A stretch of 64,000 nt of DNA from Streptomyces sp. NBC_01478 (GTDB lineage Bacteria; Actinomycetota; Actinomycetes; Streptomycetales; Streptomycetaceae). The stretch covers positions 3,701,501-3,765,500 of the forward strand of contig NZ_CP109444.1 in the NCBI RefSeq assembly GCF_036227225.1, in the 5' to 3' direction. Under the pieces are notes generated by a model. That model worked only from the letters and a program-made list of their open reading frames with translations. It was not told the DNA's origin and made no database searches. The translations under genes were made by a program, and so were the position numbers. Below are positions 1 to 64,000 of the stretch, in pieces; the first letter of the stretch is position 1; each line of letters opens with the position of its first letter.

Positions 1-902
1 ACGGCCTGGGCGACCGGGCCCTCCGTCGGGCGCTTGCCTACGACGATCAGGTGGGCGTCGGAGTGTTCGGTGCGGATCTTGGCGAGGGCCTCGACCAGGA
101 AGACCAGGCCCTTGAGGGGGACGTCCGCGCTGGACGTGGTGACGATCCGGCCGGGCACCTGGGGGACGGCGGGGTCCGGGGAGAACTGGTCGGTGTCGGC
201 GCCGATGTGGACGACGTGGATGCGGTCGTCGCGGACACCGAGGTGGTCGATGATCTCCTGGCGCGAGGTGCCGGAGACGGTGAGCACGGAGGGGAGGCGG
301 CGGGCGACGCGCTTCTGCATCCGGGTGAACGCGTACCAGCGGCGCTTGGACATGCGCTGGCGCCGGTCCTCCGCCGCATCCAGCTCCAACTGCCGGTCCA
401 CGGTGATGGGGTGATGGATCGTCGTCACCAGCGGGGCGCCGACGTCGCCCAACAGGCCGTAGCCGAGCGTCTGGTTGTCGTGCACGACGTCGAACTCGCC
501 GCGTCTGGCGCGGAGATGGCGGCGGGCGCGGAGCGAGAACGTGAGGGGCTCGGGGAAACCGCCGGTCCACATCGTCGCCACTTCGAGGGCGTCGATCCAG
601 TCGCGGTACTCGTCGCGCTTCGGGGTGCGGAAGGGGTCCGGGGAGCGGTAGAGGTCGAGCGAGGGCAGCTCGGTCAGGGAGATGCCGTCGTAGCCCGGGT
701 CGAGGACCGGGTAGGGCTGTGAGCCGATGACCTCGACGCGGTGGCCGAGGCGGGCCAGTTCGCGGGAGAGGTGGCGGACGTAGACGCCCTGGCCCCCGCA
801 GAACGGGTTCCCCTTATAGGTGAGGAGTGCGATACGGAGCGGTCGCTCGCCGTCTTCGGCGGGGTCCTCCTGGGGACCCGCCTGACTGGCCTCAGCGGTC
901 AC
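1..902 (-). CDS. Glycosyltransferase family 4 protein (3' end outside window)
   Basis: A retaining GT-B glycosyltransferase of family 4, probably transferring a sugar from a nucleotide donor at the cytoplasmic face of the membrane. The GTG start at 902 follows an AAGGGGG ribosome binding site. After a short acidic leader, the N-terminal Rossmann region reads PLRIALLTYKGNPFCGGQGV, with the glycine-rich GGQGVYV at residues 36-42 typical of GT4 acceptor domains, and TIHHPITVDRQ follows in the middle. The donor-binding half begins at IVVGKRP near the window edge; the EX7E motif lies outside. The gene diverges from the KstR-like regulator, with a KstR-type palindrome between them. Acceptor and sugar are unknown. 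Confidence 0.88.
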   Translation of the reverse strand, partial: MTAEASQAGPQEDPAEDGERPLRIALLTYKGNPFCGGQGVYVRHLSRELARLGHRVEVIGSQPYPVLDPGYDGISLTELPSLDLYRSPDPFRTPKRDEYRDWIDALEVATMWTGGFPEPLTFSLRARRHLRARRGEFDVVHDNQTLGYGLLGDVGAPLVTTIHHPITVDRQLELDAAEDRRQRMSKRRWYAFTRMQKRVARRLPSVLTVSGTSRQEIIDHLGVRDDRIHVVHIGADTDQFSPDPAVPQVPGRIVTTSSADVPLKGLVFLVEALAKIRTEHSDAHLIVVGKRPTEGPVAQA

Positions 903-956
903 TCTGAGCCCCCTTCTGCCTGCACTGTCCCGCGAGATTACGCCGGGACGCTAATC

Positions 957-970
957 TAGAACAAGTTTCA
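957..970. promoter_or_regulatory. Putative KstR operator
   Basis: TAGAACAAGTTTCA fits the KstR consensus TnnAACnnGTTnnA at every fixed base. It lies between the divergent glycosyltransferase (start 902) and the KstR-like gene (start 1125), where autoregulation would be expected. The consensus is established for mycobacterial KstR; its use here is inferred. Confidence 0.65.
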
Positions 971-1124
971 GACTTGATCGTCCAGGAGGTTCTGAATCTA
1001 CCGGCCGGTACGGGCCCTCGGAGAAGTGGATCAGGTGATTCACACCACGGCCGACGCCCTGCCATGATCGGTCCGATCACCCGCCTTCACCGACAGTCAC
1101 GGGAACAGTCACGGAACGGGAGCC

Positions 1125-1751
1125 ATGCCAGTGGAAGCCAAGCCCGAAGCCACTGCGCGGACCTCGCCGCCCCTCACCGAGCGGCAGGAGGCCCGGCGGC
1201 GCCGCATCCTGCACGCGAGCGCGCAGTTGGCGAGCCGGGGCGGTTTCGACGCGGTGCAGATGCGGGAGGTCGCGGAGTCCTCGCAGGTCGCGCTCGGCAC
1301 GCTGTACCGGTACTTCCCGTCCAAGGTGCATCTGCTGGTCGCCACGATGCAGGACCAGTTGGAGCACATGCACGGCACGCTGCGGAAGAAGCCGCCGGGC
1401 GGCGAGAGCGCGGCCGAGCGGGTCGCAGAGACCCTGATGCGGGCCTTCCGGGCGCTTCAGCGCGAGCCGCATCTCGCGGACGCGATGGTGCGCGCGCTGA
1501 CCTTCGCGGACCGCAGCGTCTCCCCCGAGGTCGACCAGGTCTCCCGCCAGACCACGGTGATCATCCTGGACGCGATGGGCCTGGAGAACCCGACGCCCGA
1601 GCAGCTCTCCGCGGTGCGGGTCATCGAGCACACCTGGCACTCGGCCCTGATCACCTGGCTCTCGGGCCGCGCGTCCATCGCCCAGGTGAAGATCGACATC
1701 GAGACGGTGTGCCGGCTGATCGACCTGACGGACCCGGAGAAGAAGGACTAG
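1125..1751 (+). CDS. kstR: KstR-like TetR family transcriptional regulator
   Basis: A 208-residue TetR repressor. The helix-turn-helix covers about residues 27-75. QMREVAESSQVALGTLYRYF followed by PSKVHLLV closely matches the recognition helix of Mycobacterium KstR, the repressor of cholesterol catabolism that is released by steroid-CoA thioesters. The C-terminal half (EVDQVSRQTTVII; HSALITWLSGRASIAQVKID) also follows the KstR pattern. The chosen ATG follows a GGGAGCC stretch. A perfect KstR-type palindrome lies upstream, and a CYP125-like/FadA5-like pair about 17 kb away carries related sites, so it may control a dispersed steroid regulon. The family assignment is strong; steroid use by this organism is inference. 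Confidence 0.85.
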   Translation: MPVEAKPEATARTSPPLTERQEARRRRILHASAQLASRGGFDAVQMREVAESSQVALGTLYRYFPSKVHLLVATMQDQLEHMHGTLRKKPPGGESAAERVAETLMRAFRALQREPHLADAMVRALTFADRSVSPEVDQVSRQTTVIILDAMGLENPTPEQLSAVRVIEHTWHSALITWLSGRASIAQVKIDIETVCRLIDLTDPEKKD

Positions 1752-1763
1752 CCGGGAGCGCGA

Positions 1764-1793
1764 GAACGCCGGCCCCTGGATAGGCCGGCGTTC
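1764..1793. terminator. Bidirectional hairpin terminator
   Basis: Perfect 11-bp arms (GAACGCCGGCC / GGCCGGCGTTC) with an 8-nt loop lie between the converging kstR-like gene and the lipoprotein gene. There is no clear T-tract, as is usual in Streptomyces. Confidence 0.75.
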
Positions 1794-1797
1794 GTGC

Positions 1798-2703
1798 TCA
1801 CGCGGTGGCGGCGGCCAGTGCCCGATGACGGTCCGTCACATAGCGCGCCACGGTCTTTCTGTCGACGGCCGTCAACAGCCGCTTCTCGACCGCCCGTTGG
1901 ACGTCCCGGACCGCTTCGGACAGTCCCGTGTCCAACTGGCACTCCGCGTCGGCGCGGGCGGTGCGGAGCTCGTCGTTGCCGAGCGCGCGCAGGGCCCGCT
2001 CGTCCGACGCGGCCTTCCGCAGGCGCGACTCGACGGCCTTCCGAGGGGCCTGGAGGTCCGTCGCCGGGTGCCCCGCCTCTGTCATGCACGAGGACCAACT
2101 CCGCACGGCGGCACGGTAGTCGGCATCCTTCTCGACGGCGCCGAGCACCCGGTTCGCCAGTCCTACGGCGAGGGGCTCCACCGTGTTCCAGTCCGCGCCG
2201 TACACCTCGGCGCGGGCCCGGGCGACGCAACCGTCGCTGGAATAGGCCAGGTTGACGCCGTCGGCCAGCCGCAGGCTCACCCGGTGCGCCGGGGTGCCGG
2301 TCAACGCCCGCTGCCAGGACGCCGGATGGGGTTCGCTCGCCGGGACGGGCGTGGACCGCTGGTACAGGTACTCGCCGACGATGCCGTACCCGTCCTGGGT
2401 CGCCTTCCTGACGGTGAGCAGCCCGTAGGGGTTGGTCTCCTCGCCCCGCGCGGACGCGGTGCGGGGCTGTGCCGTGTACGTCTGGCCGCGGGCGCTCATA
2501 CAGGCCGCGACGGCTCGTTCCTCACGGTCGTGCAGGCGTACGGCGTCGGCGTGGGTGGACGCGGTGGCGCCCGAGAGGGGACGCACGTCGAGCGCCACCG
2601 GCCCGCGGGCCGGCTGCTCTCCCCCGGGGGAGCAGCCGGCCGCGGTCAGCACAAGGAGCACCGCGAGCAGTGTCCGCCGCGCCGTGGTTGTGGTCACACG
2701 CAC
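1798..2703 (-). CDS. Hypothetical lipoprotein
   Basis: A 301-residue protein with a basic N-terminus, a hydrophobic stretch (TLLAVLLVLTAAGC) and a lipobox ending LTAAGC at about residue 24, so it should be lipid-anchored outside the membrane. The mature part is rich in Ala, Arg and Glu, with no catalytic motif that I recognise. Cys residues around SACMSARG, DGCVARA and SSCMTEAG could form disulfides. The GTG start overlaps the stop of the upstream I36-like gene by about 10 nt, which points to translational coupling and a two-gene operon. Function unknown. Confidence 0.8.
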   Translation of the reverse strand: MRVTTTTARRTLLAVLLVLTAAGCSPGGEQPARGPVALDVRPLSGATASTHADAVRLHDREERAVAACMSARGQTYTAQPRTASARGEETNPYGLLTVRKATQDGYGIVGEYLYQRSTPVPASEPHPASWQRALTGTPAHRVSLRLADGVNLAYSSDGCVARARAEVYGADWNTVEPLAVGLANRVLGAVEKDADYRAAVRSWSSCMTEAGHPATDLQAPRKAVESRLRKAASDERALRALGNDELRTARADAECQLDTGLSEAVRDVQRAVEKRLLTAVDRKTVARYVTDRHRALAAATA

Positions 2704-3068
2704 CAGTCGTTGGAGGCGACGTTGTGCCAGTACACGGTGTTCGCCAGGGAACCGTTGTAGTAGCCCTTGGCGAGGATGTAGCTGGAACCCGTGTAGCCCG
2801 TGCCGGAGTAGATCCGGACGTTGCAGCTATTGCCGTTGTTGTAGAGCGACTCGGCGTTGTTGAACTTGTTGTACTGGAGCAGGTTCGTGTTGTCGCCGTA
2901 GACCACGCCGGGGTCGCCCGAGCCGTTGACGCCGAGGTAGGCGCAGAGTCCCCCGGAGGGGCAGTCCGACAGTGCCGCGTTCGCCGGTGCGGCGGTGATG
3001 AACGCGCCGGTGGTGGCCAGGGCCACGCTTCCCAGGGCGATGCCGGCCTTGGCCAGGATCCGCTTCAT
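2694..3068 (-). CDS. Secreted peptidase inhibitor family I36-like protein
   Basis: A 124-residue secreted protein. The ATG at 3068 follows GGAGGAACACAGAG. The signal peptide MKRILAKAGIALGSVALATT ends at about ANA, residue 30. The mature part begins LSDCPSGGLCAYLG and continues with Asn/Gly/Tyr-rich beta-crystallin-like turns (YNNGNSCNVRIYSGTGYTG), as in the I36 family of small Streptomyces metalloprotease inhibitors and related proteins. Three of its four Cys are at DCPSGGLC and NSC. It probably acts outside the cell on a protease or wall partner. The downstream lipoprotein is overlapping and likely co-expressed. Confidence 0.8.
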   Translation of the reverse strand: MKRILAKAGIALGSVALATTGAFITAAPANAALSDCPSGGLCAYLGVNGSGDPGVVYGDNTNLLQYNKFNNAESLYNNGNSCNVRIYSGTGYTGSSYILAKGYYNGSLANTVYWHNVASNDWCV

Positions 3069-3230
3069 TCTCTGTGTTCCTCCATCACTCGGGGTGCCGC
3101 CCACGGACCCGAAGTCGTCCGTGGTGCGGGCGAGTTGCCGTGCCCAAGGTGGCGGAGGGAGGTGGTCGGGGACCTTGCGCGAACCTTGTCCCGCAGGTGG
3201 GCAGGTGATTGGGTGCGCGGTGGAGAACCT

Positions 3231-6200
3231 GTGAAGCACGTGGGGCGGGACGGTGTGGACGGCGTGAGGGGATTTCGGCTGCTGGGGCCCGTGGAGTTAT
3301 GGGTCGCGGGCCGGCCGGTCGAGCTGGGTCCCGCGAAGCGGCGTACGGTCCTGGCGGCGCTGCTGGTGGACGCGGGGCGCTGGGTGCCGGCCGAGACACT
3401 GATCGACCGGGTCTGGGGCGAGGATCCGCCCGCGCAGGTGCGCAGCACGCTCTACGCCCATGTCGCGCGCATCCGCCGGGTCCTGGTGGACACGGGTCCA
3501 CTGCTGGCGTCCGGGGACTCGTCCGGGGGCTCCGAAGTCCCGTCCGCCGCAGTGGAGTTGGTGCGTGGACCGGCGGGTTACCGGCTCGACGTCGCGGCGG
3601 ACCTGGTCGACGTGCACCGTTTCCGGGAGCTGGTCGCGCGGGCCCGCCGGGCCGAAGTCCCCGACGCGGCACGGGTGTTGACCCTGCGGGAGGCGATGGG
3701 GCTGTGGCAGGGCACGCCGCTGGCCGGGCTGCCCGGTGCGTGGGCGACGCGGACCCGGGAGAGCTGGCTGCGCCAGTACATCGACGCCGTGCTCGTCTGG
3801 GCGGACGCCGAACTCCGGGTCGGCGGGCACCTCGTGGTGGTCGACGCGCTGTCCGTCCTCGTCGCCGAGCACCCGCTGGTCGAGCCGCTCGCCGTCGCGC
3901 TGATCCGGGCGCTGCACGCCGCCGGGCGCGGCCCGGAGGCACTGGCCTGCTACGCCGCGCTGCACAAGCGGCTGGCCGACGAACTCGGCACCGCCCCGGG
4001 GGCGGAGGCCCGGCAGGCCCACCAGGCGGTCCTGAGCGGGAAGGCCGCCCCGCGCCCGCCGTCCGGGGCCGGTACCGGGCGCGTCAGGGTCGTACCCGCC
4101 CAACTCCCCCTGGAGGTGGCGGGGTTCACCGGGCGCGAAGAGGAACTGGCCCAACTGGAGAAGGTCTTGGGGGTGGGCGCGGGCACGGTTCGGCCGACCG
4201 CGGTGGTGGTCTCTGCGGTGTCCGGGACGGCGGGCGTGGGCAAGACGGCCCTGGCGGTGCACTGGGCGCACCGGGCCCGGGACCGGTTCCCCGACGGGCA
4301 GTTGTATGTGAACCTGCGCGGCTACGACCCCGAGCGGCCGGTGACCGCCCCCGACGCGCTGGTCCGGTTCCTGACCGCGCTCGGGGTGCCCGAGCAGGAC
4401 ATCCCGGCGGAGCCGGACGACCGGGCGGCGCGCTACCGCACGGAGGTCGCGGACCGGCGCATGCTGATCGTGCTGGACAACGCGGCCACCGTCGAGCAGG
4501 TCCGACCGCTGCTGCCCGGCACCGGTTCCTGCGCGGTGCTGGTGACCAGCCGCGACAGCCTGGCCGGGCTGGTCGCGCGGGAGGGCGCCCAGCGTCTCGA
4601 CCTCGACCTGCTGCCCGCCGGTGCCGCCCGCACCCTGCTGCGCCGGCTCATCGGTCCCCGCGCCGAGGCCGAGCCCGAGGCCGTGGACAGCCTCGCCGCA
4701 CAGTGCGCGCGGCTGCCGCTGGCACTCCGGGTCGCCGCGGAACTCGCCGCCACCCGCCCCGGCACCCCACTGACCGACCTCGTCGCCGAACTCGCCGACC
4801 AGCAGCGGCGGTTGTACCTCCTGAACGCGGAGGGCGACCCCCGGGCCGCCGTAGTCACGGTCTTCTCCTGGTCCCTACGCCAGTTGCCCATGGCAGCGGC
4901 CCGCACTTTCCGCCTGCTCGGCCTGCATCCCGGCCCGGATCTCGACGCGTCCGCCGCCGCCGCACTGACCGGTAGTTCTACGGCGAATGCCCGCCGTGCG
5001 CTCGACGTCCTGGCCCGCGCCCATCTGGTCCAGCGCGCGGACGCGGCAGCCGCACCGACCGGCGCGTCCCCGGGCCTGTCCCCTCTGGAAGCCGGGGGTA
5101 GATCTAACCAGTCAAAGCCTAAGACGGTGGTTAGATCTACCCCCAGCTTCCAGCAAGCCCCCACCCACACCCGACTCGCCCAACGCGCGAACACCCCCCG
5201 CTACGGCATGCACGACCTCCTCCGCGCCTACGCCGCTCAACTCGCCTCCGCGCAGGACTCCCCGGAGGACCGCGGCGCCGCGCTGGACCGGCTCTTCGAT
5301 CACTACCTCGCCACCGCGGCCGCCGCCATGGACCAACTCCACCCGGCCGAGGCCCACTTGCGTCCCGCGGCTCCCGAAACCGCGGGCACCGTGCCCGACT
5401 TGTCCGATCCGGACGCCGCGCGTGCCTGGCTGGCCGCCGAGCGTGCGTGTCTGACGGCCATGTCCGCGCACACCGCCGCCCACGGCCGGCCCACGCACGC
5501 CATCCGGCTGTCGCTCACCCTGTACCGCCACCTCATCAGCGGTCACCACACCGACGGCCTCACGATCCACGGGCACGCGCGGGACGCCGCCCGGCTGATC
5601 GGCGACCCGGCGGGCGAGGCCCGGGCGCTGCTCGGGATCGGTACCGCCCACTATCAACTCGCCCGGCACGAACCGGCCCGCCGGTACCTCCAGGAGGCGC
5701 TGACCCTGTTCCGGCAGGCCGGTGACCCCACCGGTCAGGCCCGCGCGCTGGTCAACCTCGGCCTCGTCGACGAACGCCTGGGCCGCTTCCGGTCGGCCGT
5801 CGAGTACCTCGAACAGGCGCTGCTGCTGTACCGGAGCGTCGAGGACACGTCGGGCGAGTCGATCGCCCTGAAGAACCTCGCCCACATAGAAGGGCAGTTG
5901 GGCCGCTACGACCAGGCCGCCGACCATCTCCAGCAGTCCCTGACGCTGCTGCGCCGCACCGGCAACCGCTACCTGGAGGCCCACGCGCTCATGGACCTCG
6001 GCACCGTCGAGACCCGGCTCGACCGGCTCGACGAGGCCGCCCGGCACCAGGAGCAGGCCCTCGCGCTGATCCGGGAGGTCGGCGACCGGTACGGCGAGGC
6101 CGGGGCGCTGCACGGCCTCGGCATCGTGCACTCGCTGCGCGACCGGCACGCGCAGGCCGCCGAGTACCACCGCCAGGCGCTCGTCCTCTACGCCCAGAAC

Positions 6201-6539
6201 GGCGACCGCGACGGCGAGGCCAGAGCCCTCAACGGCCTGGGCGAGGCAGCCCGCGCCGCCGGCCGCCCCACCGACGCCCTCACCCACCACACCGACGCCC
6301 TCACCATCGCCGAGGACATCGGCAACCCGGGCCAGCAGGGCCGCGCCCACGCCGGGTTGGCCGAGGTGCACCTCGCGCGCGACGACACCGACGCCGCCGT
6401 CCGCCACTACGAGCGCGCACTCACCCTGTACACGGAACACGGCATGCCGGAGGCCGACACCGTCAAGGCGCGGCTGACCACGATCACAGGCCCCGGCCCC
6501 TGTCCTGGCCCCGGCCCTGGCCCCGGCCCCGGGAACTGA
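3231..6539 (+). CDS. SARP/AfsR-type regulator with NB-ARC ATPase and TPR repeats
   Basis: A 1102-residue regulator of the AfsR/DnrI type. The GTG at 3231 follows GGAGAACCT. An OmpR-like winged helix (about residues 5-95, FRLLGPVELWVAGRPVELGP) and a bacterial transcriptional activation domain (about 110-260) bind DNA. An NB-ARC module follows with P-loop GTAGVGKTALA at about residue 332 and Walker B MLIVLDNAA. TPR-like repeats fill about 780-1080 (EARALLGIG, AEYHRQALVLYAQNG). The tail is a low-complexity (GP)n stretch. Residues 619-641 are encoded by a 69-nt palindrome inserted in frame between the ATPase region and the TPR region. No adjacent biosynthetic cluster identifies its target. Confidence 0.9.
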   Translation: MKHVGRDGVDGVRGFRLLGPVELWVAGRPVELGPAKRRTVLAALLVDAGRWVPAETLIDRVWGEDPPAQVRSTLYAHVARIRRVLVDTGPLLASGDSSGGSEVPSAAVELVRGPAGYRLDVAADLVDVHRFRELVARARRAEVPDAARVLTLREAMGLWQGTPLAGLPGAWATRTRESWLRQYIDAVLVWADAELRVGGHLVVVDALSVLVAEHPLVEPLAVALIRALHAAGRGPEALACYAALHKRLADELGTAPGAEARQAHQAVLSGKAAPRPPSGAGTGRVRVVPAQLPLEVAGFTGREEELAQLEKVLGVGAGTVRPTAVVVSAVSGTAGVGKTALAVHWAHRARDRFPDGQLYVNLRGYDPERPVTAPDALVRFLTALGVPEQDIPAEPDDRAARYRTEVADRRMLIVLDNAATVEQVRPLLPGTGSCAVLVTSRDSLAGLVAREGAQRLDLDLLPAGAARTLLRRLIGPRAEAEPEAVDSLAAQCARLPLALRVAAELAATRPGTPLTDLVAELADQQRRLYLLNAEGDPRAAVVTVFSWSLRQLPMAAARTFRLLGLHPGPDLDASAAAALTGSSTANARRALDVLARAHLVQRADAAAAPTGASPGLSPLEAGGRSNQSKPKTVVRSTPSFQQAPTHTRLAQRANTPRYGMHDLLRAYAAQLASAQDSPEDRGAALDRLFDHYLATAAAAMDQLHPAEAHLRPAAPETAGTVPDLSDPDAARAWLAAERACLTAMSAHTAAHGRPTHAIRLSLTLYRHLISGHHTDGLTIHGHARDAARLIGDPAGEARALLGIGTAHYQLARHEPARRYLQEALTLFRQAGDPTGQARALVNLGLVDERLGRFRSAVEYLEQALLLYRSVEDTSGESIALKNLAHIEGQLGRYDQAADHLQQSLTLLRRTGNRYLEAHALMDLGTVETRLDRLDEAARHQEQALALIREVGDRYGEAGALHGLGIVHSLRDRHAQAAEYHRQALVLYAQNGDRDGEARALNGLGEAARAAGRPTDALTHHTDALTIAEDIGNPGQQGRAHAGLAEVHLARDDTDAAVRHYERALTLYTEHGMPEADTVKARLTTITGPGPCPGPGPGPGPGN
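5085..5153. repeat. 69-nt palindromic element inside the SARP gene
   Basis: Arms 5085-5110 and 5128-5153 are inverted copies matching at 25 of 26 positions around a 17-nt loop; the core is GGGGGTAGATCTAACCA. The element is exactly 23 codons long and contains no stop in this frame. A truncated second copy lies at 25229-25278. The BglII-like AGATCT core and low GC stand out from the surrounding gene. Confidence 0.85.
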
Positions 6540-6549
6540 ACCGGGGCTG

Positions 6550-6783
6550 TCACTCCTCCGGTGGGAACACCGGCTCCCCGCTCCCCAGCAGCGTGATCAT
6601 GATGGCCTCCACCGGGCACCCCTCCGCCGCCGCGAGGATCTCCTCGTTGGCGTCGGTCTCCGGGGCGGCCGGATGGGACTGCATGGCCGAGTCCAGGCGG
6701 AAGCGGTCGGGGGCCTGGTGGGTGCACTGGGCCGAGCCGATGCAGATGGAGCGGTCGACCTCTACCTGCCAGCGATCGCCCAT
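6550..6783 (-). CDS. 3Fe-4S ferredoxin, P450-partner type
   Basis: A 77-residue ferredoxin. Cys14, Cys20 and Cys56 (CIGSAQC ... GCP) give the three-cysteine pattern of a [3Fe-4S] cluster with Cys-x5-Cys, common in Streptomyces electron donors to cytochrome P450. The start lies 7 nt behind the aldehyde dehydrogenase stop and follows ACGGGGG, so the two form one operon. No P450 is next to it; the nearest is the CYP125-like gene 12 kb away. Pairing with that P450 is inference. Confidence 0.88.
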   Translation of the reverse strand: MGDRWQVEVDRSICIGSAQCTHQAPDRFRLDSAMQSHPAAPETDANEEILAAAEGCPVEAIMITLLGSGEPVFPPEE

Positions 6784-6790
6784 CCCCCGT

Positions 6791-8248
6791 TCACCCCTCC
6801 CAGCCGGCCGGCAGGTGGATCATCTTGTGTTCGAGGAACTCGGAGTAGCCCTCGGGCCCGAACTCCCGTCCCACACCGCTGTTCTTGTAGCCGCCGAAGG
6901 GGCCGAGCATGTCGAGGCTGAAGGTGTTGACGTTGTAGGTGCCGGTGCGGACCTGGCGGGCGATGTCGATGCCGTGGGCCACGTCGGCGGTCCAGACGCT
7001 GCCGCTGAGGCCGTAGTCGGAGTCGTTCGCGATCTTCACGGCCTCGGTCTCGTCGCCGTACGGGAGGAGGCAGATGACCGGGCCGAAGATCTCCTCGCGG
7101 GCGATGCGCATCGAGTTGTCGACGTCGCCGAAGAGGGTCGGCTCGACGTACCAGCCGCGGTCCAGGCCGGGTGGACGGCCGCCGCCGGTAAGGATCTTGG
7201 CGCCTTCCTCCTGGCCGATGCGGATGTAGTCGAGGTTGCGCTGCTGCTGGCGCTTGGCGACCAACGGGCCGACCTGGGTGGCCGGGTCGAGCGGGTCGCC
7301 GACCACCAGCGCGCTCGCCGCCGCCGCGAACGCGTCCGCGAACTCGTCGTAGCGGGAGCGCGGTACGAGGATGCGGGTCTGGGCGACGCACGCCTGGCCG
7401 TTGTTCATCCAGGCCGCCGAGACGATGCCGGGGACGGACGTCGTGATGTCCGCGTCGGGCAGCACGATCGCCGCCGACTTGCCGCCCAACTCCAGTGTCA
7501 CGCGGGTGAGATGACGGGCGGCGACCTCCATCACGCGCCTGCCGGCCGGGACCGAACCGGTGAAGGAGACTTTGTCGATGCCGGGGTGTCCGACCAGGTA
7601 CTCGCTGACCTCGCGGTCGGCCGGGAGGATCGACAGGACGCCGTCCGGCAGCCCGGCCTCCTTCGCGATCTCGCCCAACAGATAGGCGTCCAGGGGGGTT
7701 TCGGGCGACGGCTTCAGGATCACCGTGCAGCCGGCGAGCAGCGCGGGCGCGAGCTTGGCGGCGGCCACGAACTGCGGGACGTTCCACGGGACCACGGCCG
7801 CGACCACCCCGACCGGCTCTCGCCGTACGAGGATCTTGCCGAGGACACCGTCTCGGTACTCCTCGTAGGCGAAGCCCTTCGCGACGGTGATCGCCGCGTC
7901 CCACACCATCATCGCGCCGAGCGCCTGCCCGAGGATGCTCCAGGAGTACGGCGACCCGTTCTCGGAGGAGATGACGCGGCCGATCTCCTCGTACCGTACG
8001 GCGATCGCGTCCTTGATGCGGGTGACGACCGCGAGCCGTTCGTCGAGTGCCATGCGCGGCCAGGGTCCTTCGTCGAAGGCCTTGCGGGCCACGGCGACCG
8101 CGCGGTCCACGTCCTCCCTCGACGCGTGCGGGACGCGTCCGATGACCTCCTCGGTGTGCGGGGAGATCACCTCGATGACGTCCTTGCCCAGGGGGTCGGT
8201 CAACTCCCCGCCGATGAGTAGCTGCCGGTGTTCCACGAGCTCTGTCAT
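6791..8248 (-). CDS. Aldehyde dehydrogenase family protein
   Basis: A 485-residue NAD(P)-dependent aldehyde dehydrogenase that oxidises an aldehyde to an acid. The catalytic Cys287 lies in NNGQACVAQT and the general base Glu253 in LELGGKSAAIV. The cofactor motif FTGSVPAGRRV and the C-terminal FGGYKNSGVGREFG are present. The ATG at 8248 is preceded by GGGGAGGCG; upstream in-frame starts lack such a site. It is the first gene of an operon with the 3Fe-4S ferredoxin, and diverges from a metallo-hydrolase. The substrate is not shown. A P450-generated alcohol/aldehyde, perhaps steroid-derived given the kstR and cyp125 homologues nearby, is a guess. Confidence 0.92.
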   Translation of the reverse strand: MTELVEHRQLLIGGELTDPLGKDVIEVISPHTEEVIGRVPHASREDVDRAVAVARKAFDEGPWPRMALDERLAVVTRIKDAIAVRYEEIGRVISSENGSPYSWSILGQALGAMMVWDAAITVAKGFAYEEYRDGVLGKILVRREPVGVVAAVVPWNVPQFVAAAKLAPALLAGCTVILKPSPETPLDAYLLGEIAKEAGLPDGVLSILPADREVSEYLVGHPGIDKVSFTGSVPAGRRVMEVAARHLTRVTLELGGKSAAIVLPDADITTSVPGIVSAAWMNNGQACVAQTRILVPRSRYDEFADAFAAAASALVVGDPLDPATQVGPLVAKRQQQRNLDYIRIGQEEGAKILTGGGRPPGLDRGWYVEPTLFGDVDNSMRIAREEIFGPVICLLPYGDETEAVKIANDSDYGLSGSVWTADVAHGIDIARQVRTGTYNVNTFSLDMLGPFGGYKNSGVGREFGPEGYSEFLEHKMIHLPAGWEG

Positions 8249-8364
8249 GGCCGAACGCCTCCCCGGTACCGCTGTCTGACGCTCCATCAGATACGAAGAC
8301 TGAATACCAGTTCCGGTCGATGGAGTCCACGTATAGTGGCCGGAAGGCGGCGATTGGGGAGTCC

Positions 8365-9399
8365 ATGACGTCCACGGGGCAGGTCCACGACCACGGCGGC
8401 GGTGTTCGTTCCATCGAAGTCCCCATCCCCGACAACCCACTGGGGACCACCCTCGTCTACGTCGTCGACACCGACCGCGGGCCGGTCCTGGTCGACACGG
8501 GCTGGGACGACCCCACGTCGTGGGACACGCTGGTCGAGGGGCTCGCGGCCTGCGGTACGGAGGTCGGCGAGGTCCATGGCGTGGTCATCACCCACCATCA
8601 CCCCGACCACCACGGCCTGTCGGGGCGGGTGCGCGAGGCGTCCGGGGCGTGGCTGGCGATGCACGCGGCGGACACGGCGATCGTCCGGCGGGCCCGTTCG
8701 ACCGAACCGGGCCGCTGGCTGGCGTACATGACCGCGAAGCTCACGGCGGCCGGCGCCCCCGAGGAGCACCTCGCGCCGCTGCGCGCCGCCCGCCCGCGCA
8801 GCGTGCCGGGGCTCGCGCCCGCCCTGCCCGACCGCGAGATCGTCCCCGGCGAGCTCCTCGACCTGGCCGGCCGCAAGTTGCGCGCGATCTGGACCCCGGG
8901 CCACACGCCCGGGCACGTCTGCCTGCATCTGGAGGAGGCGCACCCGGCCCAACTCCCGGGCCACGGGCGGCTGTTCTCCGGCGATCACCTGCTCCCCGAG
9001 ATCACCCCGCACATCGGCCTCTACGAGGACCCGGACGACACCACGATCGCCGACCCGCTCGGCGACTACCTCGACTCCCTGGAGCGCATCGGCCGGCTCG
9101 CCCCCGCCGAGGTGCTGCCGGCCCACCAGCACACCTTCACCGACGCGCCCGGCCGCGTACGGGAGTTGCTCACCCACCACGAGGACCGGCTGACCGGCCT
9201 CCTCGCCCTGCTGTCGGAGCCGCTCACCGCCTGGCAGGTCGCGGAGCGGATGGAGTGGAACCGTCCCTGGGCCCAAATCCCCTACCAGTCACGGAACATC
9301 GCGGTGTCCGAAGCGGAGGCGCATGTGCGGCGACTGGTGAAACTGGGGCAGGCGGAGGTCGTGACGGGGACCGATCCGGTGACGTACGTGGCGGTGTGA
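8365..9399 (+). CDS. Metallo-beta-lactamase-fold hydrolase
   Basis: A 344-residue MBL-fold protein. It has the metal motif HHHPDHHG, then TPGHTPGHVCLHLEE with a further His, and SGDHLLPEITPHIG supplying the bridging Asp region. The ATG at 8365 follows GGGGAGTCC; an upstream ATG at 8320 has no ribosome binding site. A C-terminal extension of about 60 residues (LTAWQVAERMEWNRPW, then EAEAHVRRLVKLGQ) resembles the winged-helix tail of LACTB2-like MBL proteins. It is divergent from the aldehyde dehydrogenase-ferredoxin operon, suggesting a shared promoter region and related role, possibly as a thioesterase or lactonase. Substrate unknown. Confidence 0.87.
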   Translation: MTSTGQVHDHGGGVRSIEVPIPDNPLGTTLVYVVDTDRGPVLVDTGWDDPTSWDTLVEGLAACGTEVGEVHGVVITHHHPDHHGLSGRVREASGAWLAMHAADTAIVRRARSTEPGRWLAYMTAKLTAAGAPEEHLAPLRAARPRSVPGLAPALPDREIVPGELLDLAGRKLRAIWTPGHTPGHVCLHLEEAHPAQLPGHGRLFSGDHLLPEITPHIGLYEDPDDTTIADPLGDYLDSLERIGRLAPAEVLPAHQHTFTDAPGRVRELLTHHEDRLTGLLALLSEPLTAWQVAERMEWNRPWAQIPYQSRNIAVSEAEAHVRRLVKLGQAEVVTGTDPVTYVAV

Positions 9400-9457
9400 G
9401 TCCCCGACTCCCCGTCCCCAACTCCCCTTCACCGGCCCCCCGTTCACCCGCTCCCCG

Positions 9458-11689
9458 TCACCGACCGCCCGGCCAGACCGTCGCGTACGTGATTCCCTCG
9501 TCGTACGACATGGCCAGGCCCGCCCGGTATCCCTTCTCGTAGGCGTTGTCGCCGAGGTGTTCGCGGACGCGGAGTTCGCAGGTGCGGCGGGTGGCAATGA
9601 GGTCGGGTGAGTCCATCTGGGCGCGGCCGGTGAGGTCCCAGAGGCGGGTGCCGATGCCCAGGAGGCGGGCGGCGCGGTGGGCGTCCCCGGCGGTGACGAC
9701 GGCGGCGGCCAGGAGGTCGAGGGACATGGCGGCGCCGACGGTGTTGTGCAGCAGGGCGTGGCCCGCGACGGAGGTGCGGGCGCCGCGCACCGCGGCCGGC
9801 AGGTCGCCGTACGCCAGGTCGGCCTGGGCGATGAGGTAGTCGGCGAAGGCCCCGCACCAGTACTCGCCCTGTTTCCGGCTGGCGCCCCGTACCTCGTCGG
9901 CGACCTCACGGCCGCGTTCGTACTCGCCGCGCAGCACATGCGCGAGGGACAGCGCGAGCCGCGCCTGGAGCTGGGCGGCGCCGAACGCGTCGTCCTGTAT
10001 GGGGAGTCGGGGTGCGGCGGCGAGGACGTCGATCGCCTCGGCCTGCCGGCCGGTGAGAGCCAGTTGGCCGCCCCTGAGGTAGACGGCGGCGACCATGGCG
10101 ACCGGGGAACCCTGTTCGCGGGCCGCGTCGGCGCAGCGCACCGCCCAGTTGGCCGCCGCCTCCTGGTCGCCCTGGAGGATGGCGACCGCGCCGCGCGACC
10201 ACAGGGCGAGGGTGCGGCCGTGGCCGGGCGGCGGGTCGGCGGCGAGGGCCTGGTCGAGGCAGTGCCGGGCCTCGCGGAGGTAGCCGCAGTGCCGCCACAG
10301 GAACCCGACATGGCCCGCCATCTCCACGGCCGCCGTCCGGTCCGGTTCGGCGAGCGCGCTCTCGACGGCCGCCCGGAAGTTGGCGTGTTCGCTCAACACC
10401 CGTTCGCACCAGGCGACTTGCCGTCCGGTGTTCCACTCGGCGCAGCCCTGGTGGGCGAGCCGCGCGTAGTGCTCGCGGTGCCGGCGTCGTACGGCGCGTT
10501 CCTCGCCGAGCGCGTACAGCCAGTCGGTGCCGTACTCGCGCACGGTGTCGAGCATCCGGTAGCGGGCCGAGATGACGGGGTCGGGCAGGACGATGGACTG
10601 GGCGACGAGCCGGGAGAGCAGCCCGGGGATCCGTTCCGGGGCCAACGGGCCGCCCGCGCACACCTGTTGGGCGGTCTCCGCGCAGAATCCGCCGGTGAAG
10701 ACGGACAGCCGCGCCCACAGCAGGCGTTCGAGGGGGGCGCAGAGTTCATGGCTCCAGCCGATGGCGGTGCGCAACGTCCGGTGCCGGGGCGGGCGTTCAC
10801 CGGGGGCGGAGGTCAACAGGTCGAGGGGAGACGGCACATCGGAGGATGCGGGCCGGTCGGGAGGTGAGGGCAGGCGTTCGCCGAGCCGGGCGTGGAGCTG
10901 GTCGAGGGTGAGGTCGGCGAGGCGGGCGGCGGCGAGTTCGAGGGCGAGGGGGATGCCGTCCAGGCGACGGCAGACCGCGGCGGCGGTGGCGCGGGCGGCC
11001 GGGTCGTCCTCGCGGAGCGGGCGTCCGGCGGCCGCGGCGCGCTCGGCGAACAGGGTGACGGCGTCACCGGCGGCGGCGAGGTCACCGGCAGCGGCGGTGT
11101 CACCACCATGGGCCGTGCCGCCGTCCACCGGCAGCGGTGCGAGGTGGAGCACCTCCTCGCCGGGCAGCGCGAGCCGTTCCCGGCTGGTGACAAGGACGCG
11201 CAGGTCGGGCAGCCGGGCCAGCAGGGCGGCGGCGACCTTGGCACAGTCGGCGAGGAGATGTTCGCAGGAGTCGAGGACGAGCAACAGCCTTCTGCCGTGG
11301 GCCCATTCGGCGATGACGTCGATCACCGGGCGGGTCGACCGGTCGGCGAGCCGGAGGGTCTCCATGACGGCGAGGTCCACTATTCCGACGGCGTGCAGGG
11401 ACGAGAGTTCGGTCAGCCAGACCCCGTCCGGGTAGGCGTCCCCGACCTCCGCCGCCGCGCGCAGGGCGAGCCGGGTCTTCCCGACCCCGCCGACGCCGAC
11501 CACGCTCACCAGCCGGGCCGCCGGACCGACACCCGAGCCCGGGCCCAAGCCCGGGCCTGGGCCTGGGTCCGGCTCCGGGTCCAACGCGGCCTTGAGCAGG
11601 GCGAGTTCGGCGCGCCGCCCGACGAAACTGTGTCTCTCGGGCGGCAGATTCCCGAGGTTCCCGCGGTTCGGGTGAGTCGTGTCCGGCAC
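9458..11689 (-). CDS. STAND/AfsR-like ATPase without a DNA-binding domain
   Basis: A 743-residue ATPase related to the LuxR/SARP signalling proteins. It begins at a GTG with ERHSFVGRRAEL, then a Pro-Gly linker (PDPGPGPGLGPGSG), P-loop VVGVGGVGKTRLALR, Walker B RRLLLVLDSCEHLL and the sensor region LVTSRERLALPGEEVLHL. A helical repeat region follows from about residue 350. The protein stops at TYATVWPGGR, where many relatives continue into a LuxR helix-turn-helix; no winged helix is present at the N-terminus either. It may therefore act through a partner. The upstream ribosome binding site is weak. Confidence 0.85.
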   Translation of the reverse strand: MPDTTHPNRGNLGNLPPERHSFVGRRAELALLKAALDPEPDPGPGPGLGPGSGVGPAARLVSVVGVGGVGKTRLALRAAAEVGDAYPDGVWLTELSSLHAVGIVDLAVMETLRLADRSTRPVIDVIAEWAHGRRLLLVLDSCEHLLADCAKVAAALLARLPDLRVLVTSRERLALPGEEVLHLAPLPVDGGTAHGGDTAAAGDLAAAGDAVTLFAERAAAAGRPLREDDPAARATAAAVCRRLDGIPLALELAAARLADLTLDQLHARLGERLPSPPDRPASSDVPSPLDLLTSAPGERPPRHRTLRTAIGWSHELCAPLERLLWARLSVFTGGFCAETAQQVCAGGPLAPERIPGLLSRLVAQSIVLPDPVISARYRMLDTVREYGTDWLYALGEERAVRRRHREHYARLAHQGCAEWNTGRQVAWCERVLSEHANFRAAVESALAEPDRTAAVEMAGHVGFLWRHCGYLREARHCLDQALAADPPPGHGRTLALWSRGAVAILQGDQEAAANWAVRCADAAREQGSPVAMVAAVYLRGGQLALTGRQAEAIDVLAAAPRLPIQDDAFGAAQLQARLALSLAHVLRGEYERGREVADEVRGASRKQGEYWCGAFADYLIAQADLAYGDLPAAVRGARTSVAGHALLHNTVGAAMSLDLLAAAVVTAGDAHRAARLLGIGTRLWDLTGRAQMDSPDLIATRRTCELRVREHLGDNAYEKGYRAGLAMSYDEGITYATVWPGGR

Positions 11690-11791
11690 GAGGCCCAGTG
11701 TGTCCGTAGGTCACGGACGCCATGCGCGGGTCCAGGAACGCGGTCCACGGCTGCTCGAAAGAGTCGCAGGAGTGCGGGATCCGCTGTTCTT

Positions 11792-12532
11792 TCAGATCAT
11801 TTGCGGGCCCAGCTTGAGCAGGAGGTCGGCCAGCTCGCCCGGCACGGTGATCATGCAGTCGTGGCCGGTCTCCAGTTCCCACACCTGTGCCGGGGTGCCG
11901 TTGGGCTGGGTCGCGGGGACCGGGCGCCGCTCGTAGCCTTCCCGCTCGCTGACGCCCACGCAGTGGATGTGGGTTCGGGGGACGGCGTGCACGGCGGGGT
12001 TGTCCAGTCGGACCGGCTGCTGGAGGCAGAGCACCGGCTCGTCCGTCAGCAGAGTACGCAGCCAGGCGACGTCCGCCGGGTCGGTGACCCCGAACAGGCC
12101 GTCGGGCGGCGGCAGTTCGGGCAGCGGCGGAATCCGCCAGTCGGTGCCGGACCGTGCGGCGAGGTCGATCAGCGTCTGGCTCACGGGCATGACGTCGGTC
12201 ACGCACTCGCCGTCCTCAGGAACCATCGCGTCGAGGTAGACCAGGTGGGCGATCCGGTCCGGGACCCGGTTGGCCGCGGACGAGACGACCATCCCGGCGT
12301 AACTGTGTCCCACGAGGACCACCTCGGTGAGCCCCTCCTCGACGATCAGCCCGACGACGTCGTCGACGTACGTGTCGAGGCCGACCTCGCGGCTGAGCAG
12401 ATGTGCCTTGTCGCCGTGGCCGGTCAGCGACGGCGCGAACACCCGGTGCCCGGCCGCCGTCAGCAGCGGGACCACCCGCTCCCAGCACTCTCCGCTGTGC
12501 CAGGAACCGTGCACCAGTAAGTAGGTGGACAT
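11792..12532 (-). CDS. Alpha/beta hydrolase
   Basis: A 246-residue cytoplasmic hydrolase. MSTYLLVHGSWHSGECWERV carries the oxyanion HGSWH motif. The nucleophile Ser77 lies in VGHSYAG, and His224 in ETGHDCMI completes a plausible triad. The pattern matches short plant-SABP2/EstC-like esterases common in Streptomyces. The ATG at 12532 is followed by a standard N-terminus; earlier in-frame codons lack homology. It sits divergently from the remnant of an XRE regulator gene, the usual partner of such hydrolases. Substrate unknown. Confidence 0.88.
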   Translation of the reverse strand: MSTYLLVHGSWHSGECWERVVPLLTAAGHRVFAPSLTGHGDKAHLLSREVGLDTYVDDVVGLIVEEGLTEVVLVGHSYAGMVVSSAANRVPDRIAHLVYLDAMVPEDGECVTDVMPVSQTLIDLAARSGTDWRIPPLPELPPPDGLFGVTDPADVAWLRTLLTDEPVLCLQQPVRLDNPAVHAVPRTHIHCVGVSEREGYERRPVPATQPNGTPAQVWELETGHDCMITVPGELADLLLKLGPQMI

Positions 12533-12700
12533 GGCTGTCGCTCCTCGTCTCTCGTCGTGGTGGCCGGAGCCGCAGATCGGCACGCCCTCGATCGGCCACC
12601 GGTCATGCTGCCCACCCGGGCACCGCCGCAGTCAGGGCCCCGCGATCCTGGGGGCACCAGGACCAGGCGGGCGCGCGACCTCGCGAACTACGGTGAGGAG

Positions 12701-12782
12701 ATGCCGGACGAACCGAACCCGCTGGGCGAGTACGTGCGCGCCCGCCGCGAACTCGTCACCCGCGAGCAGGCCGGCGTGCGAG
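12701..12782 (+). pseudogene. Remnant of an XRE/MmyB-type regulator gene
   Basis: An ATG after GGTGAGGAG opens MPDEPNPLGEYVRARRELVT, then REQAGV. This is the stereotyped N-terminus of MmyB-like XRE regulators, which should continue into a full helix-turn-helix (LRREEVA motif) and a ligand-binding domain of about 200 residues. Here the similarity ends after about 26 codons; nothing downstream before 12948 resembles the rest. It is probably a deletion derivative of the regulator that once controlled the divergent alpha/beta hydrolase. The rest of 12533-12947 holds no gene that I can support. Confidence 0.65.
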
Positions 12783-12947
12783 GCCGCACCCAAGCACATC
12801 GACCACCCCCAGCGACCCGGACGCCGACCACCGGCCGTCACCGCGGCACAACCCACGCCGCTCTCCTGGGAGTTGGCGGCACGGACAAGGCGGGCGAAGC
12901 GCCGGCCGGTTAGCCTGCCGTACGACACATCGGGGAGCGGGGGTGCG

Positions 12948-14168
12948 ATGACAGCCGACGTGCGTCCGTTCACCGAGGCCGCCGAGGGTACGGGGCCGGC
13001 GGAACTGGACTACCGGGGGCCGCAGGGCTGGGCCACGGTGGTCCACCGGGCCCATGTGGGAAGCTTCGCCCTCCTCGGCGGCGACGGCACCGACCTGGTC
13101 CGGGAGTTCGAGTCCGAGCCGTGCCGTACGGAGGAGCCGCGCACCTGGGAGTACCGGGTGGGCCTGTCGGGGCCGCAGCGGCTGCGCGTCGAAACGGCCG
13201 AGCGGTGGTCGTTCTCCGTCACGCCGCTGGAGCAGGACGAGCCCGAGGACGGGGGAGTCTTCCGCCGCCGGGGGATCGGGAACCAGACGGTCGAGCTCCC
13301 CGAGCCGGACCCGCAGGGAGGGGCGATCCTCGAGTTCACCAAGATCGAGAGCGCTCGCCCCGCGCACCTGTTCCTCCGGCTGCACACGGACTTCGGCGAC
13401 CAGGCCTACTGGCCCGTCGGCAACGACGACCGTGCCAGGTTCCTGTTCGGCCACGACACCCCGGCCATCTGGTCGACGGCCGGGCGCGTCGAGGTCGCCA
13501 ACGCCGTCGGCTGCGAGTGGCGGCTGCGCGTACTGCCGTTGTCCGCGGCCCGCCCGCTGGAGGGCACCACCACCCGGGGAACCGGTGCGGAGGTCCTCGT
13601 CCACACAGGGGTGCCGGCCGCGCTCGCGCTGTGGTCCGTGTCGGACGCGGGAAGCAACCCCACGGTGCAGGTCCACGTGGAGTCACGCGACTACAAGGTG
13701 GACTTGTCCACCGCTCACCACCACGTCGCGGCCGGTGCGATCCTCGGACTCGGTCCCGGGCCGACGCTGCTCCAGACCAGGGGTGACGGAGGCTGGGACC
13801 TGCGTGTCACCCCGCTCGACAAGGTGCCCACCTTCGACGCGGGAATCACCGGCTCGGGTGGGGAGGTGGTCCGCTACACGGGGCCGCCCGTCACCGCACG
13901 GATCCTCACCAGGTCGTGGCACAAGTGGTCCGGCATGGTCTCGGTCCGCACCCTCACCCCCGAACTCGTCTGGCAGGACTGGGCCAACGCCAAGGGCGGC
14001 CTGCCGGGCCGGCTTCCGGGAGGGAGACTGAAACTGCTCCCCGGAATGGTGCTGGCGATCGACGGGCCCCATGACGGGTCCGACTGGCGGATCCGTCTCG
14101 GGATGGCCCGCGGTCTGGCATGGCGCAGAAACAGCTTCCGCACGAGGCCCGACCTCCCCGACCGCTGA
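12948..14168 (+). CDS. Hypothetical beta-repeat protein
   Basis: A 406-residue protein with no signal peptide or membrane segment. It appears to hold four tandem beta-rich modules of roughly 80-110 residues, each closing with a hydrophobic signature: WSFSVTPLEQ, WRLRVLPLSA, WDLRVTPLDK and DWRIRLGMA. Each also has a VxxTG-type strand (VLVHTGVPAA, VVRYTGPPVT). The ATG at 12948 follows GGGGAGCGGGGGTGCG. The modular beta structure suggests a binding or scaffold role, but I do not recognise the family. The gene ends 16 nt before the end of the convergent solute-binding protein gene. Confidence 0.8.
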   Translation: MTADVRPFTEAAEGTGPAELDYRGPQGWATVVHRAHVGSFALLGGDGTDLVREFESEPCRTEEPRTWEYRVGLSGPQRLRVETAERWSFSVTPLEQDEPEDGGVFRRRGIGNQTVELPEPDPQGGAILEFTKIESARPAHLFLRLHTDFGDQAYWPVGNDDRARFLFGHDTPAIWSTAGRVEVANAVGCEWRLRVLPLSAARPLEGTTTRGTGAEVLVHTGVPAALALWSVSDAGSNPTVQVHVESRDYKVDLSTAHHHVAAGAILGLGPGPTLLQTRGDGGWDLRVTPLDKVPTFDAGITGSGGEVVRYTGPPVTARILTRSWHKWSGMVSVRTLTPELVWQDWANAKGGLPGRLPGGRLKLLPGMVLAIDGPHDGSDWRIRLGMARGLAWRRNSFRTRPDLPDR

Positions 14169-14184
14169 CGCGGCTCGTGCGCCG

Positions 14185-15231
14185 TCAGTCGCGGTAGCGC
14201 GGCGCGGGCGGGAAGAAGTCCCCGTAGGGGCCCAACCACCGTTCGTGCAGGGCGCGGAGCGTGCCCGAGGCGCGCAGGTGGGCGAGCACGCCGTTGATGA
14301 AGCGGACGAGTTCCGGTGTCGTCTTCGAGACCGCGATCCCGTGCGGCTCGTAGGTGAACCGCGGTCCGGTGATACGGGTGGCGGGGTCCTGGGCGCTCAG
14401 TCCGGCGAGGACGTTGTCGGTGGTCGACACGGCGGCTACGTCGCCCTGTTGCAGTTGGAGGAGGCAGTCGGTCCAGTCGGCGACGGCCACCGGCCGCACC
14501 GCCGGGCGGGCGCGGCGCAGCTCGGTCAGTGAGGTGGTGCCCTGGGCCGTGCACACCTTCTGTCCGGCGAGATCGGCCAGGCTCTGCACCGGGGAGGTGT
14601 CGGTGACGAGGACGCGCTGGCCGGAGTCGAGGTAGTCGCTGCTGAACAGCACCTGTTCCATGCGCTCGCAGGTGATCGTCATGGAGTGGGCGACGAGGTC
14701 GACCTCGCCGCGCCGCAGTATCTCGATGCGCTGCGCGGACGGCACGGTCTTGAACTGCACCCGGTCCGGCCGCCCGAACAGGGCCCGGGAGATCTCTCGC
14801 ACCAGGTCGATGTCGAGCCCGTCCAGCAGTCCGGTGTCGGAGTTGCGATAGCCGAAGAGATACGTGTTCTGGTCCACGCCCACGATCAGCCGGCCGCGTG
14901 CGACGATCCGCGCCATCGCCGTACCGCTCGGCATCCTGCCGCCGGGCGTCGGCATGTGGGCCGGCGGTTTCAGCGACCGCAGTGGATCGCATGTGCCGCC
15001 GGCCGCCGCCGGCGCGCTCGCGGACGCGGACGCGCTGTCGGCGGGCGCGCTCTCCCCGGCGGGCGAACGGCGGTGCGGTGCGGCCGAGTTCGCACAGGAC
15101 ACCGTCAGCGTCATCGCGGCCAGCGACGCCACGACCACGGCAAGCAGTCGGCCGCGGCGCAACGGGGCCCGGCGGGTCCCCACGGCAGTCGGCAGCCCGC
15201 CCTCTTCTCCACGTGCCCGACGTTCCCTCAC
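14185..15231 (-). CDS. Glutamate/polar amino-acid ABC transporter-type substrate-binding lipoprotein
   Basis: A 348-residue family-3 solute-binding protein. The N-terminus is basic, followed by LLAVVVASLAAMTLTVSC with a lipobox cysteine at about residue 46 and an Ala/Ser-rich linker. The periplasmic-type domain contains LIVGVDQNTYLFGYRN, GLDIDLVREISRALFG and VAHSMTITCERMEQVLFSSD, all typical of glutamate-binding proteins. No permease or ATPase lies beside it, so it may serve a transporter elsewhere or act as a sensor. In other streptomycetes such orphan proteins accompany serine/threonine kinases, but none is present here. Confidence 0.87.
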   Translation of the reverse strand: MRERRARGEEGGLPTAVGTRRAPLRRGRLLAVVVASLAAMTLTVSCANSAAPHRRSPAGESAPADSASASASAPAAAGGTCDPLRSLKPPAHMPTPGGRMPSGTAMARIVARGRLIVGVDQNTYLFGYRNSDTGLLDGLDIDLVREISRALFGRPDRVQFKTVPSAQRIEILRRGEVDLVAHSMTITCERMEQVLFSSDYLDSGQRVLVTDTSPVQSLADLAGQKVCTAQGTTSLTELRRARPAVRPVAVADWTDCLLQLQQGDVAAVSTTDNVLAGLSAQDPATRITGPRFTYEPHGIAVSKTTPELVRFINGVLAHLRASGTLRALHERWLGPYGDFFPPAPRYRD

Positions 15232-15312
15232 ACTGCCTCGCAGTCCTCGGAACCCAGCCGAGGACGCCGTCCGGCGCCCTGGCCTGCCACACCCTCGTCC
15301 GCGGTGACGCGT

Positions 15313-16017
15313 TCACGTCGACTCGCGGTTCCCCTTGTCGCACGGAACACCATGCCGCGGCGGAAACGCCAGCGTTCGGACCAACTCCTCGGCCGCACCG
15401 AGGAGTTCGACCTCGCGCCCGGTCATCGTCGGATTGGCCGCCCGCCTCCGCCGGGCTTCCGCCAGCCCCGCCTCCGTGAGGCCGGCGGGATCGGCGAGGA
15501 GCGCGACGAGGACCGCGCGGGCCGGGGCGGCGATCGGCAGGTCGTCCACGGCGACCTGGGCGAGGATGACCGCGGAGAGACCCCAGTCCAGTCCGGGGTC
15601 GCCGTCCTCCGCGGTGCCCCAGTCGATGACGCGGGGACCGGCCGGGGTGAGCATCACGTTCTCCGGGTGGAGGTCGAGGTGCAGGACGCGGGTGCCGGGG
15701 CGCCGACCGGGGATGGCATGCAACTGCCGCAGCAGCGCGGCGAGTGCGGTCCCCGCCTCGTGCGGGCCGATCGCGCCCGCGGCGAAGGCCTCCAGCATGG
15801 TGGGCCCGGCCAGCCGTTCCATCACCAGGTCCGTACGCGAGTCCCCCGGCCGCACCACGGGCACGGGGTAGCCGTGCGCCCGTACGTGTTCCATCACCGC
15901 GCACTCGGCCGCCGCGTCCCCCCAGTCCTCCCGGTTGCGGCGCAGCACCCACGCCTCGTCGATCTCGTACACGTCCGCGGTACGGCCGGAGCCGATCAGT
16001 TTCCCCCTGGCTGGCAT
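15313..16017 (-). CDS. Aminoglycoside phosphotransferase-like kinase
   Basis: A 234-residue APH/choline-kinase-fold protein. The nucleotide-binding loop is IGSGRTADVYEID with VLRR as the likely Lys-equivalent strand. The catalytic loop HLDLHPENVML supplies Asp and Asn, and VIDWGTAEDG is the metal-binding DFG equivalent. It should phosphorylate a small hydroxylated molecule in the cytoplasm. The ATG at 16017 (MPARGKLIGSG) is chosen because the domain starts immediately after it. Whether it gives antibiotic resistance or handles a housekeeping metabolite is not evident. Confidence 0.85.
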   Translation of the reverse strand: MPARGKLIGSGRTADVYEIDEAWVLRRNREDWGDAAAECAVMEHVRAHGYPVPVVRPGDSRTDLVMERLAGPTMLEAFAAGAIGPHEAGTALAALLRQLHAIPGRRPGTRVLHLDLHPENVMLTPAGPRVIDWGTAEDGDPGLDWGLSAVILAQVAVDDLPIAAPARAVLVALLADPAGLTEAGLAEARRRRAANPTMTGREVELLGAAEELVRTLAFPPRHGVPCDKGNREST

Positions 16018-16101
16018 GGCCCAGAATCTAACCCCTGCGTAAGGCGGCGCGCACCGGCCGTCACGCGGGCGGTGAAGCACCCCACATGACGCACATCACC
16101 A

Positions 16102-16119
16102 ACTACTTGGATTAGTAGT
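16102..16119. promoter_or_regulatory. Dyad in the promoter region of the secreted lysozyme-fold gene
   Basis: ACTACT-N6-AGTAGT is an AT-rich perfect dyad in otherwise GC-rich DNA. It lies about 260 nt upstream of the secreted protein start and close to a plausible -35 TTGGAT. It may be an operator or part of a promoter; no regulator is identified. The region 16018-16381 otherwise holds a long leader, including a hairpin with GGCGCCGA/TCGGCGCC arms at about 16274-16307. Confidence 0.35.
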
Positions 16120-16381
16120 GTTTAGGCATGACATGTACGCGCCCCAAACACCCTCTGACCTGGGGCTTGAGAGCCACGTCACACAGTTCACCTTTCACCC
16201 ACATGCGACCACAACTAGTAAAAGGGGTCTTTGCGGACACGGATCGAGAGTGTTTCTCTGGAGCAGTCGCACGGCGCCGACGAGTCCTCACGGGCCTCGG
16301 CGCCGACGCATTGCCACCGCCGCGCACCGCGTGACACCGGCAGGCGTACGACGTCTCTGTCCCCGAAGAAACAGGTTCTCC

Positions 16382-16798
16382 GTGTCCGTCTCCCGCATCG
16401 TCGCTCGCATCGCCTCCCCGAAGAAGGCCCTGACCGCCGCCGCTCTGGCCGCCGCCACCACCGGTCTGGTGCTGACCTCGGCTCCCGCTCAGGCCGCGAC
16501 GACCTCCGCCTCCTCCGCTCAGTCGATCGCGCACAAGATGATCCCGAGCGCGGCGCAGTACAACGCGTTCAGCAAGATCGTCGAGCACGAGAGCGGCTGG
16601 AACGTCACCGCCACGAACTCCTCCTCCGGCGCCTACGGCCTGGTCCAGGCCCTCCCGGGCTCGAAGATGGCCTCGGCCGGCTCCGACTGGAAGACCAACG
16701 CCGCCACCCAGATCAAGTGGGGCCTGGACTACATGAACTCCCGCTACGGCTCCCCCACCGCGGCCTGGAGCTTCTGGCAGTCCAACGGCTGGTACTGA
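16382..16798 (+). CDS. Secreted transglycosylase SLT-like (lysozyme-fold) protein
   Basis: A 138-residue secreted wall-cleaving protein. A GTG start (VSVSRIVARIASPKKALTAA) begins a signal peptide ending near APAQA. The mature domain has ASAQSIAHKMI-type N-terminal helices, the catalytic Glu in IVEHESGWNVTATN, then SGAYGLVQALPGSKMASAG and a C-terminal WGLDYMNSRYGSP...WSFWQSNGWY. This is the compact SLT/resuscitation-factor-like fold used by Streptomyces to remodel peptidoglycan. The leader upstream is unusually long (over 200 nt from the dyad at 16102), which suggests RNA-level control, but I could not fit it to a known riboswitch. Confidence 0.85.
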   Translation: MSVSRIVARIASPKKALTAAALAAATTGLVLTSAPAQAATTSASSAQSIAHKMIPSAAQYNAFSKIVEHESGWNVTATNSSSGAYGLVQALPGSKMASAGSDWKTNAATQIKWGLDYMNSRYGSPTAAWSFWQSNGWY

Positions 16799-16825
16799 TC
16801 ACCGGCCCACACACGCACGCACGCG

Positions 16826-16859
16826 GCGGCGGCCCCCCGGCATTCCGGGGGGCCGCCGC
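16826..16859. terminator. Strong hairpin terminator
   Basis: Perfect 15-bp arms (GCGGCGGCCCCCCGG and its complement) surround a 4-nt CATT loop, 27 nt after the lysozyme-fold gene stop. It separates this gene from the DUF1275 remnant. Confidence 0.85.
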
Positions 16860-16871
16860 TACATTGCGTTC

Positions 16872-17592
16872 ATGGACCAGAACACACAGCCCACGTCCTA
16901 CGACCGTGAAGCGCGCGGGGTCCGGCTGGTGGTCGTGCTGCTGGGGCTGACCGTGGTCAGCGGGCTCATCGACGCGGTGAGTTATCTGGGCCTCGGCCAT
17001 GGCGGGGGTGTGGGGGTGTCCCCCGCATAAGCACAGCACCGCGAACATGACCGGCAACGTGGTCGTCCTCGGCTTCGCCGCCGCCGGGGCGCCCGGCTTC
17101 TCGGTGTCGCACACCCTCACCTCCCTCGGCGCCTTCCTGGTGGGCGCGGTGGCAGGCGGCCGGATCGCGGTACGGATGGGCGGCGGCTCCCGCCGGACCT
17201 GGGCGCGGGCCACGCTCGGCGCCGAGGCGCTGCTGGTCGGCGCGTGCGCGGTGGTCGCCTTCGCGGCGCCGGGCGCGACCGGCACGACGTCCACCCTGAT
17301 CGCGGTGACGGCCTTCGCCATGGGCCTGCGCAACGCGACCGTGCGCAAGCTGGGCATCCCCGATCTGACGACCACGGTCCTGACGATGACCCTCACCGGC
17401 CTGGCCTCCGACTCCCGCGTCGGCGGCGGCTCGGGACACCGCTCGCCCCGCCGTACGGCCTCGGTGATCGCGATGCTCGTGGGCGCGTTCCTCGGAGCAT
17501 GGCTGACCATCCACCACGGCCTGGGCATCCCGCTCCTGCTCGCGGCCCTGGTCGCCGGATTGTTCGCCGTGACCGCATCTGGCCGGGAGTAG
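16872..17592 (+). pseudogene. DUF1275 membrane protein gene broken by a short insertion
   Basis: The ATG at 16872 opens MDQNTQPTSYDREARGVRLV and the first membrane helix LLGLTVVSGLIDAVSYLGLG. In intact DUF1275 proteins this runs straight into a sequence like HVFTANMTGN. Here the codons after LGLGH are replaced by a G/C palindrome (17001-17037) that creates TAA at 17028. The rest, TANMTGNVVVLGFAAAGAPG to AALVAGLFAVTASG, is intact in the +1 frame to 17592, with several membrane helices. The net insertion is about 31 nt. A short restart product from ATG 16999 is possible but would lack the first helix. Otherwise the gene looks recently killed. Confidence 0.82.
17001..17037. repeat. Short palindromic insertion in the DUF1275 gene
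   Basis: GCGGGGG and CCCCCGC arms (17002-17008, 17020-17026) enclose TGTGGGGGTGT, followed by ATAAGCAC. It replaces about 6 expected nucleotides and shifts the frame by one. No second full copy was found in this window. Confidence 0.6.
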
Positions 17593-17659
17593 CCCAAAGG
17601 CCGGTCAAGAAGGCAGAATTCGTGCGTCTAAGTCCCACGATCAAGAGGATCGATCACAC

Positions 17660-18244
17660 ATGATCACGCTCACGAAGGAAGACGGTCCGGCGGATCTGGA
17701 CGGAGTGACCCATCTGGAGATCGGGGCGTCCTGGGACCCCACCGTCGGCAGCAGCGGCGGCATCATCGGGAAGCTGCGCCAGAAGGCCGGTACGGACCTC
17801 GACCTCATCGCCATCGCGCTGCAGGGATCGGAACCCGTACGGCTCGCGGGGCTCGACTCCCTGGACCCGCTGGGGAACGGCGCGTTGCTGCACAGCGGGG
17901 ACAACCAGACCGGCAAGGGCGAGGGCGACGACGAGACGGTGACCGTCGACCTCGCCAAGATTCCGGCCGCCATCACGTCGATAGTCTTCATCGCCGCCGC
18001 CTACAAGAAGGGCAGTTCCTTCCAGAAGGCACGGAACATCGCCTTCAAGGTCTACGACGCGAGCGGCGGCAGCACCCAGCAGGTCGCCGAGATCTGGCCG
18101 AACCTGCTCAGCTCCGACAACGGCTGCGCGGTCGCCAAGGCCGTCCGGGAGAGCGGTAGTTGGAAGCTCCTGGTCATCAACGAGACCGGGAAGATCAAGC
18201 AGGGTGACGAGAAGGAGCTCATGAAGTTCGCGGTACGGAAGTAA
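17660..18244 (+). CDS. TerD family protein
   Basis: A 194-residue TerD/CABP-type calcium-binding beta-sandwich protein linked to tellurite resistance and stress signalling. The N-terminal MITLTKEDGPADLDGVTHLE replaces the usual LxKG start. LDLIAIAL, HSGDNQTGKGEGDDETVTVD (acidic Ca2+-loop region) and FIAAAYKKGSSFQKARNIAF follow the family pattern. The ATG at 17660 follows AGAGGATCG. It stands alone between the broken DUF1275 gene and the convergent P450, 46 kb from the Ter-associated cluster at the right end of the window. A second TerD sits there. Confidence 0.9.
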   Translation: MITLTKEDGPADLDGVTHLEIGASWDPTVGSSGGIIGKLRQKAGTDLDLIAIALQGSEPVRLAGLDSLDPLGNGALLHSGDNQTGKGEGDDETVTVDLAKIPAAITSIVFIAAAYKKGSSFQKARNIAFKVYDASGGSTQQVAEIWPNLLSSDNGCAVAKAVRESGSWKLLVINETGKIKQGDEKELMKFAVRK

Positions 18245-18267
18245 ACCCCGAGGACATGAGCTGAGAC

Positions 18268-18297
18268 GGGCCGGCGGCGCCGGGATGCCGCCGGCCC
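18268..18297. terminator. Bidirectional hairpin terminator
   Basis: Perfect 11-bp arms GGGCCGGCGGC / GCCGCCGGCCC with an 8-nt loop lie between the converging TerD and P450 genes. Confidence 0.8.
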
Positions 18298-18304
18298 GAG
18301 CTTC

Positions 18305-20935
<2,631 letters not shown>

Positions 20936-21219
20936 ACACGGTCTCGGGAGCGGGCGGTTGGCCCTCGCGGGCGGGGGCGGCGCCCTCGCCCGCGGAGGTC
21001 AGCGGCCCTCCGGGCAGGGGTCAGGGACCCTCCCGGCGGGAGGCAACAGCCCTCGCGGGCGGAGGTCAGGAGCTCGCCGGGCAGGAGGCAGCAGCCCGCG
21101 CGAGCAGGGCGCTGGCGACGGAGACGGGGACGGGGACGATCATTCAGCGGCTCTGAAACACCGGGCTCCGGCCGTCCGCCGCGTGAGCGCTGCGCGGCGG
21201 ACGGTCTACGTCGGGGTCG
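20936..21219. repeat. Partial duplication of the thiolase 3' end plus GC-rich degenerate repeats
   Basis: The last ~40 nt of the thiolase gene (GCGCTGGCGACGGGGACGAT to the stop) recur, with a 12-nt expansion, at about 21108-21156. The second stop is 221 nt after the first and out of frame with it. Between the two lie imperfect repeats of about 28-30 nt (variants of CCCTCGCGGGCGG). No gene is supported here; this looks like slippage or recombination scarring. Confidence 0.75.
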
Positions 21220-21747
21220 TCACCGGGTGCCGACGCACAGGTCCCGGACGTACCAGTCGAGACGTGTTCCGTCCTCGCCGTGCGTGTGCTTGCCGGGGGT
21301 GAACCCGGCCCGTTGGGCGACCGCGGCGGACGCGGCGTTGTCCGGGTCCACCCGGATCACCGCCTCCCTGCCGCCCTCGCCTGCCGCGAACCGGGAGGCC
21401 AGGAGGACCGCGCGGGTGGCCAGGCCGCGTCCTCTCCAGGACGGGTAGAGGCCGTAGGCGACGTTCACCTGGCCGGGGGCCAGGCCCGCTGCCGTGAACC
21501 GGAGGTCGATCGTCCCCGCGAGCGTCTCGTCGGCGCCCACCCGGATGCCGAAGGCGCGGAGCGGCCCGGCGGTCTCCCACTGTTCCTCGCAGTGCCGGAT
21601 GTACGCCTCCACGCCCTCGCGGGTGCCGGGGCCGCCGCTGAGCCAGCGGACCATCGGCTCGTCCTCCCCCGCGAGGTGCGTCGCCGCGTCGGCCAGGCGC
21701 AGCGGGGACAGCGCGACGATCCCGTCGGACAGCCTCACTTCATGCAT
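21220..21747 (-). CDS. GNAT family N-acetyltransferase
   Basis: A 175-residue acetyltransferase of the RimJ/RimL-like GNAT group. VNVAYGLYPSWRGRGLATRA is the acetyl-CoA pyrophosphate loop (Q/RxxGxG/A variant) and VDPDNAASAAVAQRAGF is the conserved C-terminal motif. The ATG at 21747 lies 8 nt inside the end of the upstream LysR gene, so the two are probably translated together. Substrate is unknown; the target may be a small amine or an N-terminus. Confidence 0.88.
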   Translation of the reverse strand: MHEVRLSDGIVALSPLRLADAATHLAGEDEPMVRWLSGGPGTREGVEAYIRHCEEQWETAGPLRAFGIRVGADETLAGTIDLRFTAAGLAPGQVNVAYGLYPSWRGRGLATRAVLLASRFAAGEGGREAVIRVDPDNAASAAVAQRAGFTPGKHTHGEDGTRLDWYVRDLCVGTR

Positions 21748-22642
21748 CCGGCGACTCCAAGGCGCTGTCCGCGGGAGCCAGTTGCTCCTCGGCGCAGGTG
21801 CGGAAGGCCGCGAGCAGTCGGCGGTTCTCCTCGCCCGCACGCATGGCCAGGACGACCGGGATGGGGTCCACGCCCTCCAGCGGGACCGTGGTCAGATCGG
21901 GCCGCAGGCCCTTCCTGATGGCGCCCACCGGAACGAGCGCGACCGCCTCGCCGGCGGCGATGACTTCGAGTTTGTCCTCCAGGTTCTCGACGAGCGGACC
22001 GTCCGGCACCCGCCGTCCGTCCGGGCGGGGATCGACGCGCCAGAACGCGTTGAACTCCTCGTCGGGGAACCGGGGTACGGGCTCGTCCGCGATGTCGTCG
22101 AGGGTGACGTACTCCTTGCCGGCCAGCCGATGTCCGACTGGCACCAGCAGCACCCGGGGCTCCTCGAAGAGGACCGTCACGCTCAACCCCTCGGTGGCGA
22201 ACGGGAATCGACCGATCACCACGTCCACCCGGTGCTCCAGCAGTGCGCCCGGCATCTCGCCCCAGCCGAGAAAGGAGTGGTGCACTTCGGCGTCCGGGTG
22301 GCGTGCCCGCAGGGCGCGCACCGCCGGAGTGACGATGAGCCCGGTCATGTACCCGACGACGATCCGGCTCGGCGTCCCGGCCGCCCGCGCCACGGCGGTC
22401 GCCTCCGCCGCCGACCTCAACAGCGCCTCGGCCCGGGGCAGGAACGCCGCCCCCGCCTCGGTGAGTTGAGTGCCCTGCGTGGACCGTTCGAAGAGCCGCA
22501 CCCCCAACTCCCCTTCCAGGCGCCGGACATGGCGACTGAGCGAGGGCTGCGCGAGATGCAGGACGGCTGCCGCCCGGCCGAAGTGCAGCTCCTCGGCGAC
22601 GACGGTGAAACAGCGCACCAGGCGCAGATCCAGGTCACTCAT
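21740..22642 (-). CDS. LysR family transcriptional regulator
   Basis: A 300-residue LTTR. The N-terminal winged helix (about 1-60) is MSDLDLRLVRCFTVVAEELH, followed by QPSLSRHVRRLEGELGVRLF. The inducer-binding domain contains IVVGYMTGLIVTPAVRALRA. It diverges from the NAD-dependent epimerase gene, the classic LysR arrangement, so that gene is its likely target. Its own gene overlaps the downstream acetyltransferase. The inducer is unknown. Confidence 0.92.
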   Translation of the reverse strand: MSDLDLRLVRCFTVVAEELHFGRAAAVLHLAQPSLSRHVRRLEGELGVRLFERSTQGTQLTEAGAAFLPRAEALLRSAAEATAVARAAGTPSRIVVGYMTGLIVTPAVRALRARHPDAEVHHSFLGWGEMPGALLEHRVDVVIGRFPFATEGLSVTVLFEEPRVLLVPVGHRLAGKEYVTLDDIADEPVPRFPDEEFNAFWRVDPRPDGRRVPDGPLVENLEDKLEVIAAGEAVALVPVGAIRKGLRPDLTTVPLEGVDPIPVVLAMRAGEENRRLLAAFRTCAEEQLAPADSALESPDA

Positions 22643-22781
22643 ACCTCGACTGTACGACGGCACGAGCTGCGGTGATACCGGAACTGAATCACGTCTTCCG
22701 GAGTCGGTCTTGGACGGGCGGGGCCGGGCGGGCGCAGGCTGGGAGCACACCACTTCCCGACCCACCTGGGGTGATTTCGTC

Positions 22782-23675
22782 ATGCGTGTTTTCGTCACCG
22801 GCGCGACCGGATTCGTGGGCGGCGCGGTCGTCCGCGAACTGCTCGACTCGGGACACCAAGTACTGGGCCTGGCCCGCTCCGACGCGTCGGCCGACCGGCT
22901 CGCGGCGACCGGGGCGGAGGTGCACCGGGGTTCGCTGGAGGACCTCGACGCCCTCCGCGCCGGTGCGTCGGCCTCCGACGGTGTGATCCACACCGGTTTC
23001 ATCCACGACTTCTCGAACTACGCGGCGTGCGTCGCGACAGACCTGCGCGCGGTCGAGACCCTGACCGAGACCCTCGCCGGTTCGGGCCGCCCCCTCGTCA
23101 TCACCTCCGTGATGAGCCACGGCCGCACCGAGGAAGACGTACCCGACCCCACCACCCACCCCGAACTGGTCCGCCTCCCGGCCGAGTTGACGGCTCTCAC
23201 GGCGGCAGCGCGGGGCGTCCGTTCCTCGGCCGTACGGCTGCCGCAGGTGCACGGCGAGGGCGATCACGCCTTCGTCCCGGGCCTGATCGACATCGCCCGC
23301 GCCAAGAACGTCTCGGCCTACCTCGGCGAAGGCACCAACCGCTGGGCCGCCGTCCACCGCGACGACGCCGCCCCCCTGTACCGGCTGGCGTTGGAGAGCG
23401 CCCCGGCGGGTTCAGTACTGCACGCCGTCGCCGACGAGGGCGTGCCCGCACGGGAGATCGCCGAACTCATCGGCAAGCGGCTGGGCCTACCGGTGACGAG
23501 CCTGCCGGTCGAGGAGGCCGGGGCCCACTTCGGCTGGCTGGGGCACTTCTTCTCGTCCGACCTGCTGGGGACGAGCACGCTCACGCGTAAGCGGTTCGGG
23601 TGGACACCGACCAGGATCGGACTACTGGCGGACGTCGACCACGACTACTACTTCAACGTCAACCAGCCGTCGTAG
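22782..23675 (+). CDS. NAD(P)-dependent epimerase/reductase (extended SDR)
   Basis: A 297-residue extended SDR. MRVFVTGATGFVGGAVVREL contains the GxxGxxG dinucleotide motif, and GVIHTGFIHDFSNY matches the subgroup of small atypical SDRs that reduce or epimerise small molecules. The usual YxxxK active site is not obvious; the VITSVMSHGRTEED segment occupies the corresponding strand, as in atypical members. The start at 22782 follows GGGGTG. It is divergent from the LysR regulator, which probably controls it. Confidence 0.85.
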   Translation: MRVFVTGATGFVGGAVVRELLDSGHQVLGLARSDASADRLAATGAEVHRGSLEDLDALRAGASASDGVIHTGFIHDFSNYAACVATDLRAVETLTETLAGSGRPLVITSVMSHGRTEEDVPDPTTHPELVRLPAELTALTAAARGVRSSAVRLPQVHGEGDHAFVPGLIDIARAKNVSAYLGEGTNRWAAVHRDDAAPLYRLALESAPAGSVLHAVADEGVPAREIAELIGKRLGLPVTSLPVEEAGAHFGWLGHFFSSDLLGTSTLTRKRFGWTPTRIGLLADVDHDYYFNVNQPS

Positions 23676-23877
23676 CGGACCAGTTGACGAAGGTGGTGAA
23701 GGCGGCGGGGCCGAGGGTGAGGATCGGCCCTGCCGGGGTCTTGGAGTCGCGGATGGCGAGGGTGCAGGGGGTGGTGGTGCAGGAGGTTTCGGCGATCTCT
23801 ATGCAGTTGCCGCCCTCGTCACCGCTGTAGCTGGACTTGCGCCACTGAGTCCGCGTCGGCATCGCGTTGTTCCCCAT
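23659..23877 (-). CDS. DUF397 protein
   Basis: A 72-residue DUF397 protein: TQWRKSSYSGDEGGNCIEIA and LAIRDSKTPAGPILTLGPAA are the family signatures, and FTTFVNW the conserved C-terminus. The ATG at 23877 has an excellent GGAGGAACGTT site. The gene overlaps the end of the XRE regulator by 59 nt, so they are co-translated. In Streptomyces DUF397 proteins accompany XRE/RsbW-like partners (AbaA, WhiJ and BldB-related systems) and influence development or antibiotic production. They may act as antitoxin-like or anti-regulator partners of the XRE protein. Its 3' end overlaps that of the convergent epimerase gene by 17 nt. Confidence 0.9.
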   Translation of the reverse strand: MGNNAMPTRTQWRKSSYSGDEGGNCIEIAETSCTTTPCTLAIRDSKTPAGPILTLGPAAFTTFVNWSATTAG

Positions 23878-24685
23878 AACGTTCCTCCATCACGCGCCGG
23901 ATCAGCTCCGCCGAGTCTCTGATGGAGAGGGCGGCGGCCTGGAGATGATCGTATCGGAGCGAGCACTTGTTGACGGTGGCCCGGTCGGCGGTTGGATGCC
24001 CGCTGCCGCCATAGCCCTCCGTGTACACAATCGGCGGGTCATCCTCGAACCGGTAGAGGTCGAAGGAACCTTGGAGCCCCGCGTGGGCTCCCGCCGAGAA
24101 CGGCAGGATCTGGATGTTGATCTGAGGATTGTCCTCATGGGCCAACAGGCCGGTGAGTTGTCCCCTCATGGCCTCCGGCCCGCCGATCTCTTGGTACAGC
24201 GCGGCCTCGCTGAGGATCGCCCAGAAGACAGGCGGCCCCTTCTTCTCGAAGATGCTCTGGCGGGCCAGCCGCACCGTGGTCCGGTCGTCGAGGTTGCTCT
24301 GGTCCATCGCACCGAGTACGGCACGCGCGTAAGCCTCGGTCTGAAGAAGACCGTGGATCATGTGCGTCTCGAAGGAGAGGATCTCGACGGCCCGCGCCTG
24401 CAACTCGGCCGCCTGTTGGAACCAAGTGGGGAGTTGGCTACGCAGCACCAGTTGAAGCAGCCGGGACAACAACCCACCCGTACCCAGCGCAGCGTCAACC
24501 GCGTCGCTGAACGCCTGTGTCGGTAGCTTCCTCGCCGTCTCGATCTGGCCGATGAGCGAACCGGTGTAGTTGATGATGGCGCCGAGTTCGCGTTGCGTGA
24601 GGCCGGCCGCCTCCCGATACCGACGCAACTCGAAGCCGTAATAGTCCAACGGAGACGCCCCTGGATCAAGGGTGTTGATGTGCAC
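23819..24685 (-). CDS. XRE family regulator with DUF5753 domain (WhiJ-like)
   Basis: A 288-residue regulator. The helix-turn-helix is at about residues 15-70 (LRRYREAAGLTQRELGAIIN, SLIGQIETARKLPT). The large C-terminal domain (LQARAVEILSFETHMIHGLL, QTEAYARAVL, then VFWAILSEAALYQEIGGPEA) is the DUF5753 domain found in WhiJ-type proteins. It is transcribed with the overlapping DUF397 gene and away from an RsbW-like ATPase gene. A palindrome ACCCGTGAACGGGT lies between and may be its operator. It probably regulates a developmental or metabolic switch in concert with these neighbours. Confidence 0.92.
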   Translation of the reverse strand: MHINTLDPGASPLDYYGFELRRYREAAGLTQRELGAIINYTGSLIGQIETARKLPTQAFSDAVDAALGTGGLLSRLLQLVLRSQLPTWFQQAAELQARAVEILSFETHMIHGLLQTEAYARAVLGAMDQSNLDDRTTVRLARQSIFEKKGPPVFWAILSEAALYQEIGGPEAMRGQLTGLLAHEDNPQINIQILPFSAGAHAGLQGSFDLYRFEDDPPIVYTEGYGGSGHPTADRATVNKCSLRYDHLQAAALSIRDSAELIRRVMEERYGEQRDADADSVAQVQLQR

Positions 24686-24720
24686 GCGAAGCCCCCTGCC
24701 TCCCGACCCGACAACCGTCC

Positions 24721-24734
24721 ACCCGTGAACGGGT
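24721..24734. promoter_or_regulatory. Palindrome between the XRE and RsbW-like genes
   Basis: ACCCGT-GA-ACGGGT forms a 14-bp dyad 35 nt upstream of the XRE start and just before the divergent ATPase gene. It is a good candidate operator for the WhiJ-like protein. Confidence 0.5.
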
Positions 24735-24741
24735 TGTATTC

Positions 24742-25197
24742 ATGCCGTTGCCGACGGTAGCGGCGAGACGTCAGCCTTGTCGTGTGAACGAACCAATTCC
24801 CCCCGCCGTGCTGGCCTTTCCGCACCGCCAGCAGTACGTCATGCACCTCACCGTGGGTGAACACTCCGCCCGGCACATCCGCCGCATCGTCCGCTCCTTC
24901 CTCCTGGAGTGGGGCATGCCGGAGCTGTCGGACGCCGTCGAACTGGCCATGACGGAGCTGGTCGCCAATGTCGTACGGCATGTTCCGGACCGGCGCTGCG
25001 GACTGCTGTTGCTGCGGCAACCGAAGGGCGTGCGGGTCGAGGTGAGCGACGGCTCGCCACAACTCCCGGACCTGCACGCCGAGTTGGACCCCGATTCGGA
25101 GGACGGGCGTGGGCTCGTGATCCTGGACGCGGTGACCGACAAGTGGGGGGTGACGCGGGCGTCGGGGGGCGGGAAGATCGTGTGGTTCGAGTGCTGA
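24742..25197 (+). CDS. RsbW-like anti-sigma/histidine kinase-fold ATPase
   Basis: A GHKL-fold ATPase of about 137-151 residues. ELAMTELVANVVRHVPDRRC holds the N-box (E..N..H), and DGRGLVILDAVTDKWGV is the G1/G2 glycine lid. Proteins of this type bind sigma factors or anti-anti-sigma partners, and in Streptomyces often pair with XRE and DUF397 genes, as here. The start is uncertain: ATG 24742 lies very close to the promoter palindrome (possibly leaderless), while GTG 24784 and ATG 24841 are also possible. None has a strong ribosome binding site. Confidence 0.85.
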   Translation: MPLPTVAARRQPCRVNEPIPPAVLAFPHRQQYVMHLTVGEHSARHIRRIVRSFLLEWGMPELSDAVELAMTELVANVVRHVPDRRCGLLLLRQPKGVRVEVSDGSPQLPDLHAELDPDSEDGRGLVILDAVTDKWGVTRASGGGKIVWFEC

Positions 25198-25574
25198 CGC
25201 CACACACCTCCACAAGCCGGGGCCATCCCTAACCACCAACAGCCCATAACAGTGGTTAGATTTACCCCCAGCTTCCAGCCCCCCCTCGGGGTTGGCCGCT
25301 GAGCCGAGGCGGCGTGCTGGCGAGGCGCGAGCGCGCCTCCTCACCCCGGCCCGCGACGCAGCCCACCCGACGGGCTCCCCACCTGGGCCCCCGTTCCTCA
25401 GGGCCGCTCGCTCGCTTCTCAAACGGGCTGGAGCGGCCCTAGTCAAGGGTGACCCGCAGGGTCATCGCCGCAGGCGACGCGACCGCAGGGAGCGCCCTTT
25501 ACTCGGGCCGCGGAAGCCCGACACTGCCAAAGAAGCGAGCGGCCCCACGGCCACTTCTGGTTCCCCGCGCCCCC
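25198..25574. other. Intergenic region with repeat copies, no gene
   Basis: No credible coding frame. It holds a truncated copy of the SARP-gene palindrome (25229-25278) and, at its right end, TTCCCCGCGCCCCCTTA, a partial copy of the GGGGCGCGGGGAA family that runs into the stop of the next gene. Several long GC-rich inverted repeats lie between. Confidence 0.7.
25229..25278. repeat. Truncated second copy of the palindromic element
   Basis: The right arm at 25253-25278 matches the SARP-gene arm at 25 of 26 positions (TTAGATTTACCCCC in place of TTAGATCTACCCCC). The left arm keeps only CTAACCAC. The loop sequence is different. This shows that the element is dispersed rather than unique to the regulator. 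Confidence 0.8.
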
Positions 25575-27635
25575 TTAGAGGCGCTGCACATCCCCGGCAC
25601 TCACCGGCTCAGCGTTGACCTCAAGGGGTTTCGGCCGCAGCGACCGCGCCCGCGGCCCCTGGAACACGTACGCCAGACCGAAGCCCGCCGCGACGACCGC
25701 CGCGCCCCCGGCCGCGTCCAGCACCCAGTGATTGCCGGTCGCGACGATCGCCGAGACGGTGAAGAAGGGGTGCAACAGGCCCAGCGCCTTCATCCACCAC
25801 TTGGGGGCGAGGGCGAAGATGACGACACCGCACCACAGGGACCAGCCGAAGTGCAGCGAGGGCATCGCCGCGTACTGGTTGGTGAGCGCGGTGAGGGTGC
25901 CGTAGTCCGGCTTGGAGAAGTCCTGGACGCCATGGACCGTGTCGATGATGCCGAGCCCGGGCAGCAGACGCGGCGGGGCCAGCGGATAGAGCCAGAAGCC
26001 GACCAGGGCGAGGAGCGTGGCGAAGCCGAGGGCCGAACGGGCCCACCGGTAGTCGACCGGCCGACGCCAGTACAGGACAGCCATCACCGTCAGCGGCACC
26101 ACGAAGTGGAAGGACTCGTAGTAGAAGTTGAAGAAGTCCTTGAGGAACTCGACCTTCACGACCCAGTGGTTGATCGCGTGCTCGATGTCGATGTGCAGGA
26201 AGCGCTCGATGGAGAGGATCTCGTGGCCGTGGTGTTCCGCCGTGGCCCGGCCGCCCGCGTTGGTGCCGCCGGTCGCCGCGAGGCGGACCTGCTGGTAGGC
26301 GGCGTAGGTGACGCGGATCAGGAGGAGTTCGAGGAGGAGATTCGGGCGGGTCAGGACGCGGCGCAACTGCGGGATCAGCGGGACGTGCTTCCAGCGCGTG
26401 GGGACCGGCTCGGCGTACTCGGTGGGGATCGGCCGCCGGTAGTACTCCGACGTGCGGGACAGGAACGGCACGACAGTCGCGGCGGCGAGCGCCATGAGCA
26501 GGACGACGTTGTCACGCAGCGGATAGACGGCCGCCATGTTCGGCAGCATCATCTTCGCGGGCAGCGTGACGACGAGGACCACCGCGACCGGCCACACATA
26601 GCGGTCCGAGGCCCGCTTGCCGACCCGGCCGACCACCGCGAGCAGCACCCACAGCAACTGGTGCTGCCAGGTCGTCGGCGACACGGCGATCGCCGCGCAG
26701 CCGGTGACCGCGACCGCGAGCAGCAACTGCCCGTCGCGCGCGTACCGCACGGCCCGGCGCAGGCCGAGGTAGGTGACGGCCGCGCCGAGCGCCAGGAAGA
26801 CGCCGATCTCCAGCGGGCCGGTGAGGCCCAGCCGCAGCAGCGCGCCGTGCAGGGACTGGTTGCCCAGGCCGTCGGCCGCGCCGCCGAGGCCGGCGCCGGC
26901 CATGTGGTGCACCCAGTAGGTGTACGAGTCGTGCGGCATCGCCGCCCACGCGATCGCCACGCTCGCGGCGAACGTCAGCGCGGAGGTAACGGCGGCCCGG
27001 CGGCGGCCGGTGAACCACAGCAGCGGCGCGAACAGCAGCACGGTCGGCTGGAGCGCGGCGGCGAGCCCGATCAGCACACCGCCGGCGCGCTCGCCGCGCA
27101 CCGTGAAGCAGCCGAGCAGCACGAGCAGGACCGGGATGATGCTGGTCTGGCCGAGCCAGAGCGTGTTGCGCACCGGCAGCGACAGCATGAGCAGGCTGAT
27201 CGCGACGGGCGCGGCGAGCAGCGAGGCCCGGCGGGTCACGGGCTGCGGCAGCGCGCGGGAGACGACCAGGCCGAGCGCGACGACCAGCAGCAGCGTGCCG
27301 AAGGTCCAGCCCCAGCCGAGGGCCTGTTCGGCCGCCCGGGTGAGCGGCTTGAGGACGAGCCCGCCGAAGGGGGTGCCGGTGAACCGCGTCGAGTCGTACA
27401 GCGAGCCCTTCACATGCAGCACGCCGTTCGTCCCGACCCAGGTCTCCAGGTCCGTCAGCCGCTCCCCCTGCGGGGTGCCGAGGACCACGGCCACCTGCCG
27501 TACGGCGAGGACCGCGGCGACCAGCCACAGGCCCAGGCGCGCCACGCGCAGCCGTGTCCTGGCCGCCTGGGCGGCACTCGACCCGAAAGCTCCCGCGGCT
27601 CCCGCCGGTCGCCCGCTGTGCTCCACGTTCGCCAC
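25575..27635 (-). CDS. GT87-family mannosyltransferase fused to a PAP2 phosphatase domain
   Basis: A 686-residue integral membrane protein. The N-terminal two-thirds has about ten hydrophobic segments and the pattern of polyprenol-phosphate-mannose-dependent GT87 transferases (LETWVGTNGVLHVKGSLYDS; AALQPTVLLFAPLLWF). A PAP2-type phosphatase follows: KEFLKD-like FLKDFFNFYYESFHF, YAAMPSLHFGWSLW (SxxxH) and VATGNHWVLDAAGGA (GNHxxxD). The GTG at 27635 is preceded by GGGAGGCCTACGAGGC. The bifunctional layout implies use of a lipid-linked sugar and release or recycling of the lipid phosphate at the outer membrane face. It diverges from a DUF2330 gene. The final codons abut a repeat. Confidence 0.85.
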   Translation of the reverse strand: MANVEHSGRPAGAAGAFGSSAAQAARTRLRVARLGLWLVAAVLAVRQVAVVLGTPQGERLTDLETWVGTNGVLHVKGSLYDSTRFTGTPFGGLVLKPLTRAAEQALGWGWTFGTLLLVVALGLVVSRALPQPVTRRASLLAAPVAISLLMLSLPVRNTLWLGQTSIIPVLLVLLGCFTVRGERAGGVLIGLAAALQPTVLLFAPLLWFTGRRRAAVTSALTFAASVAIAWAAMPHDSYTYWVHHMAGAGLGGAADGLGNQSLHGALLRLGLTGPLEIGVFLALGAAVTYLGLRRAVRYARDGQLLLAVAVTGCAAIAVSPTTWQHQLLWVLLAVVGRVGKRASDRYVWPVAVVLVVTLPAKMMLPNMAAVYPLRDNVVLLMALAAATVVPFLSRTSEYYRRPIPTEYAEPVPTRWKHVPLIPQLRRVLTRPNLLLELLLIRVTYAAYQQVRLAATGGTNAGGRATAEHHGHEILSIERFLHIDIEHAINHWVVKVEFLKDFFNFYYESFHFVVPLTVMAVLYWRRPVDYRWARSALGFATLLALVGFWLYPLAPPRLLPGLGIIDTVHGVQDFSKPDYGTLTALTNQYAAMPSLHFGWSLWCGVVIFALAPKWWMKALGLLHPFFTVSAIVATGNHWVLDAAGGAAVVAAGFGLAYVFQGPRARSLRPKPLEVNAEPVSAGDVQRL

Positions 27636-27863
27636 GCCTCGTAGGCCTCCCGCCCCGCTCGTCCCACGCGTCACACGCGCGGCTGTTCCCTCTGGGAACC
27701 CTATGAGGTTCGCACCCCCTGCGGGAGAGACGCAGGCAACCCCCCCTTCACCTGACGTCCGCCCTCCTTTTGTCCGGATGACGATAGTCGGCCCCGGGTT
27801 GCCTGGGCACAGCAAATAACCGTGCGCTTCCGACCGGGCACGATGGCCCGATAGCTTGTGCGC

Positions 27864-29081
27864 ATGATCGGTTTACTGATCGTTTCGCCGCGGAGGCCAC
27901 TGCGAAGGTCACTCCGGAGGTCACCGCCGAAATCCTTGCCGGAGTCTTTGCCGGGGCGGGCCCGCGCGCGCGTGACGGCCGTCGTCCTGGCGCTCCTCGC
28001 CCTGCAGCTCGGATCGCTGGTGTCACCGGCCTGGGCGTGCGGCTGCGGCGCTCTGGTGCCGAGCGCGGCACAGCGGATCGCGGTGGGACGCGAGGCGTCC
28101 GTGGTGCGCTGGGACGGGCGTCAGGAGCAGATCGTGATGCGGCTCACCGTCTCCGGGAACACCCGGCAGGCCGCGTGGATCATGCCGGTCCCGCACCGGG
28201 CGACGGCCACGCTCGCCGACCCCGCGCTCTTCGACACGCTGAACGCGATCACCGCGCCCGTGCACCGGGACCGCTATCACTTCTGGCCCCAGGACGGCGA
28301 CTGGCCGCTCGTCTCCGGCGACACGGGCGGCGGCCCGCCGCCCGGCGCCCTGCCGCCGCCCGGAGTGGGCGTGGTCGGCCGTGAGCGGCTCGGCCCCTTC
28401 GACGTGGCCCGGCTGACGGCCACCGACCCGGACGCGCTGGGCGACTGGCTGAACACCAACGGCTTCGTGCTGCCGTCCCGCCTCGGCCAGGCCCTTCGGC
28501 CGTACGTCGACCAGCGCTGGGAGTACGTGGCGATCCGCCTCGCCCCCGCGACCGCCGGCACCACCCTGACCGGCGCCCTCGACCCGCTCCACCTCACCTT
28601 CGCCGCCGAGTCCCCCGTCTATCCGATGCGCCTGTCCCGCCTGGCGGGAGACCCGCAGTCGCTGGGCCTGTACATCCTGGCCGCCCACCGCATGGAGCCC
28701 AGCGGCACGATCGGCGGCTCGCGGCCGCTGGTCGCCTACGCCGGACGGATCACCGCGACCTCGGGCCCGCTGGCCGCCCTCGCCAAGGGCACCCCGTTCC
28801 TGACCGCCGTGAACCAGGAGTTCCCCGACCCCTCCCGCATCACCGGCGACCACCTGCTGCGCCGCACGGCCACGGACGCCCCGTTCCAGCAGGTGATCTA
28901 CGACGACCGTCTGCGCGAGGTGGCCGGCGTCCCGGCCTGGTTGCTGACGATCGTCGGCGGCCTGGCCGCACTCGTCACGACCGCCGTCCTGCTGGCCGTA
29001 CGGCGGGCCCGGCGGCCGGTGCTCCCGCCGCCCCCGGTGATTCCGCCGCCGCCGACGCACAGGCCGGATCGTTCCGGGTAG
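27864..29081 (+). CDS. DUF2330 secreted/membrane-anchored protein
   Basis: A 405-residue protein. After a basic leader, VTAVVLALLALQLGSLVSPA forms the signal segment, ending at AWACGCGALVPSAAQRIAVG, the start of the DUF2330 domain. The domain runs through ALFDTLNAITAPVHRDRYHF to about residue 330. A single C-terminal helix (WLLTIVGGLAALVTTAVLLA) with a basic tail anchors it in the membrane with the domain outside. No catalytic residues are established for the family. It diverges from the GT87-PAP2 gene. Function unknown. Confidence 0.85.
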   Translation: MIGLLIVSPRRPLRRSLRRSPPKSLPESLPGRARARVTAVVLALLALQLGSLVSPAWACGCGALVPSAAQRIAVGREASVVRWDGRQEQIVMRLTVSGNTRQAAWIMPVPHRATATLADPALFDTLNAITAPVHRDRYHFWPQDGDWPLVSGDTGGGPPPGALPPPGVGVVGRERLGPFDVARLTATDPDALGDWLNTNGFVLPSRLGQALRPYVDQRWEYVAIRLAPATAGTTLTGALDPLHLTFAAESPVYPMRLSRLAGDPQSLGLYILAAHRMEPSGTIGGSRPLVAYAGRITATSGPLAALAKGTPFLTAVNQEFPDPSRITGDHLLRRTATDAPFQQVIYDDRLREVAGVPAWLLTIVGGLAALVTTAVLLAVRRARRPVLPPPPVIPPPPTHRPDRSG

Positions 29082-29140
29082 GAAGTGATCGTCAGCGCGG
29101 GCAGTGGTTGCCGGCGGACACACGAAAGGCACACAGGCAC

Positions 29141-29830
29141 ATGAGCGAGTCACGCGAGTCACAGGTGTGGGACGACGTCGACGACTACTTCATCAGCCAT
29201 CTCGCCCCCGACGACGAGGTGCTCCAGGCGGCCCTGCGCGACAGCGAGGCGGCCGGACTCCCGGAGATCGCGGTGTCCGCCGCCGAGGGCAAGCTGCTCC
29301 ATCTCCTGGCCCTGACCCAGGGCGCCGCCCGCATCCTGGAGATCGGCACGCTCGGCGGCTACAGCACGATCTGGCTGGCCCGCGCGCTGCCCGCCGACGG
29401 CCGCCTCGTCACCCTGGAGTACAGCCCCCGGCACGCCGAGGTCGCGACCCGCAACATCGCCCGCGCGGGCCTCGACAAGATCGTCGAGGTGCGGGTGGGC
29501 GCGGCCCTGGAGTCACTGGCCGAACTGGCCGACGAGACCGCCGAGAACCCGGCCCCCTTCGACCTGGTCTTCGTCGACGCCGACAAGGCCAACAACCCGT
29601 ACTACGTGGAGTGGGCCCTCAAGCTCACCCGCCCCGGCAGCCTGATCATCATCGACAACGTGGTCCGCGGCGGCCGGGTCGCCGACCCGGACAACACCTC
29701 GCCGGACGTCCGAGGCACGCGTACGGCGATCGAGTTGATCGGTTCGCACGCGCGCCTGTCCGGGACGGCGATCCAGACGGTGGGCAGGAAGGGCTACGAC
29801 GGCTTCGCGCTGGCGCGGGTGCTCGGCTGA
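29141..29830 (+). CDS. Class I SAM-dependent O-methyltransferase (family 3)
   Basis: A 229-residue catechol-O-methyltransferase-like enzyme. ILEIGTLGGYSTIWLARALP binds SAM. FVDADKANNPYYVEWALKLT supplies the divalent-metal Asp residues, and IIIDNVVRGGRVADPDNTSP is the typical closing motif. It should methylate a vicinal hydroxyl of an unknown small molecule. The ATG at 29141 (MSESRESQVW) is chosen because the family alignment begins there and an AAAGG-like site precedes it. It stands alone. Confidence 0.92.
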   Translation: MSESRESQVWDDVDDYFISHLAPDDEVLQAALRDSEAAGLPEIAVSAAEGKLLHLLALTQGAARILEIGTLGGYSTIWLARALPADGRLVTLEYSPRHAEVATRNIARAGLDKIVEVRVGAALESLAELADETAENPAPFDLVFVDADKANNPYYVEWALKLTRPGSLIIIDNVVRGGRVADPDNTSPDVRGTRTAIELIGSHARLSGTAIQTVGRKGYDGFALARVLG

Positions 29831-29843
29831 GCCGGCCGGTGCC

Positions 29844-30236
29844 TCAACTCTCGTGATAGAAGCCGACGTTGACGCTGCGCGGCCCGGTGCGGTCCTGGAT
29901 GACGATCTCGCCGCTGCCGCCCCGGGGCAACGGCACACTGCCTCCGTAGGCGACGGTCTGGGCGTACTCGCCGACGATCAGGCGTACTTCGGAGGACGGG
30001 TCGGGCTGGGAGCCGCGCAGCCAGCTCACCTGCCAGATGCCCTCGGGCCCGCACAGGAACTCCAGATGGACCCGCGAGATGAACAGCCAGTCGTCCGGTG
30101 TCACCAGCCTGCACACCGACTCGTCCCGGCCCACTCGCAGCACCGCGCCCGGGTCACTGGGCGACTCGGCCATCAGCATCCCGGCGGTCGCGCCCGCGTC
30201 CGTCCCGGAGACCGTGGCCATGGTGAGTTCGAGCAC
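29844..30236 (-). CDS. FHA-like domain protein
   Basis: A 130-residue protein ending near the convergent methyltransferase. VLRVGRDESVCRLVTPDDWL, then FISRVHLEFLCGPEGIW, fits a forkhead-associated domain (GR...S..H), which binds phosphothreonine peptides. The second half (SVPLPRGGSGEIVIQDRTGP) continues the beta sandwich. GTG at 30236 follows AGGGGAGCGCAC. A partner kinase is not nearby. It may report Ser/Thr kinase signalling. Confidence 0.75.
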   Translation of the reverse strand: MLELTMATVSGTDAGATAGMLMAESPSDPGAVLRVGRDESVCRLVTPDDWLFISRVHLEFLCGPEGIWQVSWLRGSQPDPSSEVRLIVGEYAQTVAYGGSVPLPRGGSGEIVIQDRTGPRSVNVGFYHES

Positions 30237-30319
30237 GTGCGCTCCCCTATGAAGTGTCCTTACAGCAGCGGCCGCATGATAAATCGCCCGGCGCCACCGC
30301 GTCCGGCACAATTGAAGTC

Positions 30320-30757
30320 ATGACCGAGCGAAAGCCACCGGGTGTGTCCTTCGAGTCCTGGGTCGACAAGCAGATCCGCGACGCCGAGCAGGCCGGAGAA
30401 TTCTCCCAACTCCCGGGCGCGGGGAAGCCGTTGCCGTCCGGCTCCGACACGACGTACGACGAACTGTGGTGGATCAAGCAGAAGATGGCCCGCGAGGGCA
30501 TCTCCGTGCTGCCGCCGACGCTCGCGCTGCGCAAGGAGGCCGAGGACGCCCTGGCTGCGGCGTACTCGGCCCCTTCGGAGCGGATCGCGCGGCAGATCAT
30601 CACCGAAGTCAACGTGAAGATCCGCGACATGATGTTCAAGCCGCCGCCCGGCCCCCCGCTGGGAATGAAGCCGTACGACGTGGAAGAGGTCGTACGGGAG
30701 TGGCGGGAGCGCCGGGCGGTCGGCGGGGCTGACGGCCCCGGTGGGTCACAGGTGTAG
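30320..30757 (+). CDS. DUF1992 (DnaJ-C28-like) protein
   Basis: A 145-residue protein with the DUF1992 core: SWVDKQIRDAEQAGEFSQLP, GAGKPLPSG and WWIKQKMAREGISVLPPTLA. This is the domain found C-terminal in human DNAJC28, and free-standing in actinobacteria. Its biochemical role is unknown. It diverges from the FHA gene and its last 12 nt overlap the end of the convergent Asp/Thr-rich gene. Confidence 0.88.
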   Translation: MTERKPPGVSFESWVDKQIRDAEQAGEFSQLPGAGKPLPSGSDTTYDELWWIKQKMAREGISVLPPTLALRKEAEDALAAAYSAPSERIARQIITEVNVKIRDMMFKPPPGPPLGMKPYDVEEVVREWRERRAVGGADGPGGSQV

Positions 30758-31435
30758 CAGCCGCTCCGTCAGTTCGCGGTAGTCCCGCAGGGCCAGGCGG
30801 AGCTTCTCGGTGTCGTCGGAGCCCTTGGTCTCCCAGGAGCCGTGCAGGGTGGCGCGGCGCTTGGTGACGGCCTCCGTGAAGCGGGCGGCGACCTCTTCCA
30901 GCACGTGGTCGGCCTCCTCGACGGCGGACCGGGGCTCGTCGACGAACCCGGTGACCGCGTGCTGCAGCCGCAGGCTGAACTTGTCGCTCTCGTCGTGCGG
31001 CATGAGGCTGCCGTTCTCGACGCCCTGCGGGACGTGCCGACCGTTGTCGGCAGCGGCGCCGGAGCCGATGCCGGGGGCGGGCTCGGGGGCGTGCACGGGG
31101 CGTGCGGAGGGCTCGGCGCGGTCTGCTGTGCGGTCGGTACCGGCCGTGGACTCGCGCGGGGAGCTCGTCGTCGTGTCGCTCGCACGCGGGGTCGGGATCG
31201 CGGCGCCGGTTTCACGGGACGAGGGCGACGGGAACGGCGTAGGTGCCGTAGCGGCCCTGTCGGCGGTCTTGCCGTCAGTGGTGATGCCGCCGTCGGTCCT
31301 GCCGTCCGCGGTCTTGTCGGTCATCCCCCTGCGGTCGGCGCGCTCCGCGTTCTTGTTGTCGTCCGTCCGGTCGTCCGTCTTGCCGCTCGTGTTGCCGCTC
31401 GTGTTGCCGTCGGTCGGCCGTATCGCGTCGGACAT
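30746..31435 (-). CDS. Hypothetical protein with low-complexity N-terminus
   Basis: A 229-residue cytoplasmic protein. The first 110 residues are Asp/Thr/Gly-rich low complexity (GNTSGNTSGKTDDRTDDNKN). The C-terminal 90 residues form a helical domain (FSLRLQHAVTGFVDEPRSAV, EEADHVLEEVAARFTEAVTK). FVDEPRSAVEEADHVLEEVA is related to FVDSPREALTDVDHLLGEVA in the upstream gene product, so the two proteins share a domain. ATG 31435 follows GGGGAG and lies 5 nt after the upstream stop: an operon. Function unknown. Confidence 0.8.
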   Translation of the reverse strand: MSDAIRPTDGNTSGNTSGKTDDRTDDNKNAERADRRGMTDKTADGRTDGGITTDGKTADRAATAPTPFPSPSSRETGAAIPTPRASDTTTSSPRESTAGTDRTADRAEPSARPVHAPEPAPGIGSGAAADNGRHVPQGVENGSLMPHDESDKFSLRLQHAVTGFVDEPRSAVEEADHVLEEVAARFTEAVTKRRATLHGSWETKGSDDTEKLRLALRDYRELTERLLHL

Positions 31436-31440
31436 ATAGC

Positions 31441-32079
31441 TCAACTCCCCTTCAGTGCCTGCTTGTTGAATGCGCCGATCGAGTGGCGGCCGCCGCGCCC
31501 GTGACTGTCGCCGTTACGGATGCCGTCGCTCACCAGGTCGTCGAAGAGGGCGCGGGCTTCGAGCATGGCCTCGCGCATCTCCTCGGTGCCGGCCTGGCTC
31601 TCCGGTGTGCCGTTCGAGCGGGCGGTGACGACGCGGTGCACGCGCCGGTAGCCGTGGACGTGGGCCGCGTGGTGCACGGACAACGCGTCGAACTGCTTCT
31701 CGTACTCGGCGACATCGGGGAAGCCCCGGGCGCCGGCGACCTCGCCGAGCAGGTGGTCGACGTCGGTGAGGGCCTCGCGGGGCGAGTCGACGAAGAGCTC
31801 CTGCGCGGCGGCCCAACGGGCCTGGAACCGCTCGCGGGCCGCGGGCTCCAGCGGCTGCTCCTGCAGCGAACCGTGCTCCTGGACGCGCTCGCCGAGCTCA
31901 CGCTCGGCGGCCTTCGCGTCGCCGTCGTGCCGGGCCACGGTCCGGTCGTACTCCGGCCCGAAGCGGCGCTTCAGGCCCGAGCCGCCGGTCGCGCCTCGGG
32001 CACGCAGCGCCAGGGCGGCCGCGGCAGCGACCACGCCGACCACGATCACGATCAAAACGATGATCACGCCTGTGGACAT
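31441..32079 (-). CDS. Membrane-anchored hypothetical protein
   Basis: A 212-residue protein with a single N-terminal membrane helix (GVIIVLIVIVVGVVAAAAAL) and a cytoplasmic-like, highly charged helical domain. RRFGPEYDRTVARHDGDAKA, then ARWAAAQELFVDSPREALTD, is a pattern seen in actinobacterial proteins of unknown role. The following gene in the operon carries a related domain without the anchor. A structural or scaffold role near the membrane is possible but not shown. Confidence 0.82.
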   Translation of the reverse strand: MSTGVIIVLIVIVVGVVAAAAALALRARGATGGSGLKRRFGPEYDRTVARHDGDAKAAERELGERVQEHGSLQEQPLEPAARERFQARWAAAQELFVDSPREALTDVDHLLGEVAGARGFPDVAEYEKQFDALSVHHAAHVHGYRRVHRVVTARSNGTPESQAGTEEMREAMLEARALFDDLVSDGIRNGDSHGRGGRHSIGAFNKQALKGS

Positions 32080-32170
32080 GAGTGCCTTCCGGGTTCTTGG
32101 CCAACCGGCTCTCGTAGTCGGTCGGTTCCCCTACCGGGTTGCCCGGAAGACACCCTTCAAACGGCCGCCG

Positions 32171-32572
32171 TCACGCAGCGAAGCGGCGCAGCCCGGTAAC
32201 GGACCACACGGTCGCGATACGGCCGTCCACGACCTCGAGGAGATCGATGCCGCTCTTCTGGGAGCCGTCCGCCCGCGTGACGTACCAGCAGGAGGCGACC
32301 CGGCTCCGGCCCGCGTCGACGACCGGGACGCCCTCGACGGCGTACCGGCGTCCGGGACTCTCGGCACGGTGGCGGGCGATGAGATCGACGATGCCCGAGG
32401 GGCCGCGGAGCGCGTCGGTGTCCGGCGCCCCCTCGGGGTTGCTGCCGAAGCGGATACGGAAGTCGGGGGCGAGGAAGCTCTCCGGGTCACTGAAGTCGCC
32501 GTTCCACAGGGCGGTCCAGCGTTCGAAGAGTTCGACGGATGTGTCTGTGTCTGTGTCTGTGTCTGTGGTCAT
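32171..32572 (-). CDS. SnoaL/NTF2-like protein
   Basis: A 133-residue cone-shaped NTF2-fold protein: SVELFERWTALWNGDFSDPE opens the fold, and SCWYVTRADGSQKSGIDLLE, then VVDGRIATVWSV, closes it. Family members bind or isomerise small molecules. The start codon is followed by a (TGTGTC)n-type microsatellite encoding TDTDTDTDT. The gene lies downstream of, and on the same strand as, the WYL regulator, so it may be under the same control. Confidence 0.8.
   Translation of the reverse strand: MTTDTDTDTDTSVELFERWTALWNGDFSDPESFLAPDFRIRFGSNPEGAPDTDALRGPSGIVDLIARHRAESPGRRYAVEGVPVVDAGRSRVASCWYVTRADGSQKSGIDLLEVVDGRIATVWSVTGLRRFAA
32540..32566. repeat. Hexanucleotide microsatellite
   Basis: About 4.5 copies of TGTGTC lie at the 5' end of the NTF2-like gene and encode alternating Thr-Asp. 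Unit changes would alter length without breaking the frame. Confidence 0.85.
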
Positions 32573-32650
32573 GCGGCCCAGCCTGGTCGCCGTCGGCGAC
32601 ACCCCCCTGTCGGTGATTGCCGTCACACCCGGCCCCCTCCCGCGAGATCC

Positions 32651-33370
32651 TCACGCCCCCAACTCGGCGAGCGGCACCAAGTCCGAGCCCAGCGTGTCCA
32701 GTTCGGACAGGTCGACGGCCCGCGTCGGAACCCTCTCGTCGAGTGCCTCGACCGCCCGGATCCGGTCCAGCCGAAACCCGCGCGGCGCTTCACGCAGCCG
32801 ACACCAGCCCGCCAGATACCAGTGCTCGTCACCCCCGAGGAAGGCGACCGGTTCCACCTCACGGCTGGTGCGGGCCCCCTCCGCGTCGGTGTACTCCAGC
32901 CGCAGCACCCGCCCGGCCGTCAACGCCTCACGCAACGCCGCCGGTACGACGGGCTCGGCGGACCGCGCCGTCCCGACCGCCGGTACGAGCATCTGCACCC
33001 GCCCGGCCATCTCGGCGGCGGCCGCCCGCTCCCGCTCCGGCATCACCGCGAGCACCTTGTGCAGCGCACTGCGCGCGTCGGCCGCGAACGGCGTTCCCGC
33101 GAGCGTGTGCAACCCGACCGCCATGGCCGTCGCCTCGGCCGGCGTGATGGTCAGCGGCGGCAGTGTCCGGCGCCGGTCCAGGACGTAACCGCCGCTGCGC
33201 CCCGGCTCGGCGTACACCGGCACCCCCGACTGCTGAAGCGCCGCGAGGTCCCGCTCGACGGTACGGACGCTGACCTCGAAGCGGGCGGCGAGCGTACGGG
33301 CGCTGCGCGGCCGGGGTGCGGCGGCGCGCAACTCCTCCACCAGGGCGTACAGCCGGTCGGTGCGGTTCAT
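32651..33370 (-). CDS. YafY-type HTH regulator with WYL domain
   Basis: A 239-residue regulator. MNRTDRLYALVEELRAAAPR, then LAARFEVSVRTVERDLAALQ, is the HTH_11 winged helix. The WYL domain (residues about 140-215) includes EPVAFLGGDEHWYLAGWCRL, close to the WYL signature. WYL domains bind nucleic acid or nucleotides and control many stress and defence genes. It lies between the divergent RibD-like reductase and the NTF2-like gene. The ATG at 33370 is the family start. Confidence 0.92.
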   Translation of the reverse strand: MNRTDRLYALVEELRAAAPRPRSARTLAARFEVSVRTVERDLAALQQSGVPVYAEPGRSGGYVLDRRRTLPPLTITPAEATAMAVGLHTLAGTPFAADARSALHKVLAVMPERERAAAAEMAGRVQMLVPAVGTARSAEPVVPAALREALTAGRVLRLEYTDAEGARTSREVEPVAFLGGDEHWYLAGWCRLREAPRGFRLDRIRAVEALDERVPTRAVDLSELDTLGSDLVPLAELGA

Positions 33371-33480
33371 GACGACCAGTCTCCGGAATTCATGGGACCG
33401 GCGTGTCGATTCGGCCGCGACCCGTTCGACACAGATGCAAGGAGTCACCGAACGGAAGTCATGTGGAGGTGGAGGCTGTC

Positions 33481-34107
33481 ATGGGTGAGGTCATCGCACG
33501 GCTGGCCATGTCGCTGGACGGGTACATCGCGGGCCCTGAGTCGGGGCGGGAGCATCCTCTCGGGATCGGCGGGGAGCGGTTGCACTCGTGGGTGTTCGGG
33601 CTGCGGACCTTCCGCCGCATGCAGGGGATGGAGGGCGGGGCGGGCGGCCCGGACGACGAACTGCTCGCCGAGTGGACCGAACGGCCGGGCGCGGTGGTCA
33701 TGGGCCACGGCATGTTCATCACCGGCGAGATCCCGTGGGGCGACGAACCGCCGTTCCACGCCCCCGTGTTCGTCGTCACCCACCACCCGCGCGAGCCGGT
33801 GGTGAAGAAGGGCGGCACGACCTACCACTTCGTCACCGAAGGCCCGCAACGCGCACTGGAGTCGGCCCGCGAAGCCGCCGCCGACAAGGACGTGTCGCTG
33901 GCCGGCGGCGCCGACCTGGTCCAGCAGTTCATCCGCGCCGGATGGCTCGACGAACTGCTCCTGCACATCGTGCCCGTGCTCGCGTGCGGCGGGCGACGGC
34001 TCTTCGACGACCTGGGCGACCAGCACATCGAGTGGCGGAAGACGCAGGTGCTGGACTCCCCCGAGGTCACCCATATTCGGTTGCGCCGCCTCCCCACCCC
34101 CTCCTGA
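33481..34107 (+). CDS. Dihydrofolate reductase/RibD C-terminal-like protein
   Basis: A 208-residue NADPH-dependent reductase-fold protein: VIARLAMSLDGYIAGPESGR is the standard opening, and VMGHGMFITGEIPWGDEPPF and LAGGADLVQQFIRAGWLDEL follow the RibD C-domain/YyaP pattern. The ATG at 33481 follows GGTGGAGGCTGTC. It is divergent from the WYL regulator. The substrate is likely a small heterocycle but is unknown. Confidence 0.9.
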   Translation: MGEVIARLAMSLDGYIAGPESGREHPLGIGGERLHSWVFGLRTFRRMQGMEGGAGGPDDELLAEWTERPGAVVMGHGMFITGEIPWGDEPPFHAPVFVVTHHPREPVVKKGGTTYHFVTEGPQRALESAREAAADKDVSLAGGADLVQQFIRAGWLDELLLHIVPVLACGGRRLFDDLGDQHIEWRKTQVLDSPEVTHIRLRRLPTPS

Positions 34108-34117
34108 CAATGCCCGC

Positions 34118-34612
34118 ATGACCTGGACGATCACCCCGGAACCCTTCGACTCCCCCGTCGCCGCCGCACTATGGCGGGCGTACTACACCGAGGTCAGCGA
34201 CCGCTGGTACCTGCTCCACGAGAGCCGGCGAACAGACCCGGAGGAGCTGGAGCGGGAGATCGCCGCCCGCACCGGCTCCGAACTCGCCTTGCCCGACGGC
34301 CAGTTGCTGGTCGCGTGGCACGAGGACACGGCAGCCGGTTCGGCGGGCGTACGCCTCCTCGACCCGACAACCGCCGAACTCACCAGGGTCTTCGTCCACG
34401 AGGGAATGCGCGGCCGGGGTGGCGCTCCGAGGCTGGTACGGGCCGCCGAGGAGGCAGCCCGCGAGCTGGGAGCCAAGGTGATGATCCTGGACACCCGACA
34501 CGACCTGGTGGAGGCCCGCACCCTCTACACCCACCTCGGCTACGAGGAGACCGAGCGCCACAACAACGACCCGTACGCAGAACACTGGTTCCGCAAAAGC
34601 CTGATCAACTGA
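34118..34612 (+). CDS. GNAT family N-acetyltransferase
   Basis: A 164-residue acetyltransferase. AELTRVFVHEGMRGRGGAPR is the acetyl-CoA loop and LDTRHDLVEARTLYTHLGYE the C-terminal motif. It begins 10 nt after the reductase stop, so the two form an operon. The substrate is unknown. The 157 nt after it contain two imperfect CCAACACCGGCCCA repeats and no gene. Confidence 0.88.
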   Translation: MTWTITPEPFDSPVAAALWRAYYTEVSDRWYLLHESRRTDPEELEREIAARTGSELALPDGQLLVAWHEDTAAGSAGVRLLDPTTAELTRVFVHEGMRGRGGAPRLVRAAEEAARELGAKVMILDTRHDLVEARTLYTHLGYEETERHNNDPYAEHWFRKSLIN

Positions 34613-34769
34613 CGGTGAGGACCCACCAAGTTGGTCTGTCCCCACGCGCCGACCGAACCAAAGAAGGTGCGCGCGGGCAACTGGCCAACACCGGCCCAGC
34701 TACGCGGCACCCTCCCAACACCGGCCCACCCACGCAGCGCCTTCCAGTACCGGGGGTCCCTCGAAACCC

Positions 34770-36872
<2,103 letters not shown>

Positions 36873-37009
36873 TTACACATCCATGGTGATCGGTGTGCCC
36901 CGGTACGGCCTGTTGAGTCCGATTGGAAGCCCGCATTCCGGGGGCCGGAGGAGACGGCGTGAAGGAGATCCGCATAACCTCGGGAGTTCTGACGGGGAGG
37001 GACGAACAC

Positions 37010-38044
37010 GTGAACGAGGCGAAGGGGCACATATGCCCGCAGTGCGGGGCACCCCGGGCGACCGACGGTTCTCCGTCCTGCGTCTGCACCCAACGGGCGT
37101 CCGACGCACTGCGTGACGCGCGCACGGCGGAGGCGGCAGCGGCGGAGGACTTCGACCCGCTGCGGATCAGGCCGTACGTGGAGCTGGAGGGGGACCCGCG
37201 GGACCGGACGCCACCGACCGCTCCGCCGGTCGTCCCCGAGGGTGAGACACAGCGGCTGCCGGCGGTCGAGGAGACGATGCCGCTGCGCGCGGTACCGCCC
37301 GCGCCGCCCGTGCCGCCCGCACAGGCGGAGACAACGCTCCTCCCGCCCCTGAACGCGACCTCGCCCCCGAACGCGTCCGACCTGAGCCTGTTCGAGAGCG
37401 GCGGGGACGCCCCGGAACCGCCCACGGACGCCGACTCCCCGCGCCGCCGCCACCGCCGTACCGTCCTGCTCGCCGTCGCGGGAGCGGTCGTCGCGGTGAC
37501 GGTGGTGGCCGGTTTCGCGAGCGGCATGTTCTCGTACGAGACCCCGTCCCGGGACCAGGCGGCTCCCCAGGACGTACGGGCGAGCGTCCCGACCGCGTCG
37601 AAGAGCGCGGCGCCGGTGACTCCGTCCACGAGCGGCTCTACGTCCGCACAGCCGACGTCGGCGTCCCCGACCCCGTCGCTCAGCGAGACCCCGTCACCGA
37701 CGGCGTCGTCGGCCCCGTCCGCCACGCCGTCGAAGTCCACGAAGCCCAGCCCGACCCCTACGGCCACCACCAGCAGGTCGACCGCCGCGGCCACGGACCG
37801 CCAGGGCGGCAGCAGCCCCTCCGCAATCCTCCAACGCGGCGACGAGGGCCCCGAGGTGACCGAACTCCAGCTCCGCCTGGCCCAGTTGAACCTCTACACC
37901 GGCCCCGACAACGGCATCTTCGACAAGCAGGTACAGACCTCGGTACGCACATACCAACTGGCGCGCGGCATCCAGTCGGACGGCCTGGGTGTGTACGGCG
38001 CGGCGACACGAGCAAAGCTGGAATCGGAAACAACCGAGCCGTGA
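37010..38044 (+). CDS. Membrane-anchored peptidoglycan-binding protein with zinc-ribbon N-terminus
   Basis: A 344-residue protein. The start GTG at 37010 follows GGGAGGGACGAACAC. A CPQCG ... CVC motif at residues 9-30 looks like a cytoplasmic zinc ribbon. A single membrane helix (RTVLLAVAGAVVAVTVVAGF) follows at about residue 160. The extracellular part is a long Pro/Ser/Thr-rich linker, then a C-terminal PG_binding_1 domain (ILQRGDEGPEVTELQLRLAQ, LNLYTGPDNGIFDKQVQTSV). It probably links the membrane to the wall and may sense it. It diverges from the MFS fusion gene. Confidence 0.86.
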   Translation: MNEAKGHICPQCGAPRATDGSPSCVCTQRASDALRDARTAEAAAAEDFDPLRIRPYVELEGDPRDRTPPTAPPVVPEGETQRLPAVEETMPLRAVPPAPPVPPAQAETTLLPPLNATSPPNASDLSLFESGGDAPEPPTDADSPRRRHRRTVLLAVAGAVVAVTVVAGFASGMFSYETPSRDQAAPQDVRASVPTASKSAAPVTPSTSGSTSAQPTSASPTPSLSETPSPTASSAPSATPSKSTKPSPTPTATTSRSTAAATDRQGGSSPSAILQRGDEGPEVTELQLRLAQLNLYTGPDNGIFDKQVQTSVRTYQLARGIQSDGLGVYGAATRAKLESETTEP

Positions 38045-38916
38045 CGCTGCGCTGGCTGGGGGGCCTGGAAAGCGCCGGGGTTGCAAGACACCGGGCTTGT
38101 GGCTAGGGCCAAGGCCGCGAGGCGCCGGGGCCGCGAGAGGCCGGGGCGGAAGGGTGCCTGAGTTGAAAGGGGCCCGGGCTGGAAGGTGCCGGGGTTGCAC
38201 GGAGGGCCGAGGTCGCACGGAGGGCCGAGGTCGCAGGGAGGGCCGGAGCTGCGGCGAGGGCCGAGGCTCCGGGGAAGGCCGGAGCTGTGTGGAGCCGGCG
38301 ACGAAGCGCGCCGGGGCGGACTGGACGCCGGGGGTTGCACGGAGGGCCGAGGCCGCGCGAGGCCAGCGGGACTGAGGCCGCCGGACCTGAAACGTGCCGA
38401 CGCGACGACGGGCTCCGGAGCCGAAGAGAGCCAGGACTGCGGCAGACCCCGGAGCGGAATCCGTCAGGCGGGACCGGACGCCGGGGCCGGAGAGGCGCCG
38501 GAGCCGACCGAGCACACGAGCACCCGAGCACGGAGGGTGCCTGGTCGGCCAGGCCGCTCAACACCGGCCGGCCGGACGCCACCGCAGCGGCCCACAGCCG
38601 TAGGCCAACACCCGTAAGGGGCAAGGACCGTGGGCCAACCTTCACGGGTCAACGGCCGTAGGCCAACCTCCGTGGGCCAACACCCACAGACCCGCCCACA
38701 GACCCGCCCGCAGGCCACCGCGCGTGGGCAACACCCACGCGCCCCAGCCATCGGCCACCAACCGCAGGTCAGCCGTAGGTCAGCCGTAGGTCACCGCATG
38801 TAGGTCAACAAACGTAGGCCAACCCTGCGGACCGGCACCCCGCAAACCGACCCCCACTCCACGCAGCCATGACCTCACGTACCCCCGACCCCACAACTCC
38901 CCCGACCCCACACCCC
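38045..38916. repeat. 872-nt non-coding region of degenerate repeats
   Basis: Two families of imperfect tandem repeats fill it. From about 38140 to 38380 there are variants of GGAGGGCCGAGGTCGCACGG with a ~20-nt period. From about 38590 to 38830 there are variants of CCGTAGGCCAACA / CCGTGGGCCAACC with a similar period, including CAGCCGTAGGT twice. Long open frames exist but are only Pro/Arg low complexity. I find no gene. Confidence 0.7.
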
Positions 38917-39576
38917 CTACCCCACCCGCAACCGAATCCCCCCACCCTCCAACCCCTCCACCCGCACCTCACGCAAATCCCGTACCACCACGTCCGCCCG
39001 GTGGAACCCGGCCTGCGGCCCGACCCCCACCACCCGCATTCCCGCCGCGCGCCCCGCCGCGATGCCCGCCCCGGAGTCCTCGAAGACGATGCAGTCGGCC
39101 GGGGCGATGCCCAGTTCGGCGGCGCCCTTCAGGAAGCCTTCGGGGTCGGGCTTGCTGGCGCCTACGGACTCGGCGGTGATGCGGACCTCCGGCAACTCCA
39201 GCCCGGCCGCGCCCATCCGCGCGGTGGAGAGGGCGACGTCCGCCGAGGTGACCAGCGCGTGCGGCAGGCCCCGCAGGGAAGCGAGGAACTCCGGTGCGCC
39301 GGGGATCGGGACGACGCCCTCGACGTCGGCGGTCTCCTCGGCGAGCATGCGGGCGTTCTCGGCGTGGTTCTGCTCCATGGGCCGGTCGGGCAGGAGGAGC
39401 GCCATCGACGCGTACCCCTGTCGGCCGTGCACGACCTTCATGACCTCGTCCGCGTCCAGCCCGTGCCGGTCGGACCAGCGCCGCCAGATCCGCTCGACGA
39501 CCGCGTGCGAGTCGACGAGGGTGCCGTCCATGTCCAGCAGGAGGGCGCGGGCGGTGAGCACGACGGTGTCCGTCAT
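38917..39576 (-). CDS. HAD family phosphatase (sugar-phosphatase type)
   Basis: A 219-residue HAD IA hydrolase. Motif I LLLDMDGTLVDSHAVVERIW, motif II LVTSADVAL, Lys in GASKPDPEGF and motif IV FEDSGAGIAAGRAAGMRV are complete. The small alpha-helical cap follows motif I, as in beta-phosphoglucomutase/glycerol-phosphatase relatives. The ATG at 39576 follows GGAGCCTGCCG. Four 17-bp direct repeats lie immediately upstream and may affect its expression. Substrate unknown; sugar phosphates are likely. Confidence 0.9.
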   Translation of the reverse strand: MTDTVVLTARALLLDMDGTLVDSHAVVERIWRRWSDRHGLDADEVMKVVHGRQGYASMALLLPDRPMEQNHAENARMLAEETADVEGVVPIPGAPEFLASLRGLPHALVTSADVALSTARMGAAGLELPEVRITAESVGASKPDPEGFLKGAAELGIAPADCIVFEDSGAGIAAGRAAGMRVVGVGPQAGFHRADVVVRDLREVRVEGLEGGGIRLRVG

Positions 39577-39590
39577 CGGCAGGCTCCAAG

Positions 39591-39658
39591 GAACGGAAGA
39601 GACATACGAACAGGAGAGACATACGAACGGGAGAGACGTACGAACGGAAGAGACATAC
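39591..39658. repeat. Four 17-bp direct repeats upstream of the HAD gene
   Basis: Four head-to-tail copies of GAACGGAAGAGACATAC (39591, 39608, 39625, 39642), with copies 1 and 4 identical and copies 2 and 3 differing by two bases each. They begin 15 nt upstream of the HAD start. They resemble iterons or slippage expansions. Confidence 0.88.
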
Positions 39659-39701
39659 GCGGGCCAACCCAGTCGACCCGGTCAACCCCCGGAGGGACAA
39701 G

Positions 39702-39742
39702 GTGGCCCCGTCCGCCGGTCAGGGAAAACGGACGGGAGCCAC
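39702..39742. terminator. Hairpin between the GDT1-family and HAD genes
   Basis: GTGGCCCCGTCCG (39702-39714) pairs with CGGACGGGAGCCAC (39729-39742) with one bulged base and a 14-nt loop. It lies about 110 nt after the end of the GDT1-family gene and may be its terminator; it could also be an operator for the HAD gene. Confidence 0.5.
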
Positions 39743-39848
39743 TTTGTTTCCCTACGATACAAAACCGGACCGGCATCGCGCCACCGCCCCCGGAAACAGT
39801 TCACCCACCGTTCAGCTCCCGCGCCCGCTCAATCCCGCTCAATCCCGC

Positions 39849-40430
39849 TCAGCCCGCCACCGCCTCCCACAGGCTCCACGCCCCCAGCGCCAGCATCAGC
39901 ACCGCCGCGATCCGCGTGATCAACTTCAGCGGCACCCGCTTCATCAGCGCCTTTCCGCCCACGATGCCGAGCCCGGCGACCGCCCACAGCGCCAGCACCG
40001 CACCGAGACCGACCGAGAACGGGTCGTCGTAGCGCGCCGCGAGGTTCGCCGTCATGATCTGGGTCAGGTCACCGAACTCGGCGACCAGGATGAGCATGAA
40101 ACCGGCGCCGGACACCTTCCAGAAGGACTGGTCCTTCGGCTTGCGGACCTCCTCCTCGTCGTCGCCCTTCTTGAAGAGCAGGACCGCGGCCCCGCCCAGG
40201 AAGAGCACGCCGGTCACCGCGGCCACGAGCTGCTGCGGCAACAGGGTCAGCACACTTCCGGCCGCCACCGCCAGCACGACATGGAGAAGGAACGCGGTGG
40301 CCACGCCCGCGAAGACGTACGAGGCGCGGTAGCGGGTACCGAGGACGAGCCCGGCGAGCGCGGTCTTGTCGGGGAGTTCGGCGAGAAAGACGACGCCGAA
40401 GACGAGCGCCGTCACGCTGATGCTGATCAA
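39849..40430 (-). CDS. TMEM165/GDT1 family (UPF0016) cation exporter
   Basis: A 193-residue, six-helix membrane protein with the duplicated family motif ExGD(K/R)T: FLAELPDKTALAG near residue 20 (Gly replaced by Pro) and LVAEFGDLTQIMTANLA in the second half. Such proteins export Mn2+ (and Ca2+) in exchange for protons. The TTG start has a GAGGAACC site. The gene lies directly behind a yybP-ykoY manganese riboswitch, which fits a role in Mn2+ efflux; expression should rise when intracellular Mn2+ is high. Confidence 0.92.
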   Translation of the reverse strand: MISISVTALVFGVVFLAELPDKTALAGLVLGTRYRASYVFAGVATAFLLHVVLAVAAGSVLTLLPQQLVAAVTGVLFLGGAAVLLFKKGDDEEEVRKPKDQSFWKVSGAGFMLILVAEFGDLTQIMTANLAARYDDPFSVGLGAVLALWAVAGLGIVGGKALMKRVPLKLITRIAAVLMLALGAWSLWEAVAG

Positions 40431-40514
40431 GGTTCCTCAATCGGTCGGGGCTGCCCCACCGAGAGTGTGATTGCTGTCCGCGGACACCTCGGCACGGCAG
40501 CACACACGTGTCCC

Positions 40515-40530
40515 CGTGCCGTACGGCACG
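40515..40530. promoter_or_regulatory. Palindrome after the riboswitch aptamer
   Basis: CGTGCCGTACGGCACG is a perfect 16-bp palindrome just 3' of the aptamer on the minus strand and about 85 nt before the GDT1-family start. It is a likely part of the expression platform. Confidence 0.5.
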
Positions 40531-40547
40531 AGTGGTGCACTGCTTTA

Positions 40548-40664
40548 CCGAAGGTCTCGCTGGCCGGCCCCACCGCGTGAACGCGTCGGGCCTGCCTCCG
40601 GGCGCCGGCTCAGAACGAGCTGAGCACTATGTCGACGGTCCGGCGAAGAGCTACTCCCCTTCTG
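40548..40664 (-). ncRNA. yybP-ykoY manganese riboswitch
   Basis: On the minus strand the leader begins AAGGGGAGTAGC (+ strand 40650-40661) and ends CCAGCGAGACCTTCGG (about 40547-40562), the two signature strands of the yybP-ykoY aptamer. These form the L1 loop/metal site and its three-way junction. The GC-rich GCCGGCGCCCGG ... GGCCGGCC pairs between them supply the internal helices. It directly precedes the GDT1-family exporter gene. Family members bind Mn2+ and turn on efflux genes. Confidence 0.9.
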
Positions 40665-40843
40665 CGCCGTCCACTGTACGCGAGATGCCCCCCGCCCCAC
40701 CCATGAGGAAAGTCTCGCCGCACCCCTTGTTGTGTCATGAACACGTCACTAACTTCTTACCGGACGCACACCTTCCCGCAATACGGCACCGCGAGCATTC
40801 CTTCGCTCGCACTCCAACACCCCCACACCACAAGGGAGTTCGT

Positions 40844-41488
40844 ATGCCGAAGTTCTACGCGCGTCGACGACTGAGCATACTCGCGGCGTTCACCGGACTC
40901 ATAGCCTCTGTCGCACTTTTCAACGGACCGAACGCCTCCGCGGCCCTCCCCACCCCCGTCAGCGCCGCCACCGCCCGCACCTACCTCGCCTCCCTCACCG
41001 TGGCGACCGAGGTCCGGACGGGCTACGACCGTGACCTGTTCCCCACCTGGATCACGATCAGCGGCACCTGCAACACCCGTGAGTACGTCCTCAAGCGCGA
41101 CGGTACGAACGTCGTCACCACCTCCGCCTGCGTCGCGACCAGCGGAAGCTGGTACTCGGTCTACGACGGTGCCACCTGGACCGCCGCCTCCGACCTGGAC
41201 ATCGACCACCTCGTCCCGCTCGCCGAGGCCTGGGACTCCGGTGCCCGCAACTGGACCACCGCCCAGCGCCAGGCCTTCGCCAACGACGTCACCCGGCCTC
41301 AGTTGATCGCCGTGACGGACAACGTCAACCAGTCCAAGAGCGACCAGGACCCGGCCGAGTGGATGCCCCCGCTCACCTCGTACGCCTGCACCTACGTGCG
41401 TGCCTGGGTCCAGGTGAAGTACTACTACGACCTCTCGGTCGACACCGCCGAGAAGGCCAAGCTGACCTCGGTCCTCAGCGGCTGCTGA
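40844..41488 (+). CDS. Secreted HNH-like nuclease (DUF1524)
   Basis: A 214-residue secreted protein. ATG 40844 follows AAGGGAGTTCG. The signal peptide (LSILAAFTGLIASVALFNGP) ends near SASAA-type ASAA. The mature domain contains LDIDHLVPLAEAWDSGARNW, the DUF1524/GmrSD-like HNH motif with DH, then VTRPQLIAVTDNVNQSKSDQ (N and K) and PAEWMPP. Cys pairs (GTCNTR, SACVA, YACTY, LSGC) suggest disulfides. It probably degrades external nucleic acids for phosphate or competition. It is divergent from the riboswitch-controlled exporter; a 413-nt gap holds both promoters. Confidence 0.9.
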   Translation: MPKFYARRRLSILAAFTGLIASVALFNGPNASAALPTPVSAATARTYLASLTVATEVRTGYDRDLFPTWITISGTCNTREYVLKRDGTNVVTTSACVATSGSWYSVYDGATWTAASDLDIDHLVPLAEAWDSGARNWTTAQRQAFANDVTRPQLIAVTDNVNQSKSDQDPAEWMPPLTSYACTYVRAWVQVKYYYDLSVDTAEKAKLTSVLSGC

Positions 41489-41572
41489 TCCCAAGGGAGA
41501 TCCCCCTGGAGATCTAGGCGCCGCCCTCCGTCGTTCCGTACCGTACGGGGCGACGGAGGAAGGTGATCAACC

Positions 41573-43201
41573 GTGGCCGGACTGCGCCTTGGACCACTGC
41601 TTCGCTACGCCGACGGCTCGTCCGCGACCGTATGGGTCGAGGCGAGCCGTCCGTGCACCGCCGAGGTGCGCTGCGCCGACGGCGCCCGGGGCACCGCCCG
41701 CACCTTCCAAGTGGCGGGCCACCACTACGCGTTGGTGCCGGTGGAGGGCCTCACGCCCGGGACCTCGACACCGTACGACGTGTTCCTGGACGGCGCGCAT
41801 GTGTGGCCGCTGCCGGACTCCTCGTTCCCGCCGTCGGTGATCCACACGCCGGACGCCGACGGGACCGTCCGCGTCGCGTTCGGTTCCTGCCGCTGGGCCG
41901 CGCCGCCCGCCGACGACCACGACCCGGTGGGCCCGGACGCCCTGGACACGCTGGCCTCGCGCATCGCGCGCGACCCGAAGGGCGAACGGCCGGACGTACT
42001 CGTCCTGTTGGGCGACCAGGTGTACGCCGACGAGGTCTCCGACACGACCCGCCGCTGGCTGTCCGCCCGCCGTGATCTGCGCGAGCCGCCCGGCAGCGAG
42101 GTCGCGGACTACGAGGAGTACACGCGGCTCTACTACGAGTCCTGGCTCGACCCGGAGATCCGCTGGCTGCTGTCCACGGTGCCGTCGTGCATGATCTTCG
42201 ACGACCACGACGTCATCGACGACTGGAACACCTCCGCCGCCTGGCTGGCCGACATGCGGGACACCCCGTGGTGGCGCGAGCGGCTGCTGAGCGGGCTGAT
42301 GTCGTACTGGGTGCACCAACACCTGGGGAACCTCTCCCCCGCCGAACTCGCCGCCGATCCCCTCTACTTGGCGGTCCGTGACACCCCCGACGGCACCGAC
42401 GAGCTCCGCGCCTTCGCCTCCCGCGCCGACGCCGACCCGGCCTGCGTCCGCTGGAGCTACCGGCGCGACTTCGGCCGCGTCCGGCTGCTGATGGTGGACA
42501 GCAGGGCGGCCCGCGTCCTCGACGAGCAGAATCGCGCGATGCTCGACCCCGGCGAGGCCGACTGGCTGCGCACCGAGGCGCTGGCGGACCCCGGTTCCTA
42601 CGACCACCTCCTCATCGGCACCTCGCTGCCCTGGCTGCTGCCGCATCTGATCCACGACGCCGAGTCCTGGGACGCGGCCCTGTGCCGGGGCGAACGGGGG
42701 CCCCGCTGGGCCGGGTTCGGCGAGAAACTGCGCCGCGCGGCCGACCTGGAGCACTGGGCGGCGTTCCCGGAGTCGTTCGAGCAACTGGCGGACCTGATCG
42801 CCGAGGTGGGCTCGGGGGACGGGGCGCCGGCGTCGGTGCTCGTGCTGTCGGGGGACGTCCATCACGCATACGTGGCGGAGCCCAACTGGCGGACGGGCCA
42901 ACCGAGTTCCCGCGTCCTCCAGCTCACCTGCTCGCCGGTCCACAACTCCATCCCCGCGTACATACGGCTCGGCTTCCGCTTCGGCTGGAGCGCGGTGGCC
43001 CGTGGGCTGGGCCGGCGGCTCGCCCGGCACGGCCGTTGCCCCCGCCCCTCGGTCAAGTGGCGCAAAAAGGGCGGCCCTTGGTTCGGCAACCAGCTCATGA
43101 CCCTGACGCTGCACGGCCGTTCGGCCCGGCTGCGACTGGAGCAGGCGCGGGCGGACGGGACGCTGAAGACCGTGGAGGAGTCCCCGCTCACACCCTCGTG
43201 A
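41573..43201 (+). CDS. PhoD-type alkaline phosphatase/phosphodiesterase
   Basis: A 542-residue metallophosphoesterase of the PhoD family. The N-terminal beta domain (LRYADGSSATVWVEASRPCT) precedes the catalytic domain with AFGSCRW, LVLLGDQVYADEVSD, FDDHDVIDDW (FDDHE/D metal ligands) and LSGDVHHAYVAE. No signal peptide or Tat motif is evident, unlike secreted PhoD, so it may act in the cytoplasm. GTG 41573 follows GGAGGAAGGTGATCAACC. It follows the secreted nuclease gene and precedes an FAD protein gene by 89 nt. The substrate is unknown. Confidence 0.9.
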   Translation: MAGLRLGPLLRYADGSSATVWVEASRPCTAEVRCADGARGTARTFQVAGHHYALVPVEGLTPGTSTPYDVFLDGAHVWPLPDSSFPPSVIHTPDADGTVRVAFGSCRWAAPPADDHDPVGPDALDTLASRIARDPKGERPDVLVLLGDQVYADEVSDTTRRWLSARRDLREPPGSEVADYEEYTRLYYESWLDPEIRWLLSTVPSCMIFDDHDVIDDWNTSAAWLADMRDTPWWRERLLSGLMSYWVHQHLGNLSPAELAADPLYLAVRDTPDGTDELRAFASRADADPACVRWSYRRDFGRVRLLMVDSRAARVLDEQNRAMLDPGEADWLRTEALADPGSYDHLLIGTSLPWLLPHLIHDAESWDAALCRGERGPRWAGFGEKLRRAADLEHWAAFPESFEQLADLIAEVGSGDGAPASVLVLSGDVHHAYVAEPNWRTGQPSSRVLQLTCSPVHNSIPAYIRLGFRFGWSAVARGLGRRLARHGRCPRPSVKWRKKGGPWFGNQLMTLTLHGRSARLRLEQARADGTLKTVEESPLTPS

Positions 43202-43290
43202 CCTCGGTGCGGGCATGATGAAGCGGGCCGTCCGCTTTCCCGGTGGGCGGTCTGCTCCATCGCGCCCCCACACGCCCGGGAGTCACCCTT

Positions 43291-45255
43291 TTGTCTGCAG
43301 TGAACGCGTCCGACGGCGAGCCGGCCCCCCTCCCGGCCCGCGTCCCGGCCCGCGTCTCCGTCGCCGTGGTCGGCGCCGGTCCGCGCGGCACCAGCGTCCT
43401 GGAACGCCTCTGCGCCTCCGCGCCGGAACTCCTCCCGCCCGGCGCCCGGCTCACCGTCCACATGGTCGACCCGGCGCCCCCGGGCCCCGGCCGCGTCTGG
43501 CGCTCCGCGCAGTCCCCCGAGCTGCTGATGAACACCGTGGCCTCCCAGGTGACCCTCTTCACCGACGCCGGCGTCGACTGCTCGGGCCCGGTCCGCCCCG
43601 GCCCCAGCCTGTACGAGTGGGCGCCCGCCGAACTGGGCCCGGACGACTACCCCACCCGCGCCCACTACGGCCGCTATCTGGAGTGGGTGTTCGCCCGCAC
43701 CGTCCGCGAGGCGCCCGACTCCGTCCGGGTCGCCACCCACCGGGCCCGCGCGGTACGCCTCGACGACACACCCGACGGCCATCAGGTCCTCACCCTGGAC
43801 AACGGCCGTACGCTGTCCGCCCTTTCGGCCGTGGTCCTGGCGCAGGGACACCTCCCGACGGCCGCGGACGCCACCCAGCGCCGCCTCACCGCCCACGCCG
43901 ACCGGCACGGCCTGCGCCACCTCCCGCCCGCCAACCCGGCCGACGTCGACCTGTCCGCCGTACGCCCCGGCGAACCAGTCCTGTTGCGCGGCCTGGGCCT
44001 CAACTTCTTCGACCACACCGCCCTGTTGACGACGGGCAGGGGCGGCCGTTTCGTCCGCGCGGAGGACGGCACTCTGCGCTACGTCCCCTCGGGCAACGAG
44101 CCCCGCCTGTACGCCGGTTCACGCCGAGGCATCCCGTACCAGGCCCGCGGCGACAACGCGAAGGGCCCCTACGGCCGCCACACCCCCCGCCTCCTCACCC
44201 CCGAGGCGATATCCGCGTTCCGCAAACGCGCCGACTCGGGCGAGCCGCCCGAATTCCTCACGGAGATATGGCCGTTGGTGGCGAAGGAGGCCGAGACGGT
44301 CTACTACACCGCTCTGCTACGGCGTTCCCGGCGCCCGAAGTTCGCAGAGTCCGCGGAGTTCACCGAGCGCTTCCTGGCCGTCCCCCACCGCGATCCCCAA
44401 GAGGCCCTGATCCTCGACGAGTTCGGGGTCGCGGCCGCCGAGCGCTGGAGCTGGGACCGGCTGTCCCGCCCGTACACGGAACGCGATCTCGCGCACCCGG
44501 CGGCCTGGCGGGACTGGCTGTTGTCGTATCTGCGCGAGGACGCCGAGCACGCGGCGCTCGGCAATGTGGACGGCCCGCTCAAGGCGGCCCTGGACGTGCT
44601 GCGCGATCTGCGCAACGAGCTGCGGCTGGTGGTCGACCACGGGGGCCTCGCGGGCGCCTCCCGCCGGGACCACCTGGACCGCTGGTACACCCCGCTCAAC
44701 GCGTTCCTGTCCATCGGCCCGCCCCGCCGCCGTATCGAGGAACTGGCCGCGCTGGTGGCGGCGGGCGTGGTGGAGGTGCTCGGGCCGCGACTGGAGGTGC
44801 GGGAGGCGGACGGCGCCTGGGTGGCGCGCTCCCCCGCGATACCTGGCTCGGAGGTGTGGGTGACGACGCTCGTCGAGGCGCGCCTGCCCGAGCCGGACGT
44901 GCGCCGCACCGCCGACGAACTGCTCGGCCGACTGCTGAAGACGGGCCGGTGCCGGCCGCACACGGTGGACGGTTACGAGACGGGCGGGCTGGACGTGACG
45001 CCGCGCCCGTACCGTCTGATAGACCGTCAAGGAGGCGTCCACGCACGGCGGTTCGCGTTCGGGGTGCCCACGGAGGGCGTGCACTGGGTGACCGCGGCGG
45101 GCGCCCGGCCGGGTGTGGACTCGGTGACGCTGTCGGACGCCGACGCGGTGGCGCGGGCGGTTCTCCGGGTCGCGACGACGGAGCGGACGTCACCGGCCGA
45201 CGCCCGCCCCTGGACGTATCAGCAGGTCAGGGAGCCCAGCCGAACGGCACGGTGA
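43291..45255 (+). CDS. FAD/NAD(P)-binding oxidoreductase-like protein
   Basis: A protein of about 654 residues. VSVAVVGAGPRGTSVLERLC carries the dinucleotide motif GxGxxG. MVDPAPPGPGRVWR, LLMNTVASQVTLF and AVVLAQGH match the FAD-NAD(P)-binding domain of the HcgP/FAD_NAD_binding_9 family found in actinobacteria; LLRGLGLNFFDHTALLT is characteristic. The start is uncertain: TTG 43291 follows GGGAG and is chosen; GTG 43300 and an upstream start are possible. The 3' end overlaps the convergent SOD-like gene by 29 nt. The reaction is unknown. Confidence 0.85.
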   Translation: MSAVNASDGEPAPLPARVPARVSVAVVGAGPRGTSVLERLCASAPELLPPGARLTVHMVDPAPPGPGRVWRSAQSPELLMNTVASQVTLFTDAGVDCSGPVRPGPSLYEWAPAELGPDDYPTRAHYGRYLEWVFARTVREAPDSVRVATHRARAVRLDDTPDGHQVLTLDNGRTLSALSAVVLAQGHLPTAADATQRRLTAHADRHGLRHLPPANPADVDLSAVRPGEPVLLRGLGLNFFDHTALLTTGRGGRFVRAEDGTLRYVPSGNEPRLYAGSRRGIPYQARGDNAKGPYGRHTPRLLTPEAISAFRKRADSGEPPEFLTEIWPLVAKEAETVYYTALLRRSRRPKFAESAEFTERFLAVPHRDPQEALILDEFGVAAAERWSWDRLSRPYTERDLAHPAAWRDWLLSYLREDAEHAALGNVDGPLKAALDVLRDLRNELRLVVDHGGLAGASRRDHLDRWYTPLNAFLSIGPPRRRIEELAALVAAGVVEVLGPRLEVREADGAWVARSPAIPGSEVWVTTLVEARLPEPDVRRTADELLGRLLKTGRCRPHTVDGYETGGLDVTPRPYRLIDRQGGVHARRFAFGVPTEGVHWVTAAGARPGVDSVTLSDADAVARAVLRVATTERTSPADARPWTYQQVREPSRTAR

Positions 45256-45772
45256 AGCAGGCGGCGCGGACCTTGCTGCCCGGCATGTCGTGGATCACGA
45301 CGGAGGACGCCTCGCCCTGCCGGAAGGTCCAGTCGTGCCGGGCGCTCGACTCGGCGGCGCCGTGCTCGTCGGCCGTGAAGTCCAGCCAGACCTCGTTGTC
45401 GGCGGTGACGTCGGCCGGGTCGGTGGACGGCTTGTGCTGGAAGTGCCCGCCCGCGGCGGCCGGTTCGGCGCCGCACGGCTTCTGGTGCACATGGACGGCG
45501 TACGCGTGCCCCGGCACCATCCCGTCGACCCGGAGCTTCACCGTCGTGGCACCGCCGACGGCCGTGTGCTGACTCACCTCGATCCACGCGGCGGCCGGGA
45601 CCAGCTTGTTGTCGTACGTCACCGCCGCCGACGGCACGAGGGCGCCGACCGGCGCGAACCGCGCGTCCGTCCGCATCCAGTAGCCGTCCGGGGCGCCGGC
45701 GGCTCCCGCACCGCCCGTGCCGCTCGCCAGGAGGGCCGCGACGACGGCGCCCGCGCATATGCCTGCCACCAT
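45227..45772 (-). CDS. Secreted Cu/Zn superoxide dismutase-like protein
   Basis: A 181-residue secreted protein. The signal segment is MVAGICAGAVVAALLASGTG. The SOD-like domain has AVHVHQKPCG (Cu ligands HVH), GGHFQHKPSTDPAD (bridging His) and SSVVIHDMPGSKVRAACFTV (fourth Cu His and the disulfide Cys). The electrostatic/zinc loop is short and the second zinc His is not obvious, so the enzyme may lack full zinc binding. It should act outside the membrane against superoxide, or be a SOD-like copper protein. Confidence 0.82.
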   Translation of the reverse strand: MVAGICAGAVVAALLASGTGGAGAAGAPDGYWMRTDARFAPVGALVPSAAVTYDNKLVPAAAWIEVSQHTAVGGATTVKLRVDGMVPGHAYAVHVHQKPCGAEPAAAGGHFQHKPSTDPADVTADNEVWLDFTADEHGAAESSARHDWTFRQGEASSVVIHDMPGSKVRAACFTVPFGWAP

Positions 45773-45991
45773 GATGTGTACCGTTCCTCACGTTCAGGTG
45801 TAGTTGGATCCCCTTTACGTTGCTACGGGATGCGGGCCCGCCCCGCCCCTCGGGACGGGGCAGCCGGGTGAACACACTGTGCGGATCACACGTGCCCCCC
45901 GTGAATCTCCTGTCCCCACCCAGGCGTACGCTGTATGGCTGTCACTGGCCGTCCTTGCCGCGGCCCACGGGGGAGTTCACGGGGAGCCGCG

Positions 45992-46633
45992 TTGTTCGAG
46001 AGTGTGGGGTCGCTGACCGGCAGCCCATGGATCTACGCCATGATCGCCCTGTCCGTCCTCCTTGATGTGTTCCTGCCGGTCCTGCCGAGCGGTGTCCTGG
46101 TCATCGCGGCCGCGACGGCGGCGGCAGCGGGCACCGGCGCGGCGGCGGACGCCGTTCCCGTCCCGCACGAGGTCCCCAGCATCCTGGCGCTGATCGCGTG
46201 CGCCGCCACCGCGTCCCTCCTGGGCGACCTGGTGGCGTACCGGCTGGCCTGGCTCGGCGGCGAACGACTCGACCGCGCGATCTCCCGCTCCCGCCGCCTC
46301 ACCACCGCGCAGGAACGTCTCGGCCAGGCCCTGGCCCGCGGCGGCGGCCCTCTGGTCATCCTGGCCCGCTTCGCCCCGGCCGGCCGCTCGGTCGTCTCCC
46401 TCGGCGCGGGCGCCGCCCACCGCCGCGCCCGGGACTTCCTCCCCTGGTCCGCCCTGGCGGGCCTGTCCTGGGCGGCGTACAGCGTGGCCCTCGGCTACTT
46501 CGGCGCACAGTGGCTCGGGGCGACGTGGCTGGCGACGGGGGTGTCGTTGGTGGCGCTGTTCGGGGCGGGGGCGGGGGCGGCGTTCGTAATGCGGAGGCAG
46601 CCGGGGGCGACGGAGGCGACCGCCGCGCCGTAG
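45992..46633 (+). CDS. DedA family membrane protein
   Basis: A 213-residue DedA/VTT-domain protein with about five membrane segments. The conserved ARFAPAGRSVVSLGAGAAHR is the family's FxRFxPxxR motif, and LLGDLVAYRLAWLGGERLDR the first G.. motif. DedA proteins are linked to lipid scramblase/flippase activity for phosphatidylethanolamine or undecaprenyl phosphate. A TTG start with GGGGAG is chosen, because the upstream in-frame ATG has no site. The last codons (GATEATAAP) already form the first unit of a tandem repeat that continues downstream. Confidence 0.85.
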   Translation: MFESVGSLTGSPWIYAMIALSVLLDVFLPVLPSGVLVIAAATAAAAGTGAAADAVPVPHEVPSILALIACAATASLLGDLVAYRLAWLGGERLDRAISRSRRLTTAQERLGQALARGGGPLVILARFAPAGRSVVSLGAGAAHRRARDFLPWSALAGLSWAAYSVALGYFGAQWLGATWLATGVSLVALFGAGAGAAFVMRRQPGATEATAAP

Positions 46634-46720
46634 GGGTTGGGCGGCGGAGGCGACCGCGCCGTAGAGGTTGGGCGGCGGAGGCGACCGCGCCGTAGGGCGA
46701 GGCGCCGGGGCTGTCGCGCC
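46603..46720. repeat. 31-bp tandem repeats at the DedA 3' end
   Basis: GTAGGGGTTGGGCGGCGGAG, then GCGACCGCGCC, recurs at 46630-46660 and 46661-46691 with one change, and a degenerate unit follows at 46692-46720. A related unit at 46603-46629 supplies the end of the DedA coding region. Confidence 0.85.
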
Positions 46721-46750
46721 CCAAGGGCCGGGCGCCGCAGGCGACCGCTC

Positions 46751-46791
46751 TTAGGGGCGCGGGGAACTGCGCGACCAGCCCCCACCGGCCC
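46751..46791. repeat. Copy of the TTAGGGGCGCGGGGAACTGC repeat family
   Basis: TTAGGGGCGCGGGGAACTGC, then GCGACCAGCCCCCACC, is one arm of a dispersed Streptomyces-type repeat whose full palindrome lies inside the Ter-locus PRTase gene at 61353-61435. Confidence 0.85.
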
Positions 46792-46832
46792 GCGCTGTGA
46801 TCACGCTCCCCGCGAAGCGCCCCGCACTTTGA

Positions 46833-47060
46833 TCACCGGGCTTCCCGCGCAGCGCCCCGCACTTCAAGCCCGGCGAGCAGTTCCGCCGTGGCCGCGGCGA
46901 TCACCTCAACGGCATGGTCGAAAACCTCACGGTTGTGCGAGGCCGGCGCCCGGAACCCGGAGACCTTGCGCACGTACTGCAACGCGGCGGCACGCATCTC
47001 CTCCTCCGTGGCCTCGTCGGGCTGGGCGGGCGGTCGAAGAGTCTTGATGCTGCGGCACAT
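46833..47060 (-). CDS. DUF2277 protein
   Basis: A 75-residue protein: MCRSIKTLRPPAQPDEATEE, then MRAAALQYVRKVSGFRAPAS, then HNREVFDHAVEVIAAATAEL, is the full DUF2277 domain, common in actinobacteria. The ATG at 47060 is the family start. It stands between the DedA repeat region and the divergent PanE-like gene. Function unknown. Confidence 0.9.
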   Translation of the reverse strand: MCRSIKTLRPPAQPDEATEEEMRAAALQYVRKVSGFRAPASHNREVFDHAVEVIAAATAELLAGLEVRGAAREAR

Positions 47061-47181
47061 ACGTCCAGTCTCGCGCGACGAACGCGATACCGCCGCCCCT
47101 CTCCCGAACACACCTGCGATGATCCATCCGAGGCGGCCACCGTCACCACGCACGGGGCCGACCGACGAAAGGACCAGCACC

Positions 47182-48123
47182 ATGGCGAACAAAGAACTGA
47201 CGGTCGCGATACTGGGCCCCGGCGGCGTGGGCGGCCTGCTCGCGGCCCTGCTGTCCCGGGCCGGCCACCGGGTGATCTGCCTGGCCGGAGCGGAGACGGC
47301 CGACACCCTCCGTACGAACGGAATCCGGGTCCGCAGCGAAGGTTTCGGCGACTTCACGGCCGCGGTGGAAGCGGACACGGAACTCCGCGAACCGGTCGAC
47401 GCCTGCCTGATCACGGTCAAGGCGACAGCCCTGGACGCGGCGCTCACCCGCGTCCCGGCGAGGACACTGGCCGACGGCCTCCTCGTCCCCTTCCTGAACG
47501 GCGTGGAACACCCGGCCCACCTGCGCGCCCGCCACGACCCCGCCCGGGTCGCCCCCGCGATCATCAGGGTCGAGTCAACTCGCGTCGCCCCGGGGGTGGT
47601 TGAGCACGGCAGCCCGTTCGCGGAGATCGACCTGACGGGCGACACGGTCCCCCGCGAACGCCTGGACGCACTGGCGGCGGCACTGAACGCGGCCGGCCCC
47701 AGGACCCGGGTCCTGCCCGACGAGACGGCGGCACTCTGGGCCAAGATGACATTCCTCGCCCCGCTCGCCCTCCTCACCACCCTCCCCCACTCTCGGCTTC
47801 GCTCGAGCGGGGGGACCCCCATCGCCCTCCCCCTGGGCGACGTACGCACGCGCCACCGCGAGGAGTTGACGGCCCTGCTGGCGGAGACGGCGGCGGTGAG
47901 CCGTGCGTACGGCGGCCCGTCGGACGCGGCGGGAGCACTGGCCCGCTACGACACGTTCCCTCCGGCGACCAAGTCGTCGATGCAGCGCGACGCGGAGGCG
48001 GGCCGCCCGCTCGAACTGGACGCGATCGGCGGGGCGTTGCTGCGGGCGGCGGAGCTACAGGGGATCCCGGTACCCGTGACGGCAAGCCTGGTAAGGGAGT
48101 TGGCGGCGCCGAACGCCAACTGA
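47182..48123 (+). CDS. Ketopantoate reductase-like protein (ApbA/PanE family) with an in-frame repeat
   Basis: A 313-residue NADPH-binding reductase. VAILGPGGVGGLLAALLSRA is the dinucleotide motif, DACLITVKATALDAAL and VPFLNGVEH the family signatures, KMTFLAPLALLTTL the start of the helical half with catalytic Lys, and SSMQRDAEAGRPLELDAIGG the C-terminal motif. Between TTL and LGDV lies PHSRLRSSGGTP, encoded by a palindromic element (47781-47820) that is not part of the family. The start follows GAAAGGACC. Orphan PanE-like proteins may reduce other 2-oxo acids. Confidence 0.88.
   Translation: MANKELTVAILGPGGVGGLLAALLSRAGHRVICLAGAETADTLRTNGIRVRSEGFGDFTAAVEADTELREPVDACLITVKATALDAALTRVPARTLADGLLVPFLNGVEHPAHLRARHDPARVAPAIIRVESTRVAPGVVEHGSPFAEIDLTGDTVPRERLDALAAALNAAGPRTRVLPDETAALWAKMTFLAPLALLTTLPHSRLRSSGGTPIALPLGDVRTRHREELTALLAETAAVSRAYGGPSDAAGALARYDTFPPATKSSMQRDAEAGRPLELDAIGGALLRAAELQGIPVPVTASLVRELAAPNAN
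47781..47820. repeat. Palindromic element inside the PanE-like gene
   Basis: CCTCCCCCACTCTCGGCTTC, then GCTCGAGCGGGGGGACCCCC. The CCCCCnCTC and GAGnGGGGG arms enclose a TCGGCTTCGCTC stretch. This is a common dispersed Streptomyces element, as I recall. Its 40 nt are in frame with no stop, adding about 12-14 residues to the protein. Confidence 0.75.
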
Positions 48124-48131
48124 CGGGCGGG

Positions 48132-48632
48132 TCAGCCCTGGAGGTCGATCCGCCAGTCGTTGGAGGTGATCCAGCACCCCTTGGGGTACTCGAACTCCAC
48201 CTCACCGAGCAGGGTGAACCCGGCTTTGCGGCACACCGAGTTCGACGCGTGATGGCCGACCCCCGGAAAGGCATGCAGATACCGGTGCCGCCCGGCGTCC
48301 CGCGCCACGTCCACAACGGCACGGGCCGCCCGGGCGGCCAGCCCCCGCCCCTGGAACTCGGGCAACACGCCCCACCCGGTCTCCCACACCGGCTCGCCCT
48401 GCCACGCCCGCTCCCAGTACCCGATCGAGCCGACGGTCTCCCCGCTCGCCGCCGACTCGACCCGGTACATGCAGCCCTGCTCCAGCCCGACATACCGCCG
48501 ATGCCGGGCAGCGAGCCGCTCGTCGGTCTCGGGACCCCCCAAGTGCACGGTCATCTCAGGGCTGTTGAGCCGCTCCAGCAACCAGAGGTCACCGTCCGCC
48601 CAGGGGCGGAGCCTCACCTGTTCCTCGTCCAT
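48132..48632 (-). CDS. GNAT family N-acetyltransferase
   Basis: A 166-residue acetyltransferase. VWETGWGVLPEFQGRGLAAR is the acetyl-CoA loop and HHASNSVCRKAGFTLLGEVE the conserved C-terminal motif. The ATG at 48632 (MDEEQVRLRPWADGDL) is the normal family start. It ends 8 nt from the convergent PanE-like gene. Substrate unknown. Confidence 0.88.
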   Translation of the reverse strand: MDEEQVRLRPWADGDLWLLERLNSPEMTVHLGGPETDERLAARHRRYVGLEQGCMYRVESAASGETVGSIGYWERAWQGEPVWETGWGVLPEFQGRGLAARAARAVVDVARDAGRHRYLHAFPGVGHHASNSVCRKAGFTLLGEVEFEYPKGCWITSNDWRIDLQG

Positions 48633-48818
48633 GCCCGGCACCCTAGGCGGGCCCACTGACACTCCCCGGGGAAGACCTGGTAGCGGGGACCCGTGCCCGG
48701 GACACGGCCGGAGGTCCACGGGGGACGGTCCGGTGGGCGAGGGCACGGCCCACACTCGTTCGTATGAAGTCCCGGAAGGAACTCGCGACCCAAATTCGAA
48801 CAGGCGTAGCATTAGCGC

Positions 48819-49175
48819 GTGCCTACGACCTACGACTTCCCGAGTGACCTCCTCGCCGGTCAGGAGGAGCTGCATCAGGTCCGGGCCGAGCTGTCGGCCC
48901 TGCTGAAGCGGCTGCCCTGGTCGGTCGAGCCCCTGGACGGGTTCAGCGACACGGGCGGCTGGCGCAAGGTGGAGCGCCCGGCCTCCCCCGGCTGGACGCC
49001 CGACGAACAGGCCGAAGTGGAGAAGCTCCGACAGCGGGAGCACGAACTCGCGGTCTTCGTCAGCGGCCACCGTTTCTGGACGGAGGTCGCGGCGACGGAG
49101 CGCGTGGAGGGCCGGATGCGGCTGAAGCACGCCCACGACACGACACCGGCGGACGACAGGGCGGACAATGGGTGA
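48819..49175 (+). CDS. Hypothetical small protein
   Basis: A 118-residue protein from a GTG start, with no signal peptide or membrane segment. TYDFPSDLLAGQEELHQVRA, then LLKRLPWSVEPLDGF, appears conserved in streptomycetes; the middle is a charged helix (PDEQAEVEKLRQREHELAVF) and the tail is Asp-rich. A TAGCAT at 48807 could be a -10 for a leaderless or near-leaderless transcript. Function unknown. Confidence 0.75.
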   Translation: MPTTYDFPSDLLAGQEELHQVRAELSALLKRLPWSVEPLDGFSDTGGWRKVERPASPGWTPDEQAEVEKLRQREHELAVFVSGHRFWTEVAATERVEGRMRLKHAHDTTPADDRADNG

Positions 49176-49220
49176 GATGAGCCTCACATCGCCGAAGCAC
49201 ACGAGAGGCGGCGATCGATC

Positions 49221-49616
49221 ATGGCCGACCACCCGCACGCACTCCTCGTCCGCAAGGGCTACGACGCCTTCGTCCGCGGCGACATGGACACCCTGCGCGG
49301 GCTGATGTCCTCGGACGTCACGCACCACGTACCCGGCACCCACCCGCTGTCCGGCGACTTCAAGGGCCAGGACGCGGCCATCGACATGTACGGCCGACTC
49401 TTCACCCAGACGAACGGCACCCTGCGCGTCGAACTGCGCAACGTCCTCGTCGACGGCCGGGGCCACGCGGTCACGCTCCACCACGTCACGGCCGAGCGCG
49501 ACGGCAAGCACATCGACGAAACCGGCGGCATCGTCTTCCGCATCCTCGGCGACAAAATCACGGACCTGGACGAGTGCGTCGAGGACATCGACAGGTCGAA
49601 CGAGTTCTGGTCCTGA
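49221..49616 (+). CDS. NTF2/SnoaL-like ketosteroid-isomerase-fold protein
   Basis: A 131-residue cone-fold protein: LLVRKGYDAFVRGDMDTLRG, then SSDVTHHVPGTHPLSGDFKG, is the N-terminal half; HHVTAERDGKHIDETGGIVF and ITDLDECVEDIDRSNEFW the C-terminal. Members bind or convert small hydrophobic or polyketide-like molecules. It follows the small hypothetical gene by 45 nt and may share its transcript. No substrate evidence. Confidence 0.85.
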   Translation: MADHPHALLVRKGYDAFVRGDMDTLRGLMSSDVTHHVPGTHPLSGDFKGQDAAIDMYGRLFTQTNGTLRVELRNVLVDGRGHAVTLHHVTAERDGKHIDETGGIVFRILGDKITDLDECVEDIDRSNEFWS

Positions 49617-49668
49617 CCCCGCCCGCCACCCGCCCCGCGGCGCGCTGCCCGAAGGCCCAGGTCCTCGA

Positions 49669-50028
49669 CTACGGCTTCCGCAGCGCCCGTTGGGCCACCA
49701 TCAAGGCCGTCACAGCCCCTACGACCGCCACCCCGCCGGCACCGACACCGACGGCCCGGAAGCCGCGCGTCGACCGCCAGGACAGCACCGACCAGCGCGA
49801 CTGCGCGGACAGCACGGACCCGGTGCTCAGCCACGACCCGGCCGAGACGAACGACAGGGCCGAGCCGATCGACCCGACCGACAGCGCGCTCCCGATCGAC
49901 CCGACGGACAAGCTCGACCCGACGGACCCGATGGACAACACCGACCCCACCGAACCGATCGACAACACCGAGTCCGTCGACCACAGGGACAACACGGAAC
50001 CCGAGGGCGTGGCGCCAGGTTGAGTCAT
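49669..50028 (-). CDS. Ser/Gly repeat protein with C-terminal membrane helix
   Basis: A 119-residue protein. From residue about 10 to 80 it is a string of SVLSIGSVGS-type repeats (SVLSIGSVGSVLSIGSVGS, SLSVGSIGSALSVGSIGS), with hydrophobic residues at regular spacing that could stack as a narrow beta-helix or amyloid-like rod. A hydrophobic segment (VGAGGVAVVGAVTALMVAQR) near the C-terminus would anchor it. The ATG at 50028 precedes MTQPGATPSGSVLSLWSTDS. The reading frame on the other strand gives only an Asp/Pro shadow. The family occurs in streptomycetes but its role is unknown. Confidence 0.7.
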   Translation of the reverse strand: MTQPGATPSGSVLSLWSTDSVLSIGSVGSVLSIGSVGSSLSVGSIGSALSVGSIGSALSFVSAGSWLSTGSVLSAQSRWSVLSWRSTRGFRAVGVGAGGVAVVGAVTALMVAQRALRKP

Positions 50029-50096
50029 GAGCCCATCCTGCCCATCGCCCCCGAAAACCGCGAGCGTCCTTGGGCACCTTCCGTAGAATCCCGCGG

Positions 50097-50837
50097 GTGA
50101 CCGGAAGCGTCGTGCTGTGGGACTTCGACGGAACCCTGGCGTACCGGGACGGCAGGTGGCGCGGGTGCCTGGTGGACGCGCTGACCGAGGTCGCACCCGG
50201 TCACGGCGTGACCCGCGCCGACCTGGCACCCGGGTTGCGCGACGGATTTCCCTGGCATCGGCCGGAGACCGGGCATCCTGACCTGAACACCCCTGACGCC
50301 TGGTGGGACGCCCTTCATCCGCTCTTCGTGAAGGCGTACGTCGGCGCGGGCGTCGCCGCCGAACCGGCCGCCCTCGCCGCACTGGGCGTACGGGCGCACT
50401 ACATCGACGCGACCCGCTGGACCGTCTTCCCCGACACAGTCGCCGCGCTGGCGGAACTGACCGCGGCCGGCTGGCTCCACGTCGTGGTCAGCAACCACGT
50501 CCGGGAACTCGACGACCTGCTCCGGGATCTCGGCCTCGCCGGACATGTCGCGACCGTGGTCAACTCCTCGCTGATCGGCTGGGAGAAGCCGCACCGCCGG
50601 ATCTTCGAGACGGCCCTGGATCTGGCCGGACGTCCCGAGCGGGTCTGGATGGTCGGTGACAACCCGGTGGCCGACATCGCCGGAGCGCGGGCCCTCGGCA
50701 TCCCCGGCATCCTCGTCAGTCCGGGAGAGAGCGGGCTGCGACCTGCCGTGCGGCGCATCCTCCAGGGCGATGTGGACTCCATGTGGACTCCGAGCACAGG
50801 AAGAGGCCTCCCGGGGATCTCCCCGGAAGGCCTCTGA
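50097..50837 (+). CDS. HAD family hydrolase
   Basis: A 246-residue HAD hydrolase: motif I VVLWDFDGTLAYRDGRWRGC, motif II VVVSNHVREL, Lys in GWEKPHRRIF and motif IV MVGDNPVADIAGARALGI are all present, with a helical cap between I and II. TAGAAT at 50084-50089 lies 7 nt before the GTG start, so the mRNA is probably leaderless. A hairpin at 50802-50835 overlaps the 3' end. Substrate unknown. Confidence 0.9.
   Translation: MTGSVVLWDFDGTLAYRDGRWRGCLVDALTEVAPGHGVTRADLAPGLRDGFPWHRPETGHPDLNTPDAWWDALHPLFVKAYVGAGVAAEPAALAALGVRAHYIDATRWTVFPDTVAALAELTAAGWLHVVVSNHVRELDDLLRDLGLAGHVATVVNSSLIGWEKPHRRIFETALDLAGRPERVWMVGDNPVADIAGARALGIPGILVSPGESGLRPAVRRILQGDVDSMWTPSTGRGLPGISPEGL
50802..50835. terminator. Bidirectional hairpin between the HAD gene and tRNA-Val
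   Basis: GAGGCCTCCCGGGG pairs with CCCCGGAAGGCCTC with one mismatch around a 6-nt loop. It overlaps the HAD 3' end and follows the tRNA 3' end on the minus strand. Confidence 0.7.
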
Positions 50838-50851
50838 ACTGCTGTTTATCC

Positions 50852-50926
50852 TGGTGGGCGCGGACGGTTTCGAACCGCCGACATTCGCCTTGTAAGGGCG
50901 ACGCTCTACCCCTGAGCTACGCGCCC
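50852..50926 (-). tRNA. tRNA-Val (anticodon TAC)
   Basis: On the minus strand: acceptor GGGCGCG pairs with CGCGCCC, followed by A and an encoded CCA; D arm GCTCAGGGGTAGAGC; anticodon stem TCGCC/GGCGA with loop CTTACAA, so the anticodon is TAC, reading GUA valine codons; T arm GGCGGTTCGAAACCGTC. All invariant positions are present. Confidence 0.95.
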
Positions 50927-51130
50927 AGGACGAGTCGACAGCCTACATTGCCGGGGGGCCTGTCCTGCAAACCCGTATCGGCACGGAAGACAGGTCAGGG
51001 CCGTGTCGGGGGTTTTCCCCACCCCGAGTCCGGGAGCGCACCGGATGCCCCGGAGGAGCGTCGCTCTCTACGGTCGAGGAGAGCCGTAGGAGTCATCGGG
51101 ACTCCGCGACCGCCCCAGGGGGAAATCACC

Positions 51131-51916
51131 GTGACCCGCACCCGCACCACCCGCCGTGTCCTCACCGCGACCGCCGGCGTCGCCCTGCTTCTCGCGGGTG
51201 CCACCGCCTGCGGCACCGCCTCCGCCGGCGACGACAAGCACCCCGATCACCGCACTTTCGCGCTGCCCGGCCGTACCCTCACCATCGACTCCGACGACTC
51301 GGCGCTCGAAGTCGTCGCCTCGGACGCGAACCCGGCGGGGAAGATCGAGGTCACCCGGTGGTGGCAGGGCAAGGTGGCGATCGGTTCCGATCCCAAGGTG
51401 AGCTGGGCGTTGAAGGGCGACCGGCTGGTGCTGCGGATGAAGTGTTCCGGGGTGATCGCCGACTGTTCGATCAAGCACCGGATCGAGGTGCCGCGCGGGG
51501 TCGCCGTGAAGGTGGAGGACGGGGACGGGAGTGTGCGGGCACAGGGGTTCACGGACGCGCTGAACGTGCGTACGCACGACGGGTCCATCCATGTCACCGA
51601 CTCCACCGGGCCGCTGACGCTGCACAGCGGGGACGGATCCGTGCGCGCCGAGGTGGCGTCCCGCGAGGTGCACGCGACCACCGGTGACGGGTCCGTGCGT
51701 CTCGAACTCGCCGCCGTACCGGACCTGGTGGAGTCCCGCAGCGGCGACGGGTCGGTGACGATCGCGTTGCCCAAGGGCGGCGGCACGACGTACCGCGTGA
51801 CGACCAAGACCGGGGACGGCGGGGTGGATGTGTCGGTCCCCCGGGACTCGTCGAGTTCTCATGTGGTGACCGCCCACACCGGCGACGGGAAAGTCACGGT
51901 GCGGAACGCGAACTGA
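51131..51916 (+). CDS. DUF4097-like adhesin-type lipoprotein
   Basis: A 261-residue secreted lipoprotein: VLTATAGVALLLAGATAC gives a lipobox cysteine near residue 27. The mature part is a right-handed beta-repeat domain of the DUF4097 type, with recurring GDGSVxxxx turns (VKVEDGDGSVRAQGF, HSGDGSVRAEVA, HATTGDGSVRLELA, SRSGDGSVTIALP, HTGDGKVTVRN). It begins with a GTG after AGGGGGAAATCACC. Such proteins lie at the cell surface; the function is not known. Confidence 0.88.
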   Translation: MTRTRTTRRVLTATAGVALLLAGATACGTASAGDDKHPDHRTFALPGRTLTIDSDDSALEVVASDANPAGKIEVTRWWQGKVAIGSDPKVSWALKGDRLVLRMKCSGVIADCSIKHRIEVPRGVAVKVEDGDGSVRAQGFTDALNVRTHDGSIHVTDSTGPLTLHSGDGSVRAEVASREVHATTGDGSVRLELAAVPDLVESRSGDGSVTIALPKGGGTTYRVTTKTGDGGVDVSVPRDSSSSHVVTAHTGDGKVTVRNAN

Positions 51917-51986
51917 CCGGCTCGTGTGTTCGTCCTCTACCGGTGGGAGAATGACAGCGGTCAGACGGACAACACGGGAGAGGGAT

Positions 51987-53375
51987 GTGACGGCGACACC
52001 AGCGCAGCCGTATTCGCCGCTCACACGGTCCAGGCGCGGTTCCGCCGCCGCCCGTGCCGCCTTCGACACCCTCGCGCTGATGAGCCTGCCGTTGCTCGCC
52101 GCGCTCGCCCTGCCCGCCGCGTTCGCGGGCGGTGGCACCCGGCGCTGGTTCGGCGGGCGGGCGGAGGGTCAGCGGGCCGAGGCGCAGGCGGCGAAGGACG
52201 CGGCCGCGGCGGCGTTCTACGAGCTGGACACCGCCCAGCGGGATCTGCGGATCTCGATAGACACCATCACCGCGGTCGACGACTCGCCGGCCGCCCGCCG
52301 CGCGGTGACCGACTTCGAGGCGCTGGGCCGGCGGATCGACGAGGCGAGCGGCCGGTACATCAACGCCGTCGACGCGCACGACCTCGACCGCGACGACCTG
52401 GAGGCCGCCGCCGCGAACCGCGCCCGCACCGAACTGACCGCCGCCAAGGACCAACTCGGCCAGGTCAAGCAGGAGTTGGACCGGTTCGAGAGCGGGCTCG
52501 GGCCGCTGCTCGGCAAGGCCGAGACGCAGTTGGCCCGGCTGGCGCCGGCCGTCGAGCGGGCCCGGCAGGCGCTGCTCGCCGCGAGCAACGCGCTGGACGC
52601 CGTACGGGCGTCGGGGCTGCGCGCCGACGATCTCGCCGGGCGGCTCGCCAAGCTCGGGCCGGAGCTGACGAAGCTGAACCAGGGGGCCGGACAGCACGGC
52701 GTGCCGCAGACGCTGGAGCGGGCCACGCAGGTCGCCCGGGAGGCGGAGGCCATCAGGGCCGAGGCCGACGGGCTGCCCGGGCGGGCCGCCGAGATCGACC
52801 ACCGGCTGGTGTCGCTGCGCACCCGCGCGCAGGCGCTGACCACCCGCGCCGGGCAGGTCGACCCGGTGCTGAGCGAACTGCGGCGGCGCTTCTCGGCCGC
52901 CTGCTGGCAGGACCTCCAGCACGTGCCCGACCAGGCCGGCGAGAACGTACGGCAGGCCGAGGCGAAGCTGAAGGAGGCGCAGACCGCCCGGGACGCGCAG
53001 CGCTGGCCGGACGCCACGGCACTGCTGTCGACCGTACGAGCGCTGCTGAACACCACCGACGAGGCCGTGTCGGCCGCCGGCGACCGGCTGCGCCGGCTGA
53101 ACGCCGTACAGAAGGACCCCCAGCAGGAGATCGACCGCACCCGCTTCGCGATCCGCGACGCCCAGCGGCTCGCGATGTCCGGGCGGACCAACCCCGAGCC
53201 GCGCCACGCCCGTCCGCTCGACGACGCCGTGGCCCGCCTCGACCGCGCGATCGCCACGCTGGAGGGCCGCCACCCGGACTACTGGCACTTCCTGACGGAG
53301 ACGGAAGCCGTACGGCAGTCCGTGGCACGGGTGGTCGCCCAGATCCGCGAGGAGCGCGGGATGCCCGGGCGCTGA
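51987..53375 (+). CDS. Membrane-anchored coiled-coil protein
   Basis: A 462-residue protein. One membrane helix (LALMSLPLLAALALPAAFAG) lies at about residues 30-50; the rest is a long Ala/Arg/Glu/Leu-rich coiled coil with heptads (AKDQLGQVKQELDRFESGLG; AEIDHRLVSLRTRAQALTTR; RQAEAKLKEAQTARDAQRWP). GTG 51987 follows GGGAGAGGGAT. Such proteins often scaffold division, tip growth or envelope complexes, but no partner domain identifies it. It follows the DUF4097-like lipoprotein by 70 nt, so the two may be coexpressed. Confidence 0.82.
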   Translation: MTATPAQPYSPLTRSRRGSAAARAAFDTLALMSLPLLAALALPAAFAGGGTRRWFGGRAEGQRAEAQAAKDAAAAAFYELDTAQRDLRISIDTITAVDDSPAARRAVTDFEALGRRIDEASGRYINAVDAHDLDRDDLEAAAANRARTELTAAKDQLGQVKQELDRFESGLGPLLGKAETQLARLAPAVERARQALLAASNALDAVRASGLRADDLAGRLAKLGPELTKLNQGAGQHGVPQTLERATQVAREAEAIRAEADGLPGRAAEIDHRLVSLRTRAQALTTRAGQVDPVLSELRRRFSAACWQDLQHVPDQAGENVRQAEAKLKEAQTARDAQRWPDATALLSTVRALLNTTDEAVSAAGDRLRRLNAVQKDPQQEIDRTRFAIRDAQRLAMSGRTNPEPRHARPLDDAVARLDRAIATLEGRHPDYWHFLTETEAVRQSVARVVAQIREERGMPGR

Positions 53376-53382
53376 GCACGGA

Positions 53383-53420
53383 CCGGCCCCCGGTCGCGAA
53401 GCGGAGCGACCGGGGGCCGG
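53383..53420. terminator. Bidirectional hairpin terminator
   Basis: Perfect 15-bp arms (CCGGCCCCCGGTCGC and its complement) with an 8-nt loop lie between the converging coiled-coil and amidase-6 genes. Confidence 0.88.
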
Positions 53421-53439
53421 GAAGACCGAGCGGTGGATC

Positions 53440-54609
53440 TCAGGTGCGGTAGGCGTAGTAGTACGCGTTCGGGTACGACGCGACGAGACTCGCCACCGAC
53501 CTGCGCAGGGTGTTGTTCGAGTGGTACGTGACGTACGGGATGCCGTTGCTCTTGGCCGTCACGATCATCGTGTGGTCCTTGGCGCCGTCCCGGTCGAAGT
53601 CCATCTGGAGGACGTCGCCGACCTCCAACTGGTAGACGTTGGCGAGCGGGGTGGTCCGCTTGGAGTTCTGCGCGAACCAGGACCACTCGTTGACGCCGAC
53701 GAAGGAGTCCGACTGGATGTCGGCGGTGCCGAACCACTTCGTGTAGTCGTACACGTAGCCCGGGACGTGCTTCCAGCCGCCGGCCTTCAGGGACTGGCTG
53801 ACGAAGTTGGTGCAGTCGCCGCCGTCCGCGTGGCCGTTGAAGTCCGGGTAGGCGGTGTTGTAGACGTTCCAGTACTTCTCGGCGTACGTCGCCATCGCCT
53901 TGTAGTCGTACGTCGTGCTCGTCTTCGGGACCGCCACCGGGTTGCGGGTGGTGGCCGCGCGCGGCGCGTCCGGCGTGGTGTTGCCGTCGTCGGCCGGGGC
54001 GGGCGACGCCTTGACCGCGGGCTTGGCCACCGTGTTGACGGCGAGGCCGCCGGTGTCGGTGTCCTGGATGCCGGAGAGCTGCCAGGTGCCCTGCTGGTCG
54101 GCCTTGAAGGTCAGTTCGTGGTGCGCCTGGAAGCCGGTGGTCTTCGGCTCGTTCCCCGTGGCCTTCGCGTACGTCAGCGTGGTCGTCTCGGTGACATCGG
54201 CCTTGGCGGTACGGCCGGTGACCCGGGTCGCGTCGAGCGTGACCTTGGTGCTGCCCGTGCTGTACGTCTCGCCGAGCTTCGCGATGCTGCTCTGGCGGCC
54301 GCGCAGTTGGGTCAGCGCGGCCTTCTCGTCGCGCGACTGGGTGCTGGAGAGGCGGACGTCGCCCGAGAAGCGCGTGGTGCTCTGCTTCGTCGTGGCCCCG
54401 TGGACGAGCGCCTGGGTGCGGTCGGTGAAGACCGCGTCGGCCAGCTTCTGGAAGGTCGCCTTGGTCGCGGCGTTCACGGTCGGGTCGTCGACGACGGCCG
54501 CGCCCGCGCTCCAGTTGGGCACGAGGGCGACGCCGGCGACGACCGAGGCGGCGGCCGCCGAGATTATGGCCGTACGGCTCCGCTTACGGCTCAGTTTTCT
54601 GGATTTCAA
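53440..54609 (-). CDS. Secreted amidase-6 domain protein
   Basis: A 389-residue secreted protein: a basic start and TAIISAAAASVVAGVALVPN signal, then a Lys/Thr-rich N-terminal beta domain (residues about 40-190), a Pro/Ala linker and the C-terminal amidase_6 (NlpC/P60-like) domain: YAEKYWNVYNTAYPDFNGHA, then GGDCTNFVSQSLKAGGW with catalytic Cys, DHTMIVTAKSNGIPYVTYHS with catalytic His. It probably cleaves peptidoglycan cross-links or protein amides outside the cell. The polysaccharide deacetylase gene lies upstream on the same strand. Confidence 0.9.
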   Translation of the reverse strand: MKSRKLSRKRSRTAIISAAAASVVAGVALVPNWSAGAAVVDDPTVNAATKATFQKLADAVFTDRTQALVHGATTKQSTTRFSGDVRLSSTQSRDEKAALTQLRGRQSSIAKLGETYSTGSTKVTLDATRVTGRTAKADVTETTTLTYAKATGNEPKTTGFQAHHELTFKADQQGTWQLSGIQDTDTGGLAVNTVAKPAVKASPAPADDGNTTPDAPRAATTRNPVAVPKTSTTYDYKAMATYAEKYWNVYNTAYPDFNGHADGGDCTNFVSQSLKAGGWKHVPGYVYDYTKWFGTADIQSDSFVGVNEWSWFAQNSKRTTPLANVYQLEVGDVLQMDFDRDGAKDHTMIVTAKSNGIPYVTYHSNNTLRRSVASLVASYPNAYYYAYRT

Positions 54610-54718
54610 TGGTGTTCCCCTCTACGCCGGTACGCCTACCGGGCGAGGGCATCTTCGCACGCCATGTGTGGCTCCTGTGAAGGGGGTTGCACTTGGTCAG
54701 TTCACCAGTCCCGAGAGG

Positions 54719-55999
54719 TCACTTGACCACCGTGGACCAGTCCGGCGACTGGGCCGGGTCCAGGCTGCGCAACTGCTGCAAAGTCTGCGGCGACTGCACG
54801 TCCATCCAGTCCGACAGCTCCTTGAAGGACACGCACTTCACGCCCTTCTTGGTGCACATCTTCGGGATGATCGTGTCGATCGCCTTCATGTAGATGCTGC
54901 CGTTCCAGTTCTCGAAGTGATTGCCGATGAACAGGGGCGCCCGGCTGCCGTAGTAGACGCGGTTGAAGCCGGCCATGTACGAGTCGACGGTCTTCGTCTC
55001 CCAGTCGGCGAACTTCGCGGGGTCGCCCTGGGTCGCGCCGCCCGACTGGTTGTAGAGGAAGTTGAAGTCCATCGACAGGGCCTGGATGTTGTCCCCGTAG
55101 GGCAGCAGTTCGAGCGGGAAGTCCCAGAGGCCGTCCTTCTTGGTGGGCCATATCTGGAAGTCGCCCGGGGAGCTGGCGTCGTAGCGCCAGCCGTAACCCT
55201 TCAGCGCCTTCAGGAGGTTGGGCTGGCCCTCCAGGCAGGGGGCGCGGCCGCCGACGACCTCCTTCTTGAAGTCGAAGGGCAGGGCCGGGATGTCGGTGTA
55301 GCCGGTGTTGGTCTTCCAGTTCTCGACGAAGGAGAAGAACTGGTCGATCTCGCTCTTCCACTGCGCGACGCTCCACTCACCGCCGCCCTTGGCCTCGCAG
55401 AAGTGGCCGTTGAAGTGGGTGCCGATGTCGTTGCCCTGCTCGTAGGCCAGGCGGAGTTGCTCCAGCGTGTCCCGGATGTGCTGGTCGGTGGGGAAGTCGA
55501 TCGCCGCCGAGCCCACCGAGTGCATCGGCGGATGGTAGAGGTCCCTCTTGCTCTTGGGCAGCAGATAGATGCCCGTGAGGAAGAAGGTCATATGGGCGTT
55601 GTACTCCTTGGCCATCTCCCGGTAGTGCGAGAAGAGTTTGTCGTCCCCCTGCAGCGCCCCGTCCCAGGAGAAGACCACGAACTGGGGTGGTTTCTCACCG
55701 GGCTTGAGCGGTACGGCCTTCAACTGGTCCGTCTGCGGGCCCGTGTACGAGGTCGAGCCGTCCCCCAGCACCTTCGTCTTGCCGTCCCAGGCGGGTTCCT
55801 TGGTCGACTTGGGCTCGGCGTTCTTGCCCGCCGACGCGGTCGGCGTCGTGTTGTCCCGGTTCAACGCCAGGTACCCGGTCACCAGGGAGGCGACGACAAG
55901 GAACACGGCCAGGGTGAGGAATCCCGGCTTCGGGGTACGACGACGCGGTTCAGGGGCTCTGCGGCGGCGGCCGGACGGCGCCTTCGTCGGGGGCTTCAT
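54719..55999 (-). CDS. Membrane-anchored polysaccharide deacetylase-like protein
   Basis: A 426-residue protein. A basic N-terminus and one membrane helix (FLTLAVFLVVASLVTGYLAL) anchor it. The extracellular NodB-like barrel contains FVVFSWDGA (D), MTFFLTGIYLLP and NDIGTHFNGHFC (HxxxH with an aspartate earlier), and IGNHFENWNG late. The motif spacing departs from classic chitin deacetylases, and the strict TFDDG is absent, so it may have another carbohydrate role. It is upstream of the amidase-6 gene and downstream of the PBP gene on one strand, a wall-remodelling group. Confidence 0.84.
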   Translation of the reverse strand: MKPPTKAPSGRRRRAPEPRRRTPKPGFLTLAVFLVVASLVTGYLALNRDNTTPTASAGKNAEPKSTKEPAWDGKTKVLGDGSTSYTGPQTDQLKAVPLKPGEKPPQFVVFSWDGALQGDDKLFSHYREMAKEYNAHMTFFLTGIYLLPKSKRDLYHPPMHSVGSAAIDFPTDQHIRDTLEQLRLAYEQGNDIGTHFNGHFCEAKGGGEWSVAQWKSEIDQFFSFVENWKTNTGYTDIPALPFDFKKEVVGGRAPCLEGQPNLLKALKGYGWRYDASSPGDFQIWPTKKDGLWDFPLELLPYGDNIQALSMDFNFLYNQSGGATQGDPAKFADWETKTVDSYMAGFNRVYYGSRAPLFIGNHFENWNGSIYMKAIDTIIPKMCTKKGVKCVSFKELSDWMDVQSPQTLQQLRSLDPAQSPDWSTVVK

Positions 56000-56052
56000 G
56001 GGCGGCTCATTCTGCGAGGAGGTGGCGGTTGCGCTGCGGTGGTCAGCCGAGC

Positions 56053-58284
56053 TCAGCCGAGCGGGGTCATGGCTCTCGACCAGATGCCGTAGGGGACGTC
56101 GGTGACTGGGGTGCCGGAAACTCCCTTCAGCGGCAGTGGTTCCAGGCTCTTGGTCAGATCGATGCGGTAGACGACGACCGCGGTCGACACGGACTTGGCC
56201 GTGCCGACGTACCAGGCGGCGGTGTCGTCCTGGGTGGTGCCGGTCTTGCCCGCCACCTCGGTCCCCGCGGTCTTGGCGGCGGTGGGATGCGCGAGGCCGA
56301 AGGAGTCCGTGAGCGCCTCCGTCACCTCACGCGCGGTCTCCTTGCTGATCGCCCGGTTCGGCTCCGGCCGCGCCAGGGCGACCGTGGCTCCGTTGCGGGT
56401 GATACGGCGGACCGAGTACGGCTCGGTGTGGACGCCCCCGGCGTCGAACGTGCCGTACGCGCTCGCCATGCGCAAGGCACTGGGCGTGGCATTGCCCAGC
56501 GACAGCGCGGGCACCTGTGCCCCGAAACTGGACGACAGCAGCCCGGCCGCCTCCGCGGTCTTCCGTACGGTCGTCAGGCCGGTGTCCATGCCGAGCTGCA
56601 TGAACGGGGTGTTCACGGACTGGGCGAGGGCCTGGCGCAGGCTGATCTGCCCGTAGGACTTGTCGCCTTCGTTGTGCGCGGACACCTTCTTGCCGCTGCG
56701 GTCCCAGTACGGCCCCTCCGGTGTGGTGACCGGCACGGCGTCGTTCCCGTCGTACAGCGTGTCCGGGGTGACCGAAGTCGGCGGGCTGCCACGGGTCTTG
56801 GTGACCCCGTGCTCCAGCGCGGCGGCATAGACGAACGGCTCGAAGGCCGAACCGGCGGGGACGGTGGTGGAGTTGGAGTCGTTGTAGCCCTGCGTACGGT
56901 GGTCGGGGCCGCCGTAGACGGCGAGGATCCGGCCGTCGGAGGCCACCGAGGAGGCGCCGTAGTGCGCGGTCTTCGCCTTGGCGGGGTCCTCCTCGACCGC
57001 GTCCTTGCGGGCCTTGTTCACGGCGTCCGTCAGCTCGGTCTCGCGGTTGCGGTCGAACGTCGTGTAGATCTGGTAGCCGCCGAGGTCGAAGTCCTTGTCC
57101 GAGATGTGCGCGGTCTTCTTCACGTACTGGGTGGCCAGTTCGACCAGATAGTCGCTCTGCTTTCCGGTGTCGTACGTCTTCGACTGCTTGAGCGGCTCGG
57201 GGAAGGTCTTGTACTTGGCGCGCTCGGCCGGCGACAGCTTGCCGATCTTCACCATGCGGTCCAGGATCCAGGACCAACGGGCCACCGCCCGGGCGTGGTT
57301 GGCCTTGCTGAGCGTCGGGTCGTAGAGGCCCGCGCCCTTCAGCAGCGAGGCGAGGAAGGCGCCTTGGCTCGCGTTGAGCTGGCTGACGTCCTTGCCGTAG
57401 TACGCCTGCGAGGCGCGCTGCAGACCGTAGGTGCCGCGGCCGAACCAACTGGTGTTGAGATAGCCCTCGAGGATCTTGTCCTTGCTCATCTTGTTGTCGA
57501 GCTTGAGGGAGATCATCGCCTCGGTGAATTTGCGGCTCACCGTCTGGTTCTGGGTCAGATAGACGTTTTTGACGTATTGCTGGGTGATCGTCGAGCCGCC
57601 CTCGGTGTCCCCCTCGCCGACCGTGCGGTAGAGGGCGCGGGCGATGCCCTTCATGGAGATGCCGGGGTCGCTGTAGAAGCTCTCGTTCTCGGCGGCGAGC
57701 ACCGCCCAGCGGACGTCCTCGGGGATGTCCTTCAGCGGCATCGCCTGCCGCTGCACCCAGCCGGTACGGGCCATGGGCGTCCCGTCCGACCAGAAGTACA
57801 CGTTGTCCTGCTGGGTCGCGTACGAGTTGAGGTTCGAGGGGATGTCGGTGGTCGCGTAGGCGACGACCAGGAACAGTCCGCTGAGGCCGAAGGAGGCGAG
57901 CACGCCGCCGAGCCACTGCCGCCAGGAGGGTATCCAGCGGCGCCAGTCGGTACGGCCCGGGCGCGGGTACTGCGGGCGCATCCTGCGGACGTACGGAGTG
58001 AGGAAGATCACCACCGGGGCGAGGCGGGCGACGACCGGGGCGAAGCGGGGGCCGAGGGCGGCGGCGAGGCGGGAGAGACGGGTGCGGAGGGACGGGCGGG
58101 GGGCTTTGCGGCCCCGGTGCCGTACCGGTTTCGTCTCCCCCTCGGGTATCTCCGACGCGCGGGGGATCTCCAGATCGGACAACCGCAGTTGCATGGTCTC
58201 GTCCGGCCTGAACCCGGCGGGGAGCTTCAACTGCATGGTCTCGTCCGGTGCCTGGCGCTCCTCCCCGTCCCCCTCGTGGGTCAC
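56053..58284 (-). CDS. Class A penicillin-binding protein with altered SxxK motif
   Basis: A 743-residue bifunctional PBP. GTG 58284 follows GGAGGGGAGTCGC. A cytoplasmic tail with two DETMQL repeats precedes the single membrane helix (GGVLASFGLSGLFLVVAYAT). The glycosyltransferase domain is intact: AVLAAENESFYSDPGISMKG, EGGSTITQQYVKNVYL, RKFTEAMISLKLDNKMSKDK. In the transpeptidase domain Ser479 lies in AGSAFEPFVYAAAL, where the SxxK lysine position is Glu482. SVN (SVNTPFM) and KTG (Lys680, GKTGTTQDD) remain. The protein may be a glycosyltransferase with an inactive or altered transpeptidase. Confidence 0.9.
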   Translation of the reverse strand: MTHEGDGEERQAPDETMQLKLPAGFRPDETMQLRLSDLEIPRASEIPEGETKPVRHRGRKAPRPSLRTRLSRLAAALGPRFAPVVARLAPVVIFLTPYVRRMRPQYPRPGRTDWRRWIPSWRQWLGGVLASFGLSGLFLVVAYATTDIPSNLNSYATQQDNVYFWSDGTPMARTGWVQRQAMPLKDIPEDVRWAVLAAENESFYSDPGISMKGIARALYRTVGEGDTEGGSTITQQYVKNVYLTQNQTVSRKFTEAMISLKLDNKMSKDKILEGYLNTSWFGRGTYGLQRASQAYYGKDVSQLNASQGAFLASLLKGAGLYDPTLSKANHARAVARWSWILDRMVKIGKLSPAERAKYKTFPEPLKQSKTYDTGKQSDYLVELATQYVKKTAHISDKDFDLGGYQIYTTFDRNRETELTDAVNKARKDAVEEDPAKAKTAHYGASSVASDGRILAVYGGPDHRTQGYNDSNSTTVPAGSAFEPFVYAAALEHGVTKTRGSPPTSVTPDTLYDGNDAVPVTTPEGPYWDRSGKKVSAHNEGDKSYGQISLRQALAQSVNTPFMQLGMDTGLTTVRKTAEAAGLLSSSFGAQVPALSLGNATPSALRMASAYGTFDAGGVHTEPYSVRRITRNGATVALARPEPNRAISKETAREVTEALTDSFGLAHPTAAKTAGTEVAGKTGTTQDDTAAWYVGTAKSVSTAVVVYRIDLTKSLEPLPLKGVSGTPVTDVPYGIWSRAMTPLG

Positions 58285-58537
58285 GACGCGACTCCCCTCC
58301 GCACTCCGTATTGCTCGCACAGGCAGACGCATTGACGTACGAGGGTCTGAAATGGTTGCCGTGAACACGACTGCAAATCCCGGTTCCCCCCGGCCTCACA
58401 GATCACGCGGCGCCCTCAAATTACCAGTGGTCTTCGCAAGTTCTCCATATAAGAAAACGACAGAACAGGACACAGCCGAAACCTTCATGAAAAAACAAGG
58501 TGCCGTACTCATGTGAGGTGGGGGTTAGCCTGAGGCC

Positions 58538-58750
58538 ATGCCTCGCTACGAGTACCGCTGCCGCACGTGCGGATCTACGTTCGAACTGAGTCGGCCCATG
58601 GCGGAGTCCTCCGTGCCGGCGGACTGCCCCGCAGGGCATGGCGACACCGTGAAGCTTCTGTCTGCCGTGGCCGTGGGCGGTACTACGTCCGCCCCCGCGG
58701 CCGGAGGGGGCGGCGGAGGCGGTTGTTGTGGTGGAGGGTGCTGCGGCTAG
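58538..58750 (+). CDS. FmdB-type zinc ribbon protein
   Basis: A 70-residue protein of the FmdB/CxxC_CxxC_SSSS family: PRYEYRCRTCGSTFELSRPM, with one CxxC, and ADCPAGHGDTVKLLS supplying the second zinc site with a His. The tail is GGGGGGGCCGGGCC, a Gly/Cys-rich end typical of the family. It may regulate or scaffold; no reaction is known. A dispersed-repeat variant follows the stop. Confidence 0.87.
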   Translation: MPRYEYRCRTCGSTFELSRPMAESSVPADCPAGHGDTVKLLSAVAVGGTTSAPAAGGGGGGGCCGGGCCG

Positions 58751-58764
58751 GCAGGACCTGTGCG

Positions 58765-58839
58765 TTGTCGGGTGCGGGTCCGCTGTGGCTGGTCGCGCCC
58801 ACGCGGCGGTAGCCGCAGATCAGATACAGCCCCGCGCCC
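58765..58839. repeat. Variant of the GGCTGGTCGCGCAG repeat overlapping a stop codon
   Basis: TTGTCGGGTGCGGGTCCGCT, then GTGGCTGGTCGCGC, matches the flank and arm of the element at 61331-61380. The middle diverges (CCACGCGGCGGTAGCCGCAG), and the CCCCGCGCCCCTAG end runs into the stop of the HAD gene at 58840. Confidence 0.8.
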
Positions 58840-59655
58840 CTAGGGGGCGGGGGTTGCCGTCGCTCGGAGGAACTCGCGGAGGATGCGCTCCCCCGCCAGT
58901 ACTCCCCGCTCGGGTAGGGCCGTGACCTGTGGGGCCGTCCAGGACTCGTCTGCCAGTTCGCCGTGGCCCGGGCGCCAGGCCTTGTCTGCTGCCAGCAGGA
59001 GGTCGGCGTCCAGGAGGGAGTCTCCCGCAGCCAGGGTCAGGGTGGCGCCGGTTCTGTGGGCCACCTCTCGCATCGCCGCGCTCTTGGTGAGGGGCTTGGG
59101 GACGGCGTAGATCTTGCGGCCCTGGAGGGAGACCGTCCAGCCTCGGTTCTCCGCCCAGACCGCCAGCTCCTTCACCCACTCCTCGGGGAGGAGTTCGCGC
59201 TCCACGACCAGGTAGGCGAAGAGGTCCTCGGCGATGCGGTGCTTGCGGACCCAGGCCGGGTCGGCGGAGTCGGCCAGGTGCCGGCGGACCTCCTCCAGGG
59301 GCGCGCACTCGGCGGCCAGCTTCACTTGTACCCGGGCGTGCCAGTCCTCGTCGGTCACGCCGTCGACGAGGAGGTGGCCGCCGTTGGCGCAGATCGCGTA
59401 CTTCGGTTCCGGGCCGGGCAGGCTGATGCGCTGGTACTGCTTGCGGGTGCGGGTGGTGGTCGGCACGAACACGGCCGCGTCACCGAGTTCGGTAAGCAGT
59501 TCGGCCGACGTCTCCGTCATGAAGGACAGCGGCTTGCTCTCGTGCACCTCGACGCAGAGCAGCCGGGGCGCCCGCGCGTCCGGCATGGTCAGGGCGAGGG
59601 CGGCCGCGGAGTAGATGAGCGTACGGTCGAGGTCGCTCGCGACGAGTACCGGCAT
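58840..59655 (-). CDS. HAD family phosphatase of the Ter-associated cluster
   Basis: A 271-residue HAD hydrolase (Cof/MPGP-like). Motif I LVASDLDRTLIYSAAALALT carries DxD; motif II VPTTTRTRKQYQRI; LTKSAAMREVAHRTGATLTL the Lys region; motif IV AAGDSLLDADLLLAADKAWR. The cap is inserted after motif II. Its gene follows the fused PRTase protein with no gap, and it belongs to the HAD component of the conserved Ter biosynthetic module. It would dephosphorylate a nucleotide or sugar intermediate of that pathway. The exact product is unknown. Confidence 0.9.
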   Translation of the reverse strand: MPVLVASDLDRTLIYSAAALALTMPDARAPRLLCVEVHESKPLSFMTETSAELLTELGDAAVFVPTTTRTRKQYQRISLPGPEPKYAICANGGHLLVDGVTDEDWHARVQVKLAAECAPLEEVRRHLADSADPAWVRKHRIAEDLFAYLVVERELLPEEWVKELAVWAENRGWTVSLQGRKIYAVPKPLTKSAAMREVAHRTGATLTLAAGDSLLDADLLLAADKAWRPGHGELADESWTAPQVTALPERGVLAGERILREFLRATATPAP

Positions 59656-62198
59656 CAGACCGCCACCGCCTTGCCGTCGGCACCGGTCGCACCGCGCGTG
59701 TACTTGGGGTGGATCAACCCCACGCAGGTGTACGGCAGTTCGGCCACCTCCTCGACGGGCACGCCTCTCTGCTCGGCGAGCAGTCTGACGTGGTCGAGGT
59801 CGGCGCCCGCACCGGCCCGCGCAAGGATCTTCCAGGGCACCCGGCGCAGCAGCACCCGGGTGGTCTCGCCGACGCCGGGCTTGACGAGGTTCACGTCGTG
59901 GATGCCGTACTCCTCGCTGATCCGCTCAACTGCCGCCCAGCCCTCCCAGGTTGGCGTGCGGTCGGCGGCCAGCAGTTCCTTGGCGAGGGTCGCCACGGCA
60001 TCCGTGACGTCCGGGAAGCGGGCGGCCACCGCGTCCAGGAAGTCCACCGAGACGTCCACGCCCGCGAGTTCGCGGTAGAACTTCGCGCCGTGGAAGTCGT
60101 GCGGGCCGACCAGGTCGGAGCGCAGGACAGTGCGCGAAATGAGCCCGGACACGGTCGAGTTGAGGCAGGCGGAGGGGATGAGGAAGTCCTCGCGGGTGCC
60201 GTACGTCTTCACGCAGGAGCCGGGGTCGGCGAGCACCGCGATCTCCGGGTCGAAGCCGGTGATGCCGTCGGACTCCTCGAACTCCTTGATCGCGTCGGCG
60301 AGTTCGCGGGTGATGGCGCCCTTGCCGGTCCAGCCGTCGACGAACACGATGTCGGCGGGGTCGTGGTGGGCGGCGAGATAGCGCAGCGCGTTGGCGTCGA
60401 TGCCTCGGCCGCGCACGATCGACACGGCGTAGTGCGGCAGGTCGAGACCGTGCCGGTACTGGGCCCAGCGGCGCATCAGGACACCGACGGGGGTGCCGGC
60501 GCGGGCGAGCGAGACGAGCACGGGGTGCGGTGAGCGCTCGGCGAGGACCAGTTCGGTGACCGCCCCTACGGCCAGCGCGAGTCTTCCGGCGGCCTCGTCC
60601 AGGGCGGTGTGGAACAGCTCCTGGTACTGCTCACTGGGCTGGTACTCCACCGGCAGCGACTCCGCGTAGTGCGCGCCGCCGCTCTGGATGGCCTCCTCGC
60701 GCTCCTCGGTCGGCGCCTCCAGCGTCACGTCCGAGAGGTCCTGGAGCAGCCAGCCGACCTCGTCGGGCGCGTACGAGGAGAAGGCGGGGCCGCGGAGGGG
60801 CTCGGGCAGCATGGGGGGCCTTTCGGGGACGTACGAGGGGATCACCGCGAGGACGACGTGCGGGGTGTGCGCGGCCAACTGGTCGAGCAGGCCGTGCAGT
60901 TCGGGGGTGTCCGCGCGGGAGTCCACGACCGCGACCACGGCGTCGAAGCCGGCGCCGGCGATGTTGTAGGCGTAGCGGTCGCCGGGGCCGTCGGCGGGGG
61001 TGTCGTGGGCGGGGAAGGTGAGGCGGGTGCGGATCGCGTAGCCGGGGTCGTCCACCGCGAGGACGGGTGAGCGGGTGGTGGTGGAGTAGGTGACGCCGGC
61101 GTTGACGACCTGCTCCAGCTCGCGGGCGAGTCTGAGGGGGGCGTACATCAGCTCTTCGAAGCCGAGGATGTGCACGCGGTGCGCGCCCTCCGGGAGGGCT
61201 TCGGCGAGGCGGGCTGCCATGGCCGGAAGGGCGGCTTCCAGGCGTATTCGGTGCTGAGGGGTGAAGCCGTGTCTTCCGCCGTCGGGGAGGTTGTGGGGCC
61301 AGCGGAGATCGACTCGGCGGGTGCGGTTGTCGGCCGGGTGCGGGTCCGTTGTGGCTGGTCGCGCAGTTCCCCGCGCCCCTGGGGGGTTGGCGTCCAGGTG
61401 GGTTTTCAGGGGCGCGGGGAACTGCGCGGCCAGCCCCGACGGCGCCGCAGCCGACGAACCACCTGTCCCGGCACCCCCTGTCTCGTACCGCGCCACCAAC
61501 TCCTGCCCCTTCTCCAGCACCCCCGCCGGCAGGCGAACCGTCCCCGATGCCGCTGCCACCAAGTCGACCCTCGCGCCTATCTCCGCCGCGAACTCGTCCA
61601 GGCGTCCGGCGTCGGCAGCGGAACGCATGTCCACCAGGGCGACCACCACGTACCGGTCTCGCGGATAGCGCTCGTGCAGGTCGCGGATGGTGTTCAGGAC
61701 CGTGTTGCCCGTCGAGAACTCGTCGTCGACCAGGACCAACGGGCCCTCGCTGGCCAGGAGTTCGGGGTTCTCGGGGAGCAGGAGGTGGGAGGTCGCGTGG
61801 GAGTGGGACTCCTCGAAGCCGCCCGCCGTAGCCACGCCGGGGACGGGGCGGCGGGTGGAGTGGAGGTAGGGGGCGACGGCGATGCCGTCCGCCACCGCGT
61901 GGCCCAGGCCCGTCGCGGTTTCCGCGTAGCCGAGGACCACCGCCCGGCGGGACTCGTCCGGGCCCAGGAGGTCGCGCACGCGTCGGCCCAGGGTGAAGCC
62001 GTGGCCGTAGACGATCGACGGGGACTGGGGGACGTGCTTGCCGAGCACGTTCGACACCAGGAGGTGGGCCCGCTTGGGGTTGCGGCGGAGGGCCAGGCCC
62101 AGGAGGTCGGTCAGCTCGGGGTCGCCGAGGAGCTCGACACCGAGCCGCTCCGCGACCCAACTGCCCGACCAGATCCCGTCGTTCACTGCCTTGTTCAT
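59655..62198 (-). CDS. Fused PRTase-TRSP and StiP/PRTase_1-like protein of the Ter-associated cluster
   Basis: An 847-residue protein. Residues 1-250 are a phosphoribosyltransferase domain: RNPKRAHLLVSNVLGKHVPQ and the PRPP loop LVLVDDEFSTGNTVLNTIRD at about 153-172. Residues about 295-460 are the TRSP domain (HRIRLEAALPAMAARLAEAL; YMAPLRL-type LMYAPLRLARELE). Residues about 463-847 are the StiP/PRTase_1 family: LRGPAFSSYAPDEVGWLLQD, VLVSLARAGTPVGVLMRRWA, FVDGWTGKGAITRELADAIK. Residues about 255-290 are an inserted palindrome. An internal ATG at 60812 after GAAAGG may also start the second half alone. ATG 62198 follows AAGGGACGC. Confidence 0.88.
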   Translation of the reverse strand: MNKAVNDGIWSGSWVAERLGVELLGDPELTDLLGLALRRNPKRAHLLVSNVLGKHVPQSPSIVYGHGFTLGRRVRDLLGPDESRRAVVLGYAETATGLGHAVADGIAVAPYLHSTRRPVPGVATAGGFEESHSHATSHLLLPENPELLASEGPLVLVDDEFSTGNTVLNTIRDLHERYPRDRYVVVALVDMRSAADAGRLDEFAAEIGARVDLVAAASGTVRLPAGVLEKGQELVARYETGGAGTGGSSAAAPSGLAAQFPAPLKTHLDANPPGARGTARPATTDPHPADNRTRRVDLRWPHNLPDGGRHGFTPQHRIRLEAALPAMAARLAEALPEGAHRVHILGFEELMYAPLRLARELEQVVNAGVTYSTTTRSPVLAVDDPGYAIRTRLTFPAHDTPADGPGDRYAYNIAGAGFDAVVAVVDSRADTPELHGLLDQLAAHTPHVVLAVIPSYVPERPPMLPEPLRGPAFSSYAPDEVGWLLQDLSDVTLEAPTEEREEAIQSGGAHYAESLPVEYQPSEQYQELFHTALDEAAGRLALAVGAVTELVLAERSPHPVLVSLARAGTPVGVLMRRWAQYRHGLDLPHYAVSIVRGRGIDANALRYLAAHHDPADIVFVDGWTGKGAITRELADAIKEFEESDGITGFDPEIAVLADPGSCVKTYGTREDFLIPSACLNSTVSGLISRTVLRSDLVGPHDFHGAKFYRELAGVDVSVDFLDAVAARFPDVTDAVATLAKELLAADRTPTWEGWAAVERISEEYGIHDVNLVKPGVGETTRVLLRRVPWKILARAGAGADLDHVRLLAEQRGVPVEEVAELPYTCVGLIHPKYTRGATGADGKAVAV
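61331..61435. repeat. Full palindromic repeat inserted in the PRTase gene
   Basis: Arms 61353-61380 and 61408-61435 (GGCTGGTCGCGCAGTTCCCC, then GCGCCCCT) match at 27 of 28 positions around a 27-nt loop. The flank GGGTGCGGGTCCGTTGTG at 61336-61353 is shared with the 58765 copy. The whole adds about 35 codons in frame, between the PRTase and TRSP domains. Confidence 0.9.
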
Positions 62199-62212
62199 GC
62201 GTCCCTTGCGAT

Positions 62213-63379
62213 TCAGCCGGGGATTCCGGCGGCGAGCAGCTCCACGAAGCCGACGTCCTCGCGTGCGACGCCGAAGATCTCGGCGCGCAGCATGGTCCGC
62301 TCGGCCCAGGCGCGGTGCGGCTTCACCTCGTTCATCTTGTTCGTGTACGCCGAGCGCAGCACGCCCCCGCCGCCCCGCTCCGGCCGCAGGATGTCCTGCG
62401 CGTCGCAGAACTCCTCGTGGCTGACCACGGACAGCGCGTGCACGGGCAGCACGTGCGTGGGGTGGATACAGGTCTTGCCCATCAGCCCGTTGGCCTGGTC
62501 GAGGGCGATCTCGCGCAGCAGCCCGTCCATGGCGTGCTCGATCAGCGCCTCGCGCAGTTCCTCCGCCTTGCCCTCCAGGAAGGGGCTGCGGCGCAACTGC
62601 GGCTTGAACATGCGCTCCTGGACCCGGAAGTACTCCCACACCGGGCCGGTCACGGTGAACCCGGTGCCGTCGGCCCGGCCCAGCATGTTCACCACGTCGC
62701 CGATCACGTTGGCGACGATCTGGACGTCGTAGGCCGTCATGTCGGAGGCCCGGCGCAGGCCGTAGGAGGAGCAGAAGTCGGTGACGCCGAGGCGCAGGGC
62801 GAGGACGCGGTCGCGGTACTTGTCGACCGCGCGGGAGATGCCTTCCAGGGTCTCGACGCGCGACTCGCGGTAGAGCAGCTCGGGCGACTCCAGGACCGGC
62901 ATGCCGAAGAGCCGGTGGCCGCTCGCCGCCTCCGCGGCGGCCAGCGCCTCCAGGAAGGGCGTGCCGCTCTCCTCGGTGAACTTCGGCATCACGAAGCCGG
63001 AGAGGAGTGCCACGGCCGGGCCCATGCGGCGTACGAGATCGGGGATCTGCTCGGGCACGCGGACCCGGATGAACAGCAGCGGGAGCTCGGTGTCCGGGCG
63101 GGCGGCCAGCTCGGTGAACTGCCGGACCAGGTTCTCCTCGGCGGCCGGGACGTCCTCGTCGCCGATCGAGTCCTCCAGGCACAGCACCATCGACACGACG
63201 CCGCGTCCCGCCAGCTTGACGATGTCGTCGGCGAGGTGGGGGCGGGTGGCCGGGCTGTAGAGCGTGGCGCCCAGGGCCGCGGCGAGCAGCCGGGCCGGGG
63301 AGTCCGCGTCGAACTCGCACGGCTCCTGGAAGAAGAGATGCTGCCGTACCTCAGGGGCAATGTGCCCGAAATGACGCAT
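62213..63379 (-). CDS. HpcH/HpaI (CitE-like) aldolase/lyase of the Ter-associated cluster
   Basis: A 388-residue TIM-barrel CitE-like lyase. LPLLFIRVRVPEQIPDLVRR and GFVMPKFTEESGTPFLEALA supply the Arg/substrate and metal strands, LESPELLYRESRVETLEGIS the metal Glu, LRLGVTDFCSSYGLRRASDM the metal Asp, and CIHPTHVLPVHALSV the CoA/phosphate His end. ATG 63379 follows GGGGGAGCTTT. It is the first gene of the minus-strand cluster, 14 nt before the PRTase fusion, and is divergent from TerD. It would condense or cleave a 2-oxo or acyl unit during synthesis of the unknown Ter-linked metabolite. Confidence 0.9.
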   Translation of the reverse strand: MRHFGHIAPEVRQHLFFQEPCEFDADSPARLLAAALGATLYSPATRPHLADDIVKLAGRGVVSMVLCLEDSIGDEDVPAAEENLVRQFTELAARPDTELPLLFIRVRVPEQIPDLVRRMGPAVALLSGFVMPKFTEESGTPFLEALAAAEAASGHRLFGMPVLESPELLYRESRVETLEGISRAVDKYRDRVLALRLGVTDFCSSYGLRRASDMTAYDVQIVANVIGDVVNMLGRADGTGFTVTGPVWEYFRVQERMFKPQLRRSPFLEGKAEELREALIEHAMDGLLREIALDQANGLMGKTCIHPTHVLPVHALSVVSHEEFCDAQDILRPERGGGGVLRSAYTNKMNEVKPHRAWAERTMLRAEIFGVAREDVGFVELLAAGIPG

Positions 63380-63555
63380 AAAGCTCCCCCGTGGTGACGT
63401 TGTGGTTCGTGATTGTTTTCGATAGGTGGCCGGTAATAGTACGTACAAACCCATGTCAGGGGTTCCCGCCGGGCATGAACTTCAGGTAACTCGGCCGTGT
63501 CGGTGTCCGAACCCCCACGTTGTCGTGACCAGGACCGAGAGGGCAGGATGACCGC

Positions 63556-64000
63556 ATGACGCACGCGATGCTGAAGGGGTCGAACGTCCCGCTGGAAGCC
63601 ACCACGGTACGCGCCGTGCTGCGCTGGACGCCCGGGCAGGGGGTCCCGGACGTGGATGCCTCGGCGCTGCTCCTCGGCCCCGCCGGTCAGGTGCGTTCCG
63701 ACGAGGACTTCGTCTTCTACAACCAGCCCCGGCACCCCTCCGGGAAGGTCTGGTGGCTCGGCAAGAAGCGTGTCACGGAGGGCCCCACCGACACGATCCA
63801 GACAGATCTCGCCGGTGTCGAGCCCGAAGTCAGCCGGATTCTGGTGGTCGCTTCGGCGGAGGACAACACGTTCGACCGCGTAAAGGGGCTGCGCATCCTG
63901 TTGTACGACGCCGCCGTCGCCGAGGGTGAGCCGCTGCTGTATTTCGACATCAAGCCGGAGACCGGTGAGGAGACCGCGCTGATCTGCGGGGAGCTGTACC
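63556..64000 (+). CDS. TerD family protein (3' end outside window)
   Basis: A TerD-like protein from ATG 63556: [20 protein letters not shown] has the LKGSNVPL opening of the family. [20 protein letters not shown] and [20 protein letters not shown], then [20 protein letters not shown], follow. The acidic calcium loops here are less complete than in the TerD at 17660. It diverges from the CitE-PRTase-HAD operon, the usual gene order of Ter-associated clusters, so they probably form one stress response unit. The next genes, not visible, may include an ATP-grasp enzyme. Confidence 0.92.

Follow-up and report, generated by a model that had tools for sequence, protein, structure and literature searches.

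What does the set of enzyme genes that stands beside TerD in Streptomyces make? We know of no product for the Ter module. The gene set itself is already known, and this kind of system is not new, because the module was reportedly predicted by Anantharaman, Iyer and Aravind in 2012. A nucleoside- or nucleotide-like product is proposed for it in the excerpted text of a jumbo-phage review (PMC7824862), in line with an earlier note on this DNA, which had mentioned a previous proposal of a nucleotide-like metabolite. Here we analyzed a 64,000-nucleotide stretch of Streptomyces sp. NBC_01478 (contig NZ_CP109444.1, positions 3,701,501 to 3,765,500; hereafter the window), at whose right-hand end these genes lie. 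On balance, we favor reading the locus as the form that the Ter biosynthetic module takes on the chromosome throughout the genus Streptomyces, with enzymes that would carry out PRPP-dependent phosphoribosyl transfer, C-C tailoring and dephosphorylation. As judged from its sequence, the gene set, which is linked to stress, probably makes a ribose-containing small molecule.

A conserved operon divergent from TerD

All four genes named in the earlier note, namely those for a HAD phosphatase, a fusion protein, a CitE-like lyase and TerD, were found where it had placed them (Table 1). Its assignment of the locus to a Ter-linked set also holds, since the lyase, PRTase_2 with TRSP, StiP with PELOTA, a HAD of its own family and nearby TerD and TerC genes are all present. 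What the note had overlooked was PELOTA, the probable PRTase-like nature of StiP, which would make it the second such domain, the genus-wide conservation and the solved relative of the HAD. Within the operon, 14 nt separate the lyase from the fusion, and the fusion stop shares one base with the HAD start. The ORF list begins the lyase frame at an earlier ATG.

TerD (Pfam 9.2e-32 for the in-window part, 150.7 bits for the whole protein) is divergent from the lyase, fusion and HAD operon, as had been claimed, and the same divergent gene adjoins the lyase in 80 of 80 named Streptomyces loci, the best 80 of the 363 found. The fusion and then the HAD follow downstream of the lyase on the same strand in all 73 loci with enough flank (seven short-contig loci were left out of the 80). 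Because this order is kept in 80/80 and 73/73 loci, the arrangement is not due to chance. ORFs upstream of the lyase in other actinobacteria did not reach any family's cut-off.

Table 1. Features of the Ter-linked locus, in window coordinates.
Feature	Position	Strand	Remarks
HAD phosphatase	58840..59655	-	271 aa
PRTase_2-TRSP-StiP-PELOTA_1 fusion	59655..62198	-	847 aa, length equal to database entry P0121
PELOTA_1 domain	59709..59948	-	PF15608 4.1e-35, 119.8 bits; L7Ae-like, predicted RNA-binding
StiP domain	60027..60779	-	PF11202 2.2e-106, 355.1 bits; loops SLARAGTP, FVDGWTGKG
TRSP domain	60876..61283	-	PF12500 1.1e-39, 135.7 bits
PRTase_2 domain	61542..62105	-	Pfam 1.3e-67, 227.4 bits; canonical PRPP loop LVDDExSTG
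CitE-like C-C bond lyase	62213..63379	-	388 aa, length as database entry P0001
Candidate ECF-sigma promoter of operon, GGAAC-N18-CGTACT	63438..63466	-	Sole match in window, 0.01 expected
TerD-family gene	63556..64314	+	PF02342; final 314 nt outside window, from genome

The candidate ECF-sigma promoter is conserved as well, with GGAAC-N17/18-CGTAC standing before the operon in 75 of the 80 Streptomyces loci. According to the excerpted text of PMC3087709, Sven_2176/SCO2362 is induced >5-fold by nitrogen starvation in S. venezuelae in a GlnR-dependent manner, and by gene count this gene would correspond to the fusion. In the window and in 19 of the 80 loci, the intergenic region contains a loose GlnR-box pattern. 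Because the pattern is loose and occasional and the fusion gene is absent from the GlnR ChIP list as excerpted, direct GlnR control was set aside and is not claimed.

Distribution of the module and its Ter neighbors

Among 296 genomes of the class, all 67 that carry the lyase (E <= 1e-30) lie inside the 68 that carry StiP (E <= 1e-10); by genus, the 14 with the lyase fall within the 15 with StiP, of 114. The one StiP-only genome, G207, may have its lyase off the contig, since the contig end cuts its PRTase gene. Both genes occur in 28 of 28 same-genus genomes, our own counted. TerD was present in all 30 StiP-bearing genomes tested (30 of the 69 found), 29 of them also with the lyase; a module living without TerD is therefore unsupported.

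To the right, a 12.5 kb stretch opens with a Ter-type ORF, a TerC-like gene (matching the NCBIfam PRK14013/YkoY families, which we take to be TerC by name), two TerD genes and a peroxiredoxin gene. DUF3052-like, AceE-like and other genes, recognized by eye, follow further right, and TerB, TerF, TerY and TelA were not seen by eye in the 12.5 kb. The same stretch holds no ATP-grasp gene, which the earlier note had suggested seeking in this direction; the Ter ATP-grasp lies at C1:9739641, ~6 Mb away, and two more borderline matches occur elsewhere in the genome (29.3 and 29.4 bits versus a cut-off of 29.1). This gene was found in 14 of the 28 same-genus genomes, where identity is 76-100% in 13 and 41% in the other, and gave no match in the remaining 14 (E <= 1e-40; six candidates scored per genome), where it is therefore not essential or has been replaced. 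A match to the ATP-grasp family PF15632 is unspecific by itself, because 13 of 14 control genomes have one. The IncHI2 plasmid, the Pseudomonas plasmids and the G212 contig carry an ATP-grasp gene linked to the module, and none is annotated in the module stretches of Lactococcus, Mycobacteroides, Prescottella and Alkaliphilus. A linked ATP-grasp is an optional, non-defining part of the module.

Comparison with known Ter systems

The Ter module of the IncHI2 plasmid pIOMTU413 also has a lyase, a PRTase, a HAD-type protein and StiP beside TerD and TerC, and these copies align with the families of the window. The set in the window differs in being chromosomal and present in every same-genus genome sampled, in joining four domains in one protein (as several other members of the class do), and in that ATP-grasp is unlinked or absent in Streptomyces. 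PRTase_2 and StiP, fused here, are encoded individually within a single cluster at other loci. On the P. aeruginosa plasmid CP109686, ATP-grasp, PRTase_2-TRSP, StiP-PELOTA and the C-C lyase exceed their Pfam cut-offs. Unlike the window, this cluster and that of a second P. aeruginosa plasmid, CP137894, have separate genes and a second HAD (PF12710); the former holds two IS1182 transposases and the latter a TerD-trypsin protein.

The Ter operon of the Acinetobacter phage vB_AbaM_ME3 (PMC7824862) shares PRTase_2, a gene annotated as haloacid dehalogenase and StiP-PELOTA, and has vWA and membrane-protein neighbors. Unlike the window, it gave no lyase match, and no ATP-grasp is annotated in the stretch read. 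Because the phage has the PRTase, HAD and StiP without a lyase match, the lyase step seems dispensable. In the copy on a Brevibacillus plasmid, the annotated neighbors include neither a Ter gene nor a HAD, which counts against the reading that we favor.

Proposed phosphoribosyl transfer and C-C tailoring

PRTase_2 displays both hallmarks of a type I phosphoribosyltransferase, the PRPP loop hhDDxxxTG and the PRTase fold, and its best alignments are to nucleobase PRTases (AlphaFold2 model of the fusion: mean pLDDT 80.2, pTM 0.56). In the adjoining TRSP domain, T374, R376, S377 and P378 are invariant among 14 sequences. The VIA-align rows of the fusion fall on its PRTase_2 part, and some PyrR rows stop at residues 371-379, within TRSP, where a PyrR profile match also partly falls. 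Because these PyrR rows and the profile reach into TRSP, there are hints that it may be a degenerate PRTase piece, the alignment ranges giving end residues only.

The lyase belongs to the C-C_Bond_Lyase family PF15617 (3.9e-122, 407.9 bits). Foldseek matched its AlphaFold2 model (pLDDT 84.8, pTM 0.86) to the acyl-CoA lyase 9nzb (2.7e-11) and the citramalyl-CoA lyase 8khl (3.4e-11), and E163, D200, R104 and R106 (numbering starts after the start Met) are invariant in 27 sequences. E163 and D200 are presumably the expected Mg ligands, and for the roles of R104/R106 we likewise rely on family knowledge. The TIM-barrel, the conserved Glu/Asp metal ligands and the Arg of CitE-like enzymes were all found, the ligand roles being taken from the family. 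This fold and the conserved Glu/Asp/Arg are common to the CitE-like acyl-CoA lyases (CLYBL, citramalyl-CoA lyase, malyl-CoA lyase), whereas identity is 13-20% among the 50 matches listed, and the window lyase, known from sequence and model, has a Pfam family of its own and a longer chain.

The gene order had been read as suggesting transfer of a ribosyl phosphate, condensation and dephosphorylation. These reactions are plausible from the composition of the operon, but the sequence of reactions cannot be read off from the gene order. In the pathway that we favor, PRTase_2, with its full PRPP loop, would first move a 5-phosphoribosyl group from PRPP onto an acceptor, with TRSP as an accessory part. 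StiP would then add a second phosphoribosyl group or bind the phosphoribosylated intermediate; the fusion would hold PRTase_2 and StiP together in a single polypeptide, whose PELOTA domain may bind a nucleotide- or RNA-like substrate. In a third step the Mg-dependent lyase would form or break a C-C bond, probably with an acyl-CoA or keto-acid, after which the unlinked ATP-grasp, where present, would add an amide or peptide bond. Finally, the HAD would take off the ribosyl 5-phosphate and release the product. When envelope, redox or nutrient stress sets in, TerD/TerC proteins may sense or use this product. The lyase, PRTase_2, StiP and HAD all retain their loop or catalytic-motif residues.

A phosphatase with a solved relative

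The HAD has no Pfam match, PF02358 (OtsB) included. A phmmer search linked it to PDB 6CJ0/6D3V (E 1.1e-9), and a profile of its family (the window protein and the HADs of 20 other module loci) matched 6D3V at E 5e-38; the family takes in 6D3V, 6D3W and 6CJ0, deposited as 'trehalose phosphatase'. Each of the catalytic-motif residues D8, D10, T67, K191, G211, D212 and D216 is conserved in at least 25 of 26 homologues. The HAD of the Pseudomonas plasmid CP109686, which lies amid Ter module genes, is the 6D3V-type PDB protein but for 1 of 252 residues, and the excerpted text of PMC6838324 describes an extrachromosomal P. aeruginosa enzyme used as a trehalose 6-phosphate phosphatase. This reported substrate is not a nucleotide and counts against the pathway that we favor. 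A literature search, with Cross et al. 2018 outside it, returned nothing joining 'trehalose-6-phosphate phosphatase' with 'tellurite resistance'.

The product could instead be a ribosyl glycoside (pseudo-disaccharide), in which case the PRTase would join phosphoribose to a sugar-like hydroxyl and the HAD would dephosphorylate the result. Ribostamycin biosynthesis, with BtrL and then BtrP, is a precedent. The near-identity of the Pseudomonas module HAD to the solved 'trehalose phosphatase' speaks for this, together with the use of the extrachromosomal P. aeruginosa enzyme on trehalose 6-phosphate, as do its special cysteines 85 and 231, matched in both module proteins read, and a pocket for disaccharide phosphates would account for the activity. 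However, the enzyme may act promiscuously on trehalose 6-phosphate, identity to the Streptomyces HAD is as low as 27%, and the kinship of PRTase_2 to nucleobase enzymes argues the other way, and we consider a glycoside unlikely. It is similarly doubtful that the P. aeruginosa plasmid 'trehalose phosphatase' is the last enzyme of a Ter pseudo-disaccharide pathway that is core and stress- and nitrogen-regulated in Streptomyces.

We also see a small chance that the pathway is one of catabolism or repair, in which the lyase would cleave and a nucleotide that is damaged or foreign would be dismantled. The proteins nearest in fold to this enzyme are indeed named lyases (acyl-CoA, citramalyl-CoA and malyl-CoA), and the induction of Sven_2176/SCO2362 in the excerpted PMC3087709 would suit a scavenging enzyme. 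Against this, the presence of two PRTase-like domains as well as an ATP-grasp speaks for synthesis, and the gene-number mapping behind the induction is itself inferred, for a gene outside the excerpted ChIP list. It is very improbable, despite the PDB name and reported activity of its relative, that the HAD acts as a genuine trehalose 6-phosphate phosphatase in an operon for trehalose or osmotic protection: an OtsB-family gene (PF02358, 92.4 bits) already adjoins an OtsA-family gene (PF00982, 338.6 bits) 1.6 Mb away in this genome, the window HAD lacks a PF02358 match, and the PRTase and the lyase both misfit trehalose synthesis.

StiP, a probable second PRTase-like domain

In the phosphoribosyl-transfer pathway that we favor, StiP is predicted to be a second PRTase-like domain, on the basis of its loops, the predicted order of strands and helices and a published prediction. 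Both PRTase-like loops are retained in 22 of 22 homologues, the second in the form F-[VIL]-DGW-[TS]-GKG. The fold assignment leans on these loops because the fold search mainly covered the PRTase_2 part of the fusion. Searched against the PDB, the StiP profile retrieved no PRTase, its top matches being of L7Ae type and owed to the PELOTA portion (lowest E 0.022, ribosomal L7Ae), and comparison of the StiP and PRTase_2 profiles gave no kinship signal (probability 0.3%). The cysteine protease of its Pfam and plasmid-record names, processing a Ter protein, is scarcely credible and was dropped, since no cysteine is invariant among the 22 homologues that all keep the loops, and the best, C224 (18/22), is missing from those of IncHI2, the two Pseudomonas plasmids and phage ME3.

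Significance

The co-occurrence of lyase and StiP, the distant ATP-grasp, the link from the HAD to 6D3V, the failure of the StiP protease label and the conserved promoter candidate are new. Two names in use, 'trehalose phosphatase' and 'cysteine protease StiP', probably mislead. The reach of the module is wide: of 72,556 plasmid records, the lyase (E <= 1e-20) matches 2309 and the Pseudomonas HAD (E <= 1e-5) 2554 (neighborhoods read in six annotated records and in two, respectively), and lyase and StiP stand together in all 28 Streptomyces genomes sampled. One enzyme of the module has already been crystallized and assayed under another name, and because this relative of the module HAD has both a structure and an assay, the chemistry of the module is now testable.

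Gene organization of the Streptomyces locus

The locus is the Streptomyces form of an already known Ter biosynthetic module. As the earlier note had claimed, genes for a CitE-like C-C bond lyase (PF15617), a PRTase fusion and a HAD phosphatase stand opposite a divergent TerD, and the Pfam domains of TerD, the lyase and the fusion were found. The spacing of the three minus-strand genes consists of one 14-nt gap and one 1-base overlap, and a single transcript is therefore likely. One PRTase_2 and one C-C lyase score above cut-off in the genome (G000), which has 15 places with a TerD domain. To the right of TerD, in a region read 12.5 kb past the window edge (L009), lie a TerD-like ORF, a TerC-like membrane protein gene, two further TerD genes (TerD2 and TerD3) and a peroxiredoxin gene, followed by DUF3052-like, AceE-like and other genes identified by eye. 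The TerD-like ORF, also named by eye, has no NCBIfam match and is not among the PF02342 matches. A large ORF adjoining the HAD gene (56053-58368, minus strand) resembles a penicillin-binding protein by eye.

Coordinates of the features discussed (positions in the window unless a contig or locus is named)
Feature	Position	Strand	Remark
The window	G000:C1:3701501-3765500		part of a single 12.1-Mb contig
C-C lyase	62213-63379	-	operon gene
Fusion, 847 aa	59655-62198	-	PRTase_2, TRSP, StiP, PELOTA_1 domains by Pfam
HAD phosphatase	58840-59655	-	operon gene
TerD	starts 63556	+	divergent from lyase operon
Promoter candidate of lyase operon	63438-63466		GGAAC-N17/18-CGTAC match
Promoter-like block CGGGAACCCGTCACTAGGATCGA..CGTTGATCC, upstream of TerD3	L009:11365-11400	-	73/80 Streptomyces loci
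Family-less ORF before lyase	L143:4549-5892, L144:4054-5370, L163:7784-8968, L166:7763-8953

Conservation and distribution of the module

Gene order was compared in the best 80 of 363 loci found, all bearing the genus name; the window lyase is 98% identical to that of S. prunicolor. A divergent TerD adjoins the lyase in 80/80, the fusion and HAD genes follow on the same strand in all 73 loci with at least 4.8 kb on that side (7 dropped), and TerC-like, TerD-like, TerD and peroxiredoxin matches occur on the other side in all 72 with at least 7 kb of flank (8 dropped).

Among 296 genomes of the class, StiP was found in 68 (E <= 1e-10) and the lyase in 67 (E <= 1e-30), all within the StiP set; in the one exception, G207, the contig ends within the PRTase gene. 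Counted by genus, the lyase occurs in 14 of the 15 StiP genera, of 114, and both proteins are present in 28/28 same-genus genomes (own genome counted). Probabilities calculated for this co-occurrence take no account of common ancestry. In the phylum set, 6 of 149 genomes have StiP. Five of these have a lyase scoring over 400 bits; in G130, the remaining one, the StiP match is weaker (103.8 bits) and the lyase is absent at E <= 1e-10. Eight other phylum genomes, without StiP, have lyase matches of just 42-49 bits. TerD was present in all 30 StiP-bearing genomes tested (of 69 found), 29 of which also have the lyase. Five loci of family f63 (L148-L151, L153) gave no TerD match within the 13-18 kb read; a TerD about 15 kb from StiP is possible, as in G225 (StiP 4394047, TerD 4409782). 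The f63 module adjoins acetyl-CoA synthetase-like genes in L149 and L150, and in L150 also a gene resembling carbohydrate phosphorylases; a CitE-like lyase could make use of acetyl-CoA. Several other actinobacterial modules have a family-less ORF of about 395-450 aa before the lyase, two of which gave sub-threshold matches to long helical families.

PRTase and StiP form one protein in Streptomyces and several other class members, and are separate genes of one cluster on E. coli, Brevibacillus, Lactococcus and Mycobacteroides plasmids. Phage ME3 carries PRTase_2 and StiP-PELOTA together with a gene that its annotation calls haloacid dehalogenase, and has no lyase match; MT836648, an unannotated 15-kb record, matches both StiP and lyase. 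Judged from gene content, the minimal common core seems to be two PRTase-like domains and a HAD.

The module phosphatase has a solved and assayed relative

A profile of 21 module HADs matches three PDB entries titled ‘Trehalose phosphatase’ (6D3V, 6D3W and 6CJ0) along almost the full chain (E 5e-38). The PDB protein differs at 1 of 252 residues from the OI910_34015 product of P. aeruginosa plasmid p2017-45-137A; the pR11-08 HAD is 93.7% identical. In published work the extrachromosomal P. aeruginosa enzyme is used as a trehalose 6-phosphate phosphatase, and Cys85 and Cys231 are named as special to it (PMC6838324). Both Pseudomonas plasmid module HADs have cysteines at exactly these positions. 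Cross et al. 2018 reportedly described a chromosomal and an extrachromosomal enzyme, with the structure of the chromosomal one, so the assayed and crystallised proteins may be two close variants.

On p2017-45-137A, the genes around OI910_34015 encode ATP-grasp (PF15632), PRTase_2-TRSP, StiP-PELOTA, C-C lyase, a second HAD, TerD, TerB, TerC, TerD and TerD; two IS1182 transposases are interspersed. The pR11-08 cluster has the same order without the transposases, and has an additional trypsin-like gene and one more TerD gene. A TerD-like (33.2 bits) and trypsin-like protein lies between ATP-grasp and PRTase in the Pseudomonas module at L169:6657-7796. ‘Trehalose phosphatase’ genes of the 6D3V family were seen at 8983-9741 in both L168 (CP109686) and L169 (CP137894). 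Because these plasmid genes sit in Ter biosynthetic modules, the substrate in their name is probably not the physiological one.

The window HAD shares 27% identity with the solved relative (E 9.6e-15), and the catalytic columns are kept. Since an OtsA-OtsB pair is encoded elsewhere in the genome, the Streptomyces module HAD is predicted to be dispensable for trehalose. In the stretch G000:C1:5346357-5359836, a TerD gene with a strong match (278.6 bits) is found roughly 10 kb away from that pair.

Lyase and StiP domains

The closest solved folds to the AlphaFold2 model of the lyase (pLDDT 84.8) are acyl-CoA lyase 9nzb, citramalyl-CoA lyase 8khl and CLYBL 5vxc. All 27 sequences compared keep residues E163, D200, R104 and R106, which presumably have the roles known for the family.

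StiP is named a cysteine protease by Pfam and in plasmid annotations. This label fails: no cysteine is invariant among 22 homologues, drawn from members of the class, Bacillota, plasmids of actinobacteria and proteobacteria, and a phage; C224 is present in 18 and missing in 4. Two loops, S-x-x-RAG-x-P-x-G and F-[VIL]-DGW-[TS]-GKG, are kept in all 22, each with a strand before and a helix after it in the predicted model. In type I PRTases the loops are likewise preceded by a strand and followed by a helix. This order favours, as support rather than proof, a PRTase-like StiP domain; fold-search matches did not extend over this part of the fusion.

An unlinked ATP-grasp gene

An ATP-grasp gene had been sought rightwards of the operon. 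The Ter ATP-grasp (PF15632, 1.9e-34) is instead unlinked, at C1:9739641, where it stands alone, flanked, by eye, by sugar hydrolase genes and a phosphoesterase. PF15632 is broad, matching in 13/14 control genomes; the Streptomyces protein scores 118 bits, similar to the linked proteins of IncHI2 (129) and of a Pseudomonas plasmid (135). With this protein as query (E <= 1e-40, scoring six candidates in each genome), 17/296 class genomes had a match, 17/17 with StiP. Fourteen of the 28 same-genus genomes are included; identity is 76-100% in 13 of them and 41% in the other. The remaining three matches come from other genera: two contain one in-frame TAG and the third (G212) shares a contig with StiP, lyase, TelA and a TerC-like gene. 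Because of its linked-like score, the co-occurrence with StiP and the G212 linkage, the ATP-grasp is counted as a module member, apparently relocated or lost in Streptomyces.

Promoter candidates and published regulation

The pattern GGAAC-N17/18-CGTAC lies upstream of the lyase in 75/80 Streptomyces loci, with one match in the window versus 0.01 expected, and upstream of none of the other seven genes tested in the 80 loci. A looser form ending in CGT was found in 4/80 on the reverse strand of the lyase-upstream region, 4/80 before TerD, 2/80 before TerD2 and 74/78 before TerD3. TerD3, far to the right, has the lyase operon's -35 with CGTTG in 73/80.

The sigma-E paper lists sco2368 as a target and does not mention sco2362-sco2364 (PMC6767563). 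Upstream of TerD3, the motif printed there has a match with 3 mismatches within the peroxiredoxin gene, from which we infer that sco2368 is TerD3. The counting of SCO2367-68 as tellurium resistance proteins in PMC7244524 fits this. By gene count from TerD3, SCO2364 would be the window TerD and SCO2362 the fusion. PMC8981147 prints FasR as SCO2366, a number that falls on the TerC-like gene and so speaks against the map. We take FasR to be SCO2386 and think that SCO2366 is a misprint.

On the same map, the fusion would be SCO2362/Sven_2176, whose expression rises more than 5-fold on nitrogen starvation, dependent on GlnR, although the gene is absent from the GlnR ChIP targets (PMC3087709). An antisense RNA opposite sco2364, conserved in three Streptomyces species according to PMC3765725, may represent the lyase operon leader.

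What is new for this module is its tie to an enzyme that had been solved and assayed before, together with the failure of the protease label of StiP, the unlinked position of the ATP-grasp gene and a conserved promoter candidate.
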